This document shows positions 1-64,000 of a DNA stretch of 64,000 nucleotides, one piece after another. Source of the DNA: Ulva prolifera (lineage: Eukaryota > Chlorophyta > Ulvophyceae > Ulvales > Ulvaceae); contig CM041201.1 of the NCBI GenBank assembly GCA_023078555.1, positions 7,881,172-7,945,171 of the forward strand, given 5' to 3'. Each line of letters begins with the position of its first letter. Position 1 is the stretch's first letter. The notes below the pieces were generated by a model. It ran no database searches and was not told the origin of the DNA. It saw nothing but the letters and a program-made list of their open reading frames with translations. A program made the translations under genes and the position numbers.

Positions 1-732
1 CGCGGCTGGGTCTGTGCTTGCGCGACGACTGCCGTGCTGCTCTTGTCACGACTGGCCTTGAAGCCATGATGCGACTGTGGGTGCGATGGAGTCCGCCGTG
101 GATGGAGTCCGCCGTGCAATGGAGTCCACCATGCATGGAGTCCGCCGTGCAATGGAGTCCGCCGTGCATGGTGTCCTCCGTGCATTTTGTGTCCGCCATG
201 CATGGAGTCCGCCGTGCATGGTGTCACACCGGGATGGCGGGATCCTGGTGGCTGTTTCGGAAATGCGATCGTGTGCGGGCAGCTGCTGCATCGGTCTATT
301 GTAGGTGCCTCGTTCCCAACGCGGGGCACACGTACATTCAGTTCTGACTTGTCTGGCCACCCTTGGCCCAGACGTTTGGGAAGGCTGTTTCGCGCCGCCG
401 CAGCTGTCCGGCGCATGGCCACATGCATCTGTGGTCACACCTGTCTTGAAACTGTAGCAGCCATGGCCCTCTGACGGAGTTGGAGGCCCCTGAACTCCTT
501 GAAACCTTTCACAGCTTTGTGACTGGTAACGTGACACTCTCTCATGTGTATCTCTTGCCCCACCATTGGAGCTGAATGCGCCTGAAACACGTGAAACCTA
601 TCAAAGTGACATGTTGCTCTCTGCCAATTGCATTGGTGGCCAATGCGTGCAGGCCGGCTGCACCTGCGGTGCTCATGGGCTCCGCTGCCGGCCTGCGCAC
701 AGACACGGACGCCGGCCGGCATTGCCATGCAG
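1..732. other. Region upstream of the first placed CC2D2A exon
   Basis: Holds the 17-bp tandem repeat and otherwise no gene I can support. The missing N-terminal exons of CC2D2A could lie here or before the window. Confidence 0.4.
86..226. repeat. Tandem repeat, ~17-bp unit
   Basis: About eight imperfect copies of a 16-18 bp unit close to ATGGAGTCCGCCGTGCA. No spacers of constant length, so not a CRISPR array. Confidence 0.9.
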
Positions 733-3700
733 CCAAACCACGCCTTCGCCGGCGCCGGCATCGAGAACCCGGCGTTCCAGGCGTCGGAGAACGTGGCCGA
801 TGCGATCGCTGTGGAGATGCCGCTTGCCCCACCGCACCCTGATGAGCGCGCCGGCTCAAAGATGAAGAAGTTCGTCGGCCACCAGCGCCTCCAGTTTGCG
901 CAGGTGCGCTCTGCAGCTGCTGCGCATGATATCCCTGCCGCCGCTCTCCGGCTGGAACGCTCATGGTATGGTGCTGGCCTCAGGCATCTTGGGCTGTTCC
1001 ATGTCCTCGCAGGCGAGGGCCGGGCTCGAAATCGTGAGATCTCCGTGTCTACGCCAGATTGATTAGCGAGGCCGCCGTGTTTCTGAACAGTGAACGGGTA
1101 TAAACAAATGCGTACACAGCACGAGCATCTCGCTCAGTGCAGCTTTCGCACACACAGCCACACTGCAACGGCCACGCCGCTGTCGCTGTCTACAGCGCAT
1201 TGCAGTTCTGCATCAGCAACAGAGCGAGAGCAGCCGCGATGTCGAGGTGACTGATGCAGTGGCTTCAAGATGCGGACATTGACCCGAACGACCCAAACAA
1301 CGCCAGCCTCGTTGAGCTGCGCCGCCTGCTCGACTCCACACAAGTCCACCTTGCGCAACAGCCGTGCTTCCGGCTGCGAGCCCGCGACTCCTCGTACATG
1401 GCACCTCCGCGCCACGGCGCGCGTGAGCGGCAGGCACAGACTCGCACCCGCTGGGGCGCCACCTCGGCCCGCAGCCCGTGCAAGAGGGCGTCGCCTGCGC
1501 AGGACGCAGGGGGTGGCGACGTGGCGCGGCCAAAGAGCCGCATGGAGGGCGGCCAGCAGCTGGTCATCGCCCTGCGCATCTGGCAGCGGCGGCTGTATGA
1601 TCAGTTGACTGTGCAGCGGGGCCTGCAAGCCGAGCTGGCGTCGGCGCCGCCACCACCGTGCGCTCCTTGCATGCGCTCCATGCATGGCTCCAGCACCGCG
1701 CTTAGCCATCTGGTATACAGTTGCTCTCTTCGGAGGATTGACAGCCGAGGGCGATCATGTAAGCTGCGGTATTCATGACGTGGGGTCGTCGTGGTTTGAG
1801 CGATGTGGGGGCGCCGTGGAAACGACAACCCGCTGCAGTATCCCTGTCCAGCGACGCCTCCTCAATTCGCGTCGTGCAACGCTGAGCAGGGCCGTCAGTG
1901 CAACAGCACAGTTGTTTCTTGTTGTGCGTGCTGGTGTTGCCTTGGGAGCCTGTCTGCACAACAAGCCCCATGCACCTTGATGTTGACCGATCTGGCAGCC
2001 GTCACGCCTCATACTGACACCCTCAAAGATCCGAAGAAGACGGATGACCCCCGTCCCAGCGCGGTGGCAGCAGCAGGCCACTCGTGTAGCCGTGACAGGG
2101 GCATGCATGTCTACAACCACTACGATAGAGATGCTACCACTGCAGGCAGGTGGAGGACTACGTGGACGAGCTGCCGTACGATGCGGAGGGGGGCAGCGTG
2201 CTGGAGGTGGTGGCGGCCGTGCTCGCGCCGGAGCGCCGCCTGGCGCCGCGGCCGCGGCCACAGGCGCAGGCGCACGTCGCCGGCGCGGAGCCGACGCTGG
2301 TGGTCACGGTGCAGCAGGCGGGCAACCTCGCGGCGGCCGAGCAGCCCGACGCGCCACGGCGGCGGACGGCGGAGGACGGCACGCGCCGGCGCTTTGCGAC
2401 GATCGCGACCGCGCGACGCGCCGCGATGGTGTGCCCCCCCGTGCTGCTTGTGCATGTGTGTATGACACACTCAGGCTGATTCACGCACAACGGCTGATCA
2501 CTGATGGGACGCACAGATGCTGATACATTGACATCTGCAGTCACAGGCGCGCGGAGGGGGGCCTGCTCTGTGAGGGGTGGGAGTCAAAGCCCCCTACCCC
2601 ACCATGCTCGCATCGATCGCTGCACCTGCCCGCACGTGCACATGACTCTGCAAGACCTGCTGTCTGTGGTCACAGGAAACCTCGCAAGCTGCCGCGGCGT
2701 CGGCGGACAGCCCTGGCGCCAGTAGCTGGACATTCGTGGAGGCAGCCGCCGGGGGCCTCACGCGGCGCACTGAGGCGATGAGCTTCGGCGCCAACGAGGC
2801 GCGCATGTGGCACCAGGAGCTCACGGTGCCGCTGCGCGACTTCTTGGCCACCGACCGAGAGTCTCGCGGGGCGTGGCTGCATCTGCGCGTATACGATGAA
2901 GTCGCCAGTAGCCACACGCAGCGGCGCAGGCACGTCCTCTCCTGTGTGCATCCCCGTGTGTGCGTGAGAGGTGCCCGCTTTGGTATTACCGGATTTAGAT
3001 GCTCCTGCTCTACCCGACCCTGATGCGCGTACCTGCTCATGCATGCCTCTGGCCCTTCTCGCCCCTGCTCCGTGTAAGCAGCTACACCTCAGCTCGAGCC
3101 AAGTGGAGCGTCTCTTCACGCTCATAGCTGCACCCATCAGTGGCCACAGTAGGCCGGTCGCTGTACGTGTGAGTGATTGAGGCATCTCACGTGGTTGTAT
3201 TGTACAGTACGGGGAAGCAGCACAGCGCGGTTGCCGCGCCAGACTGGTGCTCCGCTGTGCTTGTCAAATGCATGGTGTTGGCATGCAGACCCATTCGGCT
3301 GCGCTGCGATGTGTTGTAGCATATGTTGGTGCTCTGCCATACAACGGCCCGCGCTCCTGCAAGTATATCCACACCTGGCCACGCTGGCGTGCGCGTGGGT
3401 CCAGACGAGCCAGCCGAGGGTGTGCAGGGCAGACCAGCCGCAGACCCGCAGCCTCACCCGCCGGCTGCTCGGGGCGCAGTCGCTGCCGTTGGACGTGCTG
3501 CTCGCGCTCGAGCCGCTGCAGGCGACCCTCCCCCTCACGGGCCCTCGAAACACCCTCGGCTATAAGCCCTGCGGCGGCCCGCCGCACCTTGCGGCCCACA
3601 TCGCCGTGCGTGGCCGCGCGAATCTCCCGGCGAGCGCCGACAAGCGCGGCGCGGCCGCGGCCGCGGCCGCGGCCGCGCCGGTCTGCCTCGCGCACGCAGA

Positions 3701-6528
3701 GGACGCGGCCGTGCGGCTGCGGCTGGAGCGCTGGGCGGCGCGGTGCAAGGCTGCGTCGCGCACGGCGCGGCCGCACGACCCGTGGGCGTGCTCAGGGGAT
3801 GGCATGGCGTACTGCCGCACGCGCTTCGTCGGGCCCGTGAAGCCGCCGGGGCAGCTCCTGGAGCGCTGCAGCGTGCTGCAGCAGCATGAGCGAATCTCGC
3901 GACAGGTGCGCGCCCGCGCCTGAGGCGGGGACGTCCGGGGCCGTCCGTTACATCAACAGACCAGGATGTGATAGACCAGGAAACCTGCGGTGATGTTGTC
4001 ACACGTGGCGCTGCCCCCGGTAGATCCTGGCGGCGTGAGTGCATGCAGCTGCTGTTGGGGAACAATGGCATGTGCTGTGCTGTGCTGTGCTGTGATGCAC
4101 GCCTGCAGACGGGAACTGCACGCTACACTGCTGGTGCAGGACACCGCGCGGGTGAAGTGCATGGTGCTGTGCCACTTTGTGTCGTTGGTTCCTATCCGGC
4201 AGCCACGCCTCGCTGACGTGCCGCTGTGGGCCACTAGCAAGGACTTCCTGGAGGTCAGCTGCGGGCCGCCGTGGCAGCACGCGCACCTGCTCGCCGGCTT
4301 CCTGCTGCACGAGGGCGTCGACTGCTACGTCGTGTGCGGCGCTGGTAGACACGGTGCGCTTCATCTCATCTTGTTTTCTTCACCTCGGTCCCGGCTGCAG
4401 CGGCTCCATGCCGCCACAGATGCCTTGCTGCATGCCGGGCGCACCCGAGCCTTGGCACCGGCGACGGAGAGAAGCCTCCGCGGTGGAGCAAACGGCGCCA
4501 TGTTGATGGCTATGTTGTTTGGAATTGATGGTATGGTATGGTATGGTCAGAGTGGCCGCACAAGACAGGCTTGTGGTGCACCAATGAGCTTGGGTGCTGG
4601 TCCTCAACTGTGCATGTCCGCCATGCGTGCAGGGCTGCCCTCGTATGCCGTGCTGACGCCGTCGGTGTCGGCACGGGTGGGAACGCAGGCGCCGGGCACT
4701 CAGAGCCACAAGCTGACGATCTCTGCGTGCAAGCTGTGGGACGCGGTCGACGGGACAGTCGCGCCCCTGACCACCACGGCAAGTGGCATCTTTGACGTTT
4801 GGCTCGTGTACAACTCGACGAATATCTGGGGCAATGTCCAGCGGCCGGGCGCTCCGAGCGAGATGAACTGGAACATGACCGATGCGCGGTGCGGACATGT
4901 CGTGTCTAACATAATATGTGGCACGGTGGCAGGCGGCCGCAGCAGCCTTTACCATTTGGAAGATTCCTGTGGAGCCTTCCAGCTGTCGCTTGTGGGAGCT
5001 CCTCTGTGAGTTTAAACTGTGGCATTGCAACATGTTGGCACCAGTTCCTGTGCGCCGTTGGGCATGAGCTGCGCTCGACTGGGCTTCTGTTGGCGGATTG
5101 AGGTCGCTCGAATACATCGACAACCCCTCCAGGCTCTAGGCCGACTCTACACCGATTACGGCGGCCGTTGGGCATTTGTATGATGCATGCAGCGAATGCA
5201 CTTGCCCAGGGTGCACCGTGAAGCTGGCCACGGCATGTGTCCAGGTGCTGGCTGCCGCTGTGGGGCGACTCCGAGGCCGACCAGGCCGCGGCGCGGCTGC
5301 CGACGGTCCAGGAGAACACCGACTACGCGATGATGCAGCAGTACCGCCACGGCGACGACGTGCTGCTGTTCCAGAGCCTCTCCGGCCTTGTGTTTGAGCA
5401 GCTCGCGGCGCGCGTCGAGCGCATCGCGAAGGAGTTCCTGACCGCCGAGCGGGAAGCTCTCGGGCTACCGGGGCCGGCGTGGCGGTACGCCCTCAGCCAG
5501 GACCTCAAGGACAAGCTGCTCAAGACGGTTGCAGATGACTGCATCGTGGAGCTGCTTGAGGCACACGCGCGGGAGGTGTCCGGGGTGGACGTGCGGACGG
5601 CGGCGAGGCCGCGCGGCAGCGGCGGCGCGCCAGTGGCGATGCATGAGCGGCATGAGGAGCTGCTGGCGCTGCACAAGGACGGCCGCGGGATTGTGGGGTA
5701 CCTGCTGAGGCTGCCGTTCAGTGAGGAGCTGCTGGGGCAGGAGCAGAGCGATGGGCGGGCTGGAGCTGTGGAGGTGCGGATGGCTGTCTCCCTGGCAGGG
5801 GTCGCGGCTGTGAAGCAGCGATACCATGCGGATGCCTGCGCTTCAATCGCAGGTGGTCACGAGACGAACTCTGCCTCGCAACAGGTGCCTGGCGGCAGTG
5901 GTCAAGTTTTCATTGGGTGAATTTGGCTCAGTGAGATACAGGAGGCCCTCGGCCTTGGGTTCGTTTTGGTGGCAATTCTGTGCATGATGTTGTCATTAGG
6001 CCACTGGATCCTGGAACATCGTGGCGCACATGGTCTGGTGATATAGTGGTTCCATCAGTTGGAGCCTTGAGCACGTACGACACCACATGGATGGCATTCC
6101 CGCCCCCTTGGCTCAGAGTTCTCACCCACTCGGTGGTTGTGAGCGTTGCAGCCCAGGATCCAGCATCAGGATAGTGGAGGCAGCGATCTGATTGGTGTGC
6201 CACCCGGACCGGAGCCGAGGGCTGGCCACGCCCGGCCTCAAAAAGAGCCCAGCTTGTGTGGCAACCCCCATCCACACAGCGGTCACAGCACTGCTGTGAC
6301 ACACATGGACTTGTGTGCCACAGGAACAACGGGGCCGTCTGCGGTGCACAGGTGTGAATCAATTCGGCCGGTGCTGTGCAGGACGCGATCCGGCGCACCG
6401 GCCTTGCAGGCCTGGACTACCCCGACCTGAAGTTCTCCGTCGCTGCGACCGTGGAGCACTTCAAGCTTCCGTTCATCTGCTGTGCGTGGCTGTACATCGC
6501 TGCATCCTATGAGAAGACACAGCTCTAG
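733..6528 (+). CDS. CC2D2A: CC2D2A-like ciliary transition-zone protein (5' end not found)
   Basis: Homolog of CC2D2A, a B9/MKS-module protein that builds the ciliary transition zone and gates membrane-protein entry. Phase-consistent exons: 733-900, 1260-1657, 2146-2428, 2676-2900, 3444-3905, 4140-4344, 4633-4888, 5245-5773, 6382-6528; together 890 residues. Family landmarks occur in order: DIDPNDPNNASL (exon 2), the EDYVDEL segment leading into a C2 domain (LVVTVQQAGNL), TFVEA and LHLRVYDE, then RFVGPVKPP, then the transglutaminase-like region (FVSLVPI, WATSKDF, YNSTNIWGNVQ), and the conserved C-terminal exon GLDYPDLKFSV...AWLYIAA. CEP76 shares the C2 and transglutaminase-like parts but not this C-terminus, so I rejected it. 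Exon 5 carries a poly-Ala run from a GCGGCC repeat. The 2900/3444 junction is the least certain. The N-terminus is variable in this family and probably lies upstream of 733 or before the window. It implies a flagellated stage. Confidence 0.85.
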
Positions 6529-8674
6529 AGCGTGTGCTTCGTAGGCCCTGCGGATCGCTGGGATGATCTCTTCGAATTTGGAAAACAACAGGGCACCCCA
6601 GGCCATCCCGCCATGCTGGGCCGCGTGCGCACTTGGCAGAACAGTCGTGTTTAGAGGCACAGCCTCAGGCATGCCAAAGAGACATTGGATTTCTGAGCAT
6701 GCATGCCCCATGTTGTCCGGTGGGGATTAATAATAGTTATGACCTGGCATGGCGTGCACCCCTCTCGCCGCTTGTTGGCGATCGCCCAGGAGCGGCGGAC
6801 CGCCCGGGTTTGCCTGTGTGGCGCCGTCTCCGGTAGTTCTACCCCCTCTGGTTTTTGAGCTCCGCCCAGGCCATGGTGTTGTCAGTGGCTGCATGGCGTT
6901 GGTGAGCCGGGCCGCCGCTGTCCAGACGTAAGGCAGTGCACTCAAGAGGGCGTTAGATTGGGACGGCCATGCTAATTGGAGGGCTGTATATGTGCCTATA
7001 TGCCGGATGCTTGCTATTCTCGAGTATCTGTACCTGCAATTCTATTGTCCAGGATGCAGCCGAAACACCATGCTGATCAGTAATGCTGTAGTTCACGTTG
7101 AACAGAAGGCAATGCCGTAATGACATCATACATACGATCGCCTCGGGCGGCGCCTGGGCATGTGCTGCAGGTGACAGCTGTTACAGCAGCATTCACGGTC
7201 TTGCCCTGAACTGCAAAGCTGACATCTGCACCGGGTATATCTTCCGTATCAGCCATAGTGATTGCACGACAACGTGCGAGCTTCTCTCTGCATGCATCAC
7301 TGTTGTGCGGCCTCTGTTCAATTCCAACTTTGAATGCAATCAAGTGGCGCCGGTGATTAGGTATCGCAGCCTGTTCACATGCTCACTTGTCTGGCTCCGG
7401 CCTGGAGATTATGGTTTTCATGTCCCATCAAGCTTGACAACAATATATGCGCCAGACACCAGTGATTACCAGATGTTACTTTTGGTGGGGGAATGCTGTT
7501 TGCACAATCAGTTTCTCAGGCCTCGACCGTGGCAATCGACGATTTGAGACGGTGGAACAGATGTGCGAGACATCACAGTGCACCCGTGGGAAAGCGGGCG
7601 TAAGCTGGCAGTGTGATAGAATGGTGTACGTGATGAGCAAATATTAGAGCAGTCATAATGTCGGATGTGGAGAACTAGAGCTGCATTGGCCAGTGTTGCA
7701 ACTGTAGAAGCGCCCAAGGAGAATCCCTGCCTGCATCGTGTCATCCTGAAGAAGGTGGGGCGTTCCGTGTGCCACAAGCACAAACGTGGCCATGCGCAGT
7801 TGCCATAGTCCAGCTCCTTGTGTCACGAGCGTTTCGATCGAGATGCACGCACCGTCGGTCTCTCCCGGGCAGGTGAAACATGAGGGCACTTTGCTGATGG
7901 AGTGGCACACATCCTATCACAGTCGCACACAGGATGCCCCACTGTTTTGGACCTCGTCGCCAACCCTGCCCTTGGGGTAGACCACAATGTGTGCTGATGT
8001 GGTTGCTGGTGGAAATCCGCACATCGTGGCTTGCATTTGCTATTACATCTGCATCCAGCAGGGACAGACAGGGTGAACCAGGCGAAAAGTGCATCTGTGT
8101 TCAACATGCAGAGTATCTCTTGAGACACAGTGCACGAGCCATGCCGCCAGTTGCTGAAGCATGCACTCATGGGCTGGTGTAGCCATGCTGAAAGCGAAGG
8201 CCTTTCGGGCTGAACTTGATCTACGTGCACTTCATACATGCGCGGATCATGGATTCTAAGGCAGCGGCGGCAACAAGCGCCAAGTCCAAGGCATCGGAAG
8301 CTCATGCAAGCCTTCATCAACGTCCTGGCCATATGCAGGATGGAGAGCAGGGCGCTATCGCAATCTGAACTGTTTTGTTGAATTGATGCACCAACCCTTG
8401 AATTGTGCTCTCTGCCGTATGCTCCACGGGGTTGTCCTTCAGATCATCGAGCTTGCGTGACTTGGCGTGGCAAGCGTGGCGTCGGTGCAGCGTGTTCGCA
8501 CCTGCTCTGTTGGAACGTCGGATGTTCCTGCGATGATATTGAATCAACAGGATGAACAGCGATGCTATGTAACCTATCTGCGCCACTCATATCACCAGCA
8601 CTTTCGTGCAATGCCTCTCCATCGCGACGTCTAACACGGCTTGCGCTTGGCCCGTCTGGAGTCAGGTTGTTGCC
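6529..8674. other. Intergenic, CC2D2A to UTP4
   Basis: 2.1 kb. Only an anonymous 149-codon frame at 7098-7547 (+), Cys-rich, no family recognised. No repeats stand out. Confidence 0.5.
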
Positions 8675-11600
8675 ATGGCCCGTGTCAAATCCCAAAAGCA
8701 AAAACGCCAGAAGCCTCGTGTAAAGCCTTCCGTCGGCGTGCCTGCATCTTCAGGCTCTGTGCTAGTCTCGTTTCAGCGCTGTAGTGCCGTGCCCTGGAGG
8801 CCGTCGCCGATTGTGGCCATAGCCGTGTGCAATGATCAGTCCCTTGTAGCTATAGCCAGGGACAACGGATCAATCGAGATTTGGAACACTGCAGCATGGT
8901 CATGCGTTTCGGTACGGCTCGCTGTCCTCGGCTGCGTGCTCGTGCAGGCATACTTCTACCCACAATGGCTGACAGCCCTCTGCAGGTGATGCCAGGGAAA
9001 GAAGACGCCTCCTTCACGGCTCTCTGCTGGGCACATGACCACGTCACTTCTCAGTGGCGCCTTTTCTCCTGCGGCCTCGACGGGTATGTCGTGGAGTGGG
9101 ACCTGCGACAGAGGCAGCCTCTGGCAACGTCTTCGACGATGGGAGGCGCGGCGTGGCATATGGCAGCTCAACCAGTGCAGCCTCCAAGCACATCTGCAGA
9201 CAGTCCTATAGACGATCCGCTGGTAGCTCTGGCGACCGACGATGGCGCTGTCCGGCTTCTAGCCGCCGAGGCTGGTCAACCAGGTCTGCGGTACCATAGC
9301 ACAGTTGGCCGCGCCGACGCCAGAGCGCTATGCGTGGCCTGGCGTCCTGATGGCGCAATGGTGTATGCTGGCTTCTCTGATGGCTGCATCCGCGCGATGG
9401 ACGTGAAGTCAGGTGCGGCACAATCCAAGCCTGCACACCTTTCCGCAGGACGTGTGTACGGAACCAGCCGGTCTAATGGCTGAGTTCCGAAGGAAAACCT
9501 CTGCTAGATGGATCCGGTGTACATTACTACGGCCAGCTCTGCCCTCTCGTGCAGTCTTGGTGACATACGCGCCAGACACACTCTGCCTGCACCGCTGCCA
9601 CCACCAGTGCCTTGTTCACAAACTACGTCGTAGGACAGCATACCGCAAATCAGCTTGCAGACTTACACCACATGCCATACGCAGCTTGAACAGGGGTGCC
9701 CGCATCGATCGCCCCCAGGGACACGCACCGCCGCTGCATCTCAGGGCACGTCCCAGACTCCCCATAGCAGCTCATGGCCACTCACCGCAGCCACAGGCCC
9801 ACAGCAGCGACAGCTCTGCGGCTGCTGCAGGGACGGAAGCCCTCCGCATCACCGCCGGCACCAACCCCGGCGGAGAGCCGGCATGCATCTGGGCGCTCGC
9901 CTGCCTCCCAGACGGCTCCCTTGTTTCAACCTCCTCCCGCGGCACCGTCCAGTTCTGGGAGACGCAGTTCGGCACCGCCCTCAGCAGCGTGCAGCAGCAC
10001 CAGGCCGACGTCAACGCGGTCGCGGTCTCGCCGTGCGGCGGCGCCGTCTTTGCGGCCGGCGTCGACCCCTCGCTCGTCCTCATCAAGCGGGAAACCGCCG
10101 CCGCGGCCGGGGGGCTGACGCGGTTCGCGTTCTCCGACCGCCGCCGCCCGCACACGCACGACGTGCGGTCGATGGCGGTCCTCGCGCCCCCGGCCGCCGC
10201 GCGGCCGGGCGGCCCGCGTGGCGCGAGCCTGCTGACGGGAGGCAACGACGCAGAGCTGCTCGTGCACTCGGTGGATGAGCTCACTCAACACCACCCGGTG
10301 CGGGTGACGGCGGCGCCGTGCGCGCCGGCGGTCACGTTCGCCGCGAACGGCCGCTTCGTCGTGGCGGACCTCGGGTCACTCGACGTGTGGCAGGCGGCGC
10401 ACGCCGACGTGCATGAGCAGGTCCGCCGCCAACCCCATGCATGCCTCCGCCAGGGTCGGTGCCGCACCCGCGCGTTGTGTTGCAACCTGGGAACTGGTGA
10501 GAGCATGTTGTGAGAAGCTTGGTGTCAGGTGTGGCGGGTGTGCAGGGGCAGTCGGTGCGGGAGGAGGGGGAGGCTCTCGCGGCATCGTCACCGCCGCGGC
10601 GCCTCGCGTGCATTGAGCTCAGCAGCGCGGAGCGCGCCACCTGCGCCACCATCTCCCCCTGCGGCAACTTTGCCGCCTGCTCCTCCCCAGAGCACACGTC
10701 CCTCTTTGCCATCACCTGCTCCACAGCTGCCGGCGGCGCGAGCGGCAGCGCCGGCGAGGCTGTTGCAGAGGAGGCAAACGTCGCGCGGCTGCGCGTGCCG
10801 GGTGGGCTGCCGGCCGCGAGCGCGCTGCAGTTCGCAGCCGCGCCTGCCGCCGCGACGGCCGGTTCGGCCGCGCAGCCGGCGGGGCTGCGCAGCACGACGC
10901 TGCTGGTCGCCGCCCTGGACGGCCGGCTGCTGGCGCTGGAGGTGGACGTCAGCCGCTCGGGCGAGCTCGCGGCTGCGGCCGAGGTGCCGCTGCCGGCCGC
11001 GGCGCGTGCTGCGGACGAGGCGCAGGCGGCCACGCAGCACACAGCATGTACGGCCCCTCATGCATGGCTTTGCTCGTTTGATATGTGTGGTAGTCTATGT
11101 GCATGTGAATATGTTGTGGCTCTAGAGAGGGCGTGTTTGTGCGAGGGGGCTGCGCGATGATGATTTCCTATGATTAGTACATGTTAGACTACTGATGGGT
11201 CCGCCCACATGAGTCAAACCTTTCATTCTGAGCCTCGACCCCCCGCGATACTCAGCAGATAGAGGTCGTGCCGCACTCCACCGGCATGACTGCGCCTCCT
11301 CCGTCCTGCTTGAGCTGCCTTGTGCAATCCTGGTAGCGCTGTGCAGGCACCCAAGCGCTCCCCGCGATCTCCCACATGGCTGCGAGCCCATGCGGCGCGC
11401 TCCTCGCCGTCGTGACGCCGCACGCCGTCCACATCCTGCGGGGGCCGGCATCCCCGGCGGCGGCGCGCTTCGGCGAGGCGAAACCCCTCGCGCTCCCGGC
11501 CCCCCCGAGCGCCCGCCCCGTCACCGCGCTCTGCTTCTCACCCGCCTCCGATATGCTCGCACTGTCGACTGTGGACGACCGGCTTGAGCTATACAGCACC

Positions 11601-12017
11601 CGCTCCCGCACGCGGCACGAGTGGCTGCACCGCACGGAGGGGCTCGCGGCGAAGCTCGACCTGCTCGCGGGCCACGTCGTGTCGCTCGCGTTCCGGCCGT
11701 GCACAACCGCGGACGCCGGCACGCTCGGGTCGATCATGCTGTGCTCGCGCACACGCATGTGCCACGTCAGCCTGGCGGCGCTGAAGGGCGGCGCGGCGGC
11801 CGCGGCGGGCGGCGGCGGGAAGGGCCGGCGGCGCACGAAGAAGAGCGGGTTCACGGGGGAGGCCCCGGGGCTCGCGGTGCGAGTTATGGGCCTGCGGTCG
11901 GTGCTGCTTGGGTCCGGGTGGGTGTCCGCGAACAGCTACCTGTCCGTGCAGGCTGACCGGGAGGCGGCAGTGGCGCGCCTGCCCGCCCCGCTCATGCTGA
12001 AACTCTACGGCCAGTGA
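8675..12017 (+). CDS. UTP4: U3 snoRNP-associated WD40 protein UTP4 (cirhin)
   Basis: UTP4/cirhin is a tandem WD40 propeller subunit of the t-UTP/UTP-A complex, which binds nascent pre-rRNA in the nucleolus and starts small-subunit processome assembly. Five exons (8675-8911, 8986-9412, 9831-10420, 10546-11047, 11347-12017) join in frame to 808 residues; human UTP4 is somewhat shorter. The basic N-terminus (MARVKSQKQKRQK) is followed by blades with recognisable family segments: DNGSIEIWNT, LFSCGLDGYVVEWDL, AMDVKSG, SRGTVQFWETQFG, RRRPHTHDVRSMAV, LLTGGNDAELLVHSV and ATISPCGNFAACSS. The C-terminus (DREAAVARLPAPL, then a short basic tail) matches the family ending. Start chosen at the first Met, since WD blade 1 begins about 40 residues later. 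Long Ala/Pro/Gly linkers in exons 3-5 explain the extra length. The last exon is less like the family until its final ~40 residues. Convergent with the PAPS reductase gene. Confidence 0.88.
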
Positions 12018-13044
12018 GGAACGGCCTGGGGTTTGTGGCCATAGTCAGAGATAATGCGGTGGTGTGGGCGGTGTTTCTGGCTTGCAGAGAATTTTGTATG
12101 CACAGGGCGGGTCTGCGACACACCAGCATGTCCGCAGTAGTGTGTAGCTGATGACGTTCCTAATCGTGTGGACTTTGTACTGTCTGCGCTCGCCAAGAAA
12201 CGCAGCGAGCTGTCCAAAATGCAACAGGCACTGTGATGCGCCCAGGCTGTCGAGGCCAGTGATACATGGCTGATGTTGTCTGTTCTGGCTGGCACTGCGC
12301 CCTCCGGCATCGGTACAACCGGTTTCGGATGCTGTCCGCTGCGAGGCCAATCAGGTTATAGGACTGCAGTTGAGGGACCGTCCTGCTGTAGTGCTGAGGG
12401 GGTCAGGGGAGATGTTGGAACGAGGCGGAGCGTGACTTGGGCTTCAGCTCAGGCTCGGCCTTGCTTGCGCTTCGGTTCGTTCACTGCGATTCAGAAAAAT
12501 GAGACAATGTCAGCCAATTGACTTCCCTGTTCGTTTGCTTGCACGAGTTTGTCAATGCAGCTGCAAAGACACCGCCGTCCCACGCGCCTGCTGGCAAGGT
12601 ATGCACGCTTACAGCATCTGCCAATGGGTCATCATGCAAGACTCGTGATCGCAAGGTGCTCAGCACCACTTGTTGAACAGTAGCTAAACACTCACATGTG
12701 CTCAAGGATCCCTCATCACTGATCCCTCATCACTGCCACATGGCCGCGCGGTCACAGGTAACACAGGATCACACTGCTGTCTGCCTCTGCATGCCTTGCC
12801 CGCAAAACACGCCGGAGGCAAACGCGACCGCCGGGGGTCGCAACGCTGGCGGGTGTCAAAACACAACTTTGGAGGGCATCGTCTGCATAGTTTCCCATCC
12901 ATCCGTGTGTGAAGTAGAGTAAACTGAGGTTGGGGCACATCGCCACATGCTTGTCGACCCTCGACGCCTCTGGATGAATGGGGCCACATGCCAGAGGGCC
13001 TGGCGGGCTGCGTGGCCCCGCCACAGCTTGCGTGGCCAACGAAC
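12018..13044. other. Intergenic between convergent UTP4 and PAPS reductase
   Basis: About 1 kb of 3'-flanking sequence of both genes. No gene or clear element seen. Confidence 0.5.
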
Positions 13045-16000
13045 TCACTTCTGCGGCAGCTCACTCCGCAGTTCCGAGACAGGCGAGCCTGCGACGGTGT
13101 GGATGCCTGCACAGCACATGCCATCGTCCCCGTTGATCACATGGCGATGTGATCCCGCATGCATACACATATACGGGGGTGCTGCGGTGGTGCGGGACGT
13201 GCAGAGAACGCAATGCTTATCGTTTGTACGCCCCTGATGCATGTAGTTCTGTGCCGTTGTCGCATGAGGCGCATGGTCGGCTGGGACAGCCTGCTATGGA
13301 TCACTCGAATCCACTGGCGGAGGTTGCGCCTCGGTGTGGTGTGGTGGATCGCCGTGTGTTTGTGACAAATGCTCTGCGCCGGTGAGTGTGGCGTGGTGGA
13401 AAGGGAATGCGTCTGGGCTCCGTGTGGGGCTTCAATCTTTGGCTGGAATCACCGAGTGGTGCGCGCTCGGGCCCGGCCTAGTGCCATGAATGAGTGAATG
13501 GGTTTGCGAGTGGATTCCGAGACACGGCTCGATGCCCGGCATCCATCCTCTGTAACTACATACAGCACCATGGGCCAGTGGTGCGTCGCAGCATTGCCAG
13601 GCCTATCATCCACAAATGAAACAAACACACTTCTGGAATCGTTCCAGGTGATCGGGCCCGACGACCCAACACTGCCGTGCTCGATGGGCCCCCTCCACCA
13701 CGATGCGAACGGGCATCCAGAACGATCTGACGTGCCGCACGAGCCGAGGCAGGCGTGGCGCGCAACAGCCGAATGTTGTGCAGTGTACGGGGAGCCCGCA
13801 GTGGCTCAGGGGGCGCACCACACTCCGTCTTGGTCGAGCCGTCGGTGTTTGTGAGGCCCTGGAAGCGGCCGGCGCGCTCCTTGCCGTACTCAAACCAGTC
13901 CTCGCGGGGGATCGGCACCGTCGAGTGCATGTCGCCGACGGATGGGAAGCCCTTCGCGTGCAGCGGGTGCAGGCCGAAGCCCTCTTGCTCCGCGTACGCG
14001 AAGCAGTCCGCAAACTCCCACCACGCAAGCGGCTGCACGCCACACCGCCGCGCTGTGAGATATGCATGCGGGACGCTGAGAGCCCTGCCATGTGCCTGAG
14101 GCTCCCATGCATTGTGTGGTAATCATGGAGGTGGTGTGCCAGGTACGAAGATGAGATACAACAGGGTTCCCGAGATGCTGTGGCTCGTCTGGTATGCAGC
14201 TGGGGACTATGTCCGGGATCAGCCGTGACACCCGCCGCTCCGTGCTCTGTGCTCTTGGCCGATATGATGCATGGGTCTGCGCGATTACACTGACGGTGGG
14301 AATTCACTGGTGCGCTTGTCATGGGATTACAACGATGCAGTGCAGTCCGGTCCACAGCATGCATTGGGCTGACCGGACTGGCACTGAGTCGCCACGCGAC
14401 CGGGCTCGTGTGGCGCGACACCATGCCGCACAGGTCCAGCACGCATTGCCCAGCAAGCAACGAGGGCTTGGCGGGCACGGCTGCGGACACGCAGGTGCAT
14501 GGAGGCCTGTGCGGCACCCTGATGCTGGGCACCCTGATGCTGGGCACCCTGATGCTGAGCAGGAGCTCTGCGTGCGTGCCAGGTGGCGCGGCAGCCTGAG
14601 CGCACCTGGCAGTTCGCGACGCCGTTGCGGCCGGCGTCAAACAGCCCGAGGTGTGCCCGCTCCGCCCCGTGGTCCCTCCTGCACCGCACCACCCCTGAGG
14701 CCTCCGCACATCACAGCCTCTCGGTGCGTTTGTCCATTCTACAGAGGCCTCCGCATGCACCGCACCACCGGTCAGGCCTCCGCACATCACGTACTTACTT
14801 TGCTTCTTGATGAATAGACCTGAGCATGCACCGCCCCAGCCTCTGCACTGCTGCCTCTGCCACAGGCTGAGCGGCCATACGGCAACAGAGCAGGCTGTGG
14901 GCCTGGCAGGTGATGCTTGTGCACAGAGCCATCGCAGCAACACGGGCCCAGCAGCCACGGGCATGCGTCCAGGCAGCACAGGCTGCGGCGGCGGCGTGTT
15001 GGTCGCTGCTGCGGGGGAGTGCTCCAGGAACACCGTCAGAGAGGCCGGCAGCCCCGCCAGGGCAACGCACAAGCGCAACTGCGGAGGGGTGTGTGGCTGA
15101 GTGCAGCGCGGGGGGGGGGGGGGGGGGGGGGGCGCACCGGCGGCCGTTGATCATGATGTCGCAGCCGGTCTCTGCCAGGGCCCTCTGGAAGGGCTCCACC
15201 TTGCAGATACGGTCGTACCTGCACCACCATCAGCCCGAGTCGCCAAGGGCCGGTGTGGGCATGGCGAGCGAGTCCAGATGCATGTAAGCCACGCTGCTCT
15301 GCTTTTCCTATGTTTTCATATGAATAGAATTGGCCGTTTGGAATCGCGTGATCAGCACTTGTACGCCGTGTACACAAGCTAAAATACTCCAGGGAGCAAA
15401 CCAAGCATCTAGGTTATCTAGAACTAGTGGTAACACTGATACCGCATAAACTTTGGTGACCAAAGGGCAACACCACGCCGTGCCCCGGCGGGGCGCTGGG
15501 GGGCGGCAGCGGGCTGCGGGAGGGGCCGAGGCCGGGGCCTGCGGGAGGGGCCGAGGTCGGGGCCTGCGGGGGAGACTTGCCGGCAGCGCACACGCATGTG
15601 CCCTCGCACAGCGTGCTTGGCGGCAGCGCACACGCATGTGCCCTCGCACAGTGTGCTTGGCGTGCGGCGCTGCTGAGTTGTGCACGTGGGTGCGTCAGCC
15701 CTGGGCTTGCCAGGCAGACACGCATCTCAAGGGCGTGTGGGGACCTCCGAGGGCGTCACGGTAGAGCCGCCGCAGCTGCGGCAGGGCAGGCTGAGCGGAA
15801 GGCATTTGCACCCGGAGACTGTTGGGAAAACATCCCGGCACATGTCCAATCAACAGAGCAGCAGCAGGGCGGGCGGAGGTGCGGGAGCTGCATGCAGCAT
15901 AGGCAGCACGGACCAGGGCGCCTCCAACAGACCCAAGCATCTGATATCTGACATACCCGAACATCCGAATGGGTATCGCTGTGTTTTCATGCGTACATAC

Positions 16001-17514
16001 AGGCACATGTTGCCCGCAGGGCAGTGGTGTGCGAGCTCGTGCCCAGCGCAATGCCATGAATGAGTGAGTGGGTCTGCGATTGGATCACGAGAACCGGCTG
16101 GATGCCCGGCATCTGTCTTTTGTACACAGGCAGCACAGGCAGCACAGGCAGCGCAGGCAGCACAGGCAGCACAGGCAGCACAGGCAGCGCAGGCAGCGCA
16201 GGCAGCACAGGCAGCACAGGCAGCGCAGGCAGCGCAGGCAGCACAGGCAGCACAGGCAGCACAGGCAGCGCAGGCAGCACAGGCAGCGCAGGCAGCACAG
16301 GCAGCACAGGCAGCACAGGCAGCGCAGGCAGCACAGGCAGCGCAGGCAGCACAGGCAGCGCAGGCAGCACAGGCAGCACAGGCAGCACAGGCAGCACAGG
16401 CAGCACAGGCAGCACAGGCAGCACAGGCAGCACAGGCAGCACAGGCAGCACAGGCAGCGCAGGCAGCGCACTCCTCGATGTCTCGGATCGGCAGGTCCAC
16501 CCCGTGCTCCGCCTGGTACTCTTGCACTGTCGGGAAGTCCTTCGGCGTGAACACCAGCGCCTTGAAGCTGTACCGCCCCTCGACCTCCCTCAGGAAGTCC
16601 GTTGTCTCCGGGAAGAGATGCAGCGTGTCTATGAAGACCACCTTGACTGCAGGCACGAGTGCGGCATCGTGGGTACATGCGTGAGAGGGCAGAGGTGTGG
16701 GGAGACGGAGGTATGCCCACAGGACAGTACAAGTGACACGATGGAGCGAAGGATACATGGACACGGACAGGTCACAATGACTCGGGCGGGTGCCTGGCAG
16801 GGCAGCATAGAGTATGCTGCCATGCTCCTCAACCGAGAGCAGTGCTCCAAAGATCCATGCAATCCTAGTCGTTCAACTCCAGCTGACACAAATCACACGT
16901 GGGCGGTAGACTGGATGCGACCAGGCACCACAGCCAAGTACGTATGTGTGCGAGCGTGATGTCCACAGGGAACGTGGCAGCGACGAAAACAGCCATGATT
17001 GTTTTGTGCAGGAGCCACGTGGAGGGCAGAGGCAGCATCCCGGATGGAATGCAACATGTGTACAGACACGCAGCGATGGCAAGCAGGCAACATGCAGAGA
17101 AGCAGCTGAAAGGATGGTGCCCTTTCAAGAGTATGTTGTCCAAGGTGTGCATGCAAACTTCAGTGAAAAGCTTCGACGGCCGGTGCAGGACGTGCAAGGG
17201 GCAGAGGGCAGCAAGGCAAGAGATACCGCACCTCTGTCGAGGAGACCTTGTTTATGCAGCAGATGCAGGATGACGACATCCCCGGCGATCAACGCGCAGG
17301 GAAAGACCGGGGCATCAAAAGTGGCCGCTGTGTCCAGGGCATCACATGCTTGTTGAACCAGCTGGTCCATACGCTTTGCCTCGGCCACCTGATTCAGCTC
17401 CGCCACAGATTCGGCTGTTGCAGCATGACAGGCACATGCCGACTTGGAAGGCGGTCTTTCATCTGCAAAAAGCTGCTGTGTGAACAAAACGGGCGCACTG
17501 GCTACGCCGTGCAT
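13045..17514 (-). CDS. Phosphoadenosine phosphosulfate (PAPS) reductase, thioredoxin-dependent type
   Basis: Reduces PAPS to sulfite in assimilatory sulfate reduction. Exons on the minus strand: 17514-17232, 16646-16472, 15218-15138, 14678-14606, 14032-13819, 13106-13045; all phases agree and give 295 residues. Seen in order: an Ala/Thr-rich N-terminus, [78 protein letters not shown] and the catalytic KTECGIH. The tail exon, found by its phase match, supplies the last IH. Where plant APS reductases have a Cys-Cys Fe-S pair before the KxxP segment, this protein has RICKVEP, so it is the Fe-S-free PAPS type. No C-terminal thioredoxin domain is present. Whether the first ~40 residues are a plastid transit peptide is inference. 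Introns hold a minisatellite, a 23-base G run, two copies of a dispersed repeat and an old MITE copy. Confidence 0.88.
13440..13560. repeat. Dispersed repeat, copy A (pair with 16020-16130)
   Basis: Shares about 110 bases at roughly 80% identity, same orientation, with copy B: both contain TGCCATGAATGAGTGA and GATGCCCGGCAT. It lies in the last intron of the PAPS reductase gene. Confidence 0.75.
13576..13674 (-). mobile_element. Diverged MITE copy 3
   Basis: About 99 bp in reverse orientation to copies at 54595 and 55150. It keeps the end sequence CAGTGTTGGGTCGTCGGGCC and the CGGGCCCGATCAC core, plus AATGCTGC near the other end. The interior is diverged and no target duplication remains. Inside the last intron of the PAPS reductase gene. 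Confidence 0.7.
14517..14563. repeat. Three 15-bp direct repeats
   Basis: CACCCTGATGCTGGG repeated three times, the last copy diverging at its end. In an intron of the PAPS reductase gene. Confidence 0.85.
15110..15132. repeat. G homopolymer (23)
   Basis: On the sense strand of the PAPS reductase gene this is a C run starting a few bases after the exon-3 splice donor. Confidence 0.9.
15494..15665. repeat. Two adjacent duplications (27-bp and ~43-bp units)
   Basis: A GCGGGAGGGGCCGAGG-containing unit occurs twice, followed by two copies of a unit containing GGCAGCGCACACGCATGTGC. Intron of the PAPS reductase gene. Confidence 0.85.
16020..16130. repeat. Dispersed repeat, copy B (pair with 13440-13560)
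   Basis: Second copy of the repeat, directly abutting the 9-bp minisatellite, in the second intron of the PAPS reductase gene. Confidence 0.75.
16125..16470. repeat. Minisatellite, 9-bp unit
   Basis: About 38 copies of (A/G)CAGGCAGC-type units. On the gene's strand the array begins at the donor of PAPS reductase exon 2, whose GTGCGC is made from repeat sequence. No stop codon occurs within it in any of the six frames. Confidence 0.95.
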
Positions 17515-19077
17515 GGCAATGCTTGTTCAAACAGCCGCAGCACCAAAGAGTAAGAGGTTTCAGGCACATGCTGACAAGATAGACAGGGCGATCGAGTGGC
17601 GCTTCCATGCACTGGAATTCGCACGTCTTCGATGCTGTGGCGGTGCCTAGTTCAATTCAGTGATGATGGCGTGCGGAGGATCATGAAAACGACACGACGC
17701 AATGCACTTCGAAGATTCCAGTTCGTGCAATCACCTTTGGGTGTACCGACCTAGCCAGGTGACTGGTCAGCAGGCGTGGAGAATTGACTTACGGAGTCGT
17801 TTACGGGGGGCATGATGTGATCACGGCAGCTCTTCGAAGAACAGCCAGCTACATTGCAGACTTGACAGCCACGGATGGCGTCCGCATAAGTTGGTTGACG
17901 TGTGCATTCACGACTGCGCTTGCACTGGAACGGTCACAACCACGTACCACGAGATGGGCGAGCTGCTCCAACCTTGTCCGGAACCGATTTCCAGCGCCTA
18001 GCTGCATGCAGACGCACACGCACACTCCTCGTCATGTATGAGGGATGTGCCATACTGTCGGTGTGAATCTGTGTGCAACAACCTGTTTTGTGCTGCAGCA
18101 GTGATCAGCAACGAATACCACAGCGCAGATTCAGAGAAAGGTCGAGGCGTACACGATATGACAGGGAAGCGCAACTGGAATGGCTGTCAGCGCCGTTGCT
18201 GTGGCTCTTAGAGTTGACTTCCAGCTTGCAGGTGTGCGCTCACGCGAACGCACCACGCCACGCCGCGAGTCTACACCTGCTGGCGGGAGCAAACGCAAGG
18301 CACACGAATCGAGGCCCTTCTGCAGATATGAGGGATTTGGAAACGTGTTCGCCACGTCTGCGGTGATCAGCATGTCCTCGGCTCACCCGTCTCTGCCAGC
18401 CGCTGAGTAAAGCTTGGATTTGTGTCTCCGGATCGGATCGCTGGATAACAACGATACGCTAGAGCAGGCTGATTAGCGCATGCATCGCCCATGTATAATT
18501 GGCATGTACGTCCTGGATCAGTATCCGTCTCTGGAATGTGTCGCTGCCGAGTTGTCTGTTTGCCGGCGATTGGGCATGCGTGATGGCAGCAGAAAATCAA
18601 GCTCTGCAGTCTCGAGATCTTGCGCTTACTTCTGCAAAGTTCGGAAGATACACTGCCCGCGTCGGGCTTGTCGCGAGTTTTGTGTGTCTGGGCCCGTGGA
18701 TGCGCTCTGGCAGGACGCCTTCCGGCAGTCTGGGCGCGAACGCGTGCCAACACAGGTGCACCGCTGCATAGACCATGCCGTGACTTTTCTGCAGCTTGTA
18801 GGTTCGGCTAGAGGAATGTGTCTACATCGACACTGGCGCCACTGGGAATACTGGGACAAACTGTGTTGCACACGCTGACAAGCAGCTGAAGAGGCAGCCG
18901 GCGCCCGGCACGTTTCGGTGTTGGTCGCTACCACGATGGCCAACAAGTCTCAGCCTAGCAGTGCTGGTGCGTGTTACACTGTCTGGGCGTTGATGCTTTA
19001 CCTGCAGCATATGCAGCATGGTTCCAGTTGCCACCCGTTCGGTCACACACATCCTCCCCAAGGCAGCTTCTGACACA
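17515..19077. other. Intergenic between divergent PAPS reductase and SLC25 genes
   Basis: 1.56 kb that must contain both promoters. No recognisable motif or gene; the 85-codon frame at 17784 (+) is not convincing. Confidence 0.5.
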
Positions 19078-21823
19078 ATGAGAGGTCTTTTAACTTTGCC
19101 GATTCGCGGAAAGATCTACGCAAGTGGCCGCATGTCGCTTCCTGCCGTCAGCCACTGCAAGCACATGCCCGACCTCTGTTCAACCTGCAGGCACGAAGCA
19201 GATGAAGGTCATGCTGGCAGGCGGCCTCGCTGGAGCATTCTCCAAGACATGCACAGCGCCGCTTGGCCGCATGACCATCCTGTTCCAGCTTGGAGCGTTT
19301 AAGGGGCAGGAAAGTGTGTGGGGGGCCATCAAGCAAGTCGTCCATTCCCAGGTGTACCTCTGCGGCATAAAAAACCGCCAGCCGCGAGCATCTAGCCCTT
19401 TGAATTCATATCTCATGTGCAGAGTATCGATCGGACTGTGTTTGAATGCACTCGAGGCCATACTCTGACACCTGCTCCTTGTGCAGGGCTTCTTCTCGCT
19501 CTGGAGAGGCCACTCCGCCACACTTCTGCATCGAGTGCCGTACTCCAGCGTCAACTTTGCAGTGTTTGAGCACACGAAATCAGTCCTGGCACCCATGCTC
19601 AAGAGCCGTCACGAGGGAGGCTCCTACGCAACAGAGGTGTGCCCCCAAGCCACGCCTCAAGAATTTTTTTATAAAAAAAAACGAGGTCCTGTTGGTGCCC
19701 CTGTGCCAACACTGTGGACCATGCCAGTGCGCAGCAAACAGCCTGTGTTCAAGAACGAGACAGCTCGAGGCTCGTGCCGTTGAAGCAAGGGTCCGCCAGC
19801 CGCCCAGCGGCGCGAAGCAGAACCTCGGCACACGCCTCGGCCGACCGCTCCACACACCCCCTGATATCTCCAGGCGTGCTTGTGAGGATAGCTGACAAGC
19901 GCCACAGCTAGCCACCGGGACAGGTCAGCGCTGTGGCCACATGCATGTTTACCGCAGCAGTTGAGTGGGCCATCCGGGCGCGTCGACCGGTGTGCGGCGG
20001 AACCAGCGCCGCCTCGCTCCTGATCGCGGCACATGCGCGCACTCCGGTCACTGCACGCGGCACATGCGCGCCTCCGCACTCCCTCCGCACTCTCTCCGCG
20101 GCACATGCGCGCCTCCGCACTCCGGTCACTGCAACGAGGCGGCTGTGGTGCAGAGCGCGCGCTACCTCATCGCCGGCGCCGCGGGGGGCAGCACGGGCTG
20201 CATCGTCGCCTACCCGCTGGACCTCGTGAAGACCAAGATGGCCGGCAACCTCGCGAAGGAGGTGCCCCGGCGCGGCGCGCTCGTCAGCTGCGTGTGGGCG
20301 ATCATGCAGCAGGCCGGCGTGCAGGGGCTGTACAAGGGCATCGGCGCCACGCTCATGCAGGTCACGCCGACGCTCGCCATCAACTTCACCGCCTACGAGC
20401 TCACCAAGGCCTACATCGCCGCGCTCATGCTGCCCACGCGGTGCCCCTCGCAGGCGCCGCCGGCGGCTCCGCCGCCACCGCCGCCGCTACCGCGGCCGCA
20501 GGCCGCGGCGGCAGCCGCGGACGCGGGCGCGGGCAGCGGCAGCGCATGCCGCGCTGCGGCGGAGCCGCAGCACGGCCGCTCGGCCGGCTGCGCTCGCGAT
20601 AGCTCGCAGCATGGGGCCAGCGAGGCGCGCGCACTCGATGCGGCTGCGCTGGTGGCGCAGGCGGCACGGATCGTGCCGGCGGCGCCGCCGCTGGCAGCGT
20701 CCCGGCAGGAGGACACGCGGGGGCGGGGTGCGCAGCCGGCGCCCGGTGACGCGATATCGCGGCGTGCGTTTGTCAGCCTCGCGGCCGGCACGGTGTCCGG
20801 GGTGGTGTCGTCGACGATGACTTTCCCGCTCGATGTCGTGCGCCGGCGCGTGCAGTTCGCCCCGGACACCACATATGCCCAGGTACGCCACTCTGGTCTT
20901 CACATGCATGCCATGCGTGTCCCAGGAGGCTCTTGACCGCATGACCAGTGCTCCCTGGCTAGTGGCTGCCGTGCCGGCGCCGCGGTAGCGTTTGCCGCCG
21001 CTCACCGCGCAGCAGCTGGTAGATACTGACACCGAGTCGGTTCCGCAGCTGCTGCGACCTGGGGGGGTGTGGTGACGGCGTGCCGGTATCAGCAGACTGT
21101 CTTGGCCGATCGATGAGGCGGATCCTCCTGGCCGGAGACCTGCTGGTCGTAGTGGCTGTGTGCTACATGATACAGGCGTCAGTGGTTGTGCGGAGCTGAA
21201 GACCAGGCCATGTACCTCTTGCCATGCTGTTGCTGGCGCAGGGCGTGGCATTGTGATGAGTAGCCTGGCTCGTCAAGCTCATGGCCCTCCGCACGGCAAC
21301 GTAGTTGTGACCGTGGCCAAAGCTCCCCAGGTGAGCATCACATCATCACGAGGCTTCCTGCGGGGGGCTCTGGGAGCAGGGAGAACAGTCTGTAGTATTT
21401 GTATGCTGCGCCCAGTGTGTGATGGCATGTCTATGTTGCAATGCGCGATGACATGTCATCGCAGCTCTGCAAGGCGAGCTTGGGGGAGAGCTGCTTGTTG
21501 CCAGCAGTGCTGAGGACCAGGCCATGCAAGGTGGCAGGTGGCCTGGCACAGCCTCTCGCCAGGCTGCATGTGTGCATGTGGCCATTGCTGTATCCTGGTG
21601 TGTCTGATAAGGATGGAGGCAAGTCGGCGTGCCTAAGCAGGGCAGAAACAGCCTGGTGTATGCCTGAAAGGGGGATGTCTTGCAGGTGGTCAGGGCGATC
21701 TATGCGGACGGTGGCCCGCGGGCATTCTACCGTGGCCTCATGCCAGAGTACATGAAAGTTATCCCTGGAGTTTCTATTGCCTTCTGTGCGTACGAAGTGC
21801 TCAAGGCCGTGCTGGACGTGTAG
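19078..21823 (+). CDS. Mitochondrial carrier family (SLC25) protein with long inserted loop
   Basis: Six-helix carrier of the inner mitochondrial (or plastid) membrane. Exons 19078-19123, 19191-19351, 19487-19636, 20154-20882 and 21686-21823 join in frame to 407 residues. All three signature repeats are present: CTAPLGRMTILFQ, VAYPLDLVKTKM and MTFPLDVVRRRVQF. Matching even-helix motifs (FFSLWRGH, GLYKGIG, AFYRGLMPEYMKVIPG) follow each. Conserved pieces such as LLHRVPYSSVNFAVFEH resemble plant carriers of the At3g55640/At2g37890 group; substrate cannot be told from sequence. The normal ~300-residue fold is enlarged by about 105 Ala/Pro/Gly-rich residues (around 213-320) between helices 4 and 5. 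An in-frame upstream Met at 19018 would add 20 residues. Intron 3 contains imperfect direct repeats of a GCACATGCGCGC unit. Confidence 0.9.
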
Positions 21824-22539
21824 TGGGCAGCAGTGGCCTGGCGTTGTCCAGAGCTGCTGGGCAGTCGTGAAGCAGATCCGTGAAGCTCACAGCGCAGTTG
21901 CAGCTAGCTTTCAATAGGATGATCGCGGGAGGAAGCTGCAGATGCGGCCCGGTGGACGCAGTTTGCGCTGATAGGTCATTTTGGTCCAGTTCTGCATCAT
22001 GCGAGGCAGTCCATTGAGTAAGAACGAAGCACACTGAAATGCACGTAAGAGGCGCTTGTGCGCGGGTAAGGGCGACGCGACGACTCGAGAGGCACTGGAG
22101 CCTGATGTCAGCACTTGCGTGCGCCATGTCGGCGAGAACAGGCAGCCAATGCATCAGGGCGACTTGCGTACATGTTATACACGCTACGACTGAGCATTTG
22201 TGCGATCGTGTACTATCATGTAACCTTACTCCAAAGCTTGTGGTATCATGTCAAATGAACGCGTGTCTCAGATGATGCCGCGTCCTCCTGCCACTCAGCA
22301 GCATACAATTGTGCTCGATACCATCAGATGACGGCGCCACCTGGTACCAGCCGCTCGCGCACGTGTCAGGCATGACCCGCGAAGCGCTGCGCAGAATTTT
22401 ACATCAACAGGCTGCAGTCCGGATCGTGACATGCGGGCAGATGCCTTGTGACGCGTCACATCAGTTCAAGCAGCCCCGCAAATCCATGCATGAGGCTGCT
22501 TCGACGGGCCCAACACGATTCAAGTTACTAGGGCTGCTG

Positions 22540-22712
22540 TTTACATTCTCCAGGTCTCAGATTAACGCTTCATTACAAATTATAATTACACTGTCAACTA
22601 TCTGTGAACACAATTATTGAAAGCAGCATCGTTTACATTAAACTAATGGCCTTATCCGGTGTCAAATTAACACTTGATAAAGCATTTAATTATTTCCTGT
22701 AATTGCCTTTTA
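22540..22712. other. AT-rich island 1
   Basis: Abrupt drop in GC, with motifs such as ATTATAATTAC and TTTAATTATTTCC, unlike the GC-rich surroundings. No coding potential. Confidence 0.6.
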
Positions 22713-23001
22713 GGCCTGTCAGCTACTCGGCATTCGCAAAGTCAATCGAGACATACACTGGCCATTGCTACGCACCGCAGACTGCCTCTGCCAACGTGCT
22801 GGTGGGGATGCTGTGCAGCAAGCTGAGTGCTGCAGCTGTGCTCGCCAGGAGTGTATCAGGCTGTGTGAAATTGGCTGATACAGATGCAACACTGCAAGCA
22901 GTCTTGCAGAAGCCCTAGTGCAGACTTCTTCACAGGCGAGCACTGCTCTCGGCAGTGCCACAGATGCTGGGCACTGTAGAACAGCATAATGGGCACCATG
23001 T

Positions 23002-23040
23002 TGCAGTCCAGTGGTATAGCGGCCATATCACTGGACTGCA
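23002..23040. repeat. Foldback hairpin, 12-bp arms
   Basis: Perfect arms TGCAGTCCAGTG / CACTGGACTGCA around a 15-base centre that includes GTATAGC. Related to the palindrome at 26667. Confidence 0.9.
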
Positions 23041-23529
23041 GTAAAAGCTGGGGAACCCTCACAAAGCAATAATGTGCCCTGCTTGGAAATCATCCAAGAG
23101 GGGGGTACCGGTGCCTTCTGTTTAATACCAGCTATGCTAGCATGATAGCAGCTCCAATGTTAGACTGGGTGCACAACACACTGCATGCTGGATGTACACA
23201 GATCCAAAACACATCTGCACCTACTCATGGTGACAACTGCACAGTCTGTCAAACTATATTACAGTGGACGGTATCAGTGTGTGGAAACAAGTCCGGATCC
23301 ACCAGCACTGCATGCACGGAGCAAGGGCCCGATTGCTAGCTACCGAATGGAGTGATACAGAAGCATGGCACACATGACTTTGCAACAGCGTCATTGGCAG
23401 CAGCACCGGCATCGTCGGCATGGATGCATCGTCGGCATGCTGCTGAGTGAATCGACACAAAAGCCAAACACGTGCTGACCCCAGAAAACAACAAGATTTA
23501 TCAGGTCATAGTCCTTCGTGTGCAGGTGG

Positions 23530-23705
23530 ACCATTTTCATTAGTGCATTCGTTGCTTGACTTAATTAATGATGCACACTGTAATTGTAAGACAAAATTAT
23601 TATTAACCGGTTTTGAGTTAATCACACATTTTCAAGTTATCACTTGATTACAACAGCATAATTCACTGTATTCTTTGCTTTAATATCCGTGTTTGATTGT
23701 AATTC
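23530..23705. other. AT-rich island 2
   Basis: Second AT-rich stretch of similar size. It shares short words with island 1 (CACTTGAT, CTGTAATTG) and may be a diverged copy. Confidence 0.6.
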
Positions 23706-24970
23706 AGCAGCCCTACGATGAACAGGTTGGCAGGCCGGGTAGGTACCCGGTAGCGCAATGGGCCCGTTCCTGTATAGGTGCGCCGTTTATGCAGCCACAT
23801 CATGCAGGTCACCACTACGCGGCTGTGCTGTACACAAGCGACAAACAGCGGCGGACAGCACACCTCGCGCCCGCCACTTCCAGGAGAGCATCCTGGTGCA
23901 CATCGTCAAACAGATGATCCATCGAGCATAGTCTACGCCCCTTGCGCCGCAAGCATGCAAGTTGGCCGCGCCTCGAGGTTCTGAACGCCAGGCTGTGCGC
24001 AGCAGCTGCAGCGCATGTTACGGTAAATGAGCAGAGGTAAAGAAGATTTCGTGGTTCACTTTCACTTACCGTTGTAGTGTGCTGCTTCCGCACGGTTGCC
24101 AGCCTGTGGTCGATGATACACAGTCAGATCATTCACCGATACACAATTCTCGAAGTTGTGACACTGTTTCCGTGTAAACATCCATCTCCTTGCACCACAG
24201 CCCATGTTGCACCACAGCCTTGGAGATGCCAATGGCCTGGAACATGCAGACATATATCGGTCACTCAATCTGTGTATGCATTCTGTGACCGGCATGTGGG
24301 CTGCAGAGGCCAGCAATGATTTTTTCGTTCAATTAAGTTCAAAAATCAACACAAACTTGAAAGATGCGGGCTTGAATCCGGCCCATTCGGACAAGAACCG
24401 ATGTCAGCTGCACGGTCTGGTGTGATCATGATACAGACGAGGCTGTGAGTCCACTTTGGTTCTGTGGCATGCAGAACGCACAGAGGCACACTGTGGACAC
24501 AGGGATGGTCATGTAGCAAGAGACATTCTAGCGGTTCAGAATCTATGTGGATCACCTAGAACTGGAGCGTAGGTGTAAGCAGGCTTGCGAAAAATCAACA
24601 TGGACACCGCCACGCCTCGCTACCTGCTCAGCTCTCCACCATCGCCTGGCTTACTGGTGCCCAGGGGCATGCCTCAAGCAGCACATCACTGCCACGCAGC
24701 ACTCGATCTCAAGTCGTTCACGACAGCTGGCATACGACCAGGCTTTGAGCTCCACTGCTGTGCCACAGACCATGGTGCCAGACCTCGAGAGCGTTGAGGC
24801 CAGCCATCCCAAAACCGGTGACATCATACGGCACACTCTCACGGGCAAATTTGATGGAATAATCATGGATCGAATGTCGATGTGGCTGGCCACATCCCTC
24901 GTTCTTCACTCCATCAGAAAGTGCCTCTCCCACGGGCTCCAGCTGAAAAGTGCACTGCCTTCTAGCAGGC

Positions 24971-27900
24971 TCACAGGATGAATGCCTCCTGCACGGCAAT
25001 GGGGTGCTTATTGCCCGCCTGAGATATGTGTAACTTATATTGCCCGCCTGCTAGTGCATTGATCAGGTCACTGTTGGCACTCTGGTGCCAGTGGGATCGC
25101 GGATAGTTGGCAAGCAAGCTACAGCCAGCATTAGGTAGTGGTGCCTGTACAGGTAATGCCTGCACATACTCTGGATGAGAGCAACAGCAGGGAAAACTTC
25201 CATGGAGCAGAGGAGGCAAACGTTTTTTTGCAAAAACAGCATGCCTGGACCACCAACGTTGGCATGCCTGCAATACAACACTGTCTCTGCCGGGCAAAGG
25301 AGCAGATGGCGAAACCAGATGACCCGCTGTTGCCACAGCGTGCACAGTAACTGGATCAGCTGTTCCTCGCCAGGGCCGCACCATGGTATCTTCTGAGAGC
25401 AGCTTTCTGCGGCCCTTTTTACCCTTCTTCCCCTTCTTTCCTTTCCTGCCTTCGTTGCCTTCATTACCCTCATTACCCTCGTTCCCCTCGTTCCCCTCAT
25501 TCCCCTCATTCCCATTGTTCCTGCTGTTCTTCTTCCCCTTCTTCCCCTTCTTGCCTTTCCTTCCCTCATTACCCTCGTTTCCCTCATTCCCTTCATTCCC
25601 CTCGTTGCCTTCATTGCCCTCATTCCCGTTGTTCTTGCTGTTCTTCTTGCCCTTCTTGCCTTTCCTCCCCTCATTACCCTCATTGCCCTCATTCCCTTCA
25701 TTCCCCTCGTTGCCCTCGTTTCCCTCGTTCCCGTTGTTGTTGCTGTTCTTCTTCTTGCCCTTGCCCTTGCGTCCCTCGTTGCCCTCGTTTCCTTCATTGC
25801 CCTCATTCCCCTCGTTCCCATCATTCCCGTTGTTGCCACGCTGCTCCACGTTGCGCACTCCGGATGCGCTGCTGCGGAAGTTGGGAGAGGGGGAGGAGCT
25901 AGAACAGCCGCCCGTGACCAGCTTGATGTCATCAAACATGATGTACTGAGTCTTGCTGGGCCGGAACTGTGGTGAGCTTCCTCCGTGAAACGAGTGGAAG
26001 ATGACTGCAGGCATCCAGCCTGTGACCATGACTGCCAAAACCCCGACGATAAAGTGATGCAGCAGAGATAGGTAGGAGAGATATATCGGACTGCACAGTC
26101 ATGAGCAGGGACCCTCCAGAACAAGAGTTTCGACGGATCAGGTAAGCACAAAGGCCAGCACGTTTAAGCAGCAAAGACCGCCTCTGCATTCTGCAGCCTT
26201 CTGTGGCTCTGCTCTGACAGCACTTCAGTAGAGACGCACATTTCTCGATCGCATGGCGCCCAGAGTTGCGGTACACGACGTCGCTCTTGCTGAGGACCGT
26301 GTTGCCATTGACCTTGATCGTCTGCTTTCCATTCTTCTGCCCTGCAGCTCATGCCCAATGGCTGTGGTGTCGTGTACGTTTGTGACATGGTTGACAAATT
26401 CACATGGGCTATGCTCCAGATGATTGGACCCAGACAACGTTAACAGTGCTGTGAGTCTGCTAGGCCAAAGCATGCAGCAACCATGCAGGTATTGGAATGC
26501 CTGCCACCAATCATCAATGACTGTTGATGACTCCCCATGTCTCACAGCTGTGCAAATGATGCACGTCTCAAAGCTGCACAGTGGCCTTTATAAGGTTTTA
26601 TCCTTGTCAGACAGTGGCCTTCACAGACTGTTGCAACAAAGGCAAGAACAGTACACATGACACAAGGTGTGGCAATCCAGTGGTATAGCTATACCACTGG
26701 ATTGCCACACAAGGCTTCACACACAGACAACACATCCTGGTCTGCAGGACAAGGTCAGAAGGGGGCAGGAGGCCCCCACAGCTCGTCTCTCTAAAAAAAA
26801 AAGTCGTCCTCTGTTGACAAAGGACTCGAGTACAGAAGTGCAAATGTCTGCTGGTCTCATGTGGCCTCTGGTGGCATGTGCTGCTGCATAATGCAGTGCT
26901 TCATGCTGCCTTTGTGCATGGCAGACTTGCAGCATAAAGTGAACTCCCTGCCTCAGCTGAGGAGCTCAGAGAGGTCATGGATGTGCTTGCAGGGCAGCTG
27001 CAGCTCAGAAGCTGCAAGTGGCATGCAGCATCTGCAAGCAGCCTGCTCATATGCATGCATGCATGCACATTTGGCTATATCTCTCCACTCCAAGCTGAGA
27101 CACAGGTAGGAGTCACACACAAAATCTGAGCTGCCTGTCTCGGCCATTGACTGGATGTGTTCTGTGGCTGGGCCTGCTCAAGCCTGCATCTGTGACCCTT
27201 CTCACAACAGTCAGTGCCATCTCTCACTACACAAGTTCATGAACAGGTGAGAAGGCATGAGTGGCACCACATCATGAGACCTCACCAAGGGTTGACCAAA
27301 AGTGGCACCTTTCTCTATACCATGATCACCAGAGATGATGCCAGGCCTGGCTGGCCTGATGACTACCAGGCCCACCATTGCATGCATGCATGCCAGCCAG
27401 GCCCTGGAGGCCACTTATGAACCAGAGAGAGCATAGTTGCTGCTACCTTCGCACTTCAGGTGGCTGGTCCTCCTCTAAAGGCCTTTCTTTAGAGGCGATT
27501 TCAGATCTATGGCATAGGCCACAGAAAACTTTTCTTGGTTCTCTAGACCATGCTGCACGAGCATCATCAAACAACCCATGCATCAAACAATTCACTTGCA
27601 GTTTCTATTCTGCACTCGTTTCTGCGGGGGAACAGAGATGAACTCCCTGCCAGGCAGACCGGTCCCCGGGTGGCCGGTTGCAATAAAAAAAAATCAAGTA
27701 TGTATGTCCGTATGTATTTGTGCATGATTCTGATTCACACCTGGGGTGTTCATCTTGGTGTAGATCTCGGCCGTCTGCCAGCTGCTGGAGCCCTTGGCGC
27801 CGTTGTAGCCCCAGTCGGCGCCGCAGTTGTTCGAGTAGTCGCCCGGGAGGTACATGTACGACACCAGGTTGCCGCCGTCGCGGAACATCATGCGCGTGCT

Positions 27901-29226
27901 GAACCCCATCGACGTCGGCTTCGACTGGCACCCCGACGGGCAGTCTGCAGGCGCATGTGTGATGAGAGTCTGGGTAGCAGAACACAACCCTATACTATAG
28001 TACACTGCAGTATCAGTGCGAGGCGGCATGGTAGACACGTGCAGGCTATACCCGCAACACCGGTTTGTACTAAACAGATATGTTTGAGCACTTCAAAGGA
28101 AAGCCTTCGCAGACACACGGATTCCCAGCGACGGTGGCGTTCCAATGCCGGACGAACATACCACATCGTTGCCGTGCAGTCAAGGCATTGGATTGCCACG
28201 CCAACAGGCTGTGCTGTGCGCAACAGGGCTACCAGAGACCGGATCAGAGATCATGAGGGGTCTGCGCACCCTCTGAGCACACGCCGGGACCGAGCTTGCC
28301 CCCGGCCGTCCAGTCGTAGCCGCCGTCAAACTTGAATTTGAAGGTCAGTGTTGCAGAGTCCACGGGCTCGGGGAGGCGCACGGAGTACAGCATGCCGCAC
28401 TGGTTGCCGCCCACACACCCTGTACCAACACGCGCACGCGCCGTTAGCTTTTCCCCGACGAGGGTTGGGCAGGGTCACTGCACTGCTGCTTTCCGGGCGA
28501 TTATAATTATAATTATCGCCTGAGCCGGAGCCAAGCAAAGTATCAATCGCCTGAAGCCTTTGATTCGGAGTGGCGATCTGACAAAGCATGCAGGACGGGA
28601 TTCTGTATGTGGCCGAAAAGCACAAGAAGGATTGAGATGTGAAGCGACTGCATACAGCATGCTGGGCGCAGAGCGGCGCATGTTTCACGCAGACTGATGC
28701 TGCCATCGCCACGCCCCGCTGCCTGCCGACTCGACTGAAACCCTGGAAGTTTTGCATATGGCCGTCCGCGATGGGGGAGGGCGGGGCAGCACAAGCAGCC
28801 GCAGCGTGCTCATGCCCTGCGCAGCCTTGCTCGCTGGGTTGCGAGCGGAATTGTCCCATGAAAAAGAGGGGTGGGGCACAAGGCTGCTGCTGTGGAGGGG
28901 GCCGCACCCTGGGGGTGTTTCACACGCAGGTGGCCGTTGCCGACCTCTGCGCGCTCGAGGCCCTTCGCAAACGTGAACCCTGCGGTGTGCGTCGCGCCGC
29001 CGCCGGCGCCGGAGCGCTTGCCTCCGCGCGGGAAGTCCGCCATGAGCGCACTGAGAGACAGCTGCTTGTAGCCGCCGCTGTGCTGGTTGAAGTTTTGGTT
29101 GATGACGGTCTTGCCGGAGCATGCGAGGGCGGGCGCGGCGAGCAGCGCGAGCGCCAGCACACGCAGCAGGACCGCGGCCACGCTGGCCGGCTTGCCATGA
29201 CTCCTGCAGCGACGCAACATGGTCAT
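24971..29226 (-). CDS. Secreted polysaccharide lyase family 14-like protein with Asn-Glu-Gly/Lys repeat tail
   Basis: Exons on the minus strand: 29226-28908, 28419-28270, 27944-27741, 26341-26240, 26031-24971; phases agree, about 610 residues, all four introns phase 1. Start at 29226 or 29220 precedes a signal peptide (hydrophobic LLRVLALALLAAPALA, then Cys). The body has the PL14 beta-sheet pattern: TLTFKFKFDGGYDWTAGGKL, GFSTRMMFRDGG, VSYMYLPGDY, IYTKMNTPG, KVNGNTVL, FHSFHGG and YIMFDDIKLV. PL14 enzymes cleave alginate or glucuronate polymers by beta-elimination; substrate here is unknown. Residues ~318-471 are four blocks of repeated NEG triplets, each followed by an RKGKK-type basic block, then ~135 residues that I do not recognise. 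Intron 3 is 1.4 kb and holds a 44-bp perfect palindrome. The stop at 24971 follows the open frame; a spliced, shorter end is possible. Confidence 0.8.
25387..25845 (-). repeat. Coding repeats: NEG arrays alternating with RKGKK blocks
   Basis: Nine-base units (coding Asn-Glu-Gly) occur in four arrays of about five to seven copies, separated by Asn-rich and Lys/Gly-rich basic spacers. The basic blocks lengthen from the N- to the C-terminal block by adding GKK units. The opposite strand reads as Phe-Pro-Ser repeats, which is only a shadow. Confidence 0.9.
26667..26710. repeat. 44-bp perfect palindrome
   Basis: Arms of 22 bases beginning GTGTGGCAATCCAGTGGTAT with no spacer, in intron 3 of the PL14 gene. 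The direct repeat ACAAGG overlaps both ends. Confidence 0.95.
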
Positions 29227-32200
29227 GTGGGGTGGAGCGGGCGCATGCGGTGGTTTGGCCGTGCAGCCTTCCCGCGGGGTGGCTTTGCTGGATCTATGCA
29301 ACCGTGGCTACAGGGGCAATCGCCACAACAGGGTTTTATCACCGCAGGTACATGGGGACAACGCATCACCGTCTGGGTCGGGTCAGGGCACTTGCGGACG
29401 GATGCAGAGGTGGGCCGTCCAGGACCAGTGTGCATGTGTGGCGGCTGATCATGGCATGGTGCGCGCGCGTACGATCGGGGACGTGCTGACGATGCAAATG
29501 CATGGCGCGTCAGAGCATACTTGTGGCACGGCACCTCATGAGCGCTGAGGTGCTCACAGCTGCTTGGCGAGCGCCGGTCAGCTGCACCGGGACGACGCAG
29601 CTGGTGCACACAGGTGCGGAGCTCTGTGCGTGTTGCGAAAGCATGCAGTGCTCAGACTGCGAGTCTGCACCTGTGGGAACGTGGTGTGTCTTGCTGGTTG
29701 TCAGCAGGAATCGAACCCTGTCTGGCTGCTGGCAGCGCATACTTGGGCCACGTGCGCTATTGCTACTCGGAAACCTTACTCGGGTATGCACGCCGTGATC
29801 ATCGGCTCACGCGTGAGCCGGGTTTGTTGCGCGTGTGTACTTAATAGTTCTGGGAGTGACGTGATGTTGGCTGCATGCACATGCATGCACACAGCGGCTA
29901 CGCGGCTCCGGCTTGCATGCATCACATGCACAGCACGTCGCTACGTGAGTCTGTCAATCACATCCCTAGCTTGGCCGCAGGCGGCGTCATTCCAGTCGTC
30001 ATGGGAACTCCAAGCACGCACGAGGGTGTACATGTGGCAAGCACAGGTGTACATCTTGCAATGTGCAGCCATGGCACACCTTTCATGTCATGTTTGAATT
30101 GCACGTGGCAGTGCATGTTGTCACGCCGACGGATGCATCCCTGATATATTCGACCCGGCACACGGTATGGCACGGCAAGGCAAACCTGGGCGAACATGAG
30201 CTGCCTCTACCAGCTGTCACGTTTGTCAGGTAACGCTGCCTCGGCCGAGCGGGCGCAATATTAATCTCAGCCGGGGTTAGTACAAACCCCACGCTTCCCT
30301 AGCGAAAGCCTATGCCACTAGGCTCTATCATAACACCTACCGCGCGGGCGCGCTTAGTCACCGCTGCAGCGGTACAAAAACCCGCACACGTTGACATGCC
30401 CAGCTTCTTGAGTCTGAGAGGCTTTTCAAAAATCACCGGCAGGCTACATCTTGAGGCGCCGACAAGCTAGACAGCCAACGCGAAAACATTGTCAGCTGTG
30501 CAGTGAGCGTGTTTCGTCGTGAGCTCGAGGAATCAACACTCGCTCGCGTCCAGACAGTGCCAAGGAGCACTCCGCGCATCTCACACCCTCGAGCATCGCC
30601 GAGCTAGCTCGAGTACGAACGAAAATCAGACAAAGAAGCTGCATTTGTTTTTTTGCATAGATACCGGGGCTCCCTGCGCGCCCCATCAGTGCTTGGTGAC
30701 CTCTCGAACATTTCTCTGCTGCAGGCACGCTCAGCCTCTGGCGCAACGCCTCCCAAACTGCGCCTGCTGCATTGAAAATATGGAAACGTGTACGCACTGA
30801 GCGCCTAGATTGCGCCAGAGATCCCGCTGCTGCCGGTTCATGCCGCGGCACGACCTCCAGGTACTGTGTTCAATAACTCGCGCTGGTCGTGCCCCACCGC
30901 AGCCGCAGCGGCAGGGACGGCACTGCAAACAGCAGCTACGGGCGATTAGCATACCTCATTTCAGCTCCAGAACTCACGGGCGATGCCCAGTCCAACTTGA
31001 TTTGAACCTTGCGGGCCATTGTGCATGGAGTGGCTTCTCTCTTCCAGCTCTGAGTACAGCACGACCAGTGTCTATCACCGGTCTAGATCTGCTGTGAGAC
31101 CTGGACAGTTCGTGGCGCCTTTTATTGGGCGGTGTGCTTTGCGCGGCCTGCGCCCGACGCTTGCATGGACTCGTATGCTTGCATCCCGGCGGACCCATGC
31201 ATGTTCATGACGCCATGCCGCCGGGCCCATCGTTACTAACGGCCCGTCCCCGCACAACCTCGCGACGGCCTCTCGCCGTCGCTCGAGAGCCGTGAAAATG
31301 TTCAACTGTCCCACCAGCACGGTGCTTGCGTGTGTCCGTTACCCAAATGTCAATACGCGCGCCCACTACAATAAGTTTGCAAATTGAGACATGTCTCAGC
31401 ACATCCCGTGTCATTGTCGATATCGCGAGGCCCCGTCTCGCCAGAGGTTGCGCGCCAGTGTGTCGAACGGGCCTGCCATGGCGCTGCAGCGTTGACATGC
31501 TCGGGGCAGGCAGGTTTGAATTGGCCCGTACGCTGCAGGACGCTGCAGCATGCCCATGGGCCGTAGTGCACCTGTAGCCACTCGCGCTCCTGCTGCCGGA
31601 CTGGTTATTAACTCCCGCGTGCGCCACTTCTTGTAGCACTCTGAATGTTTAACGTAGGTACACGGGGCCTCGGGCCTTCGCTTCACGTCGCCGGCGATGG
31701 AGTTGGATCAACATGCGGGTGTGCGTACGCATAGGCCACACATGCGTGTGTACACGTAGTACCGCGGCGGATGACAGGTCTCACGCCGCAGCTGTCCATC
31801 ACATCATGTCCCCAGAAGCAGGCTCCGCGAAAGAAGCTAGCAGCACAGTCACGCCGCCACGAGACCATCTGCGCGTGTATCCACTGGTGCACGTGCGGCT
31901 GTCCATGCATGGCCTCCGCCCAACGTGTTGCAGCCATATACACTATATAGTATGGCCATTCCGGTGCCATTTCGTCAAATTTGTCATGCGATCGATTTGT
32001 TTCACACCAACGAGGGCGCCGCGTCCGCCTTCTGGTACGGCGTACGAAGGCAGCAAATGTTGCAATTGCATGCAACACATTACTTTTGTTTCTTTTTCAT
32101 ACATGATGATGCCACGGCACCTTCAGTGTGACGTGTGTGTATACATGCCCGCCTGCAGACTGGCCACGGCAGCTGCATGCATGATGCGATGGCCTGGCCT

Positions 32201-32505
32201 TGGTCAATCCCATTGATCATGCATATGACCCGCCGGCCCCGCAGATTTGCTGGCAGCAAACCACCGCATCGATGAACAACTCGTCTATCTGTCGCCCAAT
32301 GCAGAGTTGACCAATTGGAGCCGATGCCATGCTCCCGCTCGTCCGCGGATTGCCTTAATTAAGACGGCGAAATTTCAATTTCGCCGTCGTTCGCCACGTG
32401 CACGCCATCAGATCCGCGTCGACCTCGACCCGTCGACAGCCTTCACGGGATCTGCTGCGACCTGCTGCGCCTCCTCGGAGATCCGACGCCGCGTCGCTTC
32501 ATAGA
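29227..32505. other. Intergenic, CTL 3' end to PL14 5' end
   Basis: 3.3 kb, no supported gene. One Pol III box-B-like sequence (GGGTTCGATTCCT, minus strand) near 29705-29720 without a full tRNA fold. Confidence 0.5.
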
Positions 32506-35500
32506 TCACGGCCCTACGCCACTGCTGACAGGAGGCACCGCGCCGTGCAGGGTTCCCCCGTAAGCTTGCCACCCCTGCGCCACCTCATGGCCGCCGCCCG
32601 CTCGCGCCGCCGCACCCCCTTTCAAGCTCCGCCACAGCTCATCCCTGCGCCCCGCCCCGCGGCCGCCGGCGCTCCCTTGCACCCGCGCAGCAGCAGCCTG
32701 CGGCGCTCTCGCCACCCCTGCGGCGCCGCCCGCAGCTGTCGTGGCCACGGCGCAACTGCGACCGGCATTCACGTCGTCGCTCTGCACCGCCGCGGCCTGC
32801 GCCTCGCGCTCCAGCAGCAGCAGGTGGTAGCGGGCGGTCAAGCCGAGGGCCTGGTCGAGGCTGGCGTGGAGGGCGGCCGGGAGCGTGAGCGGGCGCACGG
32901 CGGTGCCGTCGTGCTCGAGCACCTCCTCACAGAAGCACAGCACGGCGGCGCTGGTCGCCTGGTCGACCATCGCCACCAGTGGCTGCAGAGACGCCACAGC
33001 CACAGCTCCAGCCTGCAGAACGTACGTACAGCGTCACGATACGTGGTCCTGGCCCCGAGTTGTCAACGTCCCGCAGGTACACGGTCAAGCACATCCAGAT
33101 CGGCGTCACAAGGACCACGTCGGAGACGCGGATACGGTCAACCAGATCCAGGTTGGCTTTACTGTACTGTGTATGGACCACGTCGGGGACGCGGATCGCA
33201 CAGCAGGATCCGCACAGATAGAGACAGCACGACCAGCTGGGCACAACGCAGCCGTCAGCCGGTGCGGAACAACTTGAACAGGCGCCGCAGCGTGGACACA
33301 TGCAGCAAACCCCGGCGCCTCTCAGAGTCTGAGACTCAGCCACGCGTCGATACGCATCAGCAGCAATGGCCGTGGTTCGGGGTGTGCGCTGCTACCTGCC
33401 TCCTCGGTTTGATCCTTGTGACCCAAACACCCACGCACTCACACCCACCCATCCACCCACGCGGTGCTACCGGCCCCTCCGGCTTTTTCCTTTGTAACAC
33501 ACACCCACCCACACACGCCTGTCCAGCGACCTTGTTTGCATTGGATGTGAATGGGCCTGTGTGTGCTCAATCGCCACAGCACTAGTGGTCCAGGAGGGCC
33601 CCGGCGTGTGCACGTACAATTCGAATGATCAGGTTCAAGTCCTACCTTTCGTGCCAAAAGCTAGCCATCGATGATCGATGATCAGGCGGCTAGCTGGTGT
33701 GCAGCTGGCTGGTGGTGGGGGTCTGCATTGCAAGATCACAGGTCGGTGTGCCTCTCTGACTTTGTGATCATTTCACAAGCTGGTGCATGTATGTCAAACA
33801 GCGAGAGGGGGTAGGTAGCACAGTTTGGCTTGTGACCAGGCAGCTGCTGACCAGGCAGCTGCAATTCCGTCTGCGATTCTCTGTTATTGTTGAAAGTCTA
33901 TGCGTCAGTCAAACTACAACAGATGGATGATTCATCTGTTTGTGTTTGCTTAATCATCTGTGCGATGCTGGCACATTGTGCCGCATACGAGGTGCAGTTT
34001 GTCTGCTGTATTGTCTCTTTACCTCGGTTGCCAGTGTTCCACTGGTTGTCAGGCCAAATGGAGACGAAACCACTGCACAGCGTGCAAGTGCAAGCAACGT
34101 TGCTAGCAACGTGCAACGTACACTGCAGACAACCACTGACTGCAGACAACCACTGTGCCGGCCAGTTCAGTGCATGTCAAGGAGCTGCAGCCGCAGGTGC
34201 AGCCCACAAGGCACTGCTGCAGTTTGATCACTCTGTGAAATACTGTTCAACATTGACACAGCTGACACACGTACAACGCCTCAACATGTAAGCTTTCATG
34301 CTGACACAGCCTCGGCTTCGTGTCTGTTGCAAAGGCAGGTAGCACTGCAGGGCCCGCACAGAAACCGCACAGAAACCGCACAGAAGCCTCACCGAAATTG
34401 AGACAAACAGATGGGGCCATTGATCGATGTGGTGAGATGTGATAGCAGGCACAACTCCAGCTGGATCAAGCGGTGCTCGTGCCACCTGGCATTCATGCAC
34501 ATGGCTATGCCAGCCTGACCCATCTCTGCATCAGTCACCTAGACTGGGTGTTTCAGCAACAAAATCAAAAAGGCAGGTAGCAACGCAGCCATTAATATTG
34601 CACAAGAACTCCTCACAGCGCCCCGGGAGCCGCCATCACGCAGCACAGGTTCCAAACGCAGCACAGGTTCCAAACGCAGCACAGGTTCCACGCGATGGTC
34701 ACCCCCACACCACCCCCACACGTGCATGCAGTGCAATGATGCTGCTTGCAGTGCACTGAGAAATCCATGTGTTGTGCAGTCCACCACGGACAGCATGCAT
34801 CAGCTGCGCGTGCATACTTGCCTGCGCCCTAGGTCAGAACAAATAGCCAGCTCAGGTTCAATCAGTTTTAGAGAAAGTGCAAGCTCCCGATGAGAGCAGC
34901 TGCAGGGTCTGAAGTGCAGACTTCATGCGAACTTCCCTTCAAGGTAAGTGCAACACGTCAGCAGGAGAGCTCAGGGTCAGCCAGCCTGCCGCACTGTCAA
35001 TTACAATGCACACCAGTTGTTCTGAATCTGCCATTGGACGGCAGTGAAAAGGAAATTTCCTTAAAAGGCAGCCGCTAGTGAAGCAGCCAACAGCTGTGGT
35101 GCTGGCCCTTTGGCCCGAGGCGGCAGGTGTACAACGAGAGCATTCTCGAGGTTCAACATCGGCTGATGCCCTGCCAGCTGCTGGAACGTTGTACACAAAG
35201 AGACCCTTGCCAGCACGCTGCCATGCTGGCAACAAGCGCCACAAGTTGCACTGCTGACATGCAGCCCAGCATGCATGGATTGTCCCCCCCCCCCCCCCAC
35301 AATGGAAAATAAGCATGGAACAGACGGGAGGCGGCGCACCAGGAGCGCCGGCAGCAAGTGCACCTCCGCCTTGGGCAGCTGCGGGAAGGCGCAGTGCAGG
35401 GGCGCCACGGCGAGGCACGCTGCGGCGCCGCTCCAGAACGCCGCAGCACGCAGCACGGCGACCCCTGGCCCGAGCGCGCGGTGCGCGCTGCCGAGGCCGC

Positions 35501-35695
35501 CCATGCAGCCGACGACGGCCGCAGCGGCCCGCGTCGCCGATTCGCGCAGCCCAGCGCCGTGCCGCGCGAGGCCGGAGTAGGCCGTCTCGGGGGCAATGTT
35601 CAGCAGCGGCCTGCATCACACGCGCTTTTATAGTTGAAGTGGCGGCGGTGGACGCGTGTGCAGGGTTCCTGGTATAGTTGTGCAATTGGTGCGTG

Positions 35696-35730
<35 letters not shown>

Positions 35731-38700
35731 GCTTCTTATGCCTTTGCCCTTGTCCTTGACACGTGCGCGGCCCGCCTCTCCGAGACGGCTGCTTGGTCGT
35801 GGTCACGGCGGCTGCAACAAGCTGCAGAGACAGCGCAGCTCACATAGATCAGCATGCCGCAGCACGCAGCATGCCATATCACGCTGGCTGTGCCTGTTTG
35901 CTGCGGCCCCGCCGTCCCCGGGGGGCGCACCAGGCGAGCATCTGCCGCGGCGTCAGAAGTCGCGCGGTCACCGCGCGCAGCACGGCGGCCACCGGCGCGA
36001 GCGCCGCGGCAGCCAGCAGCGTGCCGAGGTGGTGCGTGAGCACGCCAGCGGGGATGGCTGCGACGGAGATGTCCGGGGGTGCGCCAGCCGCGGCGCGAGC
36101 GCCGCCGTGCTGCAGGTGCGTGTAGCACTCCCACACGACAGCGGCGCTGACGGTGCGGCACAGGCCGATGAGGGCGGTGTATGTCCAGGTGGTGTACACG
36201 ACCAGAAGCAGCACCGCGCCCCCTGCATCTCAGCAGCAGCCCTCAATCTCTGTCCGCACGAACCACAAGCTGCGCGGTGCTGCGGTCGGGGGCGCTGTCC
36301 GGGGATGCAGGCAACCAAACTTGGCAGCAGGATGCAGGCAACCAAACTTGGCAGCAGGATGCTGCAGAGCCGTGCCCAGTAGTTGGAGGCCCACGATCAA
36401 CACCATCCAAGGGTGCTGCAGCCAAAACGAAGCAGACATGGCTGACACAGGTTTCCTCGCCAGGCCCGTGCATGCCCATGATCTTGCACTTCGTGCATCA
36501 AGCCAACTTGGCTTAGCCAAGTGTCAGGATCCAATCCGCCGTTCGCCCACGTATGTTTCACAATGACCCAATGGTTTCTTTGCAGTCACCCAGCCAGGTC
36601 GCCAACCTGGGGGCTCAGGCGAGGCCTGTACTATAGCACTAGCCACGGGGAAGGCACCTGCGGCGGCAGCCTGTGCTGCGGGCAGGCCCTCGGCGGCGGC
36701 GATCGGGCCAGAGTCGCCATGGCGGCCGTACACATACAGCGCCGAAGCGGCAGCCACGGTCACAGTCGCCGCGAACGCCTGGCACAGCGCCGCGACCAGC
36801 ACCGGCGGCAGCCACACCGTCCACGGCCGCAGCAGCGTGGACAGCACGCACGCCACGAGCCTGCATGCGCACCATGCATGTACTGCCACGAGCCGCTCCG
36901 CTGCGTACGTGCGCCGTCGCGGCTGAGCAGAGCCAGCCTCTCCAGAGCAGCAGAGCCTCGCCCTAGCAGACTCACGAACTGCGGAGTGTCACCATACACG
37001 CTCCAGCGAGCAGCGCCCCAGCCGCCGAGTCCTCTACAGTCCCGTAGCAAAGTAAAGTCAATCTGAATCTACTGAGCCGTATCCTATCACACATTGACAA
37101 CATCAAGTTCGCGGGACCACATATGCCGAGTAGTGACCAAAGCGAGCGGCCACAGCTGCCGAATGCTCCACAGGCAAGCAGTGACAAAAGCGAGCGGCCT
37201 GGAGGGGGTGGGTCGTCCTGCACTTGGGCTGCAGCCTCTAGCACCTTCACCATGTCAGTGGCTGTGGCAACTCAATGATACGACCGCTACATCACTACTA
37301 GACGAGCAAGGATGCTGTGGTGCGGCGGCAGTGTAGCTGCGTTGCCCCCGTGGCGCGCACAGTAATAACACAAACACTGCAGGGAGCGCACCGGGTGGTG
37401 GAGGGGAAGGCGCTCAGGCTGCTGCGCAGGCGGCCGAGGGTGACACCGGTGGCCGCAGCGCACAGCGTGATCGCGCCGCGGCAGATCCACGGGATCCACC
37501 ACACGAACGGCGCCTCGGCTTGCATGGCGGCGCTGGAGTCCTCCCAGGCTCCCTGTGCAGCCAGGCGTGAGTCAGGGTGCATAGAAGCATGCAGCGGCAC
37601 AGATGCATGCAGCAAACTCCACGGTAGCATGCAGGGGGGGTTGTGCAGGAGCGTGGCATACGTGGCGCCCATTCGGGTGTGATCCAGACGGCGAATAGGT
37701 AGCGATGGGGTCGCACCCAATCGGGGGCAATCCAGACGGCAAAGAGGCAGGCCAGCATGCCCAGGAGCGCCGCGGCGAGGCAGAACGCGACCGCGGCCGC
37801 GACGCTGAGGTGTAGCAGTGCGGCCGCGAGCAGGAGCAGGAGCACCGCGGCGTCGACGAGGAGAAGGGCGAGAGTCAGCGTGAACATGCCTTGCCAGGGG
37901 GCCATGGCGAGCGCACTTTCCGCATCCTGGAGGCGGGGACGGGGGTGGGCGGAGGAGCTGAGCATGTATGGAGGAGCATGTATGGAGGAGCATGCATGGC
38001 CCCGGTCCAGCTGGCCAAACTGACGCTCCCAGTCCTGGGGAAGGGATGGACTCGGAGGATGGCTGCTTTGAATAGCGCTGTCTTTTACGAATTATGGTAT
38101 AAAAAGTGAAAATGACCAGTGATTCAATTATTAAAAAAATGGTATTCAAAGGTGCATCGTCTACATGAAGGGACGGACAGCTGTGGGGCCGGGCGGGGCT
38201 GGCACAGCTGGAGCATGAGGAGGTTCGGCAAGTGTGTCAGGCTGGGCATGTACAATGAACAGGGCTGCTTCTGGGGATGCAAAGCAATGGAGCCACAAGG
38301 CAGGCAGGATTTCTGGTGCAGATTTGCTGGAATTGCTTGTGCAGAGTTGCAGGGATGGGGCTACAGGATGAGCAGCTGCTTGATCCCTGGGAGTTGAGCA
38401 CATCACAGTTCCTTACCAGACCTGCTGGCACCTGCCTCTGACCGCATGGTGAGCACATGATGAAAGTATGCCTTTAGGGATAGAGTGCAGTCCAAGGGCT
38501 CAGGTCAGCACGGAGCTGACCATGTAAGTCAAGTGTTCTGCCATGAGTTGTTGCCTGTCCAGATGTGTTGAGGCGTGCGCACTGGAAGGAAAGCAGTGGT
38601 GTAGGATCGATGTGGACGGGTAGCCATGTACGACCAGAAGAGGTGTGCTGCATTCCGGGGTGAGGTCGGAGGTGGCCAGGCTGTCCCTGCCCTGGTGAGA

Positions 38701-39101
38701 TGAGATGACAGCCGATGCTGTTGCTGAGCAGACAGACCAGGATGAGTTGGTGCTCGGGCATTCAGGCACGCAGACAGCGGCCGGTGCTGCAGCTGCTGGC
38801 TCTGCAGGTGCTTGGTCTGGAAAGAAGAGCCTGGAGTTTGCTTGTGATGTGGCGTTGGTCCCGCAGGTCAAGCCAGCAGAGTTCACGGGCAGATGCCGCG
38901 GAGTCAGCGTGATTGACATGGAAGCAAGGAATCCATACGTGAGGGCAGCAGTTGAAAGCAGCCATGAGAGAGTCCAGCCCGTGTCGGTAAACCTGCGCAT
39001 ACTCTGCTCTGGCTTCCTCGCTACAGGGAGAAGTGCGTGGGCTGCATCGCCTTGTCAGCAGCGAAAATTGGACACGCTTCCATGTCCATGGCACGGCCCA
39101 T
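32506..39101 (-). CDS. Choline transporter-like (CTL/SLC44) membrane protein
   Basis: Polytopic protein of the CTL/SLC44 family. Resolved exons on the minus strand: 39101-39025, 38992-(end unresolved, near 38700), 37926-37717, 37552-37392, 36860-36658, 36222-35931, 35610-35340, 32982-32506. Phases agree across all junctions except the unresolved one. Seen: helix 1 (TDTGWTLSWLLSTAALTYGF), the extracellular loop with NSAGLTCG and CVPECP, helix 2-3 region, WWIPWICRGAITL, VWLPPVLVAALC, YTTWTYTALIGLCRTVSAAV, IPAGVLTHHLGTLLAAAAL, YSGLARHGAGLRESATRAA and the family hallmark LCFCEEVLEHDGTA near the C-terminus. Possibly one more loop exon lies between 38700 and 37926. The last intron is 2.36 kb. In-frame Mets at 39170 and 39239 are alternative starts. 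Choline transport is the family function; the plant members act in vesicle and plasmodesma membranes. Confidence 0.85.
33045..33215 (-). repeat. Possible diverged copy of dispersed repeat R1
   Basis: On the minus strand it shares CCGTATCC, GTTGACAACTC and GGGACCACRTAT-like words, in the same order, with the copies at 37046, 54262 and 55371. In the last intron of the CTL gene. Confidence 0.45.
34640..34695. repeat. Three 18-bp direct repeats
   Basis: CGCAGCACAGGTTCCAAA repeated three times in the last CTL intron. Confidence 0.85.
35284..35298. repeat. C homopolymer (15)
   Basis: In the last CTL intron, about 40 bases after the donor on the sense strand. Confidence 0.9.
35697..35729. repeat. 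G homopolymer (33)
   Basis: Longest homopolymer in the window, in the CTL intron 35611-35930. Confidence 0.9.
36303..36362. repeat. Two 28-bp direct repeats
   Basis: Exact tandem copies of a unit starting GATGCAGGCAACCAAACTTG, in a CTL intron. Confidence 0.85.
37046..37140 (+). repeat. Dispersed repeat R1, copy 1
   Basis: Shares TACTGAGCCGTATCCTAT, ACATTGACAAC and GGGACCACATATGCCGA with the copies near 54262 and 55371. In a CTL intron. Confidence 0.8.
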
Positions 39102-40249
39102 CCTGGCATAGTAGACCGCTGGTGGCAAGCTAATGCCGTTTGTGGGCGTTGCTGTTTGCCATGCGCCCATCTTCAGCGGGCAGATACGCGGCTGTGAACG
39201 CAATCTTTGCCATACGGGGGGCAGAACAACGATGTGCACTTACAGTATATTTCAGCTGTCTGTGGATATGTCGCCGGCTGTCATCACACGCCGGTCGCCC
39301 AGGAGAGATTGGTATTACCTAGAGGAGTCGCTGCTCCTCGCTACCTATGAACGCAGATTCCAATGCATTGCAATACCACCTCAAGAGGGGTCGAATGTCT
39401 GATCGCATATACCGATAAATGATCGAACATGATTCGCTTGCAACCGCACGTAACTGTGGCTGCATGCCCTGCTGCTCTGGTGTATCTACACGCAGGTGCA
39501 TGCACGCGGACTTGTTGACCAGCTTGCAGAGGCGTTCCGACAGTTACTGCCGGTCAAGCGCCGACTGCCTCCAGATAGCGCGTCTGGGTCAGCCGTGTCT
39601 TCAAGCGCTTCAGCCGTGGCATCTCGAGATACGACCGGCATGTGCGGCCGCATCCAGTCCGCTGATACCTGCTTGCGAGCGGGAGAGCTCTGTTATAGCG
39701 CAAAATGTACTGCAAATGATAAGTGCTCACTGTACTGTATGGATTCGTGAGAAGTTGCATGGCGTTGGTCCACCTCAAACCAATGGCCACGCGGGCTCGG
39801 AGACAGACACCATGGCAGCGCCTTGGCTATGCAAGCATGCACCGAGCTCCGGCCGAGTGACGTGTCCAAAACACTTTTTGCTGCAGCCGACGATTACAAG
39901 CACTGGCGTGTGCGTGCATATGATCGCCGCGCAGCTTGTCAGCTCTTCCGGCACCAGTGATGAGGCGAGAACTCAGAAACGAAGTTGTAGACACCTGTAG
40001 ATCTCAAGTCGCCACGCTTTTGGCGAATCAGCTGAACGAAAGATAGTCGAGATTACACATCAAGAGTAGGAATTGCTGTTTGCCGCTTTGTCGCGGCACA
40101 TCAAGCCTATCGCTTCAGGATCGGCTAGCACGTTTGAAGTTGGAATCAGCATGTCGACAGTAACGTAGCCGTCTGTTAGGCAGCGCCTGAGATCCTTAGA
40201 CCTGAATATACTTTCTTGCGTTCAGCGATTACACGTTTGATTTGTTGGC
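39102..40249. other. Intergenic between divergent CTL and MFS genes
   Basis: 1.15 kb. Contains the unrecognised frame at 39496-39750 and presumably both promoters. Confidence 0.5.
39496..39750 (+). CDS. Unrecognised ORF, possible exon
   Basis: Between the divergent CTL and MFS genes. After an ACGCAG acceptor-like site the frame reads HARGLVDQLAEAFRQLLPVK followed by a Ser/Ala-rich stretch. The amphipathic helix-like start looks like real protein, but no partner exon or family was recognised. Confidence 0.2.
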   Translation: MHARGLVDQLAEAFRQLLPVKRRLPPDSASGSAVSSSASAVASRDTTGMCGRIQSADTCLRAGELCYSAKCTANDKCSLYCMDS

Positions 40250-43200
40250 ATGAACGGAAACAGTGCATCCCCGCGTCAGGGCTCGGTCGAGAACGGCGGG
40301 CCATGCGCTTTCCTCCGGCTGGCATGGAACAGTGGCGCATTCACATTGATCCCTGTCCTCGTCCTATACATCGCAGGTGCGTCCTCGCATCCATTACACC
40401 AACCGTGGGCCAGCACTGGCGACTCGCGCTGAGGCCAATAGAACCCCACATGTGACGAAGTGCGCGAGACCTGATCGTCCATCTTGCGCCGTCCAGTGAC
40501 CCTGGTACCAATGTAAGCATCCCGTGGTCAGCTAAAACCGTGGAGACATGTCAAATTCTGCGGTCCCTGCGCAGACAGCTCCGTTCTGTCTCCACGTCAC
40601 GCGACACTGCAGACTGGCATGCAGGCTTCGCCGTGATGATGCCGTACCTGCCAAATCTACTGACAGACTTCTTTTCTAGCAAAATCCATGGCTCGCCCAT
40701 CCGCTGCGAGGAGTTCGAGTACAGCAGGCTGCCGGAAGCCTGTCTACGAGGCTCAGCCGTGAACGTCTACTGGAGCTCCATCACCTCGTTCTTCACCAAT
40801 TCCGTCCTTGTGTTCCTATGTGCTCCAATGACGGGCGTCTGGAGCGACATACTCGGCCGGAAACCGTTCCTCATCCTCTCCCAGGTCCTCTCCATGGCAT
40901 CCAAGGTCATCATCCTCGCGCATGTCTTCACAGGCACAACCCTCTACGCATACTACCCAATAAACCTCGTCGACGGCGTGGTATCACCACTGGTCGTGTC
41001 ATTGGCAGCTATGGCAGATGTGGTCCCGCCACAGCACCGTGCTGCCATGTTCTCCGTCACCCTCGGGTCGTTCTCTGTCGGAATCGCAATCGCACCGAAG
41101 CTAGGCATTGCCCTGGGTCTCAAGAAAGCTGTTGCGCTGGGCGTCCTTCTCAAGGCCCTGGGCGTCCTTTACACAATCGTGCGCCCCTGTCCTCTCTCTA
41201 CAGGCCCCAGGGCGCAGCGCCGCTGCGCTCCATTCAGCTATCCAGGCGCCCGCTGAAGACGATTGCCCTGCATGCGCCAATACACTCTACAGTTGGTGGG
41301 CCAGGCACAAATGCACACACCGTAGCATCCCCACTATACGGGGGGCGGCGCCACTGTCAAGGTGTGGGGTTGCAGCGGATGGCGGACTCGCACACATGCA
41401 TGTGTGCGAGTTCCACATGTGTGCGAATTCGCCAGCTGGCCCGGCGCACGGGGCATCGAACTCGCCTGACGAAAGCCAACGCCGGGCCCCGCATGAGCCA
41501 TACATGCTCACGCACCATGCAGCACCGCATCAGTTTCTGGAAGGCCCTCATGCATTGTCATCATGCATGCATTGTTCACGTGGCTACAGGGGGAATTTCG
41601 GCTCCACCGCCCTCTCAAAGCACCAGTATCATTGCCAGGGCTTCTCCAGGCGATCACCGCGTACCCGGCACAGCCACGACTAGAAAACGCGGCACAGGGA
41701 GCCGGGCGATAGCCAGGGTTGCGTTCCCCTGGCCACAACCCCTTCTGCTTTCATCTCATCAACATCGCACATGCATGCGCACACACCGCCCGGGCCGTGC
41801 ACCCCCACCGAGGCCTCGGTATGTGGCATGTCGTGGCGTAGCCCTGCAGCGGGTGGCGAGCAGCAGCCCAAGCTGCAGGCCCTCGATGCCGCCGTTCGAC
41901 CAATTGCAACCCTCTCCTCTGCGGTGCGCTCGCCGCCGTATACCGCAGAATTTGTTCGAACGAGGATGTCGCCCCTTTGAATATACCAGAGGCGCCGGCA
42001 TCGTCACGTGCGGGCGCCTCCATGCAACCGGTTGAAAATGATCCTGCAGCTGACTCGTCAATGTGGCCCTCGTCAGACGACAGCGGCTGTAAACTCTCGG
42101 CCATGTGTGTTGGCATGCATGCCAGCTCAGGCCAGCGCCTGTCTATGTGCTACAAGGACCAAGTCGGTGATGCTCGTCGCAGCACACGCACACGCACACC
42201 GAGGTCACCGTGGCCGACCCGAGTCAAACAGACATCGCCCGGCTACGTGTCAGAGCCTGCAGCATCTGCCTTGCCGCGACGGCCCCAGCCCTGACGTGAT
42301 CCGGCGAGAACATGCCCCACTGACATCCCACTGCGACACACGCAATCCCCACTCTGCATGCCCCCCATGCCTTTTTTTCGCCCCTGCCCCAGCTTGCATG
42401 GACCCCGGAACCTGCCCGAACGAGTCATCTGTGTCATCTCTACCTGTGTACAGCAAGGCAGAGTGACTGATATCAGACACGTGGGGCAGTCAAGCTGTGC
42501 CTACTATGCATAGCTACGATCCATCCACCCATCAGAGCGGCGTCCAGCTATCCCAGCTATCCTGCGCTAGCATGTTGCACTGCTGTGGTAGTGGAGCTCT
42601 GTGCACTGCTGCCCAGAGACTGCAGCCATTACCAGACGGTAGCGTATTTGGTAGCGTATTTTCGTGGCAATCCAGTGGAAGCGGTGATCCGACAGGATGA
42701 TATTACTGTAGCATGCCACTGGACAGGTATGCGCACGCCGTGTTCGATGCAGCAGCTAGCTCCGGAATCTCGTGTTGCCCCACATGCAGCATGCAATGAC
42801 TGCGACCCCTCACCCGCCTCCAGACACTACACCATACAGCGTGTGAAAGGCGATCATAAGCTTGAGGCCGAGGCAGGTGAGTCACAGCTGAGTCACGGCT
42901 GCCTCTGAGCGTACGTATCCCAAATCAGCTGTGTGGCAATTGTTACAATCGAATTGTATCCCACCTCAGATGCTTGGCAATACAGCTACGTATGTCCCGG
43001 GTGTATGTCTTGGGTCACATCGGCACAAGGCATCAGGCTGCAAGCGCACAGCACAGCACAGCACAGCACAGCACAGCACAGCACAGCACAGCACAGCACA
43101 GCACAGCACAGATGGGATCGGCGATGCCTGACCCTGCCTGGCCTGACAAACACCTGGCCTGACCTCATGCGCTGCATATGTGTGTGCACAAGCCTTTAGC

Positions 43201-46200
43201 TCAGCCCTCCACTGTGCTGACGGCTGCCAGCCAGCATACGCGATATCGTTGACCAGTGGGGCAGTCAAGCAGTCGAGCGCAACATTGCAGCCGGGACGGG
43301 GCCCGATCGCACATCCAGGATGAGTCAGCGGCGGTGATGAGTCAGCACGGGCGGTCGTGTGGCGACCATGGGTGTCTCGATCCGCCAGCCCCCCCAACTT
43401 GCTGCGCCTCCACATGCAGGTGGTGGTGAAGGAAACGGTGACACCAGAGGAGCGCCAGGCTGCCAAGGAGGCTGCGGCGGAGCACGCGGCGAAAGCGCAT
43501 CGCGCCTCCTGCGAGCTCGGCGACGCCCTCAGCTCGCCCAACGCGCCGCTGCCATCCATCAAAGACGCGCTGGCGCGGGCCGGGCACGCGTGCATGCAGG
43601 TCACGGCCATCCGCCACACCGTCAAGGTGCTTGCCCCATACGTGGCCACACGGCAGTTCCCCCCGGCTGCGATCTGTGTCGACCCTGTGGGTTTCTGGGG
43701 GTGTTTCAGAGAGACGGTACATGTCGACCTGGATATGAGCCTGGCCGATATGAGCCCAGACGGTGTGTACACGAACACATGAGTACGAACCAAGCAGAGA
43801 CTGCAGGTAGCAAGGCTGGTGGGCCGTCTTCAGCAGCTGGACCTTCGGCATACCAACTACACAGACAGACTGACTATCTGTGATGGTGTCCAGCTGCAGT
43901 CAGCTGCTCTGGCTGGAGGCAGCGCGTGTGTGAGACGTCTGCATGAGTCATATGCATGTGCTAGCTTGTGCAGCCTTGGTCCCCAGCTGAATCTGGGGCG
44001 TTGAGGAGAGTGATCGCCATGTGCAGCCTTGTGGCGCAGGCTTGCTGCTGGGTCATGTGAGGCGGCGATTCACACACTGCTGTTCACACCCCACCGCTGC
44101 AATATTGCGAGATTGAGTTCCAACATGAACAGCAGCATGGACGTCGATTCTGCATGCCGATATACCTGCCCTGATCAGACACTCGCATCGGCCAAGTCTG
44201 CACATAGCTGCCACATACTTGCTGGCTGCATGAAGCACACTGTGAACCATCACCAGGGGCGATTCTCGTCCTGCAGAAGGCAGTTGGCATGCCGCATCTG
44301 CTCTGCCACTGTAGTATCAGGGCCACCGTCACATCTGTCTCGCGTCTCGGTGTGTCCTTCGCCAGCAGATCGCGAGCAGACTCAGCCGCAGGGCCTCGGG
44401 TGATCATCACGACGTGTCTGCCGTCTGTTCTGTCAAGAAGGCCCACGTCCAGACAACCGACGCACCCGAGAAGGGTCCAGCGTGGGCGTCGTGAGCGTGC
44501 ACCCGGCGGTGTGGGGCAGGGGCGCTTGGGGCCCGTATCTGGACGTACAACCGCCAGTGATGAGACAACTTCCAGCATGGGCATCGATTGCACTCGGCCG
44601 CTGCAAACTTATTCACTGTAATCTGGTTACGCTGCACGCCACCAGGTAGAGGGCGCAGTGGCACTGATACGCACATGAGCCCACAACCTTGTTCCCCCCA
44701 TCGCACAACACGCGTTTCTGCCCACCGCATGCGCCACCACCACGAGGCACACCGTTGTCAACGTCCGTATGGACACGGCAAAGCAATCATAAATCTGTCA
44801 ACCACCGTGACTCGCCCGGAATGCTCGAGTGACCAGATCCCCCCTATGTCTCTTCGTGGCACCACGCGGCTGCCCTGCGTTCTGTCTGAAAAACCCTGCG
44901 TCTAGCCAACCGGAGGGACCAATCAGATGATGGATGTTGTGACGGCACACGGCGGTGCAGGGGCTGGCGGTGATCGTGCGTAACAGCGAGTTCCTGAAGC
45001 TCGCGGCGGCGCTCATGGTCGCGTCGTTCGCGCAGGCCGGCCTCCAGGACATCGAGGCGCAGTACCTGCTGACGCTGTTCGGCTTCAACCAGGTCGACTT
45101 TGCGCAGGTGTTCATGCTGATCGGCATCAGCATGCTGGTCGTGCAGGTGCGGCGTCCTCACCCCGACTCGTGCACACCAGAGGAAGCAAATTCAACAGAG
45201 ATGCTACGATTGTGCCACGTGAGCTTGGCGCGCGGGGTCGGGGAGGGGGGGGGTCACTGGTGGCCACTGGTAGGGGTCAGGGGTGAGGCCCTGCATTCAA
45301 CGGTTGGCCAGAGTGAGCGTACTGCGCAGGCTGCGTTGGCGATCGCAGTGTCCTCCATCAGATAGCTTGAGCAGACACAGCACAATGGCACGACACGTTC
45401 TGCTTACGCTGCAGCGCTGGCCTTCACACTTGGAGCGACATGCACGTGCCTGTGCTCACGAGTGTCCAACCAGGCAGGTGGAGCCGTGCGGGGCCTGAGC
45501 TTGTTCACATGCATGCGCACCATGCATGCGGACACTCCCCCCCCGCGCCAGAACCGATGCATTTGCTGCCAATATCAACACGCATGCACACCATGCATGC
45601 GCACCCTCACGCCAGCTGGCCGCCGACGGCCCCGCCGCGATCGCGCAGGTGTTCCTGATGCCGGTGCTGCTCACGGTCGCCGGCGAGCACGCGATGATGA
45701 TCGTGGCCTTCCTCGGCAGCATCGCGAAGCTCCTCGGCCTGTCCGCGGCGACGGCGAAGTGGCAGTGCTTCGCGAGCATCTGCGTCGGCAGCCTCTACTT
45801 CATGGCCTTCCCCGCGATCTCGAGCATCAAGGCGAACGCAGTCGCGGAGCACGAGCAGGGCGCCGTGCAGGGGGCGGTCGCGGGCGTGCAGGCCCTCGCG
45901 AGCGGCGCCGGGCCGCTGCTGTTCATGACGATCTACAACCGCTTCATCGTCAGCGACTCGCCGCGGGTGCGCGCCCCCGCAGAGCGCTGCTGTCTTGGAA
46001 CTCCCGGGGCTGCGGGGTCATGGCCTGCGGCCCATGCTGTTTACGCGTTTGCTTTGAAGTATATGGGGGGGCGACGGCTGTGCTTGCTTTTGACATGATG
46101 CTGCCTGCACTGCCGACGAGCAGCGCCGTGGATGGATGGCCTGTGCAATGCAGGCATGCACGTGCAGCACCCGCCATGTCTCTGACGGTGAATGTATGCA

Positions 46201-46808
46201 CTGCGATCTGCGTGTTTGGTGGCGGGAAAAACAGAACGCGAGGCGGGCCGTCCCTGGTGATAGTGCCGGACGACTGACAAACTGATGAGCAGCAAAAGCT
46301 GTTTGTTGCTAGCCTCCGAGGGTGTGGCTTTCCCGCTTTGTGCCGTGCGGTGTGCAGCTGGAAGAGCTCATACATACACGGCAATGCGGCCATGTGCCTG
46401 TGGCGATTCCACGATGCATCGGTAGTGACACGGGAGAGCATGTTGCGACGTGGCCCTGGCGTTGGCTGAGTGTTGTTGCTGTCTGTGCAGCTGGTGATGA
46501 TGGTGGGAATGGTCATCGCCGTCATTCCGCTCGTGCTCATCTTCTACCTCGACCTCGAGAGGCTGCAGCGGTGGAAGGAGCAGCACCTGGCTCCGGCTCG
46601 AGCAGAAGCCACATCCAGTGAATGCATCGAGGAGCCGCTGCTACCCAAGGCGGCTGCTGGGGACTCGAGAGCCGGCCTGACAGGCCACGACATCCTCGTC
46701 CAGGATGCAGCGACGGGTCACTGGGAGGCAGATGCCAGTGCGGGATTCCATGTCCAGCAGGGCCTGGTGGGCCACTCAGCTGCAGAAGCAGGCCTCTGTG
46801 GCAGCTGA
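40250..46808 (+). CDS. MFSD14/HIAT1-like major facilitator transporter
   Basis: Exons 40250-40376, 40625-41178, 43420-43599, 44961-45146, 45649-45966 and 46491-46808 join in frame to 560 residues, a 12-helix MFS protein. The cytoplasmic motif A (GVWSDILGRKPF) lies in the helix 2-3 loop. The central loop is a charged coiled stretch (TPEERQAAKEAAAEHAAK). The second half matches MFSD14/HIAT1 and tetracycline-exporter relatives: FLKLAAALMVASF, YLLTLFGF, MAFPAISSIKANAVAEHEQG and AVQGAVAGVQALASGAGP. Substrate unknown; plant relatives are called tetracycline-transporter-like. The C-terminal ~80 residues after the last helix are hydrophilic with an acidic di-leucine-like EEPLL. Introns 2 (2.24 kb) and 3 (1.36 kb) are large and carry a 26-bp palindrome, a GCACA repeat and part of a foldback repeat. 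Divergent from the CTL gene, 1.15 kb apart. Confidence 0.85.
41386..41411. repeat. 26-bp perfect palindrome
   Basis: Centre ACACATGCATGTGT, inside MFS intron 2. Confidence 0.95.
42663..42726. repeat. Degenerate foldback related to the 26667 palindrome
   Basis: GTGGCAATCCAGTGG on the left and GCCACTGGACAGG on the right in inverted orientation, about 35 bases apart. Confidence 0.6.
43046..43111. repeat. GCACA microsatellite
   Basis: About 13 copies of the 5-bp unit, in MFS intron 2. Confidence 0.95.
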
Positions 46809-48079
46809 GTGGAGCGCTGCGGCCTTGCCATCCGCAGGGCTGGAGTCCTGCTGCCATCTTCCAAGCGGCATTGTTGTATGTGTGAGATATGTGGAGCAGT
46901 GAGAGGGCAGGCGGAGTCAGGTCTCTGTAGATAGAGTACGATGGCATTTTGTGGCGCATGGTTTCTGGATTTGGTTGACAGAACTATGGCAGGCCTGGCC
47001 TGTGTTTTCCGTCAGTACAGCTCTTTTCTGACAGTACGGCCCTTGTATAGTAGGCAAGGGAGGGTAAGATGGTGGGGCTGATGTAGGATTGTCCATGTTT
47101 GGTGTTGTGGTGTTTGGAGCACGTGTGTGCCACAGAGCTGGGTGTGACAAGCACCGTCCAGACCATGTGCCTGTTCAGGCACTGACGGCAGACCTCATTG
47201 TTGTTTGTAAAGCTCGGCGGCGTCGGACGCGCATCAGCATGTGAAGGCAGGCTACCAGATGTCAAACTGAACTCGTGCCTGGTGTTGGCTGCACCGGCTG
47301 TGTCTGCCGATGCCAGCCACAGGCGTTTCCAGCCACAGATCGACATGTTCTGCATGGCACCTTCCCTTTCTTGTGCTTCAACTGCTTCATGTCAGCGACG
47401 AAGCGAGCTTATGATGCAGTGGCGGAATTCTAAGTTCTGACAACAGGCCGAAGTCTCGCGGTGAACGAGTCTCGAGACCGGTCAGCTGTCTCACAGCCTC
47501 CTGGCAAGCATCGATCAAGCGTACGATGCTGATCCACAGACAACTGATCATGGGTAGCGAGAACGTTGCCGCACGTCGCATGTCGCTGAAAGCCTCCTGT
47601 CCAACTCCGAGATATTCTACAGCGCCGTCCCATACGTTGCCACAGCAACGCAGACGCACGAAGCTAAACGACAGAGTCATTATCATGTGATAAATACTCT
47701 AATGCGCCAAAGCTGTTCACAACTAAACAAATGCACATTGAAGTGTGACGTCGGGTCGCACTCAGTGCAGCCGATCTGAAACATTACCGCACCAGCCAAT
47801 TAGCCTGCAGTGGTCCGTGCTGATGCACGGCATGTTGTAATTGTGATTCTGTTGGTGTGAAGGCCGGTGCCGACGTGGGGTGCTTAGAGCCAGAGCTGTT
47901 GCGGGATCTCGTATACTCCCGGATCCTGCAATCTGTGACCTCGAAGCCACCGTGCCGGCATGCAACCCACAGAGCAATTTCAACAGGGACGATATATTCG
48001 CACGAGCCTCCAGTTCTCATCCACTAGTCCATCTTACTTTTTGTAAGCGGTTGCTTCCTCAACTGCATTAGCGCACACC
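46809..48079. other. Intergenic, MFS to CRD1
   Basis: 1.27 kb holding the MFS 3' flank and the CRD1 promoter. A TATA-like GATATATTC is at 47991-47999. No further gene supported. Confidence 0.5.
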
Positions 48080-49711
48080 ATGGTTATGACTGTCGCATCC
48101 CCATCTGTGGCCGGCCGGCAGGTCGTGCGCCCGTCACGCCGTATGGTCGCTGCACGGGCAGCCGAGGCCAACGCTGGTGGCTTTGAAACTATGCGCAAAG
48201 GTGTTAAGGTTGCAGCTGACGAGACGCTGTTGACGCCCCGTTTCTACACCACCGACTTCGACGAGATGGAAGAGCTCTTCAGCAGCGAGCTCAACCCCAA
48301 CCTCGACATGGACGAGATTGAGGCTGTTGTCAATGAGTTCCGTCAGGACTACAACAAGACCCATTTCGTGCGGAACGCCGCGTTCAAGGACGCTGCGGAC
48401 AGCATCCAGGGCGCCACACGCAAGATCTTCGTGGAGTTCCTCGAGCGATCCTGCACGGCAGAGTTCTCAGGCTTCCTCCTGTACAAGGAGCTCGGACGCC
48501 GTCTCAAGAAGATCAACCCTGCTGTTGCTGAGGGCTTCACCTTGATGTCCCGCGACGAGGCACGCCATGCTGGATTCCTGAACAAGGCCCTGACGGACTT
48601 TGACCTCGCGCTCGACCTGGGCTTCCTCACAAAGAACAGGAAGTACACTTTCTTCAAGCCTAAGTTCATCTTCTACGCTACCTACCTGTCAGAGCGCATC
48701 GGATACTGGCGCTACATTTCTATCTACCGCCATCTGCAGCGCAATCCAGAGAACCAGTTCTACCCTCTGTTCGAGTATTTCGAGAACTGGTGCCAGGTAA
48801 TTCTTCTCACATCCATACTGTATCAGCAGGGTGCTGCATGCTGTGTGGGTGCTTGCCCATCTTTTGCCTCCGATTGTACATCGCGTAAACGTCGTTGACT
48901 TGTGCCCAACCGCTACCGCTGCTGAATTCCTACTATTCAAACATCGCCGTAATGTATGCTGGTGATCTAACTGAGCAGCTACTGGTGTCGAATAGCGCAC
49001 GCGCAGGGACTGACCCTGTTACTCGGACATGTGACCTTGACCGGTCCGCGTGGGTGTGCAGGACGAGAACAGGCACGGAGACTTCTTCCAGGCCCTCATG
49101 AAGGCCCGCCCTGAGTACCTGAACGACTGGAAGGCCAAGCTGTGGTCACGCTTCTTCTGCCATTCAGTGTACATCACCATGTACCTGAACGATCACCAAC
49201 GCTCAGCTTTCTACGAGTCCCTGGGCCTTGAGACCAGGCAATTCAACCAGCACGTCATTGTTGAGACCAACAACGCGACAGCTCGTCTCTTCCCTGCGGT
49301 ATGTGCTTTCATGGATCCCGATATGTTTGTGGCTGTGTGTTGATGTGGCATGTTAACTGTGCAGTCGAGCGAATCAGCCAAGGTCCAACAACGTGATTGT
49401 TACTGATGTAAGATATCTGAGGAAGTGTTCAGCGGTTATTGTTGTTTGAGCGACTAGCATTTACACAGAGTCCGCTTGTGTTGCAGGTGCCAGACTGCGA
49501 ACACCCAGAGTACTTTGTTCGCATGAACAAGCTCGTTGACTTGAACGAGAAGCTGCTTGCAATCAAGGCGTCCGACGCCCCCGAGTTTGTCAAGAAGATC
49601 CAGTCCGCTCCTGTCATTGAGCGTATGATTGCGGGCGTATGGCAGATCTTCCTGATGAAGCCTCTGGACTGCGGCTCCGTTGATATCAATGAGCCTGCCA
49701 CAGTGTACTAG
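48080..49711 (+). CDS. CRD1: Mg-protoporphyrin IX monomethyl ester oxidative cyclase (CHL27/CRD1), plastid
   Basis: Membrane-associated diiron subunit of the aerobic cyclase that forms ring E of chlorophyll in the plastid. Exons 48080-48796, 49062-49298 and 49487-49711 join in phase 0 to 392 residues, close to the family length. Residues 1-~35 are a basic, Ser/Ala-rich transit peptide; the mature protein starts near [16 protein letters not shown]. Diiron ligand motifs are intact: [11 protein letters not shown], the [12 protein letters not shown]-x-x-H pair, and [28 protein letters not shown] and [11 protein letters not shown] are typical of chlorophyte proteins. A TATA-like GATATATTC lies about 80 bases before the ATG. 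Its introns use GTAATT and GTATGT donors, unlike the GTGCG donors common in the other genes. Chlorophytes often carry two differently regulated copies (CRD1 and CTH1); which one this is cannot be decided here. Confidence 0.95.
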
Positions 49712-50680
49712 GCCCATCCTAGTATCGTGTAGCCTATCCCAGTTGAACATTTTGTGAGAAGGTGCAGATCACATGGGGGGATCTTTTCTGTGTCTTCCAT
49801 TCAATGTGCACGATGTAAACAGTGATGTATTATTGGTGTGCTGAGTGTTTGCACAGATGATACAAGTATAGTATTGACAACATGTGAAGCAGACAGCTTC
49901 GAAAATATATGATTGTGCACTTTTTGATGCATCCTTTTCGTCATCACATGTGGTGATATATCTCTGTGTTCACTTGTCATGTAAGAATCACAGGCAAAAT
50001 TCCAGCTGACAGTTGATTAAGATAAGACAACGTACCATATTGTTCTCAGCACGCTGCAAGTGAACAAGTCCTTATCAATTTATACAGCTTTTATGTAATC
50101 ATGCCTTACAGGTGATCGCTGGCAAGTGGCAGGTGGATATCATGTACACATTGACTTCCGCTTTGGACAATGGCAACACTGAGGTACTTGATTTTATGAA
50201 GGCATGAAGTTCATCAGCAGTAGACGACATTGCATATTTTCTATGCAGACTTGCTACTCCAAACTTATTCTGATCACAATCAGTACACCATGCCATCGCA
50301 TGTGTGTGAACCTGAATATGATAGAAACATTGTCTAAGCAGGCACTCTTTACTTGCACCCCTGCATATGATTCTTGTTCATCAGACCTGATCACGGCTCA
50401 GTGTGACCCGACTGCTGGCAGTGAGTTTTAAACGCTGTACTAATGGCGCCTTACATATGAAAAGCCTTGAAATGGGCGCAAGTATATATGATGAATGTTA
50501 CCACTCCCAGCCGAGCCTGCCAATGAATCACACCCACGAAGGAAGCACTTTCAACCTTTCTGGACCACTCCGATTGATTTTTCGGGCCGAGATTTGGACC
50601 TTTAGATCTTCACCTGTGGCCCCAGCTACCAGGAGTGACAAGGTCCACAGCCAGCCGTGCCACCTTCAATTTAGAGCAGT
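49712..50680. other. Intergenic between convergent CRD1 and mARC
   Basis: About 970 bases, AT-richer than the genes, 3' flank of both. Nothing else recognised. Confidence 0.5.
49814..49818 (+). terminator. Candidate TGTAA polyadenylation signal of CRD1
   Basis: TGTAA, the usual poly(A) signal of chlorophyte nuclear genes, occurs about 100 bases after the CRD1 stop. A second TGTAA lies near 49980. Position alone supports it. Confidence 0.4.
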
Positions 50681-53275
50681 TCATACTCTAGGCTCCACCT
50701 CAACAGAGTCACCCACAGACAGCAGTCCAGTGCTATCAACAACCACGTTCCAGCCGAAGAAAATCCTGTTCTTCCACTCAGGTCTCCCATAAACCTCCAG
50801 CTGCGTCTGCAACACCTTCCCGGTCCGCAGCTCCTTCAGAGCCGCAGACGCCTCCCTGCCCTCTGTCACTCCAGTCGCTGGGTTGACGTCCGGGATCGTG
50901 CACCTCGTGCACGGCTTGACCAGGTGGCACGTCAGAGCACTGCCCTCCGAGTCTCGCCCTGTGGAGATGCTGCCCCAGGCGTCCTCTGCAAAGGGCGGGA
51001 AGTCGCCTGCAACGACGACGTTGGGCCGGAAACGCTCCATCTCCAGAGGGATTCCTGCCTCCTCCTCCATGCGTCTGCGTGATGCCTGCAACAGTCCAGC
51101 ACATGTGTTGCCCGGATGAAGGGCGAGGTGGTAGGCACCACCTCAGGAGACTGCGGTCGTTCAGTACATGTGCAGCAAGTAAAGTGTTGTTTTTCCCCCA
51201 TGAGCTCGGGAGGAGGTGCCTGCGAGAAGTGCATGGAGGTTGAGGACAGTGAGTTGTCTGATGCAACAGCTGAACTTGACAAGCGCCTCATCACAGGTTA
51301 CAGGAAGACAGAGAGTTTGCCATTCGCGTGTACAGTTATATCTGGTGAAAACCAATGGGGAGCCGTTCGGTCGCCGCAAACGTGAGGTGCACTCAGGAAG
51401 GTTTTGGCCAATGCTCGGTTGCAGCGGTCCTTTGACACGACAACAGCAGCATCTACAAAGATGTGCCTTCACAATGATATCCTGGCGTTTTGCCGGGGGC
51501 ATGGCAAAGGGTTTGCAGGTGAGAGGCGGTGATAGGTAAAGTCAAGTAGATGGGAGGCTGCTGAGGTGTGCGCTGTCGGGAAATTGACAACTGAATTGAC
51601 GTCTCCGGATGGCCGGGACCACATCTGCTGGAGGGGTGAACCACCTGGAAACCCCCTCCAGACAATTGTACTTAGCATTCTGTACAGTGCACATGGATTC
51701 ACAGGGATTCCTCCCGTAGGCAAAGGGTGATGGAGGTCAGGGCACACCTCTGTGGCCAAAAGGATGGGGAAGCCATCTGCAAATGCAGTCTCGTGGCCTG
51801 GTGCAAACTCAGCGCTGACCTCCCGAGATGCTGAGTCTGCTTCTGCAGCAGGGAGGACGTCTCCAATGTACCGAACGAGCCTGCACGTGCGGCACAGAGA
51901 GATGGCTGCCTGCGTGCATTGTGCAAGTCATGGGGAGAGTTGAGAGGGCACACGTGAGCGCGTGGCAGCACATGTGTTCATTTCTATGAAGTTATCTCAC
52001 CAGGCGGTGTGGTTGCATCGGGGCTTGTATTCGTTTGTTGAATTGGCTACTGCTCCCTGACGTTTTTGTGCTGAGACACAGGAGTGCATCGTACAGTCGA
52101 TCAGATCGTTTCACCAGCGAGTTAACATGCAGTTCCTTGACGATTCCGATGGAATGGGAGCACATGACTTGTGCTCTCCTGTTGTGGTCGCCTGGAGCAA
52201 GGAATGATGCAACATCACAATCCTTGGCCTTGCTGGGTGTTCGCCTCTACGATCAGATGGAGCATGCTCTAAAGGGTACATGGGCCAGAAGGATCCAGAT
52301 TTTGTAGCGATATAGTGGTAAAAATATCGCCTTGACGGATTGCCACAGCTCGGGCATGGGGGAGAGCTGCCACACCTCACTTGCTCGTCCAGAACAGTTG
52401 AGAACCATTCTGCTGCCGCATCGCCTTCGTCCCAGACGTCACCTCGCCATTCCCAGACCTTTGCTTGAACGATGCCCGATCCTTCGATGGCGGTGGCCGG
52501 TGTGGGCTGGTCTTGGGAGATGGATGGACTGATGGGTAGTGTCATAGTTGGCTGTGATGGGTACTCCACACGCAGTGTCCCGTGAGACTGTGCAGGCAAT
52601 GCCGTCCCCTCGTCAGATGTGCCAGCACTAGCAGTCCGCGGAGTATGGGAAGCTTCACTGCTGGTGGTGCTTGTGGTGAGTTCCTGATCACACAGGCTAA
52701 CCTCGATCTGCACACAAAAGGAGCTACTGTTCTCGAGCCCGGGGCATGGGGCATCTTCCACGCTGCTGCTACGATCTGACAGCAGCAGTTGTGACTTCAT
52801 GCGTCCCGTCGAGGAGCCGCAGCCAGTTCAAATATTTCGCAGCTTTGCTGCGGACGTAGTCCATCTGCTGGGTACCAAGGCAACACACAAGCAACGGCAC
52901 CGTGCTCGATGGCCTGATCCCTGCGCATAGCACATCACCTGTGACATGTTTGGGTGAGAACGTTGTGTCACGAACGACATGTCGCGTTTCTTGACCAGCA
53001 TCCACTGTCGATCCAGCTTCAGGCCTGCAACATCCGATACTCACGCTCACGTCAGGCTCAGGTGTTCTGCGGCGGTTGCCCATGATGTCAGATCACCGCA
53101 TGTTGTGTCTCTTTCGACGTAGTAAGCATGGCATGCGAGCGCCCGGCAGGAGCCTGGTTGGCAACATTCAAACTAAGCCTGTCGACTGCTTGCCTGTTCG
53201 CCCAGCATGCACTGACTTCAACGAAATCCCCTTGCATGATTTGATAGGATACACATAAAGCGAGTGGATGATCAT
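50681..53275 (-). CDS. Mitochondrial amidoxime-reducing component (mARC), MOSC domain protein
   Basis: Molybdenum-cofactor enzyme that reduces N-hydroxylated compounds with cytochrome b5 and its reductase. Exons on the minus strand: 53275-53194, 53024-52962, 52775-52376, 51880-51748, 51085-50681; they join in frame to 360 residues. Seen: MIIHSLYVYPIKSCKGI at the N-terminus, GLKLDRQWMLVKK, VWEWRGDVWDEGDAAAEWFS, LVRYIGDV, FAPGHETAFADGFPILL, ERFRPNVVVAGDFPPFAED and CTRCTIPDVNPATG, whose first Cys aligns with the Moco-binding Cys of mARC. The end, IFFGWNVVVD then a GDSVEVEP strand, fits the family. Intron 1 appears to be GC-AG (AACAG|GCAAGC), the only way to keep phase. A Ser/Thr/Pro-rich insert of about 60 residues precedes VWEW. 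The junction after VTQ (52962/52775) is the weakest; a small exon may be missing. Convergent with CRD1. Confidence 0.88.
51580..51665 (+). repeat. Possible diverged R1 copy in mARC intron
   Basis: Shares ATTGACAACT, GGGACCACAT and the 3' part GGGGTGAACCACCTGGAAAC with the copy at 54262. Confidence 0.55.
52316..52341. repeat. Short hairpin
   Basis: Arms GCGATAT / ATATCGC around a short spacer containing AGTGGTA, resembling the centre of the foldback family. In an mARC exon-intron border region. Confidence 0.5.
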
Positions 53276-54261
53276 TTCTGATTCCACCAAGTGCAATCCT
53301 AGAGCGACGGAGCCGTGCGCTCTTTACAACGACGACATCGTCGCATTTTAATGCGGCGTGATCGTGCGCACAAGCTGGTTGCTAGGGCCTGACAGTCAGC
53401 CATTGTTTTGACCCGCCGCTTGTGCATCGATTGGCATTGTCAATTCACGGGACAGGGCATCTCTGTAGCGCTCTAACCCCCGGATCCAGAGCGCTCACCT
53501 GGCATCATGCATGCAGCTCATAATGAATTCGGGGGAAAGAGCACCGGCGACGGGGGCTGTCCAGGAGTCGCCCTACTTGACCAAGCTGCGACCTACGAAG
53601 CACAGACTCCACGTGACAGACCCGCGTGCTGCACTGCACTTCGCCACAGCTGCAGGCAGCCACCGCCGCTATCACCCCGCCCGCCGCCAACATGCATGCG
53701 TTCTATTCTCCACGACTGCACTGTGGTCTAATACAGCTACCCTACAGGCTTCGCAGGTCCAGCCAGCTGCAGCCTCGGAGAGCGCAGCTCGAGCACCAGT
53801 CGTGAGTTTGATCAACTTAAGCTCAAGGCTCCCTGCCATTTGCGGCGAAGCAAATACAGGTTTACTTTACGTTCCTTTACATGCATGTGGGTGTGTTCTG
53901 CGCGGCCACGTGCACAACCATGCCCTATTGACAGGCTCCGCGGCCTGCACTTTCCCGGCCGTGAGGAAGCAGCCCGGCTTGCCATGAACTCGCTGCCGTC
54001 GTGCGGGCGAATAATCTCCAGTGCCGTTTGTGGCTGCGGCTTGGCTCCGGGCTCGTGTGGCAATCCAGTGCCCTGGCCGCACGATCACTGAAACGTTGTC
54101 TGCATCGCATGCATGCTGCCTAGTGCGCCTGTCTGCAGTGCGCATGCATACGGTATACATATATCGTCTCGTACGAGACGCAAGCATGAAGTGGTGCACG
54201 ATCGGCGCGTATGTGCTCACAGCGGCGCGTGTGTCCTCCGGCTACACATAGGAGAGTGTAA

Positions 54262-54402
54262 ACGAAAGTAAATCTAAATTTACTGGGCCGTATCCTATTG
54301 GACATTGACAACTCCGAGTTAACGGGACCACATGTGCCGAAGGGGTGACCCACCTGGAAACCCCCCTCAGACGACCGTACGCAACTCCCAGGGCCTCCTC
54401 CT
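54262..54402 (+). repeat. Dispersed repeat R1, copy 2
   Basis: Near-identical to copy 3 over TATCCTATTGGACATTGACA and the following AACTCCGAGTTAACGGG. Its 3' part (GTGACCCACCTGGAAAC) is shared with the diverged copy in mARC. Confidence 0.85.
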
Positions 54403-54446
54403 GTGCTAGGCGAGGTGGTCACGTATGGCCATTTCGATTCCCCAAT

Positions 54447-54530
54447 GCGCACGCAGAATCGAACCCGCGACCTCCTGAAACGTAGGGGGTAGCTTTTAAT
54501 CCGCCCTCAACCCATTGGACCCGAGTGTAT
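54447..54530 (-). repeat. Candidate tRNA-derived SINE head
   Basis: On the minus strand there is a box-A-like TGGGTTGAGGG and, about 40 bases on, a box B GGGTTCGATTC inside a 5-bp T-stem (CGCGG/CTGCG). The anticodon arm is irregular, so a functional tRNA is unlikely. Confidence 0.35.
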
Positions 54531-54585
54531 GCATGCACACCTGCCGTGCTTGCTTTCCCCTTGCAACACATGGGAGAGTGCATGC

Positions 54586-54704
54586 ATGTACACCACTGTT
54601 GGGTCATCGGGCCCGATCACATAGAACAATTCCGAATATTCACATTTGATTTTGGGGCCACAGCCCTGAAAATGCTGCAAAGCGACCCAACCCTGATGTA
54701 CACC
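54586..54704 (+). mobile_element. MITE copy 1 with 9-bp target duplication
   Basis: A 101-bp element (54595-54695) with ends ACTGTTGGGTC and GACCCAACCCTG, flanked by direct repeats ATGTACACC at 54586-54594 and 54696-54704. Non-coding. A 9-bp duplication is typical of Mutator-type elements. Confidence 0.9.
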
Positions 54705-55140
54705 TGCCTGGTCCGCTTTGTCCGTGTAACACATGGGAGGGATCCCCAGCTCAGTGTGTATATGTAGACATCTACAGCGTATGGAGAGTCCCCCAGCTCT
54801 GCAGGGCTGGCGATTGCGGTCCAGAAACCCTGAGCTCGCCCCCGACATTGACAGGCATGGCTGCGGGGCCCATTGGCTGAAGCAGAATCGGGCCCCCCGC
54901 ACACGGCCGGCGCGCGTGGCCGTGCTGCTCAGCAGTGATTTGAGATTGCCGGCTGTGGCGTGCATATGCACTGGCGGCCGAGCGAATGGGTGGGCGTCCC
55001 AGCCGGATTTATGTACGGCCCATGCATGTAACATGTGCAGCTCCGATGGCCGCCGAAGGCATGATCTGTGGCCAACTTGCAAGCTTAATTTCGTCCTTTC
55101 TATCTTCTTTTTCCTAAGGCATGCATACGAATGCTCTGTC

Positions 55141-55259
55141 GTGCGCAGGAGTGTTGGTTCGTCGGGCCCGATCACATAGAACAATTCCGAATATTCACAT
55201 CTAACTTCGGGGTGGCATACCTGGAAATGCTGCAAAGCGACCCAACACTGGTGCGCAGG
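55141..55259 (+). mobile_element. MITE copy 2 with 9-bp target duplication
   Basis: A 101-bp element (55150-55250) with ends AGTGTTGGTTC and GACCCAACACTG, flanked by GTGCGCAGG at 55141-55149 and 55251-55259. Same orientation as copy 1, identical over the CGGGCCCGATCACATAGAAC core. Confidence 0.92.
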
Positions 55260-55370
55260 AGAACGGCGAAGCTCCAAGTATACATCAATTGGAATAGACC
55301 CAAACTGCATTAAAATGTGGCAGAACAGCACATGGCTCTACACGCTGTTTTGGAGGTGGACTTCAAGGAG

Positions 55371-55465
55371 TCAAGTAAAGCAAATCTGAATTTACTGAGC
55401 CGTATCCTATTGGACATTGACAACTCCGAGTTAACGGGACCACATATGCCGAAGGAGTGGCCAAT
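55371..55465 (+). repeat. Dispersed repeat R1, copy 3
   Basis: Nearly identical to copy 2 over about 80 bases, then diverges after GCCGAAGGAGTGG. Confidence 0.85.
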
Positions 55466-55576
55466 ACCTGACAGTCCTGAAGGCACACCAGGGACGCCAC
55501 AGCTCCTGGAGCATCACATCTCTGCTGCCTCTGAGCGACCAGCCTTCAACCTGCCGAAGAGCACCGGGCCGCCTGA

Positions 55577-55894
55577 ATGCTGCTTCACACTTCAACGCAG
55601 CAGTTTCGCCACCGCATGCACACACTCACTGGTGAGCTGTCTCTCACTCCACAATGCATCACGGACGTCCGCATACACCCTAATGATCCCATTACACCCA
55701 GGAAAGTGATGCTCAACATCTGCAGGGGCGGACAGGTGGTCGGCTGTGTTACAAGGACAAAGGCAGCAAGGCGGGCAGCACCGCGAAAGAAGCAAGCAGA
55801 CGAAGCAAAAGATGGTCGGCTGTGGCCACCGAGGGGTGCGGTGTATGCAGTGCAGGCCTGCATCAATCGATACATCATGAAGCCTGTGAGCTAG
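55577..55894 (+). CDS. Unrecognised ORF with protein-like composition
   Basis: 105 codons, charged and Arg/Lys-rich, with no low-complexity bias (segments such as CITDVRIHPNDPITPRK and RGGQVVGCVTRTK). It lies in a repeat-rich stretch just after a dispersed repeat copy and may be an exon of an unassigned gene or a transposon remnant. No family recognised. Confidence 0.2.
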   Translation: MLLHTSTQQFRHRMHTLTGELSLTPQCITDVRIHPNDPITPRKVMLNICRGGQVVGCVTRTKAARRAAPRKKQADEAKDGRLWPPRGAVYAVQACINRYIMKPVS

Positions 55895-57553
55895 AGGCAG
55901 GGCTGGCAGGAACATTTGATAGTGCATGGCGGACTCGTGCATTTCCTGTCATCACTGGGATGTAATCCAAGGGCTGGAACAATTTTGTTGCTTTCTAAAT
56001 CAACAATGCATGCTCTGAAAAGAATTAGATTACAAGAGGACATAATTACATTACAGCTAGCTCCGAGACACGCGTGCAGGGAGACGAAGTTCTGAAGAGG
56101 TGCAGGGATCCCGGGTATTGAGCGATTGTCATGCCTTCGGGTTGAAGACGTGTATGCACTTGCATGCTGATGGAGTACCTCGAAAAGGACAAGGGAAACA
56201 GGTGTCGCACACAACTGCAGCCTGCCGGCGTGCTCCGAAGGGGCAGCACCATGTGCACGAACGACTCCTCACTCTGATGTGCCGAACCCCTTCGACATCG
56301 CGGGGGGTAAGCCCTAGTTCGCCTGTCTCGATGGCAGGGGAAGTGGGCACCGCCGCGATGACATGCATGCAACCGCGCTCCAAGGCGCAGTAGTGATCCC
56401 AGCTTTGCTCCCCTCGCGGTTGCAACTCCACAGCACAGTAGAAAACCATGACGCTCTCAGGAAGGAGGCATTCTTTCTTTTTCGTTTGACTGAAGCGCAG
56501 ATTGATAGCGGGCAGTGCGTGCAGAGGACATTCGTACGGGACCCAGGACGTCGCCACCTCTCCGCACGCAATTTGACGTACTCGGCGTTTCTCGCTCAGC
56601 GTGATTGCACCCTTGTATACGTTGTATCAATGCATGCAATCTTCTGACGCCGTATTGCTAGAATTCTGCGCCCATCAGCCTCCACAGCCGCTCGACTAGC
56701 TGGCTCGTCAGGTTACGTCGTGCCTGCTTGGTCAACACAGGGACTACAGAAGCCGCACGCTGCAGATGTTGCTGCAAGTTATTTGTACATTATGTGCGAT
56801 CTCTGCTGCCTCACATGTGGCCCTCGTTCTCGGCCGTGACTGATGCTGTTGGTGATGCACGACGGACTGTCGCTAGATGGCCTGCAGAACCGAACTCCAG
56901 TACTGAGCATCACGATGAGCAATTACAGTAGAACGCCTGTGACCAGTTTCACTCATTCCCGATTCCGGAGCTTTTCCGCGCATGTGAGAGCGACGCAGCA
57001 CTGTAATCGTCCGATGCTTACAGCTGATTGGTTTCGCGAACAGAGGGCATCGCTGCACCAGCACCTTCGCATGGAGCACCAACAGTCTCTGGTACTCCAT
57101 AGCGACAGCACCAGCTCGTTACCGACCAACGAGGGCCACACGCCCGCGAGTGCATCAGCAACTGCTGAAACCCCGTGGTTGCAGCTGTCACACCCGGCTG
57201 CCTCGCTCGCACTTTTCACCAGGCTCACACAAACGCCAGTGTCACGTCCCTTGTGTACTTTACACTCAATCGCTCTCAATGCGTCTTCGTCGCAGGCTCC
57301 AGAACCAAAAATCAGGGAGCCGGTGTACGTCAACCGCGGCACGCTCGCCACGCACTCGCCATGAGTCAGTCCCAGAGGCTGGCCGCACCAGCTCCCACAC
57401 CCCCACCGCACTACCTCACCCCCCGATTGGTCCTCGTGACACCAGAAGCCGAGGCGCTCACCGCTTCTGCGATCTTTCCTCCCCCATAGGTCCAGCAGCT
57501 GGGTACCAATGCATGCCTCTGCCATGCTACCATTGTGCACCTCAGTGATTTCA

Positions 57554-57566
57554 CCCCCCCCCCCCC
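57554..57566. repeat. C homopolymer (13)
   Basis: Just upstream of the first placed FAS1 exon, probably intronic. Confidence 0.9.
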
Positions 57567-57621
57567 ACCCCACCTCTGGCCCACTCAGGATGGTTCATCT
57601 CACAGTGCCGCGCTCGTGCAG

Positions 57622-59087
57622 GCCTGGCCGCAGCCGCGGCCGCAGGCACCCCTGCCTCGGCCTCCCCGGGCGATACCTGCGTGCCGCTGCTCGAGGCTCT
57701 CGCCGTTGACGAGCACGTCGTCTTCTCCCGCATCTTCGAGGCCGCGGAGCTGCCCCTCAACGCGACCGACCGCTACACCGTGTTTGTGCCGGAGGACGGC
57801 GAGGCCGTCAAGCCAGGGGACGCCACCGGCGTCGCGGGCGGCAGCGGCATCCTCGGCCTGTTTTCCGCCTACGCCATCGACACCCGCACCGCCGCGAGCA
57901 TCCGGTCGTCTCCCGTGTTCGACCAGGTCAAGGGTGTGTGTCCGCGCCGCGGCCACGCGCATGCATGCTGGCCGGACTCGCCCGCGTGGCGGTGATTAGA
58001 CTTAGCCCACAGCGACATCGCGCCGCAGGCTGCCGTTTCGGCGCACCACGTCAGCGCTGTCGCGGCTGGGTGCGGGTGCTTGTGCGCGCGATCGGTGCGG
58101 GTGGGCCGCCGCCGCCGCGCATGCATGCTGGCGGGGCGGTGACGCTGCTGCGTGCTGTGCAGGCCTGGTGCCGTACTATGTGGTGCGGGGCGCGTACACG
58201 CTGGAGCAGCTGCGTGGCCGCTCCCCGAGCAACCACCTCACGACGCTGTTTGACACCGAGAGCCCGACGTGCTCCGACCCGAGCGAAGGTGCGTCCGTGA
58301 AGCCGAGCGACGGAGACCTCAAGGTGCGGCGCGGCCTCCTCTGGGGGCGGGTGTTACTCCTTCAATTGCATGAGCATGCATGATAACATAGCCGTGTCCA
58401 CAGCGCGGTTGACAGCTCCAAAATCCGGGTGCGGTGGTGTGGTGAGGCGTCGTGCTCTCGGAGTTTGACGCGGCTACTGTTCTGGTGTACACCCTCTTTG
58501 GGTGCGTGCTATGTGTGCTGTGCGCGTGAGCGTGTGCTGTGTGGTGTGTGGGCCGCTCGCGCTGTTTGACGGGTCACGCGCTCCCGCCACACAGCCGCAA
58601 TGAACTGTATGGGTCATGGGCGCGAGAAGGGCATCCAGGAGTAACAGATATCACCGAGCTGAATGAGGACCCCCCCACACCTCCCAGTGGGGCAGCGACG
58701 TGTGCCCGCCGCTGTACTCCGCCACAAGCTCGTGCGCTCCGGCAGCTCGGCGCGCAGCAGGCGGCTGCTGACGTGAGGCTGCCGGTGCAGATTGAGGACG
58801 TGTCGGGGGCCGTCGGCGTCACGGACGACTCGGCCAACACGGTGGTGCAGGCGACGGTTGTGCGCGGGGACATCGAGACGTGCGGCGGCTCGATCGTGCA
58901 CCTCATCCGCGGCGTGCTCAACCCCTGCTGCAACGACCGCTCTGCCGACTGCACCGCCGCGCCACTCGACGCGAAGCAGCTGGACACGTCGATTGAGGAC
59001 GCGCCGGGGGAGGCGTCCGGCGCGCGCGGCGTGGCCGCCGCCGCGGCCGCCGCCGCGGCCGGGGCGTGCGTCGCGGCGTGGCTGTAG
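57622..59087 (+). CDS. Fasciclin-like (FAS1 domain) surface protein, N-terminal exon not found
   Basis: Exons 57622-57933, 58163-58323 and 58758-59087 join in frame and give one FAS1 domain: LLEALAVDEHVVFSRIFEAA, YTVFVPEDGEAV, the second-half motif YYVVRGAYTLEQL, LTTLF, and GSIVHLIRGVLNPC. FAS1 domains mediate cell or matrix adhesion at the surface. The C-terminus ends in an Ala-rich hydrophobic stretch (AAAAAAAAAGACVAAWL) that could be a GPI-anchor signal or a terminal helix. The first exon begins in phase 1 after a CAG acceptor, so an upstream exon with the signal peptide must exist; I could not find a convincing one between 56700 and 57600. Exon 3 has a tandem CAGCAG acceptor, giving two products that differ by one Gln. 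Extra Cys pairs (NPCC, CGGS) hint at disulfides. Confidence 0.75.
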
Positions 59088-59297
59088 ACAGGGTGTTCAT
59101 GCATTGTATGATTTGCATAGGGTGATTCCGGGGAGGGGCGGGGCGGGGGGCCAAGTTGTGCGACAAGGGTGGTGATCGTGCATGGCGCGTGATGGTGCTG
59201 AGTCGTGGGTGTTGCTTGACATAGGGTTGCTTGAGGGGGGGGGGGGGGGGTGGCAGGAGCTAACGACCGCCGCCGTTGCTGCCGGGGGAAAAGGGGC

Positions 59298-59324
59298 GGG
59301 GGGGGGGGGGGGGGGGGGGGGGGG
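59298..59324. repeat. G homopolymer (27)
   Basis: Follows a shorter run of 16 G at 59235-59250. Confidence 0.9.
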
Positions 59325-59469
59325 TAGCAAAGATGCAGGAGGCCACGCTGCCACGCCGTGGTGGCCGCCGAGCGGCGCCTTTTATGCGCGCGCTGTGCGC
59401 TGCGTGCGTGCTGCGCTGCTGTACATCCGACAGGATATAGCTTGAAGAATGTCAATGTGATTATGTGCT

Positions 59470-59514
59470 GAGGCCCGGGGAGGGGCCCGGGGAGGCCCGG
59501 GGAGGGGCCCGGGA
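59470..59514. repeat. GGCCCGGGGAG tandem repeat
   Basis: Alternating GGCCCGGGGAGG units, strongly self-complementary. Confidence 0.8.
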
Positions 59515-60211
59515 CGCGTCGATTGGCGCCAGGGCCGGAAGTGCAGACAGACGATGCCAGTGGTGTGAGCTCGTTCTTGTTTACGGAGTCGCCAGATCTC
59601 TGAGGCCGTTGGACTGTGGAGGCCTGTGTTCAGTGGAGGCAGCTGCTCGTGCGGTGTGTGTGCGTGCTGGTGGAGCGTAGAGACTCTGCGGCAGCCCCGC
59701 GATCGTGTGGGCGTGCGTACTGCTGATAGGGTGCAAGGATAGTGTAAGCCTGGAGCCCCCATCACGTGGGCCTGATATGGGTTCGGGGAGTGGAGGTCTG
59801 ACCGCAGTTGTCTCGCAGCGATCACAGAAACACACGCGATGCTCGTCGGTCATGGTGCGATTTGTGTTCAACGCAGAAGAATGCGCTCATACGACTCAGT
59901 TGTGCTTGGGTCACCGGCTCACAAGCCGGCAGCGGCTGGATGACCCGATGCAGAACACCGTGTCGTGGTACTCGCGAGCATGAGCCGCGTGACCTGTCGC
60001 GGCGCTCGGGCGTCCTTCAGCATCCAGGAACGAGACATCGCGAATGTAAACCCAGCGTAACAAGAGTGTATTTCGTCTCAGGCACAGCGCACGGCATGTG
60101 TTCTTTCAGGCGCAGGTGGCAGGCGTGCCGTTCACCTGGACGCGCAAAGGCGCCGTTGCGCCAGTAGCACTTCTGTTTGGGCAGCTCCGGACGAATCTCT
60201 TCAGCTGAGAA

Positions 60212-61691
60212 ATGTCGTTTGGTGGGCGTGGTCGTGGCCGTGGCCGTGCCATTCCCATTGCTCGGCATGACATCCAGCTAGCTGAAGACGAGCAGGTGTC
60301 GGATGTGCCTCTCACTTTCCCCAAGCCGCCGCTTGGGTCGATGCCACCGAAAGCTAAGAATGTAGATCTTACTGCAGAGCAGCAACGGCTTCTGGTACGA
60401 TGCAGTTCTTGTGTTGAACCGTCGCTTCTGTGTCGTGCCAGGTCCCACAAGCAACCACCGTGCAGATCAGGTTCACAAAAATCCGGAATGCATACCGCGG
60501 CAGCCCTTTCTACCAGGAATCAAGTTATGTCGGCCACACGGATCCGGTGAAAGGTAGCGTTCCAAACGTGGGGAAGTATGAAGACGAGGTCAACACTGGT
60601 GCTGCCCAAGCAAGCAGGCGACCGTTGCATGAGGTACCACACCCTTTGCCGCGTTGTTCCTAGGGACGCCTGAAACGATATGGAGTAACAGGCGTCTGCA
60701 CGGGCTCGTTGTCTCTGCTACGATGTCATGGTCATGGCTTTCTTGTGTGTCAATGTGGACAGTTGTTGATGAGGCAGCTGTTGTGAGCCCTCTTCAGTTT
60801 CCTCAAGCAGAACCGCTTGCAGGTGATCACGATGCATGAGAAGTATTTGCCAAAGGAGCTGTTCTCGGAGAAGGAACAGAAGAAGTCTCTCCGGGCGCGG
60901 AAAAGCAAGTCAAAATCCGCCGCTATCAAGCAAGGTGCATCAACTGAACAGCATGCTTTGTAGCCAACCATCCACGCTTCCCACTTATGCAACAACCTCT
61001 GGTGAATGCCGGAGGCAGACTTAGCTTCTGCCTGCGCCTTGGGAACCATCTCAGTCCCGACATGTGATGCGGACAGTCTTTGCGCCAATCAGAGCGAGAC
61101 CGTGGGCAGCCAAAGCTGCATTGCGCTGTCAAAATCAGCAGCCTTCGCAACCTGATGCCCATGCTCATATCTGCTGGCCTCATATCTGCTGGCTTTGTTG
61201 TGCAGAGGGCGACGTGGACTTCATGCAGCTACAACCTGAGGCCGAGGGAGAAAAGGAGGAAGGCGATGAAGACGGGGAGGGGAAAGATAAGGCACGCTTG
61301 CTCACATTCACAATGGCAAGAGCCGTGTACAGCCCATTAGCCCGAAGATGCCTGAGGTCCACACACCACGGTCAAACACGGGTTGTGTTTGTTCACAGGC
61401 TACTGGGCGGGTACAGCCCTGTCATTGAGCTCACTGCACCTGCATGAGAGCGTCACAGCACAATCTAGCGCTCAATTCACTGTTGAATGTACAAAAGCTC
61501 ACTGGCTGTCGTTTGGTTCGAGGGCCTGAGTCAAAGGAGGCATGCTGCTGTAGGAGGCACCAGTGGTGGAGGAGGAGGACGATGACGATGAGTTTGACCA
61601 CGAGGACGACGACTACTACCAAGGCGAGCACTTTGATGACGATGAGGAGTATGATGAGGTCGATGACGGCGAAGGAGAGGCCTACTTCTAG
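60212..61691 (+). CDS. RNA polymerase III subunit RPC7 (POLR3G/Rpc31-like)
   Basis: Subunit of the Pol III-specific initiation subcomplex (with RPC3 and RPC6). Exons 60212-60394, 60442-60633, 60823-60934, 61206-61291 and 61554-61691 join to 236 residues, near the human length. It has the family layout: Gly/Arg-rich start (MSFGGRGRGRGRA), PPKAKNVDLTAEQQRLL, the RNAYRGSPFYQES segment, LPKELFSEKEQKKSLRARK (basic), then a very acidic C-terminal tail (EEEDDDDEFDHEDDDYYQGE) ending EGEAYF. Such a tail with aromatic residues is characteristic of RPC7. The fourth intron would be GC-AG (AAG|GCACGC), required by the phase of the last exon. The last exon has two possible acceptors three bases apart (TAGGAG). 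Assignment rests on architecture more than on long identity. Confidence 0.8.
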
Positions 61692-63093
61692 GTTCTGCGT
61701 GCCTATGTCTCATAGAGGTTGGTCTCCAAGTAGCAGAGCATTCAGCTTTGAGACCGGAGCCTACAGAGATGAGATGGCACATAGAAGCTCCAACTGTCGA
61801 GCTGCTGGAATATGCAGCTGGGCGAGTGCACACATCCTCGCAATTCGACCTCAGCTGAGCAACAGCAAAGCAGTAGTGCTCGGGGCATTACAGCAAGGCT
61901 GTAACACGTGCAGAATGCACGATTCATGTAGCAACCACCGCTGTCTGAAACGGATCGAATGGTGTTCCTCGGTTACAAAGGTAGCTCTGTCCCTAGATCA
62001 TAACAGACCTAGTCCTTATAAACAGTGACGTTATTCAATACATGTTGGCAGGACAGCACCATAGCCAGGTGTGCCCTCTGGCCACTGTCCCAGTATGTCG
62101 GGACTGCTACGGCGTTCCATAAAACTGTCAGTCCTCGTGTACATACCGTGGCTGCTCAACATCCTCTTCTTTCCCGAGAATGCCACTCATTCGGGCCGCA
62201 TGGAACAGCACGACCTAAGCAAAAGCGTCAGCACTTCAGGCAGGCTTCAGCCCGCCCCGCAAGCAGGGGTTACATCAGGACCACCAAGTGTCCCCTCCTC
62301 GTTGGGCGTTCAATGCTTGCGCTGGTCCTGTCACAGATGGGTTGAAGTCAGAAGGACGTGCGAATGCTTCTGCACATTTACAGTGCTCATCTTGCTTGTG
62401 AGAGGCTCCGCGCTCAGAGCTGGGATGGTGCTGGAGGTCTCAAGGTCAAGTCAAGGTAACCCTGCTCTAGCGGCCATCTAATCGGAGAGCTGCCGTGCCT
62501 GCAGCCCCTCCCGTCGGGATTTCCTGAGCGGCAGCTGAGCATGGCGATGAACTCATGGTCAGATCAAGCGGGGGTGGGGCGGGGGGCAGGTCAGCGACGC
62601 ATGGCCAGCCAGAGTCCGCAGGACAAGGCCTTTGCGCTGCGTCTAGCAGCTGGCGCGCGCCACTCGAGACGAGCTCACGCGTTCCCTGTCGTCAACGACA
62701 CGGAGGCTACAGCGCTGCTCTTATGGTCTACTCTTCTGCAACGCTTCGCGACTGCATGCAATGATTTGACGACTAGTGCCTCAACGCAAGGCCCGGCGAG
62801 CGGAGACGCGGCCCTCGGCCGATCCGAGATGCGGATGGAGCACAAGTTGCATGGATAAAGGCTGCAGCGACGCGCATTGCTGCTGTCAAATCAACTTACG
62901 TGGCATGAGCACGTATCTGGACCGGAACATTACACACACTGTATGGTCTCAGCTGCATCGCACTATGGGATGGAATGCACCTCTTGGCTGCACCACATCA
63001 CGACAGAATACTCATGTACTGCTGCCGTGCACACAAACGTCCGTCTTGTCTTGTAACATGTAGCGTTGCTCAACTTATGCGGTCCAATTTGGT
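61692..63093. other. Intergenic, RPC7 to topoisomerase
   Basis: 1.4 kb. Holds the unrecognised small membrane-protein-like frame at 62095-62481 and a 105-codon anonymous frame at 62541; nothing else supported. Confidence 0.5.
62095..62481 (+). CDS. Unrecognised small membrane-protein-like ORF
   Basis: 128 codons between RPC7 and the topoisomerase. It opens with a basic residue cluster and a hydrophobic helix (LSVLVYIPWLLNILFF), then a Ser/Pro-rich middle and a second hydrophobic stretch (FCTFTVLILLVRG). This resembles a mitochondrial or ER small membrane protein, but I recognise no family and the second half may be intronic. Confidence 0.3.
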   Translation: MSGLLRRSIKLSVLVYIPWLLNILFFPENATHSGRMEQHDLSKSVSTSGRLQPAPQAGVTSGPPSVPSSLGVQCLRWSCHRWVEVRRTCECFCTFTVLILLVRGSALRAGMVLEVSRSSQGNPALAAI

Positions 63094-64000
63094 ATGAGTT
63101 CGTTGTTGCGGACACCTTTTCGCGCGCTTGCGCTCGCCCCGAAGAGAAGCGCTGCTGCAGCGGCAGCAAGCACGCTGGTCATTGTCGAGTCTACAGACAA
63201 GGCAGAGAGGCTGCAGGGGATACTTGGTGGTACTTTTGTCGTGACTTCATCGCATGGGCATGTCCGCGAGCTGCAGCAACGGCGATGGGCAGTCGATCCA
63301 ACACACAACTTCGAACTCCATTGGCAACCGCGCAGTCAGTACGTGCTCGATGAACTGTTGAAATCTGCAAGGATCTCCGACAGGGTACTTCTTGCCTCGG
63401 ACCCAGGCAGCGAAGGCGAGGCAAGCGCATGGCACTTGGCACAGCTCTGCCAGGCACGCACATGACCTCAGCTGCAGCACTGTCATACTCTGTGTCTCCA
63501 CAGTCCACGGTACTCGTCACGTTCGCCAACAAGCTGAATAGCAGCCACCGTTGCAGCATGCGCCTTCTTGGCCCACAAGCGTCCTGTCCTAGGACCGGCG
63601 CTGTCATCACAGCGGCCTGCTTCCGGGCTGCAGCAAGTGCGAGTGGAGTTCATGTATACTGCTACCAGCTCAGGCCACTGGCGTGCATGCAGGAGCTTTT
63701 GCCCAGTCATATACCAGTGCAGCGCGTCAGCTTCAAAGAAATCACAGAGCCTGCCATCGAGCAGGCGATGTCAGCCCCGAGGGCGGTGAATGAGGAGCTA
63801 GCACAGGCACACATAGCACGCATCGCATCAGACCACCTTCTGCGCTCCTCAGTGTCCCCGATGCTATGGAAGAAGCTGCTCGGGTACAAGTCTCCAGGTC
63901 ATGCTAGCTCTGTGGCGCTTCGGCTGATATGCGACAGGGAAACAGAGCGAGACATGCACAACACTGCCACATTCTACACAGCTACAGCACACCTGAGCAA
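63094..64000 (+). CDS. DNA topoisomerase IA, organelle-type, partial and with altered catalytic motifs
   Basis: Type IA topoisomerases relax negatively supercoiled DNA by single-strand passage. Exon 1 (63094-63453) has a basic, Ala-rich N-terminus typical of organelle targeting, then TOPRIM: TLVIVESTDKAERL, SSHGHVREL, and RVLLASDPGSEGEASAWHL. Exon 2 starts at 63723 and reads RVSFKEITEPAIEQAM, APRAVNEELAQAHIARIASD, SPMLWKKLL and SVALRLICDRE before the window ends. The family normally has DPDREGEA and S[AP]GRVQS; here these are DPGSEGEA and SPGHASS, so the second Asp of the acidic triad and the Arg and Gln of GRVQS are replaced. The joining intron is GC-AG (CAG|GCACGC, acceptor at 63721-63722), chosen by phase. 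The active-site Tyr lies beyond the window. It may be a divergent paralog. Confidence 0.83.

Follow-up and report, generated by a model that had tools for sequence, protein, structure and literature searches.

Collagen genes are reported in Ulva, with four in U. compressa and 28 in U. mutabilis according to the accessible part of one paper (PMC9266709). Lcl, a bacterial, trimeric, collagen-like surface protein, reportedly binds the sulphated seaweed polysaccharide fucoidan through its collagen-like region (accessible part of PMC11162425). In designed triblock collagen peptides, oppositely charged end blocks pair between chains (accessible part of PMC11203499). The Ulva wall is described as containing cellulose, ulvan, xyloglucan and glucuronan, and interactions of the glucuronans with both ulvans and proteins are reported (accessible parts of PMC10762512 and PMC8307928).

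Here we describe an Ulva prolifera gene in which a PL14-type lyase domain is followed by a charged Gly-X-Y tail, located in an analysed stretch of 64,000 nucleotides (the window). Plastocyanin, identical to PDB 7pcy at 98 of 98 residues, points to U. prolifera as the source. The tail resembles collagen-like proteins, including the Ulva collagen genes, in its Gly-X-Y register, which is however interrupted three times, and in a Pfam Collagen match, and differs from them in lacking proline, in segregating acidic NEG triplets from basic RKG and KKG triplets and in being attached to an enzyme. Like the designed triblock peptides it carries acidic and basic blocks, which could also pair in the tail, whereas the central collagen-like block of the peptides, as described in the accessible part of PMC11203499, is missing from the natural tail. 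The lyase tail can be compared with the collagen-like region of Lcl, although Lcl, by its description in the accessible part of PMC11162425, is a bacterial, trimeric surface protein.

The gene lies on the minus strand from 29226 to about 25400 and comprises five exons separated by four GT-AG introns, all in phase 1. The codon statistics behind the coding scores were trained exclusively on loci other than this one, and the background came from outside the gene. The features of the locus are as follows.

28908..29226, minus strand: exon 1, with the start ATG, a hydrophobic N-terminus and the start of the mature protein; donor GTGCGG
28270..28419, minus strand: exon 2, PL14 domain, containing GGKLGPG; coding score 25.4
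27741..27944, minus strand: exon 3, PL14 domain, containing FSTR and VSYMY; coding score 45
26240..26341, minus strand: exon 4, PL14 domain; coding score 18
25406..26004, minus strand: supported coding part of exon 5, with the last PL14 strands, a Ser-rich linker and the charged Gly-X-Y array
25406..25837, minus strand: array of 144 residues (G 43, N 39, E 26, K 25, R 7, S 3, D 1, P 0)
25763..25837, minus strand: unbroken Gly-X-Y block 1, 25 residues
25643..25732, minus strand: unbroken Gly-X-Y block 2, 30 residues
25529..25627, minus strand: unbroken Gly-X-Y block 3, 33 residues
25406..25513, minus strand: unbroken Gly-X-Y block 4, 36 residues
24971..25405, minus strand: open-frame extension of 144 codons and a stop, probably not coding; a splice site or 3' end is expected near 25382

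Exon 1 contained a coding segment at 29196-28933 (score 53.6), and its product begins with a hydrophobic stretch that resembles a signal peptide as judged by eye. The supported part of exon 5 was covered by one single coding segment, 26005-25409, with a score of 96.9. For the acceptor of this exon, 26004 is favoured over 26031, because a paralog aligns without the nine extra residues, the PL14 score rose from 90.9 bits in the first model to 102.9 bits in the revised model, and the coding segment starts at 26005.

The preliminary description had placed the gene at 24971..29226. The minus-strand, five-exon model including the array stood, whereas coding down to 24971 did not: the 144 codons after the array scored -0.75 bits/codon, the PL14 part +0.42 and the linker plus array +0.52, and 146 intron frames used for comparison had a mean of -0.84 and a maximum of -0.24 bits/codon. 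The GC3 of these codons was 48% versus 87%. Between 25405 and 20872 the scan, which would miss a very short last exon, gave no segment with a score above 12. The extension is thus probably non-coding, and the protein is likely to terminate shortly beyond the array; the candidate donor ATG|GTGCGG at 25382/25381 may perhaps end exon 5.

The catalytic set of PL14 enzymes, known from vAL-1, consists of Lys, Ser, Arg and two Tyr. A PL14-like lyase had been proposed from the letters of the sequence, and a profile search without a PL14 match had been named beforehand as a test that could refute it; residues 99-285 of the revised protein matched PF21294 at 102.9 bits (cut-off 27) over profile positions 8-215 of 215. 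Matches in the PDB included alginate lyase 6kcw (E 6e-11) and vAL-1 (3a0n, E 2.6e-5). Lys114, Tyr152 and Tyr154 were invariant across three PL14 proteins of the U. prolifera genome, as was the Arg of MMFRD; Ser138 and Arg140 (FSTR) were kept in the lyase gene and the C4 paralog, and the third, joined sequence is without that stretch. The exon 2 Lys of GGKLGPG aligned with a Lys of 6kcw that is Ala in the related chains 6kcv and 6kzk, and the motif has one extra Gly compared with GGKLPG in the paralogs. The gene thus shares its domain with the PL14 family (PF21294; vAL-1 3a0n; alginate lyases 6kcw and 5gmt) and differs from it in the tail. The C-terminal regions of the two bacterial relatives found (Nonlabens, L045; Acidimicrobiia, L046) also differ from the lyase tail. 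Viral contigs gave 54 pattern matches, none of which was a PL14 relative by tblastn.

The array adjoins the last PL14 strands within one exon and one open frame. As the preliminary description had it, there are four acidic runs, of 6, 7, 7 and 7 NEG/NDG triplets, each ended by a Lys/Arg-Gly block, and these blocks grow toward the C-terminus (K/R counts 6, 7, 9 and 10). That description had overlooked the Gly-X-Y register, which glycine holds through acidic and basic blocks alike and which is interrupted three times by Asn-rich spacers. Tandem Repeats Finder recovered a 105-base unit with a score of 453 over 25424-25828. The 27 units together differ from the consensus triplet at 35 bases, and all 35 are at codon position 3, which indicates selection on the protein sequence of the array and, together with the Tandem Repeats Finder score, argues that the repeat is not a product of chance. 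The 27 units comprised 13 distinct 9-base versions, whereas a minisatellite elsewhere in the window, also with a 9-base unit, had two versions in 38 units.

The protein also matched PF01391 (Pfam Collagen) at 52.2 bits (cut-off 27.2), and the array could accordingly be a true collagen-like trimerisation stalk, with triple helices over its Gly-X-Y blocks and the enzyme acting as a trimer or within a fibre. The four unbroken blocks fit such a stalk, as do the collagen genes already credited to Ulva genomes (accessible part of PMC9266709) and the assembly of designed collagen peptides through pairing of oppositely charged blocks (accessible part of PMC11203499). Proline is absent from all 144 residues, the blocks are of limited length with Asn-rich spacers between them, and we take the Pfam match to rest on glycine spacing; on balance a stalk of this kind seems unlikely. 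A single-chain AlphaFold model of the tail had a mean pLDDT of 47.3, a low-confidence result with no structure that is uninformative on trimers.

The tail is not special to the lyase gene but recurs through the genome, which the preliminary description, drawn from the sequence letters alone, had no means of telling. An acidic query returned rows at no fewer than 95 loci (150 rows, 152 matches, clustered within 4 kb) and an acid/basic query at 24 or more (25 chosen start positions out of 43 rows, clustered likewise); both counts are lower bounds, since only the first 150 candidates, of 287 and 356, were scored, and a further array search of 125 rows was left out of the clustering. In the lyase array as elsewhere, the repeat is built of [N/D][E/D]G triplets in tandem that vary synonymously, and its copy number differs between loci. 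In runs of at least four triplets (20 entries, 650 triplets), AAT and AAC occurred 273 and 265 times and GAG and GAA 469 and 154 times, and all four Gly codons were used. An internal basic spacer with at least four K/R was present in only nine of the 20 entries. Charge matching between an acidic run and the next basic block was no better than in shuffled pairs (fraction 0.11 for 23 spacers, two of the 25 basic spacers having been dropped for also containing D/E). NEG arrays form a large repeat family in the U. prolifera genome, on proteins of putatively secreted type, and the reported Ulva collagen genes, as far as the accessible part of PMC9266709 describes them, may belong to the same family. 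Among the literature matches listed, we found no paper on the NEG repeat or its fusions, and matches to the repeat letters were apparent chance matches; an earlier description, for example in the Ulva mutabilis genome paper, is possible.

Arrays were joined to three of the four CAP loci found, one of two GH5 cellulase loci, one of two expansin-like loci and one of eight PL14 loci, the fourth CAP, second GH5 and second expansin-like loci being counted as array-less only by their absence from the array search rows. In stretches of about 3 kb, none of the seven other PL14 loci had a NEG array, and the lyase domain is therefore not dependent on such a tail. The GH5 fusion is a spliced model of 545 residues with an acidic-only array. 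In L031, L047 and L048 the CAP start shares an open frame with the array, and in L030 expansin-like exons lie downstream of it; the L030 pieces had no Pfam expansin match, and the gene is called expansin-like from its match to the PDB expansin 9ms5 (E 7.1e-6). In the fusions with GH5, CAP and expansin-like proteins the array comes ahead of the domain, and in the lyase gene it comes after it. The CAP genes thus resemble the lyase gene in having an array joined to a known secreted-protein domain, and differ from it in this order and in that two of their three arrays are acidic only. The domain of L023 and L029 had no Pfam match and nothing in the PDB below E 0.7, and the Ala-rich domain of L036 had nothing in the PDB below E 0.38 and no Pfam match except Collagen. 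No match to the GH16 family was found in the genome, nor to the gametolysin family in a search run without a positive control. At the level of sequence, the domain, the repeat, the selection on it and the fusions can be regarded as established.

The variation in copy number between loci, the presence of an array at only one of eight PL14 loci and the Pro-rich stretch that follows the same VEQR in the C4 paralog would all suit an array without a role, a low-complexity stretch that replication slippage expanded neutrally and that is tolerated at a disordered C-terminus. The confinement of every deviation to codon position 3, the many 9-base versions relative to the minisatellite and the recurrence of the motif in unrelated families speak against it, and we consider this origin doubtful. 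An antiparallel bundle of polyproline-II-like helices, formed within a single chain by the four acid-base segments with each acidic half against the next basic half, is very improbable. Glycine at every third residue and four segments running from acid to base with short Asn-rich turns are what such a fold would use, and Gly-X-X antifreeze proteins have a fold of this kind, but the acidic runs, at 6-7 triplets, exceed the basic ones in length, and modelling the tail from its single sequence yielded no structure. Removal of the repeat region by splicing, or a model that joins two genes, would leave no tailed lyase. This reading draws on the uncertain 3' end and is likewise very improbable, as the array and the last PL14 strands are read in one frame within the single coding segment 26005-25409.

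We give about an even chance to the reading that this nuclear gene encodes a secreted PL14-type uronan lyase held in the wall by its charge-blocked, C-terminal Gly-X-Y tail, among co-members of the repeat family. The lyase domain would be expected to cleave polyuronates through beta-elimination, and its likeliest target, a plausible substrate, would be the alga's own wall glucuronan. The tail would hold the enzyme in the wall, its Lys-rich blocks pairing with polyanions such as ulvan and glucuronan and also with the acidic NEG blocks of other family members. Such pairing would keep lyase, cellulase, expansin-like and CAP proteins together in the matrix. We infer secretion, catalysis, substrate, binding and matrix assembly. 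Tethering to a charged wall polymer, which the preliminary description had raised, is a plausible and the best reading, supported by the arrays on CAP, GH5 and expansin-like genes. Against the reading count the seven PL14 loci with no array in stretches of about 3 kb, the opposite order of array and domain in the other fusions, the occurrence of an internal basic spacer in only nine of 20 entries, the acidic-only arrays of the GH5 gene and of two of the three CAP genes, and a charge matching no better than in shuffled pairs.

More tentatively, the tail may be an address tag that arose in sea lettuces and was added to unrelated wall-acting families (lyase, cellulase, expansin-like, CAP). The acidic and basic blocks of different members would co-assemble with ulvan and glucuronan into an enzyme-bearing network, a lineage-specific counterpart of animal collagen; we regard this as possible rather than probable. 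If true, it would explain the purpose of some so-called Ulva collagen genes and provide a short polyampholyte, encoded genetically, with which ulvan-type polymers could be bound. It would also offer a candidate means by which wall-remodelling enzymes are retained, in seawater, in the highly charged wall of a green seaweed, and would suggest that the alga edits its own glucuronan.

The window corresponds to G000:C6:7881172-7945171 of the searched genome (88.9 Mb, 44 contigs). Plastocyanin from this genome (two exons joined by eye) was identical to PDB 7pcy at 98/98 residues and less similar to 1iuz, which we take to be the proteins of Enteromorpha (now Ulva) prolifera and Ulva pertusa, respectively. 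The lyase gene lies on the minus strand, and the splice model has GT-AG introns, all in phase 1.

29226-28908, minus strand, exon 1 (splice model)
28419-28270, minus strand, exon 2 (splice model)
27944-27741, minus strand, exon 3 (splice model)
26341-26240, minus strand, exon 4 (splice model)
acceptor 26004 (CTGCAG), minus strand, exon 5 (paralog alignment, PL14 score, codon scan)

An exon 5 acceptor at 26031 is less likely, as it adds nine residues absent from the alignment across the junction of the C4 paralog, another PL14 gene, which lies on contig C4. The CTGCAG acceptor at 26004 removes exactly those nine residues, the Pfam PL14 score rose from 90.9 to 102.9 bits with it, and the exon start fell at 26005 in a codon scan that used other loci as its training set. 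The open frame reaches 24971, the end given in the preliminary description, which held up well except at this 3' end: the last 144 codons, past the array, scored -0.75 bits per codon (GC3 48% vs. 87%), the PL14 part +0.42 and the linker and array +0.52, and 146 intron frames had a mean of -0.84 and a maximum of -0.24 (training on other loci, background from outside the window gene). Between 25405 and 20872, the scan found no segment scoring above 12. At 25382/25381 there is a donor-like ATG|GTGCGG, and GTGCGG is also the exon 1 donor sequence. The protein's true end is probably near the array.

By profile, the window enzyme is a PL14 member, as had been proposed: the revised model matched Polysacc_lyase_14 at residues 99-285 with 102.9 bits (cut-off 27). 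Its PDB relatives are the alginate lyases 6kcw (E 6e-11), 6kcv and 6kzk, and vAL-1 (3a0n, E 2.6e-5); the revised domain and the C4 paralog share 46% identity. When the window gene was aligned with two paralogs, GGKL had an invariant Lys and SYMY two invariant Tyr. FSTR keeps its Ser and Arg in the C4 paralog; the third, exon-joined sequence lacks that stretch. We presume from work on vAL-1 that these residues are catalytic. PDB 6kcv and 6kzk have Ala at the position of the Lys found in 6kcw and the window gene.

A Ser-rich linker and the motif VEQR precede the 144-residue array (43 Gly, 39 Asn, 26 Glu, 25 Lys, 7 Arg, 3 Ser, 1 Asp). The four NEG runs with growing basic ends noticed earlier were recovered, with 6, 7, 7 and 7 triplets followed by 6, 7, 9 and 10 Lys/Arg. 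Continuous Gly-X-Y lengths of 25, 30, 33 and 36 residues span the acidic-to-basic switch, and the tail matched Pfam Collagen with 52.2 bits (cut-off 27.2). However, Pro, expected for collagen, was found at 0/144 positions, and the tail can be described as a polyampholyte with the register of collagen. Its 27 N[E/D]G units occur in 13 distinct 9-base versions, and 35/35 deviations from the consensus unit fall at codon position 3, whereas a 9-base minisatellite at 16125-16467 (38 units) has just two versions; the repeat was therefore kept as protein. The tail is a real, selected feature.

That minisatellite, CACAGGCAG on the plus strand, looks like an intronic repeat rich in splice-acceptor-like CACAG despite its Collagen match in the genome search (C6:7897300-7897635). 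A perfect 5-base repeat, GCACA, occupies 43046-43111 in 13.2 copies.

Among PL14 loci, 1/8 found carries the array. Since VEQR is followed by PSPTPSPEPSPTP in the C4 paralog and by the array in the window gene, the sequences suggest tail exchange at a fixed boundary. The PL14 gene L011 (G000:C6:7.083 Mb) has a Pro-rich tail, PPPNPPPTRTPPPRAPP; tails can thus vary among this alga's PL14 genes. The bacterial PL14 relatives L045 (Nonlabens) and L046 (Acidimicrobiia) differ from the window gene in the modules at their C-termini, and SDSDGSISKVELFIDD units are repeated in L045.

Genome searches with an acid/basic query matched at least 43 places in at least 24 loci. An acidic query gave 152 matches, and the 150 listed fall in at least 95 loci, at least 31 of them NEG/DEG loci clustered within 0.6 Mb at C3:1.34-1.97 Mb. 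At L038, the one locus read in this cluster, the array adjoins an Ala-rich, Cys-containing domain, and the Pfam match is Collagen only. Scoring covered 20 array entries, made up of the window, L025 and L026 joined, and 18 single loci. An internal basic spacer of at least 4 Lys/Arg occurred in 9 of them, amounting to 25/51 internal spacers; the others had no such spacer.

The array also accompanies other gene kinds. A GH5 cellulase (PF00150, 85.9 bits at L033:5442-6662) joins by an in-phase splice to an exon carrying a start codon, hydrophobic segment and array, giving a 545-residue protein. CAP (PF00188, 40.5 bits in joined L031 exons) has arrays at 3/4 loci found, all three on C2; at L047 and L048, a single open frame holds both the array and the CAP start. 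Downstream of the L030 array lies an expansin-like piece (PDB expansin 9ms5, E 7.1e-6) with no Pfam match. One of the two GH5 loci found and one of the two expansin-like loci found carry arrays; for the fourth CAP, second GH5 and second expansin-like loci, the genome array searches listed no array match. Further unnamed array-linked groups, assembled partly by eye, comprise an Ala-rich Cys domain (L036, L038, L039, L042, L053), a Cys motif (L027, L034, L035, L041, L051) and L023/L029. L049 (G000:C7:1012400-1014800), with Pro-Glu-Val repeats, Cys-rich units and then DEG/NEG arrays with a KKKGGKG block, is by its sequence another mosaic protein. On the minus strand of L037, about 530-3373, an open frame with long MNQTHPQAVPHQT repeats adjoins a DEG-array gene. 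L052 (G000:C8:2494000-2496200) has a long Gly-X-Y stretch with mixed X/Y residues (GAKGDEGSQG, GLRG) and resembles ordinary collagen more closely than NEG arrays do.

PMC10762512 gives the Ulva wall as cellulose, ulvan, xyloglucan and glucuronan, and PMC9266709 reports 4 and 28 collagen genes in two Ulva species. The lyase is probably secreted and would then act on a wall polyuronate, with the tail probably a retention and assembly element. Basic KKG blocks would probably bind polyanions, and acidic NEG blocks the basic blocks of other members. Indirect evidence for such chemistry comes from designed collagen peptides, in which opposite charge blocks pair (PMC11203499), and from a collagen-like region of bacterial origin that reportedly binds fucoidan (PMC11162425). 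Against this mechanism, the array was not seen in the stretches examined at 7/8 PL14 loci, roughly half the array entries have no strongly basic spacer, neighbouring acid/base counts matched no better than shuffled ones, and array placement varies by family. The new point is that one charged repeat is widely used within one alga, in several gene kinds that include wall-related proteins.
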